The position numbers and the translations under genes are program-made. Source: Phycisphaerae bacterium (lineage in GTDB: Bacteria; Planctomycetota; Phycisphaerae; UBA1845). Taken from it: a stretch of 45,441 nucleotides of DNA. Below the pieces are notes generated by a model that made no database searches, was not told the DNA's origin, and worked only from the letters and a program-made list of their open reading frames with translations. Of the stretch, positions 1 to 45,441 are shown piece after piece (position 1 is the stretch's first letter; each line of letters begins with the position of its first letter). The stretch lies in NCBI GenBank assembly GCA_029260055.1, contig JAJDDX010000400.1:1-45441 (forward strand). The letters run 5' to 3'.

Positions 1-58
1 ATCCCGCCGCGCGGGATATCGAGTGATGAGTGAGAACCGTCTTGTCCTGGAGCCCCCG

Positions 59-1123
59 ATGCTAGCCAACCGACACACGTCCACCTCAGTATCCACGTTG
101 ACCGTCGCCGCGATCGGCCTGTCCTGTCTTTTGACCGGGTGCGCCTCGAGCGGGCGTGCATGCAAACCGTTCGAGGACGAGTCCAAGTACCTCTCGAACA
201 TCCGCCAGGTCACGTTCCAGCATATGGGCCTGGTCAACGCGGGCGAAGCCTACTTCTCGCCCGATATGAAGACGATCGCCTTTCAGGCCACCCCGGAGGG
301 GAAGAGCGAGTACCAGATGTACACACTGGAACTCGCCACCGGGAAACTGAGGATGGTCAGCACCGGCCACGGCGCCTGCACCTGCGCCTATTTCCACCCC
401 AACGGCGAGAAGATCGTCTTCGCATCCACGCACCTCGACCCCGATTGCGACAAGCCCGCCACGGAGGCAGACACCAAGGGCTACAAGTGGAAGTTCCACA
501 AGCACATGGACATCTTCGAGGCGAACGTGGACGGGACCGATCTCAAGCGGTTGACCGATGCGCCGGGCTATGACGCCGAAGGGTCATACTCTGCCGACGG
601 CAAGCACATCGTCTTCTGTTCCGAGCGCGACGGTGATCTCGAGATCTACATCATGGACGCCGACGGCGGCAATCAGCGGCGCGTCACCAACGCCGCCGGC
701 TATGATGGCGGGCCGTTCTTCTCACCTGATGGCAAGCGGGTCGTCTATCGCGGCGACCATCGAGCCGACGACAAGATGAACCTGCAACTGAGGCTAGTGA
801 ACGCCGACGGCACGAACGATCGCGCGATCACCGACAACCAGATCTTCAACTGGTGCCCCTACTGGTACCCGAGCGGAAAGAGCTGGATCTTCACGCAGGT
901 CGATCACGAAGGTTGGTCCAAGGGGCAGCGGCCGAACTACGACTTGTTCATGATGGACGATAACGGCAAGAACCAGACACGAATCACGTTCGAGCCCAAT
1001 TTCGACGGGCTTCCGGTCTTCAGCCCCGATGGCAAGAAGCTGCTGTGGACCTCCAAACGCGGTGGGCTTGATGAAGCACAGATCTTCATCGGAGACTTCA
1101 CGCTGCCCGAGGGCTTCGAATAG
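59..1123 (+). CDS. TolB-like beta-propeller (PD40) lipoprotein
   Basis: Predicted exported lipoprotein of 354 residues. The ATG at 59 is preferred over GTG/ATG at 23/26 because GGAG (49-52) lies 6 bases upstream and it gives a compact lipoprotein signal peptide ending in the lipobox LLTGC (Cys 28). The mature part has repeated PD40/TolB-type blades, seen as recurring phrases such as YFSPDMKTIAF, SYSADGKHIVF, FFSPDGKRVVY and VFSPDGKKLLW, each followed by an I/L-x-x-M-D-x-D/N-G strand. Such propellers usually bind proteins or peptides; TolB itself works with Pal at the outer membrane. No tol/pal genes are adjacent, so a Tol role is not supported. It is convergent with the zinc-ribbon gene 21 bases downstream. 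Family call is firm, role unknown. Confidence 0.85.
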   Translation: MLANRHTSTSVSTLTVAAIGLSCLLTGCASSGRACKPFEDESKYLSNIRQVTFQHMGLVNAGEAYFSPDMKTIAFQATPEGKSEYQMYTLELATGKLRMVSTGHGACTCAYFHPNGEKIVFASTHLDPDCDKPATEADTKGYKWKFHKHMDIFEANVDGTDLKRLTDAPGYDAEGSYSADGKHIVFCSERDGDLEIYIMDADGGNQRRVTNAAGYDGGPFFSPDGKRVVYRGDHRADDKMNLQLRLVNADGTNDRAITDNQIFNWCPYWYPSGKSWIFTQVDHEGWSKGQRPNYDLFMMDDNGKNQTRITFEPNFDGLPVFSPDGKKLLWTSKRGGLDEAQIFIGDFTLPEGFE

Positions 1124-1144
1124 CAGCCGGGGCGCGGTCCGCCG

Positions 1145-1561
1145 TTATCCGCCGCGCCTCGGATCGCGGCCACGCCTGGTTTCCAGGGGATCGCGGTGCC
1201 GACGGATGAGTTCTCGTTTGCAGCGCGGGCACTTCAGCGGCTCTTCGATCGAGACCCAGTCCTTGCCGGGTAGGCGCAACTCCGAGGCTTTGATCTTGCC
1301 GCCCGCGCCGGCGGCATGGCGCACAGCCACTTCGAACGTGCCGTGCATCTCGCAGCGGTACTCCGCGCGCGGGAATGCAAGTTGTCCGCACGTCGGACAA
1401 CTCGGTGGTTCGACGCGCAGCGGCAGTTTGTACGAGTGTCTTCGCGGGCAAACGTAGGTGACTTGCGGGCCGGATTTGTGCCGGACGGTAGGCACCGAAT
1501 CCCCATCGTCAAACCACACGCGCCACGCGAGGAACACGAGCGCCGCAGCACCGGCGGCCAA
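1145..1561 (-). CDS. Membrane-anchored zinc-ribbon protein, unknown function
   Basis: About 138 residues from a TTG start. One N-terminal hydrophobic helix (roughly residues 2-14) is followed by a soluble part with two Cys pairs, CPTCG and CPRCK, and extra Cys/His residues (VCPRRH, RCEMH) that suggest one or two zinc ribbons. The start is unsure. The reading frame stays open upstream past the end of the prepilin gene, and the translation before the TTG is basic (TRRTVRIIQRRKIPRAAW), which would suit the cytoplasmic side of a membrane anchor. No ATG, GTG or TTG was found in that stretch, so an unusual start codon or the TTG at 1561 must be used. It lies directly downstream of the prepilin-like gene on the same strand, so cotranscription is likely. 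Function not recognised. Confidence 0.6.
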   Translation of the reverse strand: MAAGAAALVFLAWRVWFDDGDSVPTVRHKSGPQVTYVCPRRHSYKLPLRVEPPSCPTCGQLAFPRAEYRCEMHGTFEVAVRHAAGAGGKIKASELRLPGKDWVSIEEPLKCPRCKRELIRRHRDPLETRRGRDPRRGG

Positions 1562-1642
1562 GTAGAGACTCGTCCAGGCGGCCCTCGGGATCTTGCGTCG
1601 CTGGATGATACGAACAGTGCGGCGTGTGCGGCGGGGAATCGG

Positions 1643-2578
1643 TTAGAATCCGTTTTTGGAGTCCGGCAGCGACCCGGTCCACCAGAAGAGACGATCCTGA
1701 GCGAAGGAGTAGTGATTCAGCGACAACTCGCGACAGAGCGTACAACCACCCCTCGAACAGTCCTCGTAGTAGCTATCGACCGGGCGATCCAGCGTCGTCA
1801 GTGTGCGCCCGCGCCGAACGCCGCCGGAGAGCGTCAAGATATTGATGCAGTCGTTGTGCCGGGTGGTAAGCCATGACTGGACTTGGCCGTCAATGACGTC
1901 GAAGTCCTCGCCCCAACCGAGCAAGGCCCCACTCCGTTCGGGCCCGCCGCGCCGCCCTGCGAAATCACCCGCGACCTCCTCCTCCACTTGATCCGGGCCC
2001 AGATCCGCGAGCAAGATCGTGTCGCCGGGGCGACTCGGTTCATACCGCTCGACGTTGGCCAGCCGCCCACGGTCGCCCGTCATGATGAAACTGTTCAAAC
2101 CGAAGCTCGGGAAGTCCGCGATCCTCCGCGCACGCTCCAAGGTCTCGCCGTCCCACGACCGGTCATCGTACGTGTCCAGTCGATCGAGAGTGGCCATTCG
2201 CCGCTTGAAGGGATCCTCAGGACACGTGAGCAAAGCCGAATCCTGGAAGTAAGTCGGGTAGAGTTTGAGGAACCACACGTCGGGGCTTCCACCGCTGGCC
2301 GTCACGCTGGCTATCGGTGGTTCGACGACCGGCAGCCAACCATCGTTGTCGACCCGATACATGCGCAGCAACAGCCCGACCTCGCGCAGGTTGTTGATGC
2401 AGATGGCGCTATTCGCCAGGTGTACCGATCGTTTCATCGACGGCATCAGCATGCCGAAAAGGAGGGCGATCACGGCAATGACAACGAGCAACTCGATCAA
2501 GCTAGACGCCCGCCGCCGCACCGAAAGGCGCGCGCTGTGCCGTCTACAGGATGGTCCGGAAAATAGACGCATGACCAC
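1643..2578 (-). CDS. Prepilin-type N-terminal cleavage/methylation domain protein
   Basis: A 311-residue protein of the type-II-secretion-pseudopilin-like class that is expanded in Planctomycetota. Residues 21-50 hold the prepilin signature: a basic leader (RRR), then A-S-S-L-I-E, then a long hydrophobic helix (LLVVIAVIALLFGMLMPSM). The Glu at +5 is kept, but the usual Gly at -1 is Ala and the usual Phe at +1 is Ser, so processing by prepilin peptidase may be atypical. The C-terminal part is a soluble globular domain with a few Cys residues (CPEDPF, CSRGGCTLC). The start is GTG 2578 or ATG 2572; no clear Shine-Dalgarno separates them. The zinc-ribbon protein follows on the same strand. No other pilus-assembly genes are in view. 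Confidence 0.85.
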   Translation of the reverse strand: MVMRLFSGPSCRRHSARLSVRRRASSLIELLVVIAVIALLFGMLMPSMKRSVHLANSAICINNLREVGLLLRMYRVDNDGWLPVVEPPIASVTASGGSPDVWFLKLYPTYFQDSALLTCPEDPFKRRMATLDRLDTYDDRSWDGETLERARRIADFPSFGLNSFIMTGDRGRLANVERYEPSRPGDTILLADLGPDQVEEEVAGDFAGRRGGPERSGALLGWGEDFDVIDGQVQSWLTTRHNDCINILTLSGGVRRGRTLTTLDRPVDSYYEDCSRGGCTLCRELSLNHYSFAQDRLFWWTGSLPDSKNGF

Positions 2579-2762
2579 TACGAAAAGTACACCCGCGAGG
2601 ATCAGAACGCAAGATTTTTCTCGGCGCGACTACAATTCTTCTGGCGACCCGCCCGAGCGGCGCCAGAACTAAAGTGCATTGCGAAACAAGTAAATGTCGC
2701 TAAAATGCCGGCCCGCCGAGCCGGATCACGATTGTGCAATTGCACAAGGAGCGGAATCGACC

Positions 2763-4589
2763 GTGAGAGCCTTGAAACACCGGATCGCTGACGAACTTCT
2801 GCCCTTTGTGCGGCAGCCCGGGCAGTACATCGGCGGGGAAATCAACCAGCTCCCTGCCGAGGGTGACTGGGAGAAGGCCGCCGTCCGCGTCGCCATCGCG
2901 TTCCCCGACGCCTACACGATCGGCATGAGTCATCTGGGGTGCCAGATCATCTATTGGCTGGCGAACCATACCCCCGGCTGCTGCGCCGAACGGGTTTACT
3001 GCCCATGGGGTGACGCGGAAGTCGTCATGCGACAAAAGGGAATCGAACTGTTCACGTGGGATACGCGCCAACCGGTGTCGTCCGCCGACATCCTGGCTGT
3101 CTCCCTCCAATATGAAATGTCGTTCACGTCGGTGCTCCAGATCCTCGACCTTGCCCGCATTCCTTTTCGCGCGAGCGAGCGTGACGACAGCCACCCGCTC
3201 GTCATCGCCGGCGGACCCCAAGCGGACAACCCGGAACCCATGGCGCCGTTTCTCGATCTCGTCGTGCTCGGCGACGGAGAGGCGTCGATGGCGGCCATAC
3301 TCGACGCCACCAAGGAACTGAAAGCCGGCGGCATCCGGCGGCGAGACATGATCCGCGCGCTGGCCGAACGGTTTGAATGGATCTACGCGCCGAACCTCTA
3401 CGACGTGACATACCACCCCGACGGAACGCTCCAGGGCATCAGGCCGCAAGATGACAAGATCAGGCCACGAATCGAACGATGCCAGACGAAGGACTTTGAC
3501 GAGGCTCCGTTCCCCATGCGTCCCCTGGTGCCCTACGTCGAGGTCGTCCACGATCGATTCGCGATTGAAATCATGCGCGGTTGCCCTCAGCGTTGCCGGT
3601 TCTGCCATGCGGGCTACACGAAGAGACCCCTTCGTCTCCGCAGTGTGGATCGGATCCTGGACATGGCCGAGGAGATGCACGGCGCGACGGGCATGGACGA
3701 ATTCGGATTGCTGTCGCTATCCACGGCGGACTACCCGGAACTCGCCGAGCTCACGCAACGGGCCAACGAGCAGTTCGCCGACAGGCGCGTCAACATCTCG
3801 GTCCCGTCACTTCGCGTCGACAAGATGCTTTCGAGCATTCCGTGGATGGTCAATTCGGTCCGCAAAGGCGGGTTGACTTTGGCCGTCGAAGCGGCCAACG
3901 ACGACATGCGCGCCGCCATCCGAAAGGTGGTCACGGACGGGAACTTGATCGACGGTGTCAAGCAGGCGTACGCCGCCGGCTGGCGCAGGGTCAAACTCTA
4001 CTTCATGTGCGGTTTCCCAGGCGAGCGCCCCGAGGATATCGATGGCATTGTCGATCTGGCCCGACTGGTCAGCGAGGCGCGGCGTGAGGCCGGCAAGGGC
4101 CCGGCGCAGGTCAACGCGGCCGTCGGCTGGCTCGTGCCAAAGCCCTACACACCGTTCCAGTGGGCGGCTCAACCGCCGGCCGAGTACTTCCATGACGCCA
4201 GGCGCCGACTGTCGTCTCTGCTCCACCAGGGCGGCGGTAAGCGCAAAGGCGGCGTCAAGATCAAGACGCACTCGGTGGAACGATCCGTGCTCGAGGCGGT
4301 TTTCGCCCGCGGCGACCGGAAGCTCGCGGACGTCATCGAGGCCGCGTACCGTCTCGGCGCTCGTTTCGACGGATGGGACGAGTGCTTTCAGCCGGCCTTG
4401 TGGCGGCGTGCGTTTGACGACACCGGAATCGACCCGGCCTGGTACGCTCACCGCGAACGCGCGCCAACGGAGGTCTTTCCGTGGCACCACCTGCGCGGCG
4501 GCGCGCCGAATGACTACCTGCTGCGTCAGTATGACGACGTGTTCACGCAGATCGGCGTCGAGAAACCGAGCCCCGCCGTGGTCAACTGA
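2763..4589 (+). CDS. B12-binding-type radical SAM protein (TIGR03960-like)
   Basis: A 608-residue radical SAM enzyme. The GTG at 2763 is chosen because AAGGAG (2746-2751) precedes it by 11 bases; an ATG at 2694 would add 23 residues with no good ribosome site. The N-terminal half resembles a B12-binding Rossmann-type domain (AIAFPDAYTIGMSHLGCQII, LVIAGGP, LVVLGDGE). The radical SAM core has the CxxxCxxC cluster motif GCPQRCRFC (Cys 274, 278, 281), and the region after it (LTLAVEAANDDMR, YFMCGFPGE) is typical of the TIM barrel. This matches the uncharacterised TIGR03960 family. In many genomes that family is fused to or next to a DUF2344 protein; none is adjacent here. Substrate unknown. Confidence 0.85.
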   Translation: MRALKHRIADELLPFVRQPGQYIGGEINQLPAEGDWEKAAVRVAIAFPDAYTIGMSHLGCQIIYWLANHTPGCCAERVYCPWGDAEVVMRQKGIELFTWDTRQPVSSADILAVSLQYEMSFTSVLQILDLARIPFRASERDDSHPLVIAGGPQADNPEPMAPFLDLVVLGDGEASMAAILDATKELKAGGIRRRDMIRALAERFEWIYAPNLYDVTYHPDGTLQGIRPQDDKIRPRIERCQTKDFDEAPFPMRPLVPYVEVVHDRFAIEIMRGCPQRCRFCHAGYTKRPLRLRSVDRILDMAEEMHGATGMDEFGLLSLSTADYPELAELTQRANEQFADRRVNISVPSLRVDKMLSSIPWMVNSVRKGGLTLAVEAANDDMRAAIRKVVTDGNLIDGVKQAYAAGWRRVKLYFMCGFPGERPEDIDGIVDLARLVSEARREAGKGPAQVNAAVGWLVPKPYTPFQWAAQPPAEYFHDARRRLSSLLHQGGGKRKGGVKIKTHSVERSVLEAVFARGDRKLADVIEAAYRLGARFDGWDECFQPALWRRAFDDTGIDPAWYAHRERAPTEVFPWHHLRGGAPNDYLLRQYDDVFTQIGVEKPSPAVVN

Positions 4590-4642
4590 GTCCCGCCAGG
4601 CAGTCCACGCGATCGGCGCACCGCGAAAGGCGCGCACGCTCG

Positions 4643-5446
4643 TCAGGAAGCGGCGCCGTTCTTAGTTGCCGTGTATTCGCTGAAGATGCTCTGCACGATG
4701 TGCCGGTTCACGAGGTCGAACCGCTCGTGTCTTATCGCCGCTATGATCGTCTCGGGCGGCACGCATTCATCAATCGTCTCCCAGAAATAAGACATGAGAG
4801 ACTGCGCGTCGCGGCTGCGGGTGCCGAGGCGCGTCATCGCCGGGACAACCTTCCCGAGGTAGAGCTTCAGCAGATGGTAGCCGAGCTTGGATCGCGGCGG
4901 CGTCACCTCGAGGATGAGAAGCCGCCCACCGGGCTTGAGCACGCGCATGAACTCCGCGAACGTCGCCCGCAGATCTGAGACGTGGCGAAGCGCGTACCCC
5001 ATGCAGACCAGGTCGAACGTGTCGGAGGCCACGGGAAGGCGTTCCGCGATGCCGCGGATCGGCATACAGCCGCTTTGCCGCTTTGCCTCGCAGAGCATGC
5101 CGATGCTCGGATCGACGCCGACGACACGTCCCGCGGGCCCGACGATCTCGGCGGCGTTGGCGGCCAGAACGCCCGTGCCGCAGCCGACATCGAGGACGCT
5201 CATGCCCTCTTCCAGATGAGCCCGGAGTAAGGCTTTGCGCCGATACCACGCGCCGGTTCCGAAGCTCATCGCCCGATTGATGCGGTCGTAGTGCCTCGCG
5301 GCCGCGTCGAACCAACCGTCAACCCGGACTCGGCGGCTCGGCTCATCCGCGTAGTGCTGCGGCAAAATCGGGTGAGGCCGAAGCGGCTCGTCCGCCGGCA
5401 GAGCCGGTTCGTCAGTCGGCGAAGGATTTGGCACAGCCATCGTCAT
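4643..5446 (-). CDS. UbiE/MenG-type SAM-dependent methyltransferase
   Basis: A 267-residue class I methyltransferase. Family-level features are WFDAAARHYDRINRAMSFG near residue 45, the SAM-binding motif I VLDVGCGTG (84-92), the acidic GVDPS strand, the MGYALRHVSDL segment, and LKPGGRLLILE. These fit the ubiquinone/menaquinone C-methyltransferase family, which methylates the quinone ring in respiratory quinone synthesis. About 45 Pro/Asp/Glu-rich residues precede the catalytic domain and are unusual for the family. A start at the second ATG (two codons in) is equally possible. No other quinone genes are in view, so the substrate (demethylmenaquinone or another) is inferred from family only. 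Convergent with the radical SAM gene, 53 bases apart. Confidence 0.8.
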   Translation of the reverse strand: MTMAVPNPSPTDEPALPADEPLRPHPILPQHYADEPSRRVRVDGWFDAAARHYDRINRAMSFGTGAWYRRKALLRAHLEEGMSVLDVGCGTGVLAANAAEIVGPAGRVVGVDPSIGMLCEAKRQSGCMPIRGIAERLPVASDTFDLVCMGYALRHVSDLRATFAEFMRVLKPGGRLLILEVTPPRSKLGYHLLKLYLGKVVPAMTRLGTRSRDAQSLMSYFWETIDECVPPETIIAAIRHERFDLVNRHIVQSIFSEYTATKNGAAS

Positions 5447-5625
5447 AGTTTACTACGCTACGTTGATGGGGCCGCGTGGGCAAGAAGATTCTCGTAGCGT
5501 AGCCGCTACGCCCGTGCCAGAGCGAACGGCCGTGCTTGACCTTACCGCTCAGCGGCACGAATATACGTGCGAGGTGCGTGACAGCTTGCCGCCCGACGGC
5601 ATTGCGGTCGAGCGTACCGGAAACG

Positions 5626-5712
5626 GGAGCGGTGTCCGAGCGGCTGAAGGGACCGCACTGGAAATGCGGTGTACGGGAAACTGTACCGTGGGTTCGAATC
5701 CCACCCGCTCCG
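5626..5712 (+). tRNA. tRNA-Ser (anticodon GGA)
   Basis: The cloverleaf can be drawn by hand. The acceptor GGAGCGG (5626-5632) pairs with CCGCTCC (5705-5711), and the discriminator is G 5712. The anticodon stem CCGCA/TGCGG closes the loop CTGGAAA, giving anticodon GGA. A long variable arm (GTACGGGAAACTGTAC) marks a class II serine tRNA, and the T-arm GTGGG-TTCGAAT-CCCAC is canonical. CCA is not encoded. A TTGACC at 5536 with an AT-rich patch around 5560-5566 could be its promoter, but the spacing is loose. Confidence 0.95.
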
Positions 5713-5803
5713 TTAATGCATGGGTTACGATTGAGGAACGGATGAGCGTCGGAGGCGCCGCGGTGCCGTCGATTCACGCTGGTGGTGCGCCCGCCGAGGC
5801 CGG

Positions 5804-6307
5804 CTAGTCGTCGCTCTTGTCCAGGCCCAGCCAGGATAGGAACCCCCGGCGTTTGGGTGGCTGAACGATCTCCACTTCGTCGAGGGCTTCTTCGTCCTCG
5901 TCGTCAGCGGTTAGCTCGCGCAACGTCGCGGCCTCACCCGGGTGATGGAACTCCGCACCGATCACGAATCCGCGGATTCCCTGTGTGCAATGCGTCACTT
6001 GCGCGCCAACCCACACGGCCGAGTCGCCACCACAGAACTCGCGCACGAAGACGTCCTGTCCGGGCTCGAGCTCCTGTCGAATCCAGAAGGCGATACCGAC
6101 CAGAGAGATGTTGTGCAGCGTGACGGGGTAGACCTCGGTGGCGTCCGCGCTCTCGACGGATGCCTCGAGTTTGACCATCGACCTGAATCGTGGTGCCTCC
6201 CGCTTGCCGCGATACCCGTCTCCACGGCTTTGCTGCTGGGCGATGGCCACCAAACGCGCAATCTCGTGTCGTTGTGCGAACGGTGCGTGTCCTGTCGATG
6301 TCTGCAT
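5804..6307 (-). CDS. PilZ-domain protein (putative c-di-GMP receptor)
   Basis: A 167-residue protein from ATG 6307. An upstream GTG-type extension is possible but looks non-coding. The PilZ c-di-GMP-binding signature is present: RxxxR at residues 36-40 (REAPR) and N-x-S-x-x-G at 66-71 (NISLVG), followed by the small beta barrel (GIAFWIRQELEPGQDVFV, VWVGAQVTHC, FVIGAEFHHPGE). The tail is acidic (DDEDEEALDEVE) and ends with a basic/Trp patch (RRGFLSWLGLD). Known PilZ proteins couple c-di-GMP levels to motility, exopolysaccharide or surface behaviour. No enzymatic partner is nearby, so the output is unknown. An AT-rich stretch at about 6385-6415 may hold its promoter. Confidence 0.85.
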   Translation of the reverse strand: MQTSTGHAPFAQRHEIARLVAIAQQQSRGDGYRGKREAPRFRSMVKLEASVESADATEVYPVTLHNISLVGIAFWIRQELEPGQDVFVREFCGGDSAVWVGAQVTHCTQGIRGFVIGAEFHHPGEAATLRELTADDEDEEALDEVEIVQPPKRRGFLSWLGLDKSDD

Positions 6308-6531
6308 AGCGAAAGACCCCGTCGCAGTGCTGTCTTGCTGATCTCGTTCGGCTAACCCGGCGAGACGGCTTCCGGGCCGCCGCGCTCTAACAACTATCAA
6401 GTCTAAGATATGTCGGCAGATGGCTCGCTCCGGGCGCCTCCGAGCCGCCGAGACGGGACGAGAAGGAACGCCGGAGCGCAGGTCCGGAAATGGGCATGCT
6501 GCAGCCGCGCGGGGCAAAAACTCCGCGCAAA

Positions 6532-6561
6532 GCGATGGCCGACGTTGCCGCCGGCCATCGC
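6532..6561 (-). terminator. Hairpin terminator after the pyrophosphatase gene
   Basis: A perfect 10-bp inverted repeat (GCGATGGCCG / CGGCCATCGC) with a 10-base loop starts about 30 bases past the pyrophosphatase stop codon. Read on the minus strand it is followed by TTT and, a little further, by TTTTT. It fits an intrinsic terminator for the minus-strand gene. Confidence 0.6.
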
Positions 6562-6593
6562 GCGAATCGGTTCAGGTTGTCGAGCCTATCGGA

Positions 6594-9335
6594 CTAGCCA
6601 AGGCCCAGGAACGCCGCGATCTGAGGCGCGAACTTCACCACCAGGCCCGCGAAGACAACGCTCACCATGCTCATCAGCTTGATGAGGATGTTGAGGCTCG
6701 GGCCCGAGGTATCCTTGAACGGATCGCCGACGGTATCACCGACGATGGTCGCCTTGTGTGTGTCGCTTCCCTTGCCACCGAAGTGGCCCTTCTCGACATA
6801 CTTCTTGGCGTTATCCCACGCACCACCGGCGTTCGCCATGAAGATCGCCACGGCGAAACCGCTGGTCAGACCACCGGCGAGCAACCCCATCACGCCAGGC
6901 ACGCCGAAAACCAGGCCGACGATGACCGGCACGGCAATCGCCAGGAGCGACGGTATGATCATCTCCCGCTGCGCACCGGCAGTCGAAATCGCCACGCAAC
7001 GTGCGTAGTCGGGCACCTTGGAGCCCTTGTGCTCGACCTGCTCACGCGGCCAGTTATCCGAGTTGGCGGCTTCCTCGGCGGACATGCCCTTCACGTCCAT
7101 GAGGTAGGCGCCGACCTTCTTGAACTGTTCACGGCACTCGAGCATCATCGCATAGGCCGCCCGGCCAACCGCCTGCATCGTCAGGGCGCAGAACAGGAAC
7201 GCCAAGAGCACCCCGGAGAACATGCCGCAGAGCACCATCGGGTTCATCAGCGTCACGTTGTAGAAGTCCATGAACTGCTGGAGCGATGCCTTCCGAGTCC
7301 GCACGAGTTGCAGCGCGTGCGACTTGCCGTCATAGGCGAACGTCGCCTTCTGTACGTACTCCGCTTCATGGAGCGCAGGCGTCAGGCCCGCGATCTTGAA
7401 ACCTGTTTCTCGCCCCACTGCGTCAAGCTTGGCATCCAAATCGGTCTGGGCCTTGCGAGACAGGAGCATGTAGGCATCGTAGTTCGCTTCGGCTGTGCCG
7501 GACTCGAACTTCTCCGCGAACTTGCCATAGCCCATGTAGTAAACGTCTCCCACACCGGCATCGGCGGTCTTCTCCGCTTCGCTGTCGACGACCATGACGT
7601 ACTCGGCAGCTTCACGGACCTGCCCGATGCGGACCTCCTCAACATAGGCTGCGAGAAGGGCCAGAGCGGTCAGGGCCGCTGAGCCAATGGCGAAGCCCTT
7701 ACCGGTCGCGGCCGTCGTGTTCCCGAGCGAGTCGAGGGCGTCGGTACGCTCACGAACCTCAGGCTTCTGACCGGTCATTTCGGCGTTGCCACCGGCGTTG
7801 TCGGCGATCGGGCCGTAGGCGTCGGTCGCCAGTGTGAAACCGAGCGTCGAGAGCATGCCAACGGCAGCAAGGCCCACGCCATAGAGGCCGAGCATGAAGT
7901 TGTCGGAGCCACCGGCAAACGTGAACGCGCCGAGGATAGCCGCGATAATGATCGCCAGGGACGCCCAGGTACTCTTCATCCCCTCCGCGACGCCGGCGAT
8001 GATGACGGTGGCGGCCCCGGTTTGCCCCTGCTCGGCGATCCGCTGAGTGGGCTTGAAATCGTAGCTTGTGTAGTACTCGGTCGACTTTCCGATGAGCCAT
8101 CCTGCAGCCAGCCCAACGAACACCGCGGAGGCGATGCCGAACCAACTGATCCCATCGATGTCGCCGAGCAGCAGCTTGCAAATGACGAAGGTCACCACAA
8201 CGATCACGAGGCTCGACACCACGAGCCCCTTGTTCAGGGCGCCCATGAGCTGAGCCATCGTGGCGCCTTCCTCGGTCTTGACGAGGTTGATGCCCGCCCA
8301 AATGCTGGCAATGATGCCGGCACCGGCGATCACCATCGGAACCGCCAGGAAACTGATCGCCTCGGCGCCGAGCGTAGCTGTGTGGCCCAACGCGTGCGCG
8401 GATGCGACGCCGAGGGCGGCGGTCGCAAGGATGGATCCGGCGTAGGACTCGTAGAGGTCGGCACCCATGCCGGCTACGTCGCCGACGTTGTCGCCGACGT
8501 TGTCCGCGATGGCGGCGGGGTTACGCGGGTCGTCCTCGGGGATTTCCGCTTCGACCTTACCGACAAGGTCCGCACCGACATCGGCGGCCTTGGTGTAGAT
8601 ACCGCCACCGACGCGAGCAAAGAGCGCCTGCGTGCTCGCACCCATGCCGAAGGTCAGCATGACGACCGTGATCTCGTGCAGTGGCATTTCCGAGAAGTAG
8701 TATAGACCGAAGAACCACAGCGTGATGTCGAACAGGGCCAGGCCGACGACGACCATGCCCATGACGGCACCGGCGCGGAACGCGACCCGCAGGCCGCGGT
8801 TGAGCCCCTCACGCGCGCCGGCCGTCGTACGGTGTGCTGCGATCGTCGCGGTGCGCATGCCGAAGTAGCCGCAAAGCCCGCTAAAGAAGCCGCCCGTCAG
8901 GAACGCCCACGGCACGAGCGGATGCTGTACATTCAGACCCCACGCGAGGTAGTTCAGGATGGCGCACAACGCCACGAACACCCAGAAGACGCGGGTATAC
9001 TGGCGACGAAGGTAGGCCATCGCGCCATCGCGGACGTACCCGGCAATCTTGATCATGTCGGGATCGCCTTCGTCGGAAGCGATGACCTCGTTGTAGTACT
9101 TCTTCGCCATGACGAGCGCCACCACCGCACAAATCGGGGCGATCCACCAGAGCCACGGGATACCCGGCCGCTCCGACCCCGCTATATTGGCTGCTTCATC
9201 CGCCGCCGCTGCAGGCGCCGCCGCTGCGGGGGCCGCCGCATCCTGGGCAAACGCCGGCTGCGCGCTGAGCAGCATAGCGCCGCCAACCGCAACCAAGCCC
9301 AACATCAACAGTACTCGCACGTGTTTCGCTTTCAC
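6594..9335 (-). CDS. hppA: Membrane-bound ion-pumping pyrophosphatase, K+-dependent type
   Basis: Hydrolyses PPi in the cytoplasm and pumps H+ and/or Na+ outward. GTG 9335 is chosen because AGGAG sits 8 bases upstream; the 913-residue product then begins with a signal-like segment (VRVLLMLGLVAVGGAMLLSA...AFA) and an Ala-rich linker. Family hallmarks are EDDPRNPAAIADNVGDNVGD near residue 270, GPIADNAGGNAEM, and DTVGDPFKDTSGPSLN near the C terminus. Ala in GNTTAATGKG marks the K+-dependent class. Glu in DLYESY sits where Na+-pumping members have it, so Na+ or Na+/H+ transport is plausible. About 120 extra soluble residues (roughly 570-690, DNA 7265-7625) lie between two membrane helices, where the loop is normally short. 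Divergent from apt. Confidence 0.93.
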   Translation of the reverse strand: MKAKHVRVLLMLGLVAVGGAMLLSAQPAFAQDAAAPAAAAPAAAADEAANIAGSERPGIPWLWWIAPICAVVALVMAKKYYNEVIASDEGDPDMIKIAGYVRDGAMAYLRRQYTRVFWVFVALCAILNYLAWGLNVQHPLVPWAFLTGGFFSGLCGYFGMRTATIAAHRTTAGAREGLNRGLRVAFRAGAVMGMVVVGLALFDITLWFFGLYYFSEMPLHEITVVMLTFGMGASTQALFARVGGGIYTKAADVGADLVGKVEAEIPEDDPRNPAAIADNVGDNVGDVAGMGADLYESYAGSILATAALGVASAHALGHTATLGAEAISFLAVPMVIAGAGIIASIWAGINLVKTEEGATMAQLMGALNKGLVVSSLVIVVVTFVICKLLLGDIDGISWFGIASAVFVGLAAGWLIGKSTEYYTSYDFKPTQRIAEQGQTGAATVIIAGVAEGMKSTWASLAIIIAAILGAFTFAGGSDNFMLGLYGVGLAAVGMLSTLGFTLATDAYGPIADNAGGNAEMTGQKPEVRERTDALDSLGNTTAATGKGFAIGSAALTALALLAAYVEEVRIGQVREAAEYVMVVDSEAEKTADAGVGDVYYMGYGKFAEKFESGTAEANYDAYMLLSRKAQTDLDAKLDAVGRETGFKIAGLTPALHEAEYVQKATFAYDGKSHALQLVRTRKASLQQFMDFYNVTLMNPMVLCGMFSGVLLAFLFCALTMQAVGRAAYAMMLECREQFKKVGAYLMDVKGMSAEEAANSDNWPREQVEHKGSKVPDYARCVAISTAGAQREMIIPSLLAIAVPVIVGLVFGVPGVMGLLAGGLTSGFAVAIFMANAGGAWDNAKKYVEKGHFGGKGSDTHKATIVGDTVGDPFKDTSGPSLNILIKLMSMVSVVFAGLVVKFAPQIAAFLGLG

Positions 9336-9678
9336 CGCTTGCTCTCCTATCACGCCCATGTCTGACGCTCGCGGAATTTTCATACGGGAGACGCCGAAAG
9401 GCGCAACCAACGATCCCCGCGCCGGAATCGTCGGCCTTCCGTAACTTATTACCATTTAAACACTTACATCAGCCCAACGGGAGCGCGGAATCAGCGCGCC
9501 ACGCTGAAGACGCGGGACTATAGCAAAACCGCGCACGTGTGCCAAACGTTTTTACGCAATCCGTGAAGCGGCACCGACATAAGGACGAAAACGCACGCCA
9601 CCGCGACACGGACCCGCAGGTCCGATACAATCTCCGGCTCGCGAACTAGCACCGTTTGACAAGGTCGAAGGAGCCGCC
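9336..9678. other. Divergent intergenic region, pyrophosphatase/apt
   Basis: 343 bases without a gene. An AT-rich patch at about 9440-9475, unusual in this GC-rich DNA, probably belongs to the pyrophosphatase promoter, though no clean -35/-10 pair was found there. A better candidate promoter for apt lies at 9603-9631. No repeat or riboswitch was recognised. Confidence 0.5.
9603..9631 (+). promoter_or_regulatory. Candidate sigma70-type promoter of apt
   Basis: GCGACA (9603-9608), a 17-base spacer, then TACAAT (9626-9631), matching consensus at 4/6 and 5/6. The expected start of transcription is about 40 bases before the apt ATG. Seen by eye only. Confidence 0.4.
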
Positions 9679-10281
9679 ATGACACCAGGAACGCCGCCAG
9701 CTATGGTCGCTCCGACCACCCAGGGAGCCGACATGGACCGGGACGCCAGAATCCATATCACCAAGCTGCGGGACCTGATCCGCGACGTGCCCGACTTCCC
9801 CAAGCCGGGCATCGTGTTCAAGGACATTACCCCGCTGCTCCTGCACCCGGCCGCCCTCTCCCTGGCCGTCGAGTACCTCTGTCAGCCCTTCCGGCACCTC
9901 AAGGTGGACGTCGTGGCTGGAGCGGAATCGCGTGGGTTCATCTTTGGCACGGCGGTGGCGCGGAACCTGTCAGCCGGGTTCGTGCCGATCCGCAAGCCGG
10001 GCAAGCTTCCGCACGTGACTAGGTCGGCCGAATACGAGTTGGAATACGGCACCGACAAGCTCGAAATCCACGAAGATGCCATCGGGCCGGGCACGCAGGT
10101 GCTCTTGGTGGACGACCTGCTGGCAACCGGCGGCACGATGGTGGCGTGTACCGAGCTGATCGAGGCGCTCGGAGGACAGATCGTCGGTACCGCGTTCTTA
10201 ATCGAGCTTGCGTTCCTGAACGGGCGCGACAAGCTTGAAAAGTACCCGATTCATTCGATCCTGACCTACGACGCAGAATAG
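9679..10281 (+). CDS. apt: Adenine phosphoribosyltransferase
   Basis: Converts adenine and PRPP to AMP and PPi in purine salvage (cytoplasmic). The 200-residue product has the family N-terminal signature (IRDVPDFPKPGIVFKDITPL), the strand GAESRGFIFGTAVA, the IRKPGKLP loop, and the PRPP-binding motif VLLVDDLLATGGTM with Asp 145 and 146. The start at 9679 has AAGGAG (9668-9673) 5 bases upstream and gives an N-terminal extension of about 18 residues; a second ATG at 9733 would give a length nearer the usual 170-180. The divergent neighbour is a pyrophosphatase, which would consume PPi, the by-product of this reaction; whether the pairing is functional is inference. Confidence 0.93.
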   Translation: MTPGTPPAMVAPTTQGADMDRDARIHITKLRDLIRDVPDFPKPGIVFKDITPLLLHPAALSLAVEYLCQPFRHLKVDVVAGAESRGFIFGTAVARNLSAGFVPIRKPGKLPHVTRSAEYELEYGTDKLEIHEDAIGPGTQVLLVDDLLATGGTMVACTELIEALGGQIVGTAFLIELAFLNGRDKLEKYPIHSILTYDAE

Positions 10282-10433
10282 CGACCCCGGCCGGTTCGCG
10301 GTCTTTCCGGTAAAATCGCCGGTCAATTCGGGCGTGCGACCTGCACGAACCGCCTGCGCCGAGCCGACAATGAATCCATTGGAACAGGCTGCACAGAGAA
10401 CGGGCTCCAGTAGCTAATCGAGGTTCTGCGCAA

Positions 10434-11852
10434 TTGAAGAGCCGGCGAGCGATCAATCTTATCGTCGTTCTCGCCGCCGTCGCCGCGGCGGTCTGGCTCT
10501 CGGTGTCCGAGCCGTTCATCCGCCCGGAAGGGCTTCCGCCCGAAATCCCCGCTAATGCTCCACAGCGATGCGTCGGGATCTTCCTCGTCTGCATGTCGCT
10601 CTGGCTGACGAACCTGATACCGCTGGCGGCCACCGGCTTGATCGCGATCGCCCTGCTGCCGCTGCTCGGTGTGCTGTCGCAGGATCGGGCGTTCAGCCTG
10701 TTCGGCAATCGCGCCGTCTTCTTCATGCTCGGCGTGTTCCTGCTGGCGGCTGCGATGATCTCAACGGGCCTGTCGAAACGCGTGACGCTGATGGCGCTCC
10801 AGCGATTCGACAAGAGCCCGACGCGATTGGTCGTCGGCGTGACGGTCTCGGCTGCGTTCCTGGCACTCTGGATGCCGGAACACGCGGTGGCTGCGATGAT
10901 CTACCCGATCGTGGTCGAGATCGTGGAGGCACTGAAGCTCAAACAAGGCAGCAACTATGCCAAGAAGCTATTCCTCGGGCTCGCCTGGGGTTCGATCATC
11001 GGCGGCGTCGGCACCTTCCTCGGCGGCGCGCGGGCACCGCTGGCGCTGAGCCTGCTTCACGAGGCACACCCCGAAACGCGCATCGGCTTCCTCGACTGGA
11101 TGATCGCGGCCGCCCCGATCGTGATCATCATGACCGGCTTTGCGGTGTGGATGCTGTGCGTGCGCGTGCCGAACGATATCACGGACATCAAAGCCGCTAC
11201 ACGCATGCTCGACCAGCGTGTGCGTCGGCTCGGTCCGATGAGTTCGCGCGAGCGTCGACTGGCCGTCTTGGGCGTCGCCACGATCGTGACGTGGATCATC
11301 GCGGGTCACGATCTCGGGCTTGCGGTGATCGCGATTCTGGCGGCCTGCGGGCTCTTCGTGCTACGAATCGTCGATTGGAAGGCGGTGCAGGACTACGTCA
11401 ACTGGGGCGTGCTGATCATGTACGGCGGTGCGGTGGCTCTGGGCGGCGCGCTCAGCGAGACGCACGCGATCGACTGGATGGCGAAGCAGGTCATCAACCC
11501 GGGCACGCCGGTTATGTTGATCGCCGTGCTGATGGCGGCCGTGTCGATCGTGCTGACGGAGGGCATCAGCAACGCGGCTGCGGTGGCGATTCTGCTGCCG
11601 ATCGGTTATTCCTTGGGTGATTCGACCGGTGCTGGACCGGTTCTGATTACACTGGCCGTGACGATCCCAGCCGGGCTCGCCTTCCTGCTGCCGATCAGCT
11701 CGCCGCCGAACGCGATCAGCTTCTCGGCGGGGCACTACAGCGTTCGCGAGGTGGTGCGTCTGGGCTGGCCGATGACGCTGACGGCTTTTGCGGTCGTGGT
11801 CGCGGTCATGTTCCTCTGGTGGGGTGCGGTGCTGAACATCAACGGCGGATAG
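10434..11852 (+). CDS. SLC13/DASS-family permease with altered signature motifs
   Basis: A 472-residue polytopic transporter from a TTG start, with 11 or more hydrophobic segments. Overall sequence and paired re-entrant hairpins match the divalent anion:Na+ symporter family, which imports sulfate or di-/tricarboxylates with Na+. In characterised members each hairpin carries Ser-Asn-Thr. Here the first reads M-P-E-H-A-V (147-152) and the second S-N-A (379-381), so ion or substrate coordination may differ. The end SSPPNAISFSAGHYS is family-like. An APS-kinase-like gene begins 14 bases downstream, which favours sulfate or a sulfur oxyanion as substrate by gene context. No clear Shine-Dalgarno; an upstream GAGG is about 11 bases away. 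Confidence 0.8.
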   Translation: MKSRRAINLIVVLAAVAAAVWLSVSEPFIRPEGLPPEIPANAPQRCVGIFLVCMSLWLTNLIPLAATGLIAIALLPLLGVLSQDRAFSLFGNRAVFFMLGVFLLAAAMISTGLSKRVTLMALQRFDKSPTRLVVGVTVSAAFLALWMPEHAVAAMIYPIVVEIVEALKLKQGSNYAKKLFLGLAWGSIIGGVGTFLGGARAPLALSLLHEAHPETRIGFLDWMIAAAPIVIIMTGFAVWMLCVRVPNDITDIKAATRMLDQRVRRLGPMSSRERRLAVLGVATIVTWIIAGHDLGLAVIAILAACGLFVLRIVDWKAVQDYVNWGVLIMYGGAVALGGALSETHAIDWMAKQVINPGTPVMLIAVLMAAVSIVLTEGISNAAAVAILLPIGYSLGDSTGAGPVLITLAVTIPAGLAFLLPISSPPNAISFSAGHYSVREVVRLGWPMTLTAFAVVVAVMFLWWGAVLNINGG

Positions 11853-11866
11853 AGGCTGTAAGCGAA

Positions 11867-12469
11867 GTGAGCGACGCGTTCACAATCTGGTTCACGGGCC
11901 TGTCGGGCTCCGGCAAGTCGACCATCGGCCTGGCTGTCGGCGAGGCTTTGCGTTCGCGCGGGCTGACGGTCGAGGTGCTCGACTCGGGCCGCATCCGGCA
12001 GCAGCTCAACCGCACGCTGGGCTTCACCCGCGAGGAAGTCGAGACCAACCTCGTGCGTCTCGGGTACGAGTGCAGTTTACTGAACCGCAACGGCGTGACG
12101 GCCATCGTGACGGCTGTCTCGCCCTACCGCGATGTGCGGGATCGTCTTCGTGAGCAGATCGGCGAGTTCGTCGAGGTTCATTGCCGTTGCCCGATGGAAG
12201 TGCTCGAGGAGCGCGGCGTCGGCGAGTTGTTCGAAAAGGCGCGGCGCGGCGAGATCAAGCACGTAGCCGGCATCGACGCGCCTTATGAAGAGCCGCTCAA
12301 CGCGGAGGTCGTACTCGACACGGACAGAGCCACCGCGGAGCAATCGGTGGGCAAGGTGCTGGCGGCCCTGTCGCAACTCGGGCGGATTGAAGGCATCGAG
12401 CAGGCCGGCTACACACCACGCGAAGAAGAGATGATCCGCAATCGCCTCAAGGATCTCGGGTACCTGTAG
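11867..12469 (+). CDS. Adenylyl-sulfate kinase-like protein (CysC family)
   Basis: About 200 residues from GTG 11867, with AGAGG 11 bases upstream. CysC phosphorylates adenosine 5'-phosphosulfate to PAPS using ATP, in the cytoplasm. Seen here: the P-loop GLSGSGKST (11-19), NRTLGFTREE, and the lid-region GIDAPYEEP. Two departures stand out. The usual L-D-G-D-x-x-R, whose second Asp helps position APS, reads L-D-S-G-R-I-R (38-44), and the usual R-D-P-K-G-L-Y segment reads ERGVGELFEKA. APS kinase remains the best match, but activity on another nucleotide cannot be excluded. Its position just after an SLC13-type permease supports a sulfate uptake and activation unit. No ATP sulfurylase or PAPS reductase is in view. 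Confidence 0.75.
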   Translation: MSDAFTIWFTGLSGSGKSTIGLAVGEALRSRGLTVEVLDSGRIRQQLNRTLGFTREEVETNLVRLGYECSLLNRNGVTAIVTAVSPYRDVRDRLREQIGEFVEVHCRCPMEVLEERGVGELFEKARRGEIKHVAGIDAPYEEPLNAEVVLDTDRATAEQSVGKVLAALSQLGRIEGIEQAGYTPREEEMIRNRLKDLGYL

Positions 12470-12572
12470 GCCGCCGCTTCGCTTCGCCCAGACCACACAT
12501 CACGGCCTCAAAGACAGGCAAGGACCCGACCCTGATCGCACGGAGCGGCGTACACCAGAAGGCGACCGGTTC

Positions 12573-12601
12573 TTGAGCCGGGAGGCGTTGCGAGGTAAAA
12601 G
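12573..12601 (+). promoter_or_regulatory. Candidate promoter of tRNA-Lys
   Basis: TTGAGC (12573-12578), a 17-base spacer and TAAAAG (12596-12601). This would start a transcript about 70 bases before the tRNA. Only moderate consensus matches. Confidence 0.3.
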
Positions 12602-12677
12602 GACGCAGCCGCAGCAGGGGCCGGCGACTACTCGCGATCGCGAACGAGCCTGTAAGCCGCTATCCTGCAAGGACTTA

Positions 12678-12749
12678 GGGGGTGTAGCTCAGTGGCAGAG
12701 CACCGGCCTTTTAAGCCGTAGGTCCTGGGTTCGAATCCCAGCACCCTCA
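12678..12749 (+). tRNA. tRNA-Lys (anticodon TTT)
   Basis: The acceptor GGGGGTG (12678-12684) pairs with CACCCTC (12742-12748), with one G-U, and the discriminator is A. The D stem is GCTC/GAGC. The anticodon arm CCGGC-CTTTTAA-GCCGT gives anticodon TTT; its outermost pair is a C/U mismatch. The T-arm CTGGG-TTCGAAT-CCCAG is canonical. CCA is not encoded. Confidence 0.94.
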
Positions 12750-12978
12750 GTTTATCGACGCTCATCAGCGCCCGCGTCTTCGGCGTCACAACCGCTTGTT
12801 CTGCAGGGTCTCAGTGCCTCGCAATCGCCCTCGTCCCTTCGGACGCCGGCGCGCCCATGGTTCTGCGCATGGCAACCCAACGTCCCGGTGGCCCGCTGTC
12901 GGTCGCCGGTTTCGCTCACCACGGCCCGCGCGAGACCGTCACACCATTCGTGACCGCCATGCGTGGCTCAAAGCAAAG

Positions 12979-13009
12979 AAGGGCGGGCCGAGACGTTCGA
13001 CCCGCCCTT
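12979..13009 (-). terminator. Intrinsic terminator of the IPTL-CTERM gene
   Basis: A perfect 9-bp stem AAGGGCGGG/CCCGCCCTT with a 13-base loop lies 24 bases past the stop codon. On the minus strand it is followed by the T-rich stretch CTTTGCTTT. Confidence 0.75.
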
Positions 13010-13032
13010 GGCCTGCTGCTTCTAGGAGATGC

Positions 13033-15162
13033 CTACGCCTGCCGCAGACGTTTGAACGTCAGCGTCGCCGCACCGAGTATCAGCGTCGCCATGATGAACA
13101 TGCCCCACTCCGAGACGGTGGGGATGGGCTGCGACGAGGCTTCCACCGACAGGTCGATCGCAACCGGGTCGGGAGGCCAACTGACGATGTCGGGGCAGCC
13201 GTACCTGCTGACCAAAACCCAGTAACTCGTGCCGCCTGCCATGGAATACTTCGCGTCCCCCGAGTCTGAACAGTGGATCTCGGTCAGGTTATCGCAGTCG
13301 GCACCGGTGAAGATCGCCGTCACCGTGTGATCGCCTGCTACCTGTATCCTCACGAAGCCGTCGGCGGCAGGCTGGTAATGCCACCACGTGCCGTTGAGGC
13401 TACTCGTGCAGGCTGGATCGTTGCACGCGGTGTTCACGTCGCTCGTTGCCAGGCGATACCAGAGCTCTTCCTGAGCGTAGGGCAGCGATCCGATCTCACG
13501 GGCCTGCTCACATAGGTCGTTCGCCGGCGGTTCGCAGGCGTCATCGGCCCCGTTCGGCGTCGTGTGTCCGTTTCCACCCGCTCCATCGCCCAAGCAGTGA
13601 CTTACCGGCTGCACGCCGCCCGGGCCAATACAACAGACGGGATCGGCGTCTGTACAGCCCCCTCCTCCGTCGCAACATGCTTGCGTGTAGCCAAAGCACC
13701 ACGTCCCATCCCCGCTATACACGCCTCCACCGCCCGTGCAAGCGGCCTCGGTGGTCTCGGTGCAAGCGCCACCGTTGCAGCAAGCCCCATACACGCCCCG
13801 GCTATATATCACCAGAGCGTAGTCGTCATCGGTCCCATTCGAACTTCGTCCCGTGACGTATAAGGCGGAGTGGTTTGCCGCGCCGGCAAGGGCTCGATCA
13901 TGATTGCCGTTGTCATATCTCGGATCGAGGAGATTGCCCGTACTCGTGTCATACTGCACGGTGGCATAATCGAAGTTCGTCCCGTTCTCGCTCTCGCCCA
14001 TCACGAAGACGGAGTTCCCCGAGCCGGTGACGACCCATGCGCTATCGTCGCCCCCGGCGTGGTCGTATCGCCTGGCCGTGCCTCCCCAGCCTTTGTTCCC
14101 GTCGCAGTTCCACCTGAGGGTTGCGTAGTCCCAGTCGGGCAGGACGCCATCTCGCTGACTCTGCCCGGTCACGTAGGCGGCGTTGGGCGTTCCATAGATG
14201 TCGCGCGCCTTGTCATCCCGGTTGGCATTTGAGTTGTTGTAATCGTCCCACCATAGAGGGTTGCCCAGGATTCCGCCGGTCGCCCGCGAGTAGGCAACGA
14301 CACAGTAATCCGCCCCATCGGCGAAGTCGCCAAACCGTCCACCGCATTCCCCTGTGACGAGGACTAGATCTCCACACGCTAATGCAATCGCCCGACCGAA
14401 GTCAAACGGATCGGTTAGGTTTGGGCTATCCCATCTTTGTGCCCAGATAGTGGTCCCGAGATCGCACGCGTACTTGATTGTGTAGAAATCCAATCCCGTC
14501 CCGGGCAAGTAGCTAGCGCCCGCCACGTAGACGCCGGTGCTATCGACGACGACATCCCAGGCGTAGTCGTTACCATCTATTACGCCGGAAGGCTCGAACT
14601 GCTGCTCGGCAAGAAACGCGCCATCGTCGGGGTCGAACTTGACAACAAGCCAATCGTAGTCCGTTGCTCCGGAGCCCGTGTACCCGACTACATAGACACC
14701 ATCACAGCCACGGGCAATCGCGACCGGATAGTCATCTCCACCGTGAGCGTAGCTACCCGTCCATTCCAGGTTGCCGTCCGCGAGACGGTACTTCCTGACG
14801 GCAAAGTCCTTCCCTGAGTCGCTGACCATCGCGCGGACGTAGAGGCCGTCCGCGTCCAGCGCGATGCCCGTGTGGACATCGTACGCTGCCGTGGTCACAT
14901 AGTCAGCATCGTCCCAGGTCATGGGCCCCCAGCGCAGGAGGCAATCCTGATCGTAGCTGACCGTCACAACACTGCAGGCCTCGCCGTCACATTTGTTTCC
15001 CGTGACGTAGGCATTCCCGGCGTCATCCACGACGACGGCATAGCCGGCCTCGTCTGCACCATCGCTAAACCGGGCAACGCAGTGCTGAGTCATGTCTGCC
15101 ATCGCGCTCGGAACGTAGCATAGACAACCCACGGCAATCACCAGTCTTCTCGCTGCTCGCAT
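13033..15162 (-). CDS. Secreted beta-propeller protein with IPTL-CTERM sorting signal
   Basis: A 709-residue exported protein. ATG 15162 has AAGGAGG with a 6-base spacer; an ATG two codons upstream is too close to it. A signal peptide (RRLVIAVGCLCYVPSAMA) comes first. Residues to about 470 hold repeated propeller-type units of roughly 60 residues (AVVVDDAGNAYVTG, IALDADGLYVRA, AIARGCDGVYVVG, VVVDSTGVYVAG), like SBBP-type repeats. A Cys-rich segment (CCNGGACTETTEAAC, CCDGGGGCTDADPVCC) and a pre-peptidase-like domain follow. The last 30 residues begin IPTVSEWG, then have a hydrophobic helix and KRLRQA, which is the IPTL-CTERM signal, thought to be processed by an exosortase-type system. No exosortase is in this window. 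Likely outer surface; role unknown. Confidence 0.85.
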   Translation of the reverse strand: MRAARRLVIAVGCLCYVPSAMADMTQHCVARFSDGADEAGYAVVVDDAGNAYVTGNKCDGEACSVVTVSYDQDCLLRWGPMTWDDADYVTTAAYDVHTGIALDADGLYVRAMVSDSGKDFAVRKYRLADGNLEWTGSYAHGGDDYPVAIARGCDGVYVVGYTGSGATDYDWLVVKFDPDDGAFLAEQQFEPSGVIDGNDYAWDVVVDSTGVYVAGASYLPGTGLDFYTIKYACDLGTTIWAQRWDSPNLTDPFDFGRAIALACGDLVLVTGECGGRFGDFADGADYCVVAYSRATGGILGNPLWWDDYNNSNANRDDKARDIYGTPNAAYVTGQSQRDGVLPDWDYATLRWNCDGNKGWGGTARRYDHAGGDDSAWVVTGSGNSVFVMGESENGTNFDYATVQYDTSTGNLLDPRYDNGNHDRALAGAANHSALYVTGRSSNGTDDDYALVIYSRGVYGACCNGGACTETTEAACTGGGGVYSGDGTWCFGYTQACCDGGGGCTDADPVCCIGPGGVQPVSHCLGDGAGGNGHTTPNGADDACEPPANDLCEQAREIGSLPYAQEELWYRLATSDVNTACNDPACTSSLNGTWWHYQPAADGFVRIQVAGDHTVTAIFTGADCDNLTEIHCSDSGDAKYSMAGGTSYWVLVSRYGCPDIVSWPPDPVAIDLSVEASSQPIPTVSEWGMFIMATLILGAATLTFKRLRQA

Positions 15163-16435
15163 CGTCATCCTCCTTCCATAGGGCCTCGACGTGACCAATA
15201 GGCTCGATCTCGCGACCGAACTCTCCATCCGAAGTACTGCGCAAGCGATCTTCCCGTCAGCTGAAGGGGTCGGTATCAACCGGGCGCACGGCCAACGAAC
15301 CGCGACTTGGCGTTTATGAAAGACCAAGCCGCCGTGGTACGCGACCGAACCGACTGATCCAAGCGAGAACCGCCGATCATGACTTTGGCTGTGCCCAGCA
15401 AGCCGGCCTCCCGGCCCGCCGGGTCGCTGATTCGGGCGCTCGCCCCTCCTGAACCGCAGGCCTCTGGTGCCTCGACACGGCGCCCGGTATCATAACAGTA
15501 CTATGCTTCACTGGGTGAACTAAAATCCGAAAACGGAATAGGCACCGCGCCGCATCAACGGTCCTCTGGCATCCTTGCGGGCGGCACAGCGGGGCCCTGC
15601 TGACTGGCAAGAGCGTAGACTTACCCCGAACGCCCAAACGCGTGAAAGACCGCGCACAGGATCCGTTACGGTTGTGCTCGCGTGATTCCCATGGATGGGA
15701 ACCCCTTCCCGGTAGGGCAGTCAAACCGCATCGGTCTTGGCGGTCACAGTGCGCAGTTCGAACTCGCCGACCAATCGAACACACGGGCCGCCGCGCGTCT
15801 CTTCACGCGCACGGTCGCACGGCTGAAACGCTGCGAATAGGCTCCGGGAATCGCGCGTAGGCGCGCTTGTCGGCGCTGCCGTCGGCGGGCAGGGCACGCC
15901 ACAAACGCTCCTTGCTCGAATAGGTGTTTCTACCTAGGGGTGTTCCCCGATACCACCAAGCCGCCACTGGGGTCACGAGGTTGCGCGAATCTGCGGCCCG
16001 GTAATGCCCGTAAGTTCAATCGTGCCCCGCTAGTCAAGCCTTGGCATGGCTGCACTAGCTGTCTGAGACCATGAGCTAAGCCACTGTCGCATGAGGACTT
16101 ATCCATCACAAGCACGTTCGCCGCCAGTTGCTCTTGGGAACTCTTCCGCAGGTTGTTCTGGAGGGTGTCTTTTGTCCGCCAGCGGCCTGCGATGTTCGGG
16201 AACTGGAACGAACCGCGATCGGTAGGAGCGTGATTCGAAGCGAACTGCGAACTGGCTCAGATTCCCGGGGGCACCTCTCGACTTTCGGAGCTGAAGAAAC
16301 GAGGATAGCCACTGTCGCGGCGGCGTCCGTTGAGTATCACGTGCCGAGTTCCCATGAAAGGCACCGGCCCGACTTCAGCGCCGCTGGCGTTTGGGAATCG
16401 GGCTTGGGGACCGCAAAGGCAAAGGAAACAACACC
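15163..16435. other. Long region without a credible gene
   Basis: About 1.27 kb with no reading frame that looks protein-coding: the open frames present are Arg/His/Cys-rich on both strands and none has a ribosome site plus a recognisable domain. Short hairpins are present (for example CCCATGGATGGG near 15690 and GGTGTTTCTACCTAGGGGTGTTCCCC near 15925). No tRNA, tmRNA, RNase P RNA or rRNA signature was recognised. It may be a decayed insertion, an untranslated leader or an unrecognised RNA. Confidence 0.5.
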
Positions 16436-18520
16436 ATGGCCAAAAAGCGAGATCACCTACTCGGCCCCGGCATGCGGAAGCTTCAACCGAAACTCCGCAT
16501 GATTGCCAACGGCTCCGCAGAAGTAAACGCCATCAGATCCGAGCTCTGCTCATCGATCTGCGTGAGCGATGCCACTAAGGTGACACACCATTGTGTGCTG
16601 GACGCAGCCGCTCCGGCCGCCGCTCGGGCGAAGCAGCCCGCCATCAAGCGCCTGGATTCTCTGGCGCGGACCATCGAAGCGAATGTGTTCGTCGAACTCA
16701 TAGGCTCGGATGGTGACGCTGAATCGCTCGGAAAAATGAACCAGAGTGCCATCGTATCGGATCCGGTCCCGGGCGAATCGGCTCGGAGGCGGCGTTTGGT
16801 GGCGGCCACGGTCCGGCTCGATCAGCTCGGCACACTGGCGGCACGGGACGACGTCGCCTACATCGAACTCGGCGAGCATCTTCGCACGCCCACGGCAACC
16901 GTGTTCAGCGATCAAGTGCCCGCACCGGCGCCCGGCCTTCGCAGTTTCGGGACCGCTGCGCAGCATGGGTTCGGCGAGGGCGTGCTGATCGGCATTATCG
17001 ACGTGCAGGGGTTCGCGTTCGATCATCCGGACTTTCTGCGAGACGGCGGGGAGCTCAGTCGCTTCGTCAACATCTGGGATCAGGGCGGCGATAGCCACGC
17101 GCCGCCCGGCGGCTTCTCATACGGAAGCGAGATCACGCAGGCTCAGATGAACGCGGCTATCGCGGCGAGCCGAGCCGGTGGACTCTCGGCCACGGCGCTG
17201 GAACCGCAATCCCAAATGGTACCGTCATCACATGGGACGCACGTGGCCAGCATCGCCGCCGGCAACCGAGGCGTGTGTCGCCATGCGTTCATCGCCGGCG
17301 TGCTCGTGTCCCTGCCGCACGAGGACATGGACCGACGGCGCTCGTTCTATGACTCGACGCGCCTCGCCCATGCCGTGGAATACCTGTACGCAGTGGCAGA
17401 ACGGCTTCGCGTCGAGCATGGCCTGACACGGGTCCCGGTGTCGATCAACATCAGCCTGGGCACCAACGGCCACGCCCACGATGCGAGCAGCGCCGTCAGC
17501 CGCTGGATCGACGCCACGCTGGCCACGCCGGGTCGATCCGTGTGCGTGGCGGCAGGTAACGCCGGTCAGGAGGCACCGAAACACGAGGGCGACATCGGAT
17601 ACATCATGGGCCGCATCCACACGAGCGGACGCATTGCCGCACGTGGCTTGGAGCAGGACATTCACTGGACCGTCGTCGGCAACGGGATCGCGGACCTTTC
17701 CGAGAATGAGCTGGAGATATGGTACAGCCCATCGGATCGGTTTGCGGTTTCGGTTCGCCCGCCGGGCGGCGACTGGATCGGTCCGATCGAGCCCCGTCAG
17801 TTCGTCGAAAACCGCCAGTTGGCCGATGGCAGCTTCTGCAGCGTGTACAACGAGCTGTATTATCCGGCGAACGGCGCCAACTACATTGGCATCTACCTCA
17901 GCCCGCTTTTCTCGCAGGCGCGCGTTGTCGGCGTGCAGGCCGGCGAATGGGCCGTACGTTTGCACGGCCGCGACGTGCGGGACGGTCGTTATCATGGATG
18001 GATCGAGCGGGACGATCCGCGTCGTCTCGGCAGAATCGGCGACCGCGAGGCCTGGCGGTTCCCCTCGTTTTTTTCCAGCACCTCCAACGTAGACAACTCG
18101 TCCGTAAGCTCGCTCGCTTGCGGGCATCGTTTGATCAGCGTGGCCAATCTCGACGAACGTAACGAGAAGATCAACATCAGCAGCAGCCAGGGCCCGACTC
18201 GGGACGGTCGGTTCAAACCGGACGCGGCTGCACCGGGTACCAGCATCGTGGCGGCGAACGGGTTTGATGATGAGCGCCGATGGACGGCGATGACCGGCAC
18301 CAGCATGGCCAGCCCGTTCATTGCAGGTGTGGCCGGCCTGATGCTGGCGGCCCAGAACAACCTGACGGCGGCGCAAATCGGCGGGATCATACAGCGGACG
18401 GCGCAGCCACTTCCGAGCCATGATTACGCATGGCGCGATGACGCGGGTTACGGCGTTATCGATCCGGATGCCTGCATCCTCGAAGCGCTGTCCATTCACG
18501 ACCGGGAGGACCTGACATGA
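16436..18520 (+). CDS. Subtilisin-like (S8) protease without signal peptide
   Basis: A 694-residue S8 serine protease. ATG 16436 follows AAAGGA; the N terminus (MAKKRDHLLGPGMRKLQPK) is basic and not a signal peptide, so the protein is probably cytoplasmic. Residues about 80-150 look like an I9-type propeptide (VFVELIGSDGD, LVAATVRLDQLGTLAARDDV). The triad is visible: Asp 189 in IIDVQGFAFDHPDF (D-V-Q-G where D-T-G is usual), His 266 in SSHGTHVASIAAG, Ser 623 in GTSMASPFIAG. An unusually long segment separates His from Ser and includes VNISLG and the oxyanion-side VAAGNAG. The stop codon overlaps the ATG of the MBL-fold gene (ATGA), so the two are translationally coupled. Subtilases are known antiviral effectors in some systems (IetAS); a role here is inference. 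Confidence 0.88.
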   Translation: MAKKRDHLLGPGMRKLQPKLRMIANGSAEVNAIRSELCSSICVSDATKVTHHCVLDAAAPAAARAKQPAIKRLDSLARTIEANVFVELIGSDGDAESLGKMNQSAIVSDPVPGESARRRRLVAATVRLDQLGTLAARDDVAYIELGEHLRTPTATVFSDQVPAPAPGLRSFGTAAQHGFGEGVLIGIIDVQGFAFDHPDFLRDGGELSRFVNIWDQGGDSHAPPGGFSYGSEITQAQMNAAIAASRAGGLSATALEPQSQMVPSSHGTHVASIAAGNRGVCRHAFIAGVLVSLPHEDMDRRRSFYDSTRLAHAVEYLYAVAERLRVEHGLTRVPVSINISLGTNGHAHDASSAVSRWIDATLATPGRSVCVAAGNAGQEAPKHEGDIGYIMGRIHTSGRIAARGLEQDIHWTVVGNGIADLSENELEIWYSPSDRFAVSVRPPGGDWIGPIEPRQFVENRQLADGSFCSVYNELYYPANGANYIGIYLSPLFSQARVVGVQAGEWAVRLHGRDVRDGRYHGWIERDDPRRLGRIGDREAWRFPSFFSSTSNVDNSSVSSLACGHRLISVANLDERNEKINISSSQGPTRDGRFKPDAAAPGTSIVAANGFDDERRWTAMTGTSMASPFIAGVAGLMLAAQNNLTAAQIGGIIQRTAQPLPSHDYAWRDDAGYGVIDPDACILEALSIHDREDLT

Positions 18521-19824
18521 AACTCAGAGTGTTTCAATCGGATCACGGCGATTGCGTGCTCATCATGAGCGCCGATGGCAAGCGTGTGCTGGCCGACGGC
18601 GGCGTCAGCGGCTCGTACACCCACCACGTCGCACCGGCCCTCAATCGCCTACACCGCGACGGCGAGGTGCTCGACTTGGTGTATCTGTCCCACATCGACC
18701 AGGATCATATCGGCGGCATCCTGAAGATGATGGATGACTCGGTAGCGTGGAGGGTCTGCGACTACCAGCGGAATCAGGGCAACGAAGACTTCCCGGAGCC
18801 TGATGCCCTTCAGCCTCCTGCGGTCAAGGCCATCTGGCACAATGCCTTCCACGACCAACTCGGTCGGAACGCCGGTGCTATAGAGGACATGCTGGCTGCC
18901 CATGCCACGGTCTTGTCCGGAACGGACGACGGCGAATTGCGGGACCTCGGCCAAACCATGGCGAATCTGGCGACGAGTAAGCGCGAGGCCGTTCTACTTT
19001 CCAGGCGTGTCGGTCATCGGCAACTCGACATCCCGCTCAACGAACCTTACGACGGCGGCCTCATGTACGTCAGCGATCCACCCACGACGGCGAAGGTCGG
19101 CAGCATGCGCCTCACGGTCATCGGCCCGTTCGCCGAGGATCTTGCCGTTCTTCGGGGAAAATGGAATGCATGGCTTAGGAGTAGCAAAGGCAAGAAGCAG
19201 GTGAAGACCATTCGCAAGGAGATGCGGCGAGCGGAAAGAGACCTGGGTTGGAGCGAGATGGATGAACTGATCGCACCTCTGCTGGCGCAAGCGAAGGAAC
19301 TCGGCAACCGCGAAGAGGTCACGCCACCTAACCTGGCTTCGCTGATGCTGCTGGTGGAAGAGCAGGGCAAGACGGTACTCATGACCGGCGACGGGCACAG
19401 CGACGACATCCTGGCCGGGCTCGACGCCGTCGGCAAGCTCGACGGCGAGGGTCGCATGCACGTGAACGTTCTCAAAGTGCAGCATCACGGGTCTGAAAAG
19501 AACATCGACAAGCCTTTCTGTAAGTTGGTCACGGCAGATCACTACGTCTTCTGCGGGAACGGCCACTCTGAGAACCCCGAGGTGGACGTGATCGACGCGA
19601 TCGCCGGTTCGCGATTGGGTTCGGATGCCAATGTGAGCAACAACCCGCAGGCCGGGGGCAGATTCAAGATCTGGTTCAACTCGAGCCAGGAAGTGACGGA
19701 CCACCGTTACACCGAGCACATGAAGCAGGTCGAGAAACGGATCAAGTATCACGAGCAGCGCAGCGACGGTCGGATGCGGTACTTCTTCCTTCGCAACGGG
19801 AGCAGCTTCACGCTTGCCGTATAG
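18517..19824 (+). CDS. ComEC/Rec2-type metallo-beta-lactamase-fold protein
   Basis: A 435-residue soluble MBL-fold protein whose ATG overlaps the protease stop codon (ATGA). Metal-binding motif HIDQDH (59-64) has the H-x-D-x-D-H form typical of the ComEC MBL domain. The strand SLMLLVEEQGKTVLMTGD leads to Asp 292, and VLKVQHHGS has His 323-324, also ComEC-like. The membrane and OB-fold parts of ComEC are absent, and no signal peptide is seen. A charged, probably helical insertion (about residues 208-258, with KGKKQVKTIRKEMRRAERD) interrupts the fold. ComEC MBL domains are linked to DNA strand degradation, so a nuclease or phosphodiesterase is the leading guess; the substrate is unknown. Coupling suggests a complex with, or control of, the protease. 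Confidence 0.85.
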   Translation: MKLRVFQSDHGDCVLIMSADGKRVLADGGVSGSYTHHVAPALNRLHRDGEVLDLVYLSHIDQDHIGGILKMMDDSVAWRVCDYQRNQGNEDFPEPDALQPPAVKAIWHNAFHDQLGRNAGAIEDMLAAHATVLSGTDDGELRDLGQTMANLATSKREAVLLSRRVGHRQLDIPLNEPYDGGLMYVSDPPTTAKVGSMRLTVIGPFAEDLAVLRGKWNAWLRSSKGKKQVKTIRKEMRRAERDLGWSEMDELIAPLLAQAKELGNREEVTPPNLASLMLLVEEQGKTVLMTGDGHSDDILAGLDAVGKLDGEGRMHVNVLKVQHHGSEKNIDKPFCKLVTADHYVFCGNGHSENPEVDVIDAIAGSRLGSDANVSNNPQAGGRFKIWFNSSQEVTDHRYTEHMKQVEKRIKYHEQRSDGRMRYFFLRNGSSFTLAV

Positions 19825-20063
19825 ACCAGTAGTCGCACCACAAAACGCCGCCGCCAGCCGCGTCGATGCTGATCTTACCGGCATCATGTCTCGCGTGAAT
19901 GAGTGACGTCGGCCGGAGACCGGGCAGGTCGACCGTATCGTATCCTATCAGTGGAACAATTCGAGCGCATCACGCCGGTCCGAGAACCGTGTGACGCTCG
20001 ACGCGCGGTGTCGGCCGGCTCCGGACTCATGTCGGGATCGCGAAGAAGACAGGGGTAATCGAG

Positions 20064-20300
20064 ATGGTGTCCACGTTTCTTGTCTTTGCGGCTGGGCTGT
20101 CGTTCTTTTGGGGTGCGCTGCTTCTGTACAACACGTCGGCCGGCGGCGTTACCCTGACCACGAACGACCTTCTCGTCGCACTTCTTTCCTGGTGTATCGC
20201 GAGCGTGTGCCTCGGCAGCGCGGCTGTGCTCGACGGCATCAGGACCGCCACGAGGAAGATGTACGAGAAGCTCGACGAACTCGCCGGACGGCCGGATTGA
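20064..20300 (+). CDS. Small membrane protein, two predicted helices
   Basis: 78 residues. Two hydrophobic segments are seen (FLVFAAGLSFFWGALLLY and LLVALLSWCIASVCLGSAAV), followed by a short charged tail (RTATRKMYEKLDELAGRPD). The only ribosome-site-like bases are a weak AGGGG about 12 bases upstream of ATG. The clean alternation of hydrophobic helices and a charged C terminus suggests a real gene. It lies 239 bases after the MBL-fold gene on the same strand and could be a membrane partner, but the gap argues against tight coupling. Function unknown. Confidence 0.55.
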   Translation: MVSTFLVFAAGLSFFWGALLLYNTSAGGVTLTTNDLLVALLSWCIASVCLGSAAVLDGIRTATRKMYEKLDELAGRPD

Positions 20301-20538
20301 CCACAGCCGGTTGCGCCGCGATCGAGTGCCGGCTGATCCCGCATGAACCGCGGGGGTGCGGTCGGCGTCACTTCTGAATCTTCACTTCCAGCCCATCGAA
20401 TGCCCCGGGCCGAGCTTGCAACCCGCCGATCAGGCGACAGGAATACACATGGTCCGCCTCGACGTGGCGAAGTCGCCGTCGTACGGTTCGCCGTGCGTGT
20501 GCTTCGAACCCATTCTGCCTGCCGAGGAGCGAGAGACC

Positions 20539-21756
20539 ATGCCAAGCTACGTCGCAACCCGCAGATCAAGTCGACTCTGTGCAGGGATCGTGTTCGGCGC
20601 TGTTCTCGCAGCGCTTGTCGCGGGCTGTAGAACAACGCCGGCGCTCTCGCAGGCGAGTTTCGAGGCGCGAGTACAGGCCGTTACCATTCTTGGTGCGGTT
20701 GCGCAGGAGCGCCTCGATGCGCTGGTCGCGCGACTCGGCGCGCCGGGAGCCACTGTCGGGTTCGCATGGACGGACGGCAGGAGCGGCGCCATAGCCTCCG
20801 GCCTATCGAGCAAGACCACCGGAACAGCGATGCAACCGAGCGACCGCATGCTCGCGGGGAGCATCGGGAAGACCTACGTCGCGGCCGTCATGCTGCAACT
20901 CGTCGAAGAAGGTCGTGTCGATCTGGATCAACGCGTGTCACACTGGCTCGGCGGCGTGGCGTGGTTCCCGCGCGTGCCCAACGCCGGCACGATGACGCTT
21001 CGCCAGTTGATGAACCACACCAGCGGCATTCCCGAGCACGTGCATCTGCCGGAGATGATGGCTGCCCTGCGGGCCGAGCCGGAGAAGGTGTGGCGTCCCG
21101 AGGAACTTGTCGCTTTCGTGCTGGACCACGATCAGCTCTTTCCCGCGGGCGAGGGTTGGTCCTATGCCGACATGAACTACATCCTCGTCGGCATGATCAT
21201 CGAGCGTGTGACCGGGCGGACTTTCTACGACGAGCTCGCCGATCGCATCCTGAAGCCGCTCGAACTGGCCGACACGATTCCGTCCGACCGGATCGAGTTA
21301 CCCGGCCTCGTGAGCGGTTACACATCGAAGCAGAGCCCGTTCCCCGTACCCGAGGAGGTATGCACCGGTGGCCGCTTTGCCTTCAATCCGCAGATGGAAT
21401 GGACCGGCGGCGGGCTCATGACCAGCGCACAGGACCTCGCACGTTGGGGCGCGCTTCTCTACGGCGGCGACGTGGTGACGGAGGCGACGAAGGCCGAGAT
21501 GTATCAGGGCGTTGTCGCCCCGCGGCTGGGGCCGGGGCATGAGTACGGACTTGGCGTCATCATGCGCGACAGCGCGCTTGGCCCGGCCTACGGTCACTCC
21601 GGCTGGTTCCCCGGTTACATCTCGATGATGGCGTACTACCCCGACCGGGGGCTGGCGCTGGCTGTTCAATTCAACACCGACGTCGGGGTACCGTCGCCCG
21701 CGCTGGGGGCGTTCCTTGACGAGCTGGCGGGAGCGGCTCAGCGCCCGCCCGGGTGA
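20539..21756 (+). CDS. Serine hydrolase lipoprotein, class C beta-lactamase family
   Basis: 405 residues from ATG 20539, with GAGGAG (20524-20529) 9 bases upstream. A lipoprotein signal peptide ends in the lipobox LVAGC (Cys 30). The beta-lactamase/DD-peptidase fold is shown by S-x-x-K at Ser 108 to Lys 111 (AGSIGKTYVA), the second motif at SYADMNYILVG (Y-A-D where Y-x-N is usual), LRQLMNHTSGIPEH, and the third motif H-S-G in YGHSGWFPGY. Families like this include esterases, DD-peptidases and D-amino-acid hydrolases; the sequence does not single out an antibiotic-degrading enzyme. It probably acts in the periplasm on peptidoglycan-like or ester substrates. The stop codon lies inside an inverted repeat. 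Confidence 0.85.
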   Translation: MPSYVATRRSSRLCAGIVFGAVLAALVAGCRTTPALSQASFEARVQAVTILGAVAQERLDALVARLGAPGATVGFAWTDGRSGAIASGLSSKTTGTAMQPSDRMLAGSIGKTYVAAVMLQLVEEGRVDLDQRVSHWLGGVAWFPRVPNAGTMTLRQLMNHTSGIPEHVHLPEMMAALRAEPEKVWRPEELVAFVLDHDQLFPAGEGWSYADMNYILVGMIIERVTGRTFYDELADRILKPLELADTIPSDRIELPGLVSGYTSKQSPFPVPEEVCTGGRFAFNPQMEWTGGGLMTSAQDLARWGALLYGGDVVTEATKAEMYQGVVAPRLGPGHEYGLGVIMRDSALGPAYGHSGWFPGYISMMAYYPDRGLALAVQFNTDVGVPSPALGAFLDELAGAAQRPPG

Positions 21757-21787
21757 GGCAGCCGGCACAACGGCGGCCCCACCCGGG
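21748..21787. terminator. Inverted repeat between convergent genes
   Basis: CCCGGGTG (21748-21755) and CACCCGGG (21780-21787) form a perfect 8-bp stem between the convergent serine-hydrolase and giant exoprotein genes. The left arm overlaps the serine-hydrolase stop codon. There is no clear T-tract on either side, so a terminator role is tentative. Confidence 0.35.
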
Positions 21788-21807
21788 AAGACGTCGGCGA
21801 ACCGCGG

Positions 21808-24800
21808 TCACGGGCAATCTTGCGGCGCGGCGAATGGGTAGCTTCCGCCCTGGAAGCCGGCGACCGCCCAGTCGATGTCCTTGAAGTTGATGTCCGTGAA
21901 GTCCGGAATGTCCGGCGTCTGGTTGCCGCCCTGGAGGTCCAGCCAGGTCTTCGGCTCCGATTGGGTGCTCTGGAAGCCGCGCACGACGGCTGAGATGTCT
22001 TTGAAGTTGCGGTTGCCGTCGGGCGGTGTGCCGGGCGTTCCACCCACGACATCGCCGAAGTCGATGGTCGTATGCAGCATGAGCGCGTCGGAGTAGTTGG
22101 CCTCATCGTCGACATTCATGTTCTCGGCAATCGCCTGGATGACATAGGTGCGGCCCGGTGAGGTCTCGCAGTCGCCGACATGGACCGTCGCATTCATCCA
22201 CGGCTGCCCCACGTTGTCTACGCTCCAGTCACGGTAGTGGGGAGCGCTCTCGATTCGCGCGAGCAGTTGCGGCGTTGCTTCGGGCCCGGCGACCGCCAGT
22301 TCGACCGGCTCTGCGATCCACCCGAGGAAGATGTTGTTCCCGCCCAGATCGTAGAGGCTGACGCGACGCGCGGTGAGAAGCCCGGCGTTGTCGGGGTTGG
22401 GTGCGATCGATAGGTACCGGTTCCTTGCCACGTAGCAGACGCCCGGATCGGGGCTGCCCGGGGGCACGTGCAGACAGTAGACCGATGAGCTGGGGTTGAG
22501 ACCCGCTCGGCAATCGTCATCCGTGCTGCAAGGTACGACGGTGCCGCCAATGTCGAAGGCATCGTCCGGTCTCGGCATGGCAGGAGCGGTCGGCGAACAG
22601 CCGTCGTCCACGCCGTCGCCGTTGTTGTCGCCCAAGCAGAGCTGTCCGGGAGCCGCCGGCGTACCGCCCAGGCCCACGCAACACTGCGGATCTAGGTCGT
22701 CGCACGAGCCGTCGGCGAAGCAGCAGGCTTGCGCGGGCTCGCAAAGGGTAGCGAGCGGCGTGCCGCCGAGCGACGCACAGCAGGCCGGCTCGGCGTCGAC
22801 ACACGTCCCGTCGGCCAGGCAGCATCCGGTCGAGGGTGTCAGCGTCACGGGGATGTCGCAGATGTTGCCGGCGCAGTCGGTCACACGAACTTCACCGCTA
22901 CCCGCTCCGCCCGCGCCGCAGCCCAGTTCGATCGAGTAGCGCACGATCGCGTCCCCCCCGATGAACGGATCGACCGCCAGCGTCATGTTCACGGCACCCG
23001 GAAGCAGCTCGACGCTGCAGATCCCGCTGGCGAACGTGCCGCTGTCCTCCGCGCGGCCGTCGTATCGTTCGGGGTACGTGGGACTTTCGATGGTCACCGA
23101 CCAGCTATCGAGGCTGCCGACGTTGTACTGCGCGTCGTCGACGACCTGGATCGTGTATGGACCGGCGGCCGGCGAGCCGTCGAGCACGAAGAGTGACGGT
23201 CCGCCTTCGGGCTGATACGACCCGGTAAACGGCGCTTCGGATGACGAATCGGGAATCGGCGAGGGCGCCTCGTCATCCAGCGTCGTGTCGATGAAGTCGT
23301 TACCGGTGAGGCCGATGTCGCTGAAGAGGTCTCTGAACGTCGGCGCGGTCAGGCGGAAGTCGATGTCGTCGTCGAAACCATGCGTGATGTTGAACGTAAT
23401 GTCCACGTCGGAAATGATGTCGGTGTCAGGCACATTGATTGTCGAGACGACGCCGCTTGCGTTGTTGTCCGGGATCGGTGCCGGAAGGTCGTCGCTGCTG
23501 ATGTATCGCTTCGTGTGGCTGATCGACCCCGTGCAGGCCGGGCCGACCGGGTCGATGTGAACCAGAATGTGTTCACGCAGGCCGCAAAGATCGGTCGCGC
23601 GGATGTAGCCTCGTCCGCCTTCGGTGGGATTGATCAGCCCCACCACGAAGTCGACGCTGCCCACGCCGCCCGGCGGAATCGAAGGCACGATGGAGAGAAT
23701 CTCCAAGTTGTGCGAATAGGGTGCCAGCTCGACGGCCACGACGCCAGTGTCGCCCGGACCCTGGTCGGAGGCGCTACCCTCGAACTCGAGCGTGGACGGA
23801 TTGACGGCTCCGGTCAGGATCGGCGCGACGGCGTCGCCGGTTTCGGCCGCGAGGTCGATCGCGACGAACTCGACGTTGCTGTCGCAGTCGGTGATCTCGA
23901 GGGTGCCGGTGCCGGCCACCGCCGGGTCGATCAGCACGACTTCGTAATCGACGACCTCGTCGCCCGGCGTGAAGGTCGCGCCGGCGGACAGGTTTACCGC
24001 ACCGGCGCCGAGTTCGACCGAACAGATACCGCTACCCGGTGCGAAGTCGATGGCTCTACCGACGTAGTGCTCTGCTCCGCATGGCGACTTGATGGTCATG
24101 GCCCACCGACGGAAGGTGGAGTGGGCCGATCCGGCGCCTTGAATACGGAAATCGCCCACAAAGAGGTCCCACTGACCGACCGCGTCTTTGTTCGACAAGA
24201 CGAAGAGCATGTTGTCGCGATCGTCGGTGGTGATGCCGTCGCCGATGGCCTGGCCGCGGCCGTCGGGTTGGTGCAGCCCGAGCAACTCGATCGCACCGGA
24301 CGCGGGCTCATCGTGGATGTCGTCTGCCTGCGGCGCGTCGTCGTCGAGCGTGACCTCGATGTTGTTCTTGGTGAGCCCCACGCTGCCGCGGTCGTCCATG
24401 CCGATGCGATTGGCTAGGGAGGCGAATTCGGCGCCGTGCGTCAGCGTCGAAGCGAGTCGGCCCACGTCAAGCGTATCCACCGTCAAGTCGACCTCGACCT
24501 CGCCGACGAGCAGCGATGTCGGTATCGACACGGATCGCACGACGCCAGAAGGGTCGCCGCCGGGCACGTCGGCCTGAACCTCATCGGCGAACGTCCAGTC
24601 GGTGGAGGCCGCCCCGGCGCTGACCGGTGCGGTCACATCCGGAAGGCCGTTGAGGGTGATGATCGACTGGCACGTATTCTCGGCGAGGTCGGTGACCGCC
24701 ACCGTCCCCGAGCCGCCGGCGTCCGGGTCGATGAGCGTGACCAGGTAGTCGACGACAAGATCGCCGGGGACGAACTCCGGTGAGACGGTCAGTTCCGCAT

Positions 24801-27492
24801 TCACGGCACCGGTCAATACGATCGTGTCGATTCCGGCGTCAAACCCCTGTGTGTCGCTCACGGTACCCGCGAAGCTCTCCGGTCCGGGGAACCCCGCGTC
24901 GATGTCGAGCGACCATCGTGCCAGGCGCGCGCCACCGCCACCGGAACTGCTGTCGTCACGCACGTTGAGCCGCCAAGTGCCCTGCGCGTCCTCTCCGATC
25001 AGCTTGGCAAGACCTTGCGGATCCTCGGGGAGCCATGTGCCCGTGTAGGGCGCATCGCCGCTCATGATCGACATGATCTCCTCCGCGTCGTCGTCGAACG
25101 TCGCATCGGTAATATCGAAGGCCAGGCTGCTGCCGCGATCGGTGATCAGTTCGACGGAGGTGCCGGTCGGACTGATCAGGAATACGTCCATGTCGGGCGG
25201 CCGCACCGTCTCGATGGAGATGGTGACGTTGACATCGTAAACCAGTCCGGGTTCGTTGATCTCGATGGTGCCGTCGATGCCCGGACCGGTCGGCTCGTTG
25301 TCGGGCACGTGGATCGGCCCGTGCATGCTGTAGGGACTGCGATTCGAGAAGTTGACGCCGTCGCACACCGGCGGGTGTACGTCGATGTTGACGACCTGGC
25401 ACACGGTGTTGCCGGCGCAGTCCGCCACGAGCAGCTTGCCGAAGCCGCTGTCGGCCGGGTTGATCAATTCCACGGCGAAGTCGGCCGTCGGGTCACCGGG
25501 TGTAAACACGAGGCCGGTGAGCTGCAGGTTGGTGGCGTCCACGAGCTGAGCGCTGCAGATGCCGCTGTCGCCGGGCTGGTCGTCCTCGGCCAGAACGTCG
25601 ATGAGGTTGCCCGGATAGTCCGGCGTCTGGGTCATGACGGGGTCGGACTCGTCGGTCATCGCCGGCGCGTCCTCGTTGACAAAGACCGCCACTTCGTAGG
25701 TCTCTTCCGGCCCGACCTGCGACACGGCGCTCTGGGCGGCCACGCTGACATAGTGCGTGCCTTCGGTGCGCGCCACGAAGAAGGCACCCTGGGCGGGGTA
25801 GTCCGGCCCGGATTGGACCGAGTTCGAATCACTCACGTCGCCGATCAGGATGTCACCGGCCGGGTCGTATACCACGAGCTTCGCGTGGAATGCCTTGGGA
25901 TCGGTGGTGGGTGACTCCATGCCAGTCGAGTCGCGTTCCGGGTCACCGTCGGCCGCAATGAAGACGCGATCACCGACGGCTGTCTTGAAGGCGTAGTAGT
26001 CGACGTCGCCGACCTGATCGATCACGCCCGCATAGTAGTGCTTGCCGGTGAAGTCCGCCGAGGCGAGCGTATCGTTCGGCTCGCACTCGGGCAGTGGAGC
26101 GCGCGTGGCGGGCTCCACGCCCGTGTGCATCCGATAGCGATGGACCGTTCCGATGGCGCTCTGATCGGTCACGACGAAGTAGTGGTCACCATCGGCGGTC
26201 ATCCGTGCCCCCGCGATGACGGGCGAGGTCGTGCTGTAGACGTAGCGCAGGTCTTCGATTGGCGCATCGGCACCGTCGCCGTCCTCGTCGTCGAATTCGA
26301 GCAAGGTCGAACCGTTAGGCGCGTAGAATTCCAGGTCGGTATCCAGCGTGCTATTGGACGACCCGCCGTTGTTGGCCCATGCGTAGACCTTGTCGCCTGT
26401 CAGTCCGGTCACGGCCCACCAGTCCTCATCGAGAGGTCCGACGAGTTGCCCGCCGTTGAGCGGCGTGGTCAAAGGCGTCGCGTCGATCGCGTCGTCGTTG
26501 GGTTCGACCTCACTGATCTCGTAGCCGAACGCGGTGTCGACAATCAGGGCGTAGGCGCCGGTCGTCAGTGTCGTGCTGCCGTTGTCGACGTAGATGTAGT
26601 ATGGCGTCCCCGCTTCCAGCGTCACGACGATGAGTTCGTGTTTCCCGCCGCTGCTTCCGGAGGTGCTGTGATTCGACGCCCCGAGGCACCCGCCCGGGAA
26701 GACCGGCGGACACGAGGTGTTGACGTACAGCACGCCATCGAATCCGGCGGTGCCGAGTTCGAAGGCATACTCGCCGGTGACCGTCGGCTCGAACACGAAG
26801 ACGTGATCGTTACCCGGCGCGGTCGTCGGGGTCGCGCCGGACACGGCGCACTGGCCGGTGCCCTGCACGAAGAAGTAGTCAGGCAGCGCGCCGTCGATGT
26901 CATTGAGCGCAACCGTCGGGAGGTCCGTCGAAAGAGACTCGGCCGTGACACACTTGTCCGGCGCGACGGCCGAGAGTAGATCGACCAGAAGCGTAAACGG
27001 GAAGTTGTCGTGGGTGGCCGCGTTGTAGTCGACGCCGATGCGATAGGTCAGGCCGGCCGCGAGTGATACGTCGAAGTAGACATTCCTTCCGGTGCCGCCT
27101 GCCCGGGCACCCGCCAGAAAGATGCTGTCACCGTCCTGGATGTAGATCGTGAACTGCCGGTCGGATGACCTCAGCGGCGCGCGCTGCCACGGCATGAGGT
27201 GCACGCGATACACGTCCGACACGTTGGGCGTGAAACTGTAGAACACGTCAGGGCCGTCCACATCGTCCGCGGGCGGCGGCAGCGTGGTGGCCGAGATGCT
27301 GTCATCGGCGAGCACCGTTGTGCCGAAGACGACGATCGGCACGTCCGGCCCGATCGTCTCGGCATTGGCCGGGTCGTCATTGGGCGGCGCGGGTGGCAGC
27401 GCGAACGCGGCGCTCGTGAGCAGAGCCGAACACACGATGATCGCGAGCACGCGAACTCGCGACGCCGACGGCGGCAACGGTTCCATAGACAT
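21808..27492 (-). CDS. Giant secreted multidomain protein with dockerin-like C terminus
   Basis: 1,894 residues from ATG 27492, with AAGGAA 8 bases upstream. A signal peptide (VRVLAIIVCSALLTSAAFA) comes first. Residues to about 680 hold several pre-peptidase-type beta modules (E-x-N-D-x-x-x-x-A openings: ISEVEPNDDAIDATPL, PECEPNDTLASADF). Three P-domain-like (proprotein-convertase type) beta sandwiches follow, recognisable by PDMDVFLISPTGTSVELI, VGQWDLFVGDF and GFDDDIDFRLTAP. These alternate with about five copies of a ~70-residue module ending in VTDCAGN-like strands. A Cys-rich segment (CCLADGTCVDAEPACC, CCFADGSCDDLDPQCC) and a C-terminal pair of NFKDI...GFQ motifs end the chain. No catalytic motif was recognised; probably structural or adhesive on the surface. 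Divergent from the giant secreted subtilase. Confidence 0.85.
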   Translation of the reverse strand: MSMEPLPPSASRVRVLAIIVCSALLTSAAFALPPAPPNDDPANAETIGPDVPIVVFGTTVLADDSISATTLPPPADDVDGPDVFYSFTPNVSDVYRVHLMPWQRAPLRSSDRQFTIYIQDGDSIFLAGARAGGTGRNVYFDVSLAAGLTYRIGVDYNAATHDNFPFTLLVDLLSAVAPDKCVTAESLSTDLPTVALNDIDGALPDYFFVQGTGQCAVSGATPTTAPGNDHVFVFEPTVTGEYAFELGTAGFDGVLYVNTSCPPVFPGGCLGASNHSTSGSSGGKHELIVVTLEAGTPYYIYVDNGSTTLTTGAYALIVDTAFGYEISEVEPNDDAIDATPLTTPLNGGQLVGPLDEDWWAVTGLTGDKVYAWANNGGSSNSTLDTDLEFYAPNGSTLLEFDDEDGDGADAPIEDLRYVYSTTSPVIAGARMTADGDHYFVVTDQSAIGTVHRYRMHTGVEPATRAPLPECEPNDTLASADFTGKHYYAGVIDQVGDVDYYAFKTAVGDRVFIAADGDPERDSTGMESPTTDPKAFHAKLVVYDPAGDILIGDVSDSNSVQSGPDYPAQGAFFVARTEGTHYVSVAAQSAVSQVGPEETYEVAVFVNEDAPAMTDESDPVMTQTPDYPGNLIDVLAEDDQPGDSGICSAQLVDATNLQLTGLVFTPGDPTADFAVELINPADSGFGKLLVADCAGNTVCQVVNIDVHPPVCDGVNFSNRSPYSMHGPIHVPDNEPTGPGIDGTIEINEPGLVYDVNVTISIETVRPPDMDVFLISPTGTSVELITDRGSSLAFDITDATFDDDAEEIMSIMSGDAPYTGTWLPEDPQGLAKLIGEDAQGTWRLNVRDDSSSGGGGARLARWSLDIDAGFPGPESFAGTVSDTQGFDAGIDTIVLTGAVNAELTVSPEFVPGDLVVDYLVTLIDPDAGGSGTVAVTDLAENTCQSIITLNGLPDVTAPVSAGAASTDWTFADEVQADVPGGDPSGVVRSVSIPTSLLVGEVEVDLTVDTLDVGRLASTLTHGAEFASLANRIGMDDRGSVGLTKNNIEVTLDDDAPQADDIHDEPASGAIELLGLHQPDGRGQAIGDGITTDDRDNMLFVLSNKDAVGQWDLFVGDFRIQGAGSAHSTFRRWAMTIKSPCGAEHYVGRAIDFAPGSGICSVELGAGAVNLSAGATFTPGDEVVDYEVVLIDPAVAGTGTLEITDCDSNVEFVAIDLAAETGDAVAPILTGAVNPSTLEFEGSASDQGPGDTGVVAVELAPYSHNLEILSIVPSIPPGGVGSVDFVVGLINPTEGGRGYIRATDLCGLREHILVHIDPVGPACTGSISHTKRYISSDDLPAPIPDNNASGVVSTINVPDTDIISDVDITFNITHGFDDDIDFRLTAPTFRDLFSDIGLTGNDFIDTTLDDEAPSPIPDSSSEAPFTGSYQPEGGPSLFVLDGSPAAGPYTIQVVDDAQYNVGSLDSWSVTIESPTYPERYDGRAEDSGTFASGICSVELLPGAVNMTLAVDPFIGGDAIVRYSIELGCGAGGAGSGEVRVTDCAGNICDIPVTLTPSTGCCLADGTCVDAEPACCASLGGTPLATLCEPAQACCFADGSCDDLDPQCCVGLGGTPAAPGQLCLGDNNGDGVDDGCSPTAPAMPRPDDAFDIGGTVVPCSTDDDCRAGLNPSSSVYCLHVPPGSPDPGVCYVARNRYLSIAPNPDNAGLLTARRVSLYDLGGNNIFLGWIAEPVELAVAGPEATPQLLARIESAPHYRDWSVDNVGQPWMNATVHVGDCETSPGRTYVIQAIAENMNVDDEANYSDALMLHTTIDFGDVVGGTPGTPPDGNRNFKDISAVVRGFQSTQSEPKTWLDLQGGNQTPDIPDFTDINFKDIDWAVAGFQGGSYPFAAPQDCP

Positions 27493-27641
27493 GGGAGTGC
27501 TTCCTTCACCTGTGGCCGCCCGAGGATCGGCAAGAAGGGCACGCCGATTCCACCGGAACGGGCCGAACACACTACGATCGAGACTTGGCACCCCTCCTAC
27601 GTCCGGAGCACGGAGCGCGGACAGGAGGTATCAACGTCGCC

Positions 27642-27670
27642 ATTCTACCGTGCAGCACGATCGCGAACAA
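27642..27670 (-). promoter_or_regulatory. Candidate promoter of the 1,894-residue exoprotein
   Basis: On the minus strand TTGTTC is followed by exactly 17 bases and then TAGAAT. The same -10 and spacing occur before the FG-GAP repeat gene at 35389-35417. The -35 match is weak. Confidence 0.4.
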
Positions 27671-28008
27671 AGTGCGGAATTGTCTGCACGTGACTATGGC
27701 GAGAGATAGCGAGGATCGGCACGAAAGGCGCTGGTCGGGGTCGGCGGCGCACCGCCGAGCGCTCGGTCTCGCGCGGCCAATCGGCAACTAGCGCGGTCTA
27801 TAACCTGGGTGGAACGCGTCAGGAGTCGAACGGACCGCCTCCCACGCAGCCACAGCGGATGGCGGCCAGCCCCGCTTTTATCGGGCCGTTCGGAGTCGTG
27901 CCGGACCGTGCGCCGGCCGTGAAAACGCACGATCCGTAAAGCCTAAGCTCGAAAGTGTTCGCCGTTTGACACGCGCGCACACCGGCGTGAGCGCGAAACA
28001 ACGGATCA

Positions 28009-28037
28009 TTGAAGTAAAAAGGCCGTGGCGTTACACT
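28009..28037 (+). promoter_or_regulatory. Candidate promoter of the giant secreted subtilase
   Basis: TTGAAG (28009-28014), 17-base spacer, TACACT (28032-28037); each matches 4 of 6 consensus bases. It would leave a leader of about 245 bases before the ATG. Confidence 0.3.
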
Positions 28038-28288
28038 GAAAGGGCCGCCACGGTGCGAGCAAGGGGAAGGCAGCGGGGCAACGGTCTGTGTAAGCAACCG
28101 CCGACCTGCGTAAAAAAACTCAGCTTCATCCCCGCCGTAAGAAGGCGAGAGTGCTGCGCATTTGTTCGGTGAACCGCTCGCGGTTCAGGCCGGCCGAGCG
28201 CGATGTGCGGTGTAACCCGATGTGTACACACCGTGGTGACCAGGGCGGGTCGTCGTGGTCTTTTCTAAATGTCGAGGAAGGTTTGCTT

Positions 28289-31200
28289 ATGTCCCCCAAG
28301 AAATGTGGTCCTGCAACTTACCGGCTGGTTGCCGCACTTGTAGCACTCGCGATCTGTTCGAGCGTGGCTCGAGCGGACGAGCCGATCCAATGGAACACCG
28401 GAGCGGTGGTGACGGCATCACAGACGCCGGCACAGCTCGATGCCAGTTTGACGGCATTGGCTGCGCGCGGCGACGCGCGGCACATGGTGGTCCGGTTTTC
28501 GGAGCCCGTGACGTCGGAACAGCGCGCCGCGCTTGCGGCGGCCGGCTTGCGTCTGCACGGCTACGTCGGCAGTAACGCCTTCTTCGCTTCGGTCGCACCG
28601 AGCGGCCTCAATGTGACCGCCGCCATTGCGGCGGCTCCGATGGTCGACGCGCTGCCGATCGAGCGCGCGTGGCGCATGCACCGAGACTACTACAAAGTTG
28701 AACCGGAGCCCCACACCATCGTGTCGCCTCCCGATTCGAAGGCAACCGATCCTGCCGAGCCCGTCGTGGTGGGTGCGTACGTGATCTTCCATCCGGACAT
28801 AACGCTCCAGAAGGGCATCGACACGGTCAGGCAATACGATGCGAAGATCCGCTCCGAACTCGAAACGATCAACGGACTGGTCATCGAGCTTCCGTTCGAC
28901 GTCATCCCCGCCCTGGCGGACGAGGATGCCGTTCAATGGATCGAGCCCCCCCTGCCCAAGTTCGGGACACTCAACGACAGTAACCGCGCCATCACGGGCA
29001 CGGACATCGTCAACGCACCGCCCTACGACCTCGACGGCACGGGCGTAAGCGTGATGGTCTACGACGCCGGATGCGGCCTTGCGTCACACGTGGGCTTCGG
29101 CGGTAGGCTGACCGTGCGTGACACGTCGGGCACGGGCGATCACGCGACACATACGGCCGGGACGATCGGCGGTAACGGTGCCAATTCCCCCGGGGGCGGC
29201 ACAGCCCAGCGCGGCATGGCGCCTGGCGTCACGATCGAGGCGTACGGTTTCGAGGTGGAAGGTGGGCTGCAACCGGGATTCCTCTACAGCGACCCCGGCG
29301 ATCTGGAGCAGGACTACACCGACGGTGTGAACAACCATGGCGTCCAGATCTCCAGCAACTCCATCGGCAGTAACGTCGAGTCCAACGGTTACAACTGCGA
29401 CTGGCAGGGCGAGTACGGCGTCACGGCATCGCTGATCGACTCGATTGTGCGCGGCAGCCTCGGGGCACCGCATCGGGTCGTGTGGGCGGCGGGTAACGAG
29501 CGTCAGGGCTCGCGCTGCCAGACCGAGGGGCACGGCGAGTACTACAGCATCGCCCCGCCCTCCGGCGCGAAGAACCATCTCTGCATCGGCGCGATGAACT
29601 CTAACGACGACTCGGTGACCTACTTCACGAGTTGGGGACCGACAGATGACGGACGCCTGAAACCCGACTTCTCCGGCCCCGGGTGCCAGAGCGGCGGCGA
29701 CGGCGGCGTCACCTCCACCTCGAGCAACGGCGGATACAACACCAAGTGCGGCACGTCGATGTCCTGCCCCACGGTGGCCGGCCTTTCGGCGCTGTTGCTT
29801 CAGGACTGGGCGGCGCTCTACCCCGGCGCCCCCGACCCGCGGAACTCGACGCTCAAGGTAGTGTTCGCACAGACGGCCGTCGACCTGCAGAACCCCGGTC
29901 CGGATTACAAGACGGGCTACGGCTCCGTGCGTATTCAGCCGGCCATCGACCTCGTGCGTGCAGAGAACTTCCTCGAAGCGGAGGTGTCACAGGGCGGCAT
30001 GTTCTCGGCTTTGATCATCGTCGCTCCGGGCGACCCGGAGATGAAGGTAACCCTCGCGTGGGACGACGCACCGGGGACGCCGAACGTCTATCCGAGCCTG
30101 GTCAACGACCTCGACCTTGTCGTCTATGGTCCGTCCGGCGCGCAGCACTTCCCGTGGACGTTGGATCCGAACAACCCGAGTGCCGCCGCTGTGGCGAATC
30201 AGGCCGACCACGTGAACAACATCGAACAGGTCGCCGTGTCATCACCGGCACCGGGCGCCTACCGCGTCGAAGTACACGGTTTCAACGTACCGCAAGGACC
30301 GCAGCCGTTCTCTCTGGCCGGTTCTCCTTACGTGGTGAACTGCTCCACTGCCGGCGTGATCTCGCTGGGTAACAAGTTCGCCTGCGAGAGCACGGCGACA
30401 ATTCAGGTCGTCGACTGCGACCTGAACACGAGTGACGCCACGATCGAGCAGATCGTCGTTCCGATCGTGTCGGGCAGCGAGCCCACCGGTGAGATGGTGA
30501 CGTTGACCGAGACGGCGGCAGAGTCCGCTGCGTTCATGGGGACGATCACGCTCAGTGAAACGGACGCAGCCGGCGTGCTCTTGATCGGCCATGGCGACAC
30601 GGTCACGGCCACATACATCGACGAGGATGACGGCTTCGGGAACCTGAATGTCACGGTCGAGGCGTCCGGCGTCGTCGACTGCGTCGGGCCGATCATCTCG
30701 AACGTGCAGACGATCGACATCGAGCCCCGTGCCGCCACGGTCACCTTCGACACCGACGAAGATGCGTCGGGCACGGTCTTCTACGGCACGAGCTGCGCCG
30801 GGACGACGAACGAGGCTTCGGCGAACGGGTCCAACACCAACCATTCGATCATCATCGGCGGCTTGCAGGACGCCTCGACGTACTTCTATCGGATCGAGGT
30901 AGCGGACCAGGCCGGCAACCCGGCTGCGGATGACAACGGCGGCGCATGCTACACCTTTTCGACGCCGGACATCCCGGACTTCTTCACCGAGCAGTTCGAA
31001 GGCGACCACGATCTCGACAACACGATGATCACGTTCACGCCGAACGGCACGGTGGACTATTACAGCGCTTGCGCCGAGGCGATCACGGCACTGCCGACGG
31101 ACCCGACCGGCGGCACGACCCTGTCGATGTCTGATGACACGAGTGCGGTGATGAACTTCACCGGCGGCCAGACGGTCTCGCTGTATGGGACCACGTGGGG

Positions 31201-32845
31201 GTCGGCCTACGCCGGCAGCAACGGGTATGTCACGTTCGGCGGCGGCGACTCGGACTACTCCGAATCGCTGACCGACCATTTCACCATGCCGCGTATCTCA
31301 GGCGTGTACGACGACCTGAACCCCAGTTCCGGCGGTACGGTAAGCTGGCGTCAACTGGCCGATCGCGTGGCTGTGACCTGGGACGGCGTGCATGAGTACG
31401 GCACGACCGGTCCTTGCACGTTCCAGATCGAGATGTTCTTCGACGGGCGACTCGCCATCAGCTATCTTTCGATCGCATCGGATGACAGCATCGCCGGTCT
31501 CTCGGAAGGTAGCGGCCTGAGCCCGGACTTCCTCGAGTCCGATCTGTCCAACGCCAACGGTTGCGGTCCGACGGACTGCAACAACAACGGCACGCCGGAC
31601 GACGAGGACATCGCCAATTGTCCTCCGGGCGACGCGGCCTGTGCGGACTGCAACAACAACGAGTTCCCGGACGAGTGCGATCTGGGCGGTGTGTCGGCGG
31701 ACTGCAACGGGAACGGCATTCCCGACGAGTGCGACACGGCTGACGGCACCGAGCCGGACTGCAACAACAACAGCGTGCCGGATGCGTGCGATGTGTCGTC
31801 GGGCAACTCGGGAGACTGCAACAGCAACGGCATCCCGGACGAGTGCGACACGGCCGACGGCACCGAGCCGGATTGCAACAACAACAGCGTGCCGGACGGG
31901 TGCGATGTGTCGTCGGGCAGCTCTGACGACTGCAACAGCAACGGCGTGCCCGACGAGTGCGACGTGGCGGGCGGATCGGACTGCAACACCAACGGTGTGC
32001 CGGATGAGTGCGATTTGGCAGCCGGCACGTCCGAGGACTGCAACGGGAACAACCAGCCGGACGAATGCGACATCGCGAATTGCCCCTTCCCGCCGTTCTG
32101 TGTCGACTGCAACCTCAACGGCGTACCGGACAACTGCGACATCGCCGACGGCACCGAAGAGGACTGCAACCGCAACTTCATCCCCGACACGTGCGATATC
32201 GCCGAGTGTGCGGGCGGCCCGGCCTGCGACGACTGCAACGGCAATGGCATCCTCGACGGATGCGACATTGCGGACGGCGCGGTGGACGGAGATGCCAACG
32301 GCATCCCGGACGTGTGCGATCTGACGGCACCGATGGTCGCCGGTGAAGGTCCTCGGTTCCTGGCTGTCACGCCGCAGCCTCCGGACATCCTCGTTCCGGT
32401 CGCGCTGCAACTGACGGGTGCGGCGGGCGATGCGGACATCGCCTGCGTCTCGACGTACGTGCAACTCGACGGCACGCTCGGCGCCGCGCCGGTCTATCAG
32501 TTGCCGGCTGACTGGAGTACCGTCCACGCCCACGGCGACGAGATCCTGCCGGGCAAGACCTATGAACTCCAGTCACGGTTGTCGGACGGGCTGCTCAGCA
32601 GTGCGGGCAGTGGCACGACCTGGATGTGGGGTGACGTGAACAACAACGGGATCGTCAATTTCACGGACATCAACATCGTGGTCCAAGGCTTCCAGGGCGA
32701 CTTCTCACAGGCGCCGATAGAGGCGGTTGACCTCGATCCTTGTATCCCGAATGGAGACATCAACTTCGAGGACATCAACCGTGCGGTGCAGGCGTTCCAG
32801 GGCCAGCCGTTTACGGCGTCCGGTTGCGCGATCCCCTGCCCGTAG
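28289..32845 (+). CDS. Giant secreted subtilisin-like (S8) protease with Ca-type repeats and dockerin-like end
   Basis: 1,518 residues from ATG 28289, with GAGGAAGG about 8 bases upstream. A signal peptide ends at SSVARA. A propeptide-like region (to about 235) precedes the S8 domain, with Asp 259 in VMVYDAGCG, His 285 in GDHATHTAGT and Ser 490 in GTSMSCPTVAG. A P-domain-like sandwich, an FN3-like module (EASGTVFYG-type strands, near residues 810-890) and an unassigned beta domain follow. Residues about 1,095-1,345 are some 14 short D-C-N-x-N-x-x-P-D-x-C-D units resembling Ca-binding thrombospondin-3 repeats. The end (DVNNNGIVNFTDINIVVQGF, then NFEDINRAVQAFQ) is dockerin-like and related to the end of the divergent giant. 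Probably an extracellular or surface protease. Confidence 0.88.
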   Translation: MSPKKCGPATYRLVAALVALAICSSVARADEPIQWNTGAVVTASQTPAQLDASLTALAARGDARHMVVRFSEPVTSEQRAALAAAGLRLHGYVGSNAFFASVAPSGLNVTAAIAAAPMVDALPIERAWRMHRDYYKVEPEPHTIVSPPDSKATDPAEPVVVGAYVIFHPDITLQKGIDTVRQYDAKIRSELETINGLVIELPFDVIPALADEDAVQWIEPPLPKFGTLNDSNRAITGTDIVNAPPYDLDGTGVSVMVYDAGCGLASHVGFGGRLTVRDTSGTGDHATHTAGTIGGNGANSPGGGTAQRGMAPGVTIEAYGFEVEGGLQPGFLYSDPGDLEQDYTDGVNNHGVQISSNSIGSNVESNGYNCDWQGEYGVTASLIDSIVRGSLGAPHRVVWAAGNERQGSRCQTEGHGEYYSIAPPSGAKNHLCIGAMNSNDDSVTYFTSWGPTDDGRLKPDFSGPGCQSGGDGGVTSTSSNGGYNTKCGTSMSCPTVAGLSALLLQDWAALYPGAPDPRNSTLKVVFAQTAVDLQNPGPDYKTGYGSVRIQPAIDLVRAENFLEAEVSQGGMFSALIIVAPGDPEMKVTLAWDDAPGTPNVYPSLVNDLDLVVYGPSGAQHFPWTLDPNNPSAAAVANQADHVNNIEQVAVSSPAPGAYRVEVHGFNVPQGPQPFSLAGSPYVVNCSTAGVISLGNKFACESTATIQVVDCDLNTSDATIEQIVVPIVSGSEPTGEMVTLTETAAESAAFMGTITLSETDAAGVLLIGHGDTVTATYIDEDDGFGNLNVTVEASGVVDCVGPIISNVQTIDIEPRAATVTFDTDEDASGTVFYGTSCAGTTNEASANGSNTNHSIIIGGLQDASTYFYRIEVADQAGNPAADDNGGACYTFSTPDIPDFFTEQFEGDHDLDNTMITFTPNGTVDYYSACAEAITALPTDPTGGTTLSMSDDTSAVMNFTGGQTVSLYGTTWGSAYAGSNGYVTFGGGDSDYSESLTDHFTMPRISGVYDDLNPSSGGTVSWRQLADRVAVTWDGVHEYGTTGPCTFQIEMFFDGRLAISYLSIASDDSIAGLSEGSGLSPDFLESDLSNANGCGPTDCNNNGTPDDEDIANCPPGDAACADCNNNEFPDECDLGGVSADCNGNGIPDECDTADGTEPDCNNNSVPDACDVSSGNSGDCNSNGIPDECDTADGTEPDCNNNSVPDGCDVSSGSSDDCNSNGVPDECDVAGGSDCNTNGVPDECDLAAGTSEDCNGNNQPDECDIANCPFPPFCVDCNLNGVPDNCDIADGTEEDCNRNFIPDTCDIAECAGGPACDDCNGNGILDGCDIADGAVDGDANGIPDVCDLTAPMVAGEGPRFLAVTPQPPDILVPVALQLTGAAGDADIACVSTYVQLDGTLGAAPVYQLPADWSTVHAHGDEILPGKTYELQSRLSDGLLSSAGSGTTWMWGDVNNNGIVNFTDINIVVQGFQGDFSQAPIEAVDLDPCIPNGDINFEDINRAVQAFQGQPFTASGCAIPCP
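31575..32325 (+). repeat. In-gene array of D-C-N-x-N-G-x-P-D-E-C-D repeats
   Basis: Coding repeats within the giant subtilase: about 14 units of 12 to 13 core residues joined by short linkers, each with two Cys and many Asp/Asn. They suit Ca binding and disulfide bracing of a stalk. Linker lengths vary. Confidence 0.85.
31700..31927 (+). repeat. Near-identical 114-bp tandem duplication
   Basis: Units 31700-31813 and 31814-31927 encode the same 38-residue pair of Cys repeats and differ at only a few bases. A partial third unit begins at 31928. The similarity at DNA level points to a recent in-frame duplication. Confidence 0.85.
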
Positions 32846-33123
32846 CGGGGAGATAGACTGACCTGATCGCTCACGGGCGGTCGGCCGCATCGGCGAACTG
32901 TCGCGACCCCACGGGGGGCGGCATTCGCGGTGCGGCGGGCCGCCCTTTCCATGCGCGGACTACTCAATCCCATTGTGGACACCCTGAATTCCAGCAGTCC
33001 GCCGTCGGGTCGGGCGGCACGTGGAAGATGCACGTTTTGCCAAGCGGGATGCATGATGGTAGCTTGCCGCCCGTCCTTGGTGGCGCAGATCAGCAGTTGT
33101 CAACATGAGTGGAGCTCAAAGCC

Positions 33124-33756
33124 ATGGCCGACTATCCCACTCCCCCTTCGTTTACCCCTCCGACGGCTCCGCTTCCGATCCAGCCGATCGAACGCCCTCG
33201 GAACTGGCCAACCACTGTCGGTGTGATCTCGATCGTGCTCGGCGGCCTCGGAGCGCTCAGCGGCTGCTGGGGGATCGTCAGCCCCATGTTCATGGGCGCC
33301 TTCCTGGAATTAATGCCGCCGGGGCAAACTCAGGGCCTCGGTGCCATGACGGAGCACGTCGGTCTGATCTCCGGGCTCGGAGCGGCCGGCATGGTGGTGG
33401 CAACCCTGCTGCTTATCGCCGGTATCGGCATGGTCCGCCGTCGACCCTGGTCGGTGAGCGCCAGCCGATGGTGGGCCGTGCTCAAGATGCTCTTCGTCGT
33501 CGTCCAGACCGCCCTCGGCGCGGTCATGCAGAAAGAGATGATCGAGGAGATGACAAAGAACGACCCCAATGTGGCGGCGATGGGCACGGGGTTCATGAGC
33601 GCGATGTTCATCGTGGGTTACGCGCTTGGGCTGCTCTGGGGCTGGGCCTATCCGATCTTCCTGCTCATCTGGCTCTCGCGGGGCAAGGTCAAGGAAGAAG
33701 TCGCCTCGTGGCCGCAGGATGCCACCGCGCCGCCACCGGCGGCACGTCCGATGTAG
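33124..33756 (+). CDS. Membrane protein, unknown function
   Basis: 210 residues from ATG 33124, with GGAG (33111-33114) 9 bases upstream; a GTG at 33109 is less likely. The N terminus is a Pro-rich cytoplasmic segment (ADYPTPPSFTPPTAPLPIQP). Four hydrophobic segments follow (TTVGVISIVLGGLGALSG, LISGLGAAGMVVATLLLIAG, MLFVVVQTALGAVM, MFIVGYALGLLWGWAYPIFL), and the C terminus is again Pro/Ala-rich. No family recognised. The next gene, a zinc-ribbon membrane protein, starts 39 bases downstream on the same strand, so the two may form an operon. Confidence 0.75.
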   Translation: MADYPTPPSFTPPTAPLPIQPIERPRNWPTTVGVISIVLGGLGALSGCWGIVSPMFMGAFLELMPPGQTQGLGAMTEHVGLISGLGAAGMVVATLLLIAGIGMVRRRPWSVSASRWWAVLKMLFVVVQTALGAVMQKEMIEEMTKNDPNVAAMGTGFMSAMFIVGYALGLLWGWAYPIFLLIWLSRGKVKEEVASWPQDATAPPPAARPM

Positions 33757-33795
33757 CGTCTCACCGGTCGCCGTGCGGCCCCTAAGAGGATTCGG

Positions 33796-35244
33796 ATGCG
33801 CTGCAAGTCGTGTAACTACCGCCTGTGGAACTTGTCGTCGCGCTTGTGCCCCGAGTGCGGGACGTCCTTTGCGCCGAGCGAGTTCGACTTCACGCCCTAT
33901 TCGGTACGGTTTCTGTGTCCGCACTGCGAGCAGGACTACTACGGCGGGAGTGCCTCGGGTCATCTCGAGCCGTCCGAATTCGATTGCAGCGGATGCGGCA
34001 ATCGAATCGCCATGGACGAGATGGTGCTGTTTCCCACCGAAGGAGTTGAGGAGGAGCAGACAGGCGTCGAGGTAGCACCCTGGCTCGAACGGGAGAAGCG
34101 CGGCATGCCGCGTGCCTGGCTTTCCACCGTCGGCATGGCGATGGTCGCCCCGGGGCGGCTGATCCGCGGGCTTCCCGGCGAGACCGACTGTGAATCCGGC
34201 TGGGGGTTCGGCCTGTTGACGACGACGCTCACGCTGTTGACGGCCTGTTTGCCCATAGTGTTCCTCGTGAACCTCGGCGGCGGCATAGCGGCCGCGATCG
34301 GCATGACACTGATCGGGCTCCTCATCACCGTGATCGCGGGCGCGTTAGCCAGCGGCATCTTCATCACGATTTGGGCGGCCGTCGCCCATGGCATCCTCCG
34401 CGCCACCGGACACGTACCGGGGAAGCTCGGCGGTACGGCCCAGGCGATATGCTACAGCAGCGGCGCGGGGGTGCTCATCGGGATTCCGTGCATCGGCATA
34501 TACTTCGGTTGGATATGGCCGGTCATCAGTGCAGTGATCATGGTCAAAGAGGCGCAGCGCGTGTCGGGTTGGCGGGCAGCGGCCGCCGTGCTGACACTGC
34601 CGTTTACTATTCTCTTTGGCCTGGTCGTCGCTTACGGGCTATTGATCGCCTTTACGGTCGCGGGCGTCGCTCCGTTCACCGTCGGCGACGGCGGCCTCGA
34701 AGAAACGCGCACCGTCGTCAAGGCCCTTACCGCCTACGCCGACGACCACGGCGGCACCGGACCGCCACACGCGATCGTGCTGGTCACGGATGTTGATCTC
34801 ATGGAGGTCGATCTCGTCTCCTCGGACTCCTACTCCTGGCTGGACGGCATTCCGGTCGGCGGCACCAACCTCGAAGACTTCGAATCCCTGCCGGACGCGC
34901 AGCGAACGACTTTCGCACAAGCGGCCGCGGCTGCGCTGCCAGAGGACGTCATAGCGCATCGGTTCGGCGATTTCGTTTTCACCTATCACGGAGTCGCGGA
35001 CTTGGGCGTCGCACCACCCGAACTGTGGGTTGTCGTGTGTACATTCGATCCAGATTCGAACGTGCAGCCGCCGGGTTCCGCGATGTTGTGGGTGGGACTC
35101 GCGGACGGCAACATCAGACCCGTACCGCTTCGGACCATGCCGGAGGAACTCGCGCGGCAGAACGAGTTGCGTGCCACGCTCAACCTACCACCGCTACCCG
35201 ATGTGACCACCGTGCGCCACGGACAGCCCGCACGCGGGAAGTGA
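33796..35244 (+). CDS. Zinc-ribbon multi-pass membrane protein (Yip1-like)
   Basis: 482 residues; AGAGG sits 6 bases before the ATG. The N terminus has four Cys pairs (CKSC, CPEC, CPHC, CSGC), enough for two zinc ribbons. After a linker with an amphipathic APWLEREKRGMPRAWL segment, residues about 130-300 contain five hydrophobic helices with small-residue patterns like Yip1-type proteins (GIFITIWAAVAHGILRATG, IPCIGIYFGWIWPVISAVIM). The C-terminal 180 residues form a soluble domain of unknown fold. Yip1-like membrane proteins in bacteria mostly lack assigned roles. It probably shares an operon with the membrane protein upstream. Confidence 0.75.
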   Translation: MRCKSCNYRLWNLSSRLCPECGTSFAPSEFDFTPYSVRFLCPHCEQDYYGGSASGHLEPSEFDCSGCGNRIAMDEMVLFPTEGVEEEQTGVEVAPWLEREKRGMPRAWLSTVGMAMVAPGRLIRGLPGETDCESGWGFGLLTTTLTLLTACLPIVFLVNLGGGIAAAIGMTLIGLLITVIAGALASGIFITIWAAVAHGILRATGHVPGKLGGTAQAICYSSGAGVLIGIPCIGIYFGWIWPVISAVIMVKEAQRVSGWRAAAAVLTLPFTILFGLVVAYGLLIAFTVAGVAPFTVGDGGLEETRTVVKALTAYADDHGGTGPPHAIVLVTDVDLMEVDLVSSDSYSWLDGIPVGGTNLEDFESLPDAQRTTFAQAAAAALPEDVIAHRFGDFVFTYHGVADLGVAPPELWVVVCTFDPDSNVQPPGSAMLWVGLADGNIRPVPLRTMPEELARQNELRATLNLPPLPDVTTVRHGQPARGK

Positions 35245-35388
35245 CGACCTAGCGGGGACCCAACGCTTCCCTGGCAGCAACTCTCGTGCCGCGATTGTGT
35301 GGCGCTCTCGCCAGCCCGGTTTGTTAACTGCGGGGAGACCGTACAAGCCATCGAACGCAGGCATTCCGGCCAGCATCTTCGCGCGAAC

Positions 35389-35417
35389 TTGGATCGGGAG
35401 CGAAGATCCGCTAGAAT
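35389..35417 (+). promoter_or_regulatory. Candidate promoter of the FG-GAP repeat gene
   Basis: TTGGAT (35389-35394), a 17-base spacer, and TAGAAT (35412-35417, 5/6). Transcription would begin about 13 bases before the leader ORF and about 180 bases before the main ATG. Confidence 0.45.
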
Positions 35418-35437
35418 GACGACCTTGGAGGCGGCAA

Positions 35438-35524
35438 ATGGGAATTGTCGGACCCATGGGAGCCAAGGCATGCCAGGACGTGCAGCGTATCGGCGCCGCA
35501 CAGCTTGAACGGCGCTTCGATTGA
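35438..35524 (+). CDS. Possible 28-residue leader peptide
   Basis: A short frame, ATG 35438 to TGA 35522, preceded by GGAGG with a 6-base spacer, which is a better ribosome site than that of many full genes here. It lies just after a candidate promoter and 79 bases before the FG-GAP gene. The product (MGIVGPMGAKACQDV...) has no signal peptide and no recognisable motif. It could be a leader peptide, a small protein or chance. Coding status is unproven. Confidence 0.3.
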   Translation: MGIVGPMGAKACQDVQRIGAAQLERRFD

Positions 35525-35603
35525 CGCGAATTGGGCGTCTTGTTGCACTGCGAGACAAGGGGTTGCAGAACGGGACGAAGCAGAATCCCCACTGGAGCTG
35601 ATT

Positions 35604-37328
35604 ATGAAACGGCCACATCTATTCGAGTTGCTCGTTTCGTTTGCTCTGGTCTTGTCGACCTCAACCCAACGCGCCGAGGGGCAGTGCGGCATCAACGAAG
35701 GAGCCAAGCTGACCGCCCCCGACGCGGACGAGCAAGACAATTTCGGCAACTCAATATCTATCAGTGGAAACGCGGTCTTGGTTGGATCGTGGGAAAACGA
35801 CAATCCGGGAAGAGGATCGGCCTACATATACCGGCTCAACGGAACCTCGTGGACTGAAGAGCAAACGTTGACCGCCTCCGACGGGGCGCCGCACGACGGT
35901 TTCGGCAGTGGCGTGTCCATCAGCGGTGATGTGGCAGTGGTCGGCGCGTGGGAAAACGATGACGTCGGTGCCAACTCGGGCTCAGCATACGTGTTCCGCT
36001 TCGACGGGCGTACGTGGGCCGAGGAACAAAAGCTGACCGCCTCAGACGCAGCCTCGTTGGACGATTTCGGTTTCTCCGTGGCCATTGATGGGCACGTCGC
36101 ATTGATTGCGTCGTTGCATGATGACGACGCGGGAAGCAGCTCGGGTTCTGTTTACGCCTACCGTTTCGATGGAAGCGAGTGGGTTGAAGAAGAGAAACTC
36201 ACCGCCTCCGACGCGGCAGCGGGCGACAATTTCGGCTATTCAGTGTCCATAAGTGGCAATGTGGCCTTGGTGGGGGCGTACCAAAACGACGACGCGGGCG
36301 CCAACTCGGGCTCTGCGTATGTGTACCGCTTTGATGGGAACACATGGACCGAAGAACAAAAACTGACCGCCTCCGACGCGGCGGCGGGCGCCGCGTTTGG
36401 CAATTCAGTTTCTATGAGTGGCGACGTGGCACTGATTGGGGCGTTCGGGAATGCCCTCACAGGATCGGCCTACGTGTTCAGGTTCGACGAAACAAACATG
36501 CAATGGGTCGAAGAGCAGAGGTTGGCCGCGTCCGACGGAGGTAGTAACGATCGGTTTGGCTGGTCAGTGTCCGTCAGCGAAGACCTGGCCGTGGTGGGCG
36601 CACGCAATGACGACGACGCGGCCGCCAATTCGGGCTCCGCATACCTATATCGCTTCGACGGGAGTACATGGATTGAAGAGCTGAAGTTGACCGCTTCGGA
36701 CGCGGCGCAAACGGACTATTTTGGGAACGCAGTGTCCATAAGTGAAGGCGTCGCGGCGATCGGTGCATTCCTCGACGACGACGGAGGATACAACTCGGGC
36801 TCCGCCTACGTGTTCGGCGCAGCGCCGGCCCTCAGCGACCCGCCATGCGGGGCGATCGACGCCCGTCAAACGTCGGCGCCCGACGGCAGCGCCGCTGCAG
36901 GTTGGGATTCGATCGCGTTGACATTCGACGAACCCACGGGCGCGTTAAGCGCCGAGGACTTTGCGGTGGTGGTCAGTCCACCGGGCGTCGCGCCAGTCGT
37001 GACCGACGCGATGATCGACGGCAGCACGACCACGGTCCATTTTGATAGCTTCATTCCGAGCGGGGCCTGGACGACGATCACCCACTGGCCGACAGGCGCG
37101 GTCACGCGCGTCGGCTACCTTCCAGCCGACGTCAACAACGACAAGATCAGCAATCCCGGCGACATTCTTGCGGTTATCGATTCGCTCAACGGCGTCACGC
37201 CACTCCCGGACTACGCTACAGATGCGGATCGTAGCGGCGTTGCCGACCCGTCTGACATTCTCATGGTGATCGATCTGCTCAACGGAGCCGGTTCGTATGA
37301 CCCTTGGCTCGACCAATCGCTGCCCTAG
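35604..37328 (+). CDS. Secreted FG-GAP-like beta-propeller protein with type I dockerin
   Basis: 574 residues from ATG 35604, with GGAG 6 bases upstream. A signal peptide (LFELLVSFALVLSTSTQRAEG) precedes seven repeats of about 54 residues with the pattern LTASDAAAGDNFGYSVSISG, then VALVGAYQNDDAGANSGSAY and VYRFDG-x-W-x-EEQK. The D-x-F-G-x-S-V-S-I-S-G core is FG-GAP/integrin-type propeller sequence. A further beta domain (about 405-500) follows. The end is a two-part dockerin: DVNNDKISNPGDILAVIDSL and DADRSGVADPSDILMVIDLL, each with a Ca-binding loop. Probably an extracellular or surface-attached protein; ligand unknown. The C-terminal dockerin differs from the NF-x-D-I type used by the two giants. 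Confidence 0.87.
   Translation: MKRPHLFELLVSFALVLSTSTQRAEGQCGINEGAKLTAPDADEQDNFGNSISISGNAVLVGSWENDNPGRGSAYIYRLNGTSWTEEQTLTASDGAPHDGFGSGVSISGDVAVVGAWENDDVGANSGSAYVFRFDGRTWAEEQKLTASDAASLDDFGFSVAIDGHVALIASLHDDDAGSSSGSVYAYRFDGSEWVEEEKLTASDAAAGDNFGYSVSISGNVALVGAYQNDDAGANSGSAYVYRFDGNTWTEEQKLTASDAAAGAAFGNSVSMSGDVALIGAFGNALTGSAYVFRFDETNMQWVEEQRLAASDGGSNDRFGWSVSVSEDLAVVGARNDDDAAANSGSAYLYRFDGSTWIEELKLTASDAAQTDYFGNAVSISEGVAAIGAFLDDDGGYNSGSAYVFGAAPALSDPPCGAIDARQTSAPDGSAAAGWDSIALTFDEPTGALSAEDFAVVVSPPGVAPVVTDAMIDGSTTTVHFDSFIPSGAWTTITHWPTGAVTRVGYLPADVNNDKISNPGDILAVIDSLNGVTPLPDYATDADRSGVADPSDILMVIDLLNGAGSYDPWLDQSLP
35700..36830 (+). repeat. Seven in-gene propeller repeats of about 162 bp
   Basis: The phrase CTGACCGCCTCCGACGCGGC or a close variant recurs at about 35708, 35868, 36030, 36200, 36362, 36522 and 36688. 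Several units are close enough at DNA level to allow recombination between them. Confidence 0.8.
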
Positions 37329-37426
37329 TGGGTGGCGCTGCGAAGAGCATTTGACGTAAGAAATCGCTTTCCAGGCCGCGCTACCTTTCTTAGGAAGTTC
37401 TGGCTCGCTTAGGAAATGCCGGTTCA

Positions 37427-37489
37427 CTAGCCACCGTCGGCGACGCACCCACCGGCACTTCGCCCATTTGCGCCGGCCGCCCCGCAACT
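37427..37489 (-). pseudogene. Relic of a Kazal-domain gene 3' end
   Basis: The last 20 codons plus stop encode SCGAAGANGRSAGGCVADGG, which aligns in frame with the end of the intact Kazal lipoprotein at 38504 (ending AGECVVDGG) with one 2-codon deletion. The DNA match is also clear (AGTGCCGGTG, GTCG, GACGG, GGCTAG). Upstream of it on the minus strand the frame stays open but has no PVCGCDG core and no signal peptide, so the rest appears decayed or replaced. Confidence 0.55.
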
Positions 37490-37675
37490 CTTGATGTTCA
37501 AACAGCACAGCGCGGCAGCGGGCTGTGCTACGGCGTGGCATCCGGAACGGTGTGAAGTCCTGGCGTCGGGGTCCTGTTGGCGCTCATTGGGAAGACATGG
37601 ATCGAGGCGGTCGGCCGGGCAGGATGCCGGATTGAGGTCCGATAAATGAACGGCCGGTTCTGGTGCCTTTTGGCC

Positions 37676-37706
37676 TTGACACTTACGTCCGAATATATGG
37701 TATAGT
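37676..37706 (+). promoter_or_regulatory. Candidate promoter of the PEP-CTERM gene
   Basis: A perfect TTGACA (37676-37681) is followed after 19 bases by TATAGT (37701-37706) in a locally AT-rich stretch. The spacer is longer than the optimum. It would give a leader of about 60 bases. Confidence 0.5.
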
Positions 37707-37775
37707 GCGCAAACCATCTCTAGAGTCAGGCAGGTTGCGCTGGCGCGACGGCTGGCGCACCGAAAGGAGTGAATC

Positions 37776-38465
37776 ATGTTTCACGAGAAATCGAATTGTG
37801 CCACGATGGCGGCAGTCGGTATCGCGATGTTCCTGGGACTCTCCGCCTCGGCGAAAGCCGGTCTTGTGTTCGGACCAGAGACGCGTACCCAGTTCGAAGA
37901 CCTCCAGGTTGATTTCGGAGGCACGTTCATAGATTTCGAAAGCCTGGCGACGGGGACCAACCTAACGACCCAACTCAGCGGGCAGGGCGTCACGTTTGCG
38001 TCCAACATCAGCACCAGCGGCCAGCCGTTCGGCCCGTACCACGTCGAGGTTTCTGGGTCCTTCTACGGCACCCACGGAAACACCATTGTCGGGTCTCCTT
38101 GCGGTGGCTGTTCCGATGACGGCCGCGTCGGCTACGAGATCGTCTTTGGCGAACCCCAACGATGGGCGGGTCTGGAGAGGATTTGGAACCCGGCCACACT
38201 AACCCAGTTCTTCAACGCGACGGATGTCCTGCTCGATGAGCACGTCAACACGGTCAACACCGAATTCGTCGGATACATCGCTGACGGAGAAGACCCGGCA
38301 ACCGATTGGGTGTCGCGCATCCAGATGGACACGATCGGACCGAACCACGGAAGAGGCGTCGGATATTCCGATGACCTGTTCTTTGGAACAGTCGTTCCGG
38401 AACCCGCAAGTCTCTGCCTCTTGGCTCTCGGTGGACTTGCCTTGGCTCGTCGTCGGCGACAGTAG
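37776..38465 (+). CDS. PEP-CTERM sorting-domain exoprotein
   Basis: 229 residues; AAAGGAG lies 6 bases before the ATG. A signal peptide (MAAVGIAMFLGLSASAKA) precedes a single beta-rich domain (FIDFESLATGTNLTTQLSGQ) of the kind seen in many PEP-CTERM proteins with no enzymatic assignment. The last 24 residues are the sorting signal: VPEPASLCLLALGGLALARR followed by RRQ. PEP-CTERM proteins are sorted by exosortases (EpsH family) and often coexist with exopolysaccharide loci; none is visible here. Convergent with the Kazal lipoprotein 38 bases downstream. Confidence 0.9.
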   Translation: MFHEKSNCATMAAVGIAMFLGLSASAKAGLVFGPETRTQFEDLQVDFGGTFIDFESLATGTNLTTQLSGQGVTFASNISTSGQPFGPYHVEVSGSFYGTHGNTIVGSPCGGCSDDGRVGYEIVFGEPQRWAGLERIWNPATLTQFFNATDVLLDEHVNTVNTEFVGYIADGEDPATDWVSRIQMDTIGPNHGRGVGYSDDLFFGTVVPEPASLCLLALGGLALARRRRQ

Positions 38466-38503
38466 ACCGTCAGGCACGTGGCAGCGACCACTGACGACCG
38501 AGC

Positions 38504-38833
38504 CTAGCCGCCGTCGACGACACACTCACCGGCACTCGCCACATTGACGCCCGCTTCCGCGGCTACGCAACTGCTGCTATAGGTCTCGCCATCGCATCCG
38601 CACACCGGCTGGTAGATGTCGGTACATGCTTCGGGAAACGCCGCGCAGACACCGACAGCGCCACCATCGCCGCAGGAGCCTTCGTCGTATTGGCAGTAGG
38701 ACCCCCGCCCGCACGGAAGGTCGAGTTCACTTCCGCAAATGGTATCGCCGACGACAAAGAAGCAACCCGGAACGAAGAGCAGTCCGACAAGTAAGAGCAA
38801 ATGACAAACTACCGGTCGCGGTCTTGTTGGCAT
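38504..38833 (-). CDS. Kazal-type serine protease inhibitor-like lipoprotein
   Basis: 109 residues from ATG 38833, with AAGGA 7 bases upstream. A signal peptide ends in the lipobox VPGC (Cys 24). The mature part is Cys-rich: CGRGSYCQYDEGSCGDGG, then a Kazal core with the diagnostic PVCGCDGETYSSSC and a closing AGEC. Kazal domains inhibit serine proteases by offering a substrate-like loop. It could act on secreted subtilases such as the giant protease at 28289, but this is inference. A decayed relative lies about 1 kb away on the same strand, across the PEP-CTERM gene. Confidence 0.85.
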   Translation of the reverse strand: MPTRPRPVVCHLLLLVGLLFVPGCFFVVGDTICGSELDLPCGRGSYCQYDEGSCGDGGAVGVCAAFPEACTDIYQPVCGCDGETYSSSCVAAEAGVNVASAGECVVDGG

Positions 38834-38950
38834 ATCGAGTCCTTCTCGTAACTGACAGGATGGCAATCGACGGTCTTTCACCGGCGCACCGGAGGTAGTC
38901 TACAGACGCGCAGATGTCCGGGAAAGGCAAGTCCGGTCGTGGGCTAGGCG

Positions 38951-39832
38951 TCAACGACCGGAGGCCTCGCATGCCTCACGCACGAAGTCCGCCAGCTTGT
39001 TCGTGTATTCTTGGCTCCATGTGAAGCCTGCGGCGTTGTGGCCGCCGGGTGTCTCGATGAACCGCTTGGGTTCAGCCGCGGCCTCGTATAGAGATCGCCC
39101 CAAACGAGGCGGGATGAGCTGATCGTCTCGTCCGTGCAGGAAGAGCTTCGGGCAGTCGATCGTCGGTACTTTGTCGATCGAATCGTACCGATGCACCGTC
39201 AGCAGCGACGACGGCAGCAGCGGGTAATGGACGCCGGCCACGTCGGCCAGTCGCGTGAACGTCGACTCGACGACCAGCGCCCCGGGGGTGTGGCGGCTTG
39301 CCAGCTCGATCGCCACGGCGCCGCCGAGCGATCTGCCCATCAGGATGATCCGCTTCGGCGGCACGGCTCGCTCGCCGGTCAGGTAGGCCCAGGCGGCCTC
39401 GGCGTCGGCGTAGGTACCGGACTCGCTCGGGCTTCCCTTGCTGAGACCGTAGCCGCGGTAGTCGAAGATCAGCACGCTCATGCCGAGGTTGTGCAGGACC
39501 TGAATCGTGTGGAGCCGATTGGAGATGTTGCCCGCGTTGCCGTGGCAGAAGATGACGCTGGCCGCCGCCGGGCCCTTCGCGTCCGCCGGCCCGGCCGGGA
39601 CGTACCAGGCGGCGAGCGACACGCCGTCGGACGTGGTCAGCGAGACATCCTCGTAGGCGAGCCCCACGTCGGCCGGCGTGGCGTCGCAGCCGGGCTGGGG
39701 GAAGTAAATCAGGTGCTTCTGGAAGATGGCCACGGCGAGGCAGACGACCAGGTAGGTCGCGGGCACGATGAGGGCCAGCCGCCGGACCCGTTTGGCGAGG
39801 GTCGGACGCGGGGTCTGTGGCTCAATTTCCAT
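38951..39832 (-). CDS. Membrane-anchored alpha/beta hydrolase
   Basis: 293 residues from ATG 39832, with AGGAG 8 bases upstream. One N-terminal membrane helix (residues 18-36) is followed by an alpha/beta hydrolase domain. Oxyanion region FCHGNAGN is near 95-102. The nucleophile elbow GRSLGG holds Ser 168. The acid is in HGRDDQLIPP (Asp 236 or 237) and the base in GGHN. The order and the FDYRGYGLSKG strand match the BEM46/ABHD13-like family of serine hydrolases. The substrate is unknown; esterase or peptidase activity is likely, probably facing the periplasm. No operon partner is evident. Confidence 0.85.
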   Translation of the reverse strand: MEIEPQTPRPTLAKRVRRLALIVPATYLVVCLAVAIFQKHLIYFPQPGCDATPADVGLAYEDVSLTTSDGVSLAAWYVPAGPADAKGPAAASVIFCHGNAGNISNRLHTIQVLHNLGMSVLIFDYRGYGLSKGSPSESGTYADAEAAWAYLTGERAVPPKRIILMGRSLGGAVAIELASRHTPGALVVESTFTRLADVAGVHYPLLPSSLLTVHRYDSIDKVPTIDCPKLFLHGRDDQLIPPRLGRSLYEAAAEPKRFIETPGGHNAAGFTWSQEYTNKLADFVREACEASGR

Positions 39833-39982
39833 CGGAGCGGCTCCTGTGGGGCTCACGCGGCCCGAGGCCCCGGCCGGCGGATCCGGCGACCCGGGTCGCC
39901 CCACCTGCCCTCAGTGTAGCGGGACACCCCGCTCCGTCGATCATGGCGGCCGAACCGATGCCGTCCGGACTGAAATCGACCG

Positions 39983-40012
39983 TTGGCGGGACGCGGCGGA
40001 TTTCGCTACACT
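39983..40012 (+). promoter_or_regulatory. Candidate promoter of the EF-G-like gene
   Basis: TTGGCG (39983-39988), an 18-base spacer and TACACT (40007-40012), each matching 4 of 6 consensus bases. It would start a leader of about 75 bases. Confidence 0.35.
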
Positions 40013-40093
40013 GCGGACTTCCGCGCCCGGCGAAACCGTGGAAGGCAAACGGCCGGGTCAGGCGGATTCGGATCACGACGACAGGAGTAATCG

Positions 40094-42121
40094 ATGGCTG
40101 TCTTGCAACCTGATCAGTACCGGAACTTCACGCTCATTGGCCACAGCGGCGGCGGAAAGACAACGCTTGCCGAGGCGCTGCTCTTCAAGGCCGGGGCGAC
40201 CAACCGTCTTGGTAGCGTCACGGACAAGTCATCGATTCTGGACGCGTCCGAGGAGGAGAGGGACAAAGGCTCGTCCATCGAGTCGGCCGTCGCCCACTTC
40301 ACGCACAGCGGTTTGCACGTGAACATGATCGACACGCCGGGCACGCAGGCCTTCTGCGGGCACGCGATCGCGGCGCTGGCTGCGTCCGAATGCGCCGTGT
40401 TGACGATCTCCGCTACGTCGGGCATCCAGGTCAACACACGAAAGATGATGAAGCGTGCGCGAGACGCCGGCCTGGGCGCCTGGATCGTCGTCACGCACAT
40501 CGATGCCCCGAACATCGATCTTCCCACGCTTATCGGCGAGATTCAGGAGCAGTTCGGCACCGAGTGCGTGCCGCTCAACCTTCCGACCGGCGGCGGCAAG
40601 GGCGTGATCGACTGCATGGCGAACGACTCGGGCGATGCGGACTTCTCCGACGTGGCTGAAGCACACACGGCACTGGTCGAGGCGGTCGTCGGGGCCGACG
40701 ACGAGTTGATGGAACGGTACCTCGGCGGCGAGTTGTCGGACGACGAGGCGAAGCTCGCGGCGCCGCTGGCGGTGGCGAAAGGCGCGGTCGTGCCGATCCT
40801 CTTCGTCAATTCGACCGGCGATGTCGGCGTCACCGATTTCCTCGACACACTGCCCTCATGGTGTCCGAGCCCGGCGATCGGCCTGAAGCGAACGCTTATC
40901 GACGGCGAAGACGAGACCGAAATCGAACCAAACCAGAGCGGACCCTTCATCGGACAGGTGTTCAAGATCGCCACCGATGCCAAGAGCAACATGAAGTACC
41001 TGTCGGTACGCGTCCATTCGGGCACACTCACGTCAGACATGAACATCAAGAGTGTGGCGCAGCCCAAGGGCACGCGGCCCGGTCACGTTCTGCGGACGCA
41101 GGGCGCCGGCCACAGCGACCTGGAAGCCGCCGTTGCCGGCGACGTAGTCGCGCTGGCGAAGCTGGACTTCGCCATCGGCGAGGTGATCTACGCCGACAAG
41201 GGTGGCACGATCACCATGCCGACGTTGCCGGACCCGATGTTCGAGTTGGCCCTGGTCTCCAAGGCGCACGGCGACGAGGACAAGATCGGCATGGCCTTGC
41301 GGCGGTTCGCGGAAGAGGACGCCTGCTTTAAGGGGGACCATCGGGCCGGCGGCGAACTGGTCGCCCGCGGCATGGGTGAAATGCAGATTCGCACCTACAT
41401 CGCACGCATGTCTAAGCAGTACAAGCTCGAGGTCGAGACCAAGGCACCGCGTATTCCCTATCGCGAGACAATCACGATGGCGGTCAACAACGTGGAATAC
41501 ACACACAAGAAGCAGTCCGGCGGATCGGGCGAGTTCGGCCGCGTCAGTATCAACCTGCTGCCGGCCGAACGCGGCGAAGGCTATGAGTTCGTCGACAAGA
41601 TCTTCGGCGGCGCGATCGACCAGGCCTACAGGCCGAGCGTCGACAAGGGCGTTCGCTCGGCCATGGACCAGGGCTTCCTCGCCGGGTGCCCCGTAGTCGA
41701 CTTCAAGGTCGAACTGGTCGACGGCAAGACCCACCCGGTCGACAGTAAGGACACGGCCTTCCAAAAAGCCGGCCGCGGCGCTTTCAAGGAAGCGTTCATG
41801 AAGGCCAAGCCGGTGCTGCTCGAGCCGATCGTCAACATCGAGGTCACCGTCCCGTCGGACAACGTGGGCGACATCCAGGGCGACCTGGCGTCACGGCGTG
41901 GCCGCCCCACAGGACAGGACGTACTGCCGGGCAACATGGCGGTCATCCACGCGACGGTGCCGCTGGCGGAACTGTCGGACTACGCGTCACGCATCTCCAG
42001 CATCACGGGCGGACAGGGCAGCTTCTCGATGGAGATATCGCACTACGAGAACGTGCCGGGCAACGTGCAACAACAGATCGTAGCAGCCTACCAGAAAGAG
42101 CGAGCCGCCGGCTCGAGTTAG
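40094..42121 (+). CDS. Elongation factor G-like GTPase
   Basis: 675 residues; AGGAG lies 6 bases before the ATG. Domain order is that of EF-G: GTPase, OB-type domain II, III, IV and the C-terminal alpha/beta domain. G1 is GHSGGGKTT (16-24) instead of the A-H-I-D-A-G-K-T-T of translational EF-G, and G3 is DTPG. The region equivalent to G4 reads T-H-I-D instead of N-K-x-D, so nucleotide specificity may be weakened. These changes mark the EF-G-like subfamily, distinct from FusA, which in many bacteria coexists with a genuine FusA and has no settled role. Domain IV retains the conserved HKKQSGGSGEFGRV region. No ribosomal or tuf genes adjoin it, which also argues against it being the main EF-G. 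Confidence 0.85.
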   Translation: MAVLQPDQYRNFTLIGHSGGGKTTLAEALLFKAGATNRLGSVTDKSSILDASEEERDKGSSIESAVAHFTHSGLHVNMIDTPGTQAFCGHAIAALAASECAVLTISATSGIQVNTRKMMKRARDAGLGAWIVVTHIDAPNIDLPTLIGEIQEQFGTECVPLNLPTGGGKGVIDCMANDSGDADFSDVAEAHTALVEAVVGADDELMERYLGGELSDDEAKLAAPLAVAKGAVVPILFVNSTGDVGVTDFLDTLPSWCPSPAIGLKRTLIDGEDETEIEPNQSGPFIGQVFKIATDAKSNMKYLSVRVHSGTLTSDMNIKSVAQPKGTRPGHVLRTQGAGHSDLEAAVAGDVVALAKLDFAIGEVIYADKGGTITMPTLPDPMFELALVSKAHGDEDKIGMALRRFAEEDACFKGDHRAGGELVARGMGEMQIRTYIARMSKQYKLEVETKAPRIPYRETITMAVNNVEYTHKKQSGGSGEFGRVSINLLPAERGEGYEFVDKIFGGAIDQAYRPSVDKGVRSAMDQGFLAGCPVVDFKVELVDGKTHPVDSKDTAFQKAGRGAFKEAFMKAKPVLLEPIVNIEVTVPSDNVGDIQGDLASRRGRPTGQDVLPGNMAVIHATVPLAELSDYASRISSITGGQGSFSMEISHYENVPGNVQQQIVAAYQKERAAGSS

Positions 42122-42153
42122 TGCCCTGCCCGACAATTGATCATGAGGGCCTT

Positions 42154-42217
42154 CGAGCCGTCGGCCTCGGCCGGCGGCTCGGCCTTTGCGCGGAGGACTT
42201 GATTCCTCCCTCCGCGC
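42154..42217. terminator. Two GC-rich hairpins after the EF-G-like gene
   Basis: The first hairpin (42154-42181) has 12 or more pairs with one G-U and is followed by CCTTT. The second (42188-42217) has a perfect 9-bp stem GCGCGGAGG/CCTCCGCGC. They lie between convergent genes and could stop both transcripts. Confidence 0.5.
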
Positions 42218-42401
42218 CGCCATGCCATTTAGACCCGCGACACGGGCAAGCCGTCCACACTGAAGACCGTGGACCTGTGTGGAGGCTCGTGACCTTCCGA
42301 TCGACGGCGCGTTTGATGCATCCGGGAGCGGGCGGCAGAGCGGCTGTTGTCATCGGGTCGTCGCGGATCCGCGAGGTCAAGAGCTCAAAGTCAGAAGGGC
42401 A

Positions 42402-43853
42402 TCATGGGGCCGCTGCTCCCCGCGCCTCTTGGAGCCGGTGCCTGCAAAGCGATTGCATCGCCATCGCGGTCGTCAGAGCCTTCGAGACCCAAACCGCCTG
42501 CGCACCACCATCGAAGCGGCCTCGAAAGAACGCTCCCTCCTCCCACGCCCCGGTCACCGGATCCTGCTCACCAAGAAGATAAGCCGCGGCGGCGTCAACC
42601 ATTTGCCCATCGGATCCGGCGCTCGACAATGCCAAGACAGCGAACGCGGTGTTCAAGTGCGGATCACCCCGATCCCAGAAGCAGTGCCCCTCCGGCGTGA
42701 ACTCAGCGGAGGTCACGAGGTCCTGTGTCAGCAGGTCGACGGCCGGCCCGAGAGCCGAGACACCGCCCTCGCGAAACGCCCGAACTACACAGTAATGAAG
42801 GGCGAGGTTATCCGGATAGTAGAGGCTGATGTCGCGTGGCGCGCGGACATGGGCCTGCTCCTCGATGGCGGCGTTGATGATCCGCACGGCGTCCGCTGCA
42901 CCGGGCGTATCGAGTCGATCGAACCGGCCGAGCGCGTAGAGGACGTTCACGTTCACGATCAGATCGACATCATTGGGTCTCGGATCTGCAGAATCGTCTC
43001 GGTAAGCCAGCCACGTCAAGAACGCCCCGCTCGATTGGGGAAGCCAAGACGCGTCATTGCGCCTGGGAACTTGGCCAAGGTCTCGCCAATCCACAAAGAA
43101 CCGGTCGAACCGCGTGTTGACGGGCTCCCCGCCGTCGAGTCGGGCATGGTCCAGCAGGACAGCGTAGATGGTGGCCGTATCGTCGGCATCGGATGCGATC
43201 CCAAACGATTCCGGGAAGAAGGAGACGTTGACGGGCGCTCGGTTACCCATGAGCTACGGCCCCTCCCCGTATCTGGTGCTGATGCCTTCCAGGAGCAGGT
43301 CACCCGGTAACCAATGCGGTCGGTGGCGGGGCCAAAAGCCGAACGTGCCTTCATCCGGGCTCGCGGGGCCGGCTTGAAACCGGAGCATCAAATCCACAGC
43401 GGCGATGCGCATCTTTCGAGCGTCTTCGATGTCGGCGTCGGTCAACCCTAGAACTTCCTGGTTTTCCTCGGTTATCAGTGTCAGGGCATGATGGATGAAC
43501 GTCGCCACAAAGGGCGATGCATCACGGATGAACCCTTGGACGCCGCCGAGCCCAAAGCACTGCGGCCAGTCACCTGCATAGTCGATTTGCCGCGGGGTAA
43601 GAGCGTCGACGCCGAGCTGGGTCTCATTCAGATACCGGAGCGCGAGACGTATCGGAGGCAGTGTTTCGACGGGCGCTTCCACGTGAGGGCCTGAACAGTC
43701 TTCTTGGAGCAACCCGAGGAGCCCGCAGCCTCCAAGCGAAAGGACGAAAGCAGGCAGCACCAGGCAATAAGGACCGACCAGGAGAGCCGGACGCACGGTC
43801 TCGGTCTTTCGGGCGGCACAGAAATCGGCGTTCTCCAGGCGTTCGGCTTCCAA
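42402..43853 (-). pseudogene. Alpha/alpha-toroid lipoprotein gene interrupted by an in-frame TAG
   Basis: Two open segments in the same frame (43254-43853 and 42402-43250) are separated by TAG (43254-43256) and one sense codon. Read through, they make one protein of about 480 residues. The N terminus carries a lipoprotein signal with lipobox SLGGC; TTG 43853 or GTG 43796 could start it. After the stop the sequence continues smoothly (LMGNRAPVNVSFFPESFGIA). The rest is helical with repeats like VNVNVLYALGRF and HLNTAFAVLALSSAG, which fits a prenyltransferase/squalene-cyclase-type alpha/alpha toroid. No catalytic motif is recognised. A TGG to TAG change would explain the break, but readthrough or a sequencing error is not excluded. 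The downstream ATG at 43250 has no good ribosome site. Confidence 0.7.
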
Positions 43854-43928
43854 GCTTCACCTCGGCGGCTTGCCCCTATCCGTGCCCAACGATCTCGCAG
43901 GTGCCCCTAATAATCCCGCCTCTTGCGA

Positions 43929-45056
43929 TCAGGGAATCTTCGTAGCCGCCTTCCCAAGCCACGCCATAAGCGCTCTGATGATGCTGTCTTCGCGAGCAAG
44001 GCTCTCGACCACGAACAGCACCGCCGGCACCACGAATGGCCCCACAAACCGCAAGATGCTCCGTGTGTCAAACGGCCACACTGGCAGCTTCCGCACGGTT
44101 TCGTACAGCCCGACGATACTACCGATATTCTGAGCCGGTTCCATCGCCAACGCGTCACCCCGCGATTCCGAGCGAAGTCGGTCGTAGTAATGGTTGAATG
44201 CCCTGTTCAGTTCATCCATGGCCTCCGTTTTGCGCTCGCGCATTCTGTGATTGGCCTTCGAAAGAGGCGTGATCAACAGAATAGGAGCACAGGCGTAGAC
44301 CAACGCGTAAATGAGGATATAGGCCGGCTCCGTTCGCGCAAGCGGGTCAAAAAGAAACAGGATCGCGAAGAAGATCAGACTTAGTGTTACGAAGTAGTTG
44401 ATGGCCAACGCAAGTCGGCCGAGCGAACCGAGCCCACCGCATCGATCCGGGTGGAGAGGCTGGACACGGATGTCCACCCAGCTGATTACCCGTCTGAGCA
44501 CCCATGCCGTCACGGCGCACTTGTAAAGGACGACAGACAGCATGAAGAAATCCAGTAGGACGAAGAGCCGTCCGAAGATACTGAGCCAGCCCCCGCCTTT
44601 CCCAAGCCAGGTGCCTTCCTTCAAGGGGTAGTTCACGATGTTGATGGCAAGGGCTATGACCAATGCGATAATGGGCACCCACACGATGTTGTACCGTTGC
44701 TCCGCGACGCGCAACTTTTCCAGGTACGCATCGCGACTTTCGTCCGGAATGATCTTCCTGGCATGGAGCTTCTCCAGCGTGTCCTGGATAGTGTTGTAGA
44801 GATGGCACAGAAGACCCGCACCAACCGGACCCAAGAAGCCCAAGTTGATCGAGTCAACCACGAACGTGTGCGTCAGTTCGACGCTGCCAACACCGGGAAG
44901 CCTTCCTGCGACCAAGAACACCAAGCAGAGGACGCCGTAAGTCCCTGCAAAGTAGACAAGTCCCGTGAAAACAGGGTTGCCTCTGGAAACGATTGTGACC
45001 GCCCTGTAGACCAAGTCATTCCGGGTTGGGTCGATCTTGGGTAAGTCGTCCGACAT
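43929..45056 (-). CDS. Multi-pass membrane protein, unknown function
   Basis: 375 residues; GGAGG lies 6 bases before the ATG at 45056. Seven or so hydrophobic segments are seen (for example GLVYFAGTYGVLCLVFLVAG, VPIIALVIALAINIV, FVTLSLIFFAILFLF, LIYALVYACAPILLI). A soluble loop carries QPLHPDRCGGLGSLG, a motif resembling H-P-D-x-x-G-G-L seen in uncharacterised bacterial membrane proteins. A basic, probably helical cytoplasmic stretch follows (KANHRMRERKTEAMDELNRA). No transporter or enzyme family was assigned. The interrupted lipoprotein gene follows 75 bases downstream on the same strand. Confidence 0.75.
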   Translation of the reverse strand: MSDDLPKIDPTRNDLVYRAVTIVSRGNPVFTGLVYFAGTYGVLCLVFLVAGRLPGVGSVELTHTFVVDSINLGFLGPVGAGLLCHLYNTIQDTLEKLHARKIIPDESRDAYLEKLRVAEQRYNIVWVPIIALVIALAINIVNYPLKEGTWLGKGGGWLSIFGRLFVLLDFFMLSVVLYKCAVTAWVLRRVISWVDIRVQPLHPDRCGGLGSLGRLALAINYFVTLSLIFFAILFLFDPLARTEPAYILIYALVYACAPILLITPLSKANHRMRERKTEAMDELNRAFNHYYDRLRSESRGDALAMEPAQNIGSIVGLYETVRKLPVWPFDTRSILRFVGPFVVPAVLFVVESLAREDSIIRALMAWLGKAATKIP

Positions 45057-45287
45057 CAGGTGCCTCCAGTCTGTGCCGCGGACATGGATGGCCCAGGCGA
45101 TCCCGCACAGCCCGAAAGTGCCGCAAGTCGAAATCTCCCAGTTACCGAACCAGAGCCGGTCATCCTACTCGAACGACGTACCCGGGCCAACGGAAATCGG
45201 TGCCTCTCGCCGTACAACGCGGCTCGTGGTCTTCGATCCGTGGATTATGAGTTTGGCCTTGCCATCACACTGACGCTAACGGCTTGG

Positions 45288-45441
45288 CTAGGAGAACTTG
45301 ACGATCAGGGTCTTGGCGTGGTCCGGGTCCACGGCGAAATCGAGCGGCAGGCGCGGACTCGCGACGAAGCGGAGTCGATGCTCGCCGCCACCCGTCTTGA
45401 CGAGTTCCTTGAAGCGAGTCCTGGTGATCCGCCGGTCGTTT
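45288..45441 (-). CDS. 3' end of an unidentified gene (partial)
   Basis: The last 50 codons plus TAG of a minus-strand gene whose start lies beyond the window. The frame (NDRRITRTRFKELVKTGGGE, then HRLRFVASPRLPLDFAVDPD, ending HAKTLIVKFS) has a beta-strand-like pattern and is free of stops to the window edge. Too short to name. The 231 bases between it and the next gene hold nothing recognised. Confidence 0.5.
   Translation of the reverse strand, partial: NDRRITRTRFKELVKTGGGEHRLRFVASPRLPLDFAVDPDHAKTLIVKFS

Follow-up and report, generated by a model that had tools for sequence, protein, structure and literature searches.

A dockerin-like C-terminal module on about a hundred proteins of a Phycisphaerae genome

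Two large genes of a Phycisphaerae bacterium, pointing away from each other on either side of an intergenic region, encode proteins with signal-peptide-like starts that carry different domains and end alike. The locus raises the question of what this shared end is, how many other proteins carry it and what it might bind. It lies on contig C334 of a genome of 7.6 Mb in 500 contigs; the contig, 45,441 nucleotides long, is the whole stretch of DNA that was analysed and is referred to here as the window. In a first-pass annotation, the two ends had been taken for a shared attachment or sorting module distinct from the classical dockerin of a third protein in the window.

The divergent gene pair

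The two proteins, P1 and P2, carry two forms of a C-terminal module, here called the A-type and the B-type FN3-Doc module. Residue conservation was read from two alignments of full-length modules that end near the stop codon, A2 with 65 of 85 A-type open reading frames (ORFs) and A3 with 29 of 35 B-type ORFs. The features of the locus are the following, with ORF residues numbered in stop-to-stop frames.

21808..27492, minus strand: P1, 1895 amino acids (ATG at 27492, stop at 21808), with a signal-peptide-like start, a match to the P-domain and, at its end, an A-type FN3-Doc module
24904..25236, minus strand: proprotein convertase P-domain of P1, the best of two stretches (PF01483, 67.4 bits; coordinates computed from ORF residues 786-896)
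22438..22572, minus strand: P1 module, part 1, a small cluster of cysteines (positions 35, 41 and 53 in alignment A2, each a Cys in 65/65 rows)
22057..22437, minus strand: P1 module, part 2, a predicted FN3-like beta-sandwich (AlphaFold2 model and FN3 chain matches)
21811..22056, minus strand: P1 module, part 3, a dockerin-like double loop-helix, each loop with an insertion, followed by a Cys-Pro tail (the model has helices at residues 210-220 and 250-260)
27493..28288, no strand: intergenic region of 796 bases between the divergent ATGs of P1 and P2 (computed)
28289..32845, plus strand: P2, 1519 amino acids (ATG at 28289, stop at 32845), with a signal-peptide-like start, an S8 protease domain and a B-type FN3-Doc module
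29120..29923, plus strand: Peptidase_S8 domain of P2 (PF00082, 114.2 bits; ORF residues 324-591)
31574..32338, plus strand: linker of P2 containing DCNxNxxPD repeats (the protein matches this motif 11 times)
32339..32629, plus strand: P2 module, part 1, a predicted FN3-like beta-sandwich (AlphaFold2 model and FN3 chain matches)
32630..32842, plus strand: P2 module, part 2, a dockerin-like double loop-helix with a Cys-bearing tail (Dockerin_1, 22.8 bits, cut-off 22.9)
35604..37328, plus strand: P3 (ATG at 35604), a protein of FG-GAP repeats whose classical type I dockerin, at 37125-37283, is outside the module family

A further cysteine, Cys 66 of alignment A2, starts the second part of the P1 module. 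The classical dockerin of P3 scored 21.2 bits against Dockerin_1 in the protein scan (cut-off 22.9) and 25.6 bits in the genome scan.

The earlier description of this locus was borne out, with small corrections to the motifs. The two genes diverge with exactly 796 bases between their ATGs, both proteins end in Cys-Pro, and the Pfam domains in front differ, with a P-domain in P1 and an S8 protease in P2. Paired NF-x-DI...(G/A)FQ motifs are also present in both ends: P1 has NFKDI twice rather than NFKDI and NFTDI, once at ORF residue 1862 (then RGFQ) and once at 1902 (then AGFQ), and P2 has NFTDI at 1503, followed by QGFQ, with a second unit that reads NFEDI at 1538 and continues with QAFQ, not GFQ. 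An Rfam scan of the window placed two tRNAs elsewhere and had no match in the 796-base region, and an RNA in that region was therefore rejected; nor was a promoter-like site found by a sigma-70 scan of positions 27400-28400. The DCNxNxxPD repeats of the P2 linker, which precede the module, look thrombospondin-3-like by eye.

Predicted fold and kinship with dockerins

AlphaFold2 models built on own-genome alignments predict the same architecture for both types, a beta-sandwich followed by two loop-helix units, with confidence up to the very end (pLDDT 95.2 and pTM 0.90 for A; 93.4 and 0.88 for B); in the A module, the cysteine cluster precedes the sandwich. The nearest chains to the predicted sandwiches are FN3 domains at middling Z-scores, 5myb_A for B (Z 7.0, rmsd 2.4 over 87 residues) and 2crz for A (Z 5.6, rmsd 5.3 over 100 residues). 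Fold searches with the whole modules, which barely probed the Doc part, returned FN3 and Ig-like domains, with no dockerin chain among the matches listed. Six cysteines, one of them in the tail, are invariant in 65/65 A rows, and the last cysteine is found in 29/29 B rows; this invariance suggests that the module contains disulphides. The aspartates at positions 194, 212 and 252 of the A type are likewise each present in 65/65 rows.

The two types are homologous, sister forms as judged from a profile comparison with hhalign (E 2e-20 for the Doc part and 1.6e-8 for the FN3 part). The A type has insertions in both loops. Two B rows, L138 and one of L140, contain a Pro-Pro-Asp insertion in loop 1, like the A type, and look like intermediates between the two.

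The first calcium loop of a type I dockerin follows the pattern D-x-D/N-x-N/D-G-x-x-N-x-x-D and leads into a helix. The NF-x-DI motif corresponds to positions 9-13 of such a dockerin-type loop. Loop 1 of the B type follows the pattern closely, with Asp at position 1 in 27/29 rows, Asp or Asn at position 3 in 26/29, Asn or Asp at position 5 in 23/29, Gly at position 6 in 23/29, Asn at position 9 in 23/29 and Asp at position 12 in 29/29, and a helix at 140-150. In the A type, loop 1 contains an insertion, and Asp-1 and Asp-12 are found in 65/65 rows. In neither type does loop 2 show the canonical ligand pattern: B has an insertion and a variable position 3, and A has a longer insertion. The helix is kept.

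Library searches place the B type at the margin of the dockerins. Against Dockerin_1 (PF00404), P2 scored 16.5 bits as a whole protein and 22.8 bits with its Doc stretch, 0.1 bits below the cut-off; this was the best of the 15 among 29 B Doc stretches that matched at E<=0.1, whereas none of the 65 A modules had a Dockerin_1 match in Pfam. The GC-type dockerin domain NF041540, also of the dockerin class, matched 3 of the 29 B modules weakly (best E 0.016) and none of the 65 A modules. A profile search of the PDB with the B Doc part gave 22 hits at E<=1, none of them strong alone. Chains with cellulosomal names made up 16 of these, the best being CipA 2b59_B (E 0.023); the others were two serine protease and four reticulocyte-binding proteins. 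The whole B profile matched 2b59_B over its dockerin end (E 0.0074).

Compared by hhalign with eleven Dockerin_1-matching stretches of the own genome, ten of which exceeded the Pfam cut-off, the B profile reached 74.9% over the first loop-helix only, and the A profile gave 0.6%, which is not significant. The A type is thus tied to dockerins through its homology with B, and not directly. Some other weak matches were set aside: the L-ascorbate oxidase matches of 12 of the 65 A members (NCBIfam, best E 0.0018) and of 1aoz_A to a short stretch of the A FN3 part (PDB, E 0.076) were taken as chance, and those to EB (eight A members, best 0.0028) and other small Cys-rich Pfam families as due to the cysteine cluster. 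The module is therefore distinct from the classical dockerin as a subclass, as had been proposed, but not in kind: the paired motifs represent the two loop-plus-helix repeats that make up a diverged dockerin, in front of which lies a predicted FN3-like domain.

The module shares the first loop and helix and the C-terminal position with type I dockerins. The closest known parallel to the whole arrangement may be the X-module of CipA (ScaA)/CipB in Clostridium thermocellum, which is thought to stabilise a type II dockerin (2b59, 3kcp), and in which, according to the accessible part of the source, an Ig-like beta-sandwich of about 100 residues directly precedes a two-loop dockerin of about 66 residues (PMC5141474). 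The predicted FN3-like domain stands directly before the Doc part in both A and B, as it does there, and of the PDB sequences 2b59 is matched best by the B profile, although weakly. For the sandwich itself, FN3 chains came first by fold, and 2b59 was found by profile over its dockerin end. Differences from the X-module dyad are the nearness of the sandwich to FN3 chains, the altered second loop, the Cys-Pro tail and the loop insertions of the A type; moreover, the X-module dyad sits on scaffoldins in the part of the literature covered, whereas the module described here ends about a hundred other proteins.

A search of the literature on dockerins and cohesins in Planctomycetes and Phycisphaerae, on the planctosome and on FN3/EF-hand combinations, with subscription papers mostly outside its scope, yielded no description of this module among the entries listed. 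What appears to be new is a class of module that the family libraries do not recognise, together with its copy number and the variety of its cargo. Since A modules escape both Pfam and NCBIfam, dockerin-class proteins of such genomes are undercounted.

Copy number, carriers and distribution

The module is clearly carried by many other proteins of the genome, and the profile search for further carriers that the first-pass annotation had proposed found about a hundred of them. A search of the own genome with the C-terminal 210 residues of P1 gave 119 match places at E<=1, of which about 70 were strong, at roughly 50-75% identity; the best other place was 75% identical (E 8e-114). With the C-terminal 180 residues of P2, 117 places were found at E<=1, about 30 of them strong. 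In the window and 96 fetched genome stretches, which comprise the stronger match places and some weaker ones, profile searches with a threshold of 25 bits identified 85 ORFs with an A-type and 35 with a B-type module, some of them fragments; 81 and 31 of these scored above 100 bits.

Nearly all of these modules are terminal. Among full-length, stop-ended ORFs, the module ends within 12 residues of the stop in 68/71 A and 29/30 B cases, the exceptions including one A with 419 and one B with 175 residues after the module. Contigs C45, C222, C242 and C292 end in or beside A-type modules; the assembly may have been interrupted by these repeats, so that the number of copies is perhaps a lower bound. 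One carrier, at L104:3858-6362, has a TAG stop inside its A-type module and is either decaying or affected by a sequence error. Several carriers stand in runs on one contig, at least four at L097 (C96), at least four at L095 (C14) and three at L104 (C42), and these runs suggest a spread by duplication with exchange of the heads.

The heads in front of the modules vary widely. Local alignment scores were compared over 150 random pairs drawn from 61 A carriers. The median was 44 for the heads, taken as the 196 residues that precede the cysteine cluster, as compared to 39 when the heads were shuffled and 612 for the FN3 and Doc parts. Some heads are nevertheless paralogous, as 17% of the A head pairs scored above the 95th percentile of the shuffled pairs; several B heads are 30-62% identical to that of P2. 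Among the best 25 of 56 Pfam families in 74 A heads (E<=1e-5) were FG-GAP_2 (9), DUF7901 (7), Beta_helix (5), Peptidase_M14 (2) and M1 (1). The complete tally of 18 families for 31 B heads, at the same threshold, contained Peptidase_S8 (3), C25 (2), Ig_3 (2), single cases of M28, M10 and Trypsin_2, and cytochrome families. Peptidases are thus prominent in B, and the families listed for A are mostly of other kinds. FG-GAP_2, the commonest A head, recalls the FG-GAP repeats of P3, so that dockerins of different classes are joined to one type of head. A home-made signal-peptide test was passed by 39/64 A and 18/26 B carriers, as compared to 0/64 and 1/26 mid-protein controls.

The module is patchily distributed within the bacterial family. 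In a sample of 392 genomes of the phylum, with few candidates scored per genome (at most six in the rows listed), the A type was found at E<=1e-10 in the own genome only, among the matches listed (1/392), and the B type at E<=1e-5 in two other genomes, weakly and over part of the module. A search of relatives covered 60 genomes including the own one, with 35 others of the family, all outside the phylum samples, and 24 of other families of the order. Counted from at most 42 scored candidates per genome, A-like matches numbered at least seven in 14 of the 35 family genomes and 1-4 in four, with none in 17, and three of the 24 genomes from other families had one each. Four metagenome-assembled genomes, G407 and G408 among them, had 37-51 matches. 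One genome (G410) had no A-like match, yet a B-like module, which indicates that the A profile misses diverged modules.

Candidate partners and the role of the module

We consider it rather probable that the module acts as an FN3-dockerin dyad, comparable in its working to the cellulosomal X-module/dockerin, and attaches secreted proteins to cohesin-bearing surface scaffolds, in a manner similar to the planctosome. The cysteine-bearing FN3-like domain would support the diverged dockerin with its two loop-helix units, which probably bind calcium, and the dockerin would plug non-covalently into cohesin domains. Two types of socket can be envisaged: small proteins with two or three cohesins, held in the membrane by a hydrophobic, exosortase-type C-terminal tail, and adaptors that carry a cohesin together with a dockerin or an FN3-Doc module. 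In this manner about a hundred proteins, including proteases, FG-GAP proteins and beta-helix proteins, might be displayed on the cell surface.

Components suited to such a system are encoded in the genome. The cohesin family PF00963 had 15 matches, six of them over the cut-off, and profiles of the genome's own cohesins gave 11-12 matches, 12 with profile A5, which contains these cohesins and whose scores for them are circular; a profile of six repeats from two triple-cohesin proteins is independent for the other five places. Both triple-cohesin proteins exceed the PF00963 cut-off of 24.1 (C468, 44.5 bits; C230, 41.0 bits) and have a hydrophobic C-terminal stretch with basic residues, which resembles a CTERM tail by eye and was not matched by the CTERM families. 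Exosortase PF09721 had six matches, two of them strong. The partner cohesins that had been suggested as a target of the search are thus available as candidates.

On contig C468, both module types, cohesins and a hydrophobic-tail protein are encoded in a cluster of open frames on one strand. Frame 1 is a long protein with a cohesin and with HYR- and dockerin-like parts recognised by eye only, and frame 2, of 299 residues, has an IPTL-CTERM match below the cut-off (14.3 versus 20.8). The cohesin-HYR_4C protein of frame 3 carries an A-type module, and its cohesin was recovered by a profile that does not include it (E 1.4e-7). Frame 4 encodes a cohesin-HYR-Dockerin_1 protein, frame 5 an Ig protein that carries a B-type module, and frame 6 the triple-cohesin protein.

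The relatives show a similar linkage. From 131 cohesin matches in 35 relatives, 40 stretches with 54 cohesin ORFs were hand-picked; in eight of these, from eight genomes (L266, L268, L269, L272, L277, L279, L281 and L284), an FN3-Doc frame lies within 300 bp of a cohesin frame or is fused to it, and in L259 and L288 within 4 kb. On the assumption that 42, 100 or 150 of 4500 genes carry a module, 1.0, 2.4 or 3.6 such cases would be expected by chance for 54 cohesin ORFs (P 1e-5, 0.003 and 0.03), a rough estimate because genes for secreted proteins may cluster anyway. Double-cohesin proteins with hydrophobic ends are also encoded in the module-rich genomes G403 (two), G404, G407 and G423, and a double-cohesin pair of G401 has no hydrophobic end in its frame. 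Cohesin matches occur in all 15 genomes with at least seven A-like matches, the own genome included, in three of the four with 1-4 and in nine of the 17 with none; the difference between the first and the last group is significant without correction for kinship (Fisher p 0.003, also without the own genome), and the correlation between cohesin and module copy numbers is weak, again uncorrected for kinship (rho 0.33, p 0.05).

Some of these observations do not favour cohesin docking, namely the non-canonical second loop, the A type without Dockerin_1 match and the presence of cohesins in nine relatives without A-like matches; in two of the relatives without such matches, G394 and G424, double-cohesin proteins with hydrophobic tails are found too. 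The module might instead be a C-terminal domain of dockerin descent, stabilised by calcium and disulphides, that binds something other than a cohesin, such as a surface polysaccharide or another envelope protein. The distance of the A type from known dockerins and the small number of cohesin matches in the own genome (12-15, against about 120 modules) would agree with this, as would the six cysteines, since invariant cysteines are unusual for dockerins. We nevertheless find it rather unlikely, because module genes adjoin or fuse with cohesin genes in the eight stretches and in the C468 cluster. Furthermore, a very large dockerin set in a single genome has a precedent in Ruminococcus flavefaciens FD-1, for which 222 dockerin proteins of several groups, some of them on peptidases, are reported in the accessible part of the source (PMC2930009). 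That bacterium is of another lineage, and the set described here differs from it, as far as that part of the source shows, by the FN3-like partner domain and the conserved cysteines (PMC2930009).

The similar modules behind different heads, and the runs of carriers on C96, C14 and C42, could also be accounted for by a mere structural stabiliser that has spread by recombination and has no partner. This appears very unlikely given the invariant loop aspartates and cysteines and the linkage with cohesins, which together suggest a conserved function. That the module serves as a signal for sorting or secretion, like the T9SS CTD or PEP-CTERM, is even more doubtful, although the terminal position, the amplification on different heads and the beta-sandwich component would suit it, and two carriers have a GBD_T9SS_assoc match and two a Peptidase_C25 in their heads. 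No 17-residue stretch with a mean hydropathy above 1.6 was present in the last 50 residues of the 65 A and 29 B modules, the predicted fold being confident up to the end, and among NCBIfam matches at E<=1 on these modules there were no T9SS families and, apart from one A member's weak match to a MYXO-CTERM-protein family (1/65, E 0.056), no CTERM sorting families. T9SS SprA had no match in the genome at E<=1, in a search in which no control genome passed the cut-off either, and in relatives 8/38 stop-ended modules are followed by 30-731 residues. With no hydrophobic tail, sorting family or SprA match, the T9SS and CTERM readings were set aside. Of the earlier proposal of an attachment or sorting module, attachment is thus retained, consistent with about a hundred carriers, the nearly always extreme C-terminal position and the many signal-peptide-like starts, while sorting is not favoured.

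The proposed docking of secreted proteins on cohesins has a parallel in the phylum. The planctosome of the freshwater Nemodlikiaceae has been proposed as a non-cellulolytic cohesin-dockerin complex with P-domain and protease parts, and the accessible part of that report has in common with our data the Planctomycetes, the cohesin and dockerin proteins, peptidases, P-domains and an HYR domain, and no link to cellulose (PMC6461901). Cohesin and dockerin proteins are likewise found together with peptidases in the genome studied here. As described in the same part of the source, however, the planctosome consists of a few proteins with a lamin-tail-domain anchor (PMC6461901), whereas here there are about a hundred carriers, with a dockerin subclass not recognised by Pfam, and small multi-cohesin proteins with hydrophobic tails.

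If the docking takes place, some hundred proteins encoded by a single genome would have the same address, for which the candidate sockets are few, and cohesin-dockerin assembly would extend from the digestion of biomass towards a broad surface display in the Planctomycetota. One tentative hypothesis is that the module belongs to a general surface-display system of a single bacterial family, in which disulphide-stabilised FN3-dockerin plugs of two sister classes would hold about a hundred varied, largely non-digestive proteins on exosortase-anchored multi-cohesin posts, and would form a cell coat rather than a digestive complex.

One relative without A-like matches (G413; L265 and others) has 28 cohesin matches, several of them in frames of about 2000-7590 residues. 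Finally, some cohesin-HYR proteins (L124:2-4726 and 7825-9852; L151:826-3873) have a different dockerin-like class at their ends, with segments CCG and DLNxDGW recognised by eye; this class may represent a second docking specificity.
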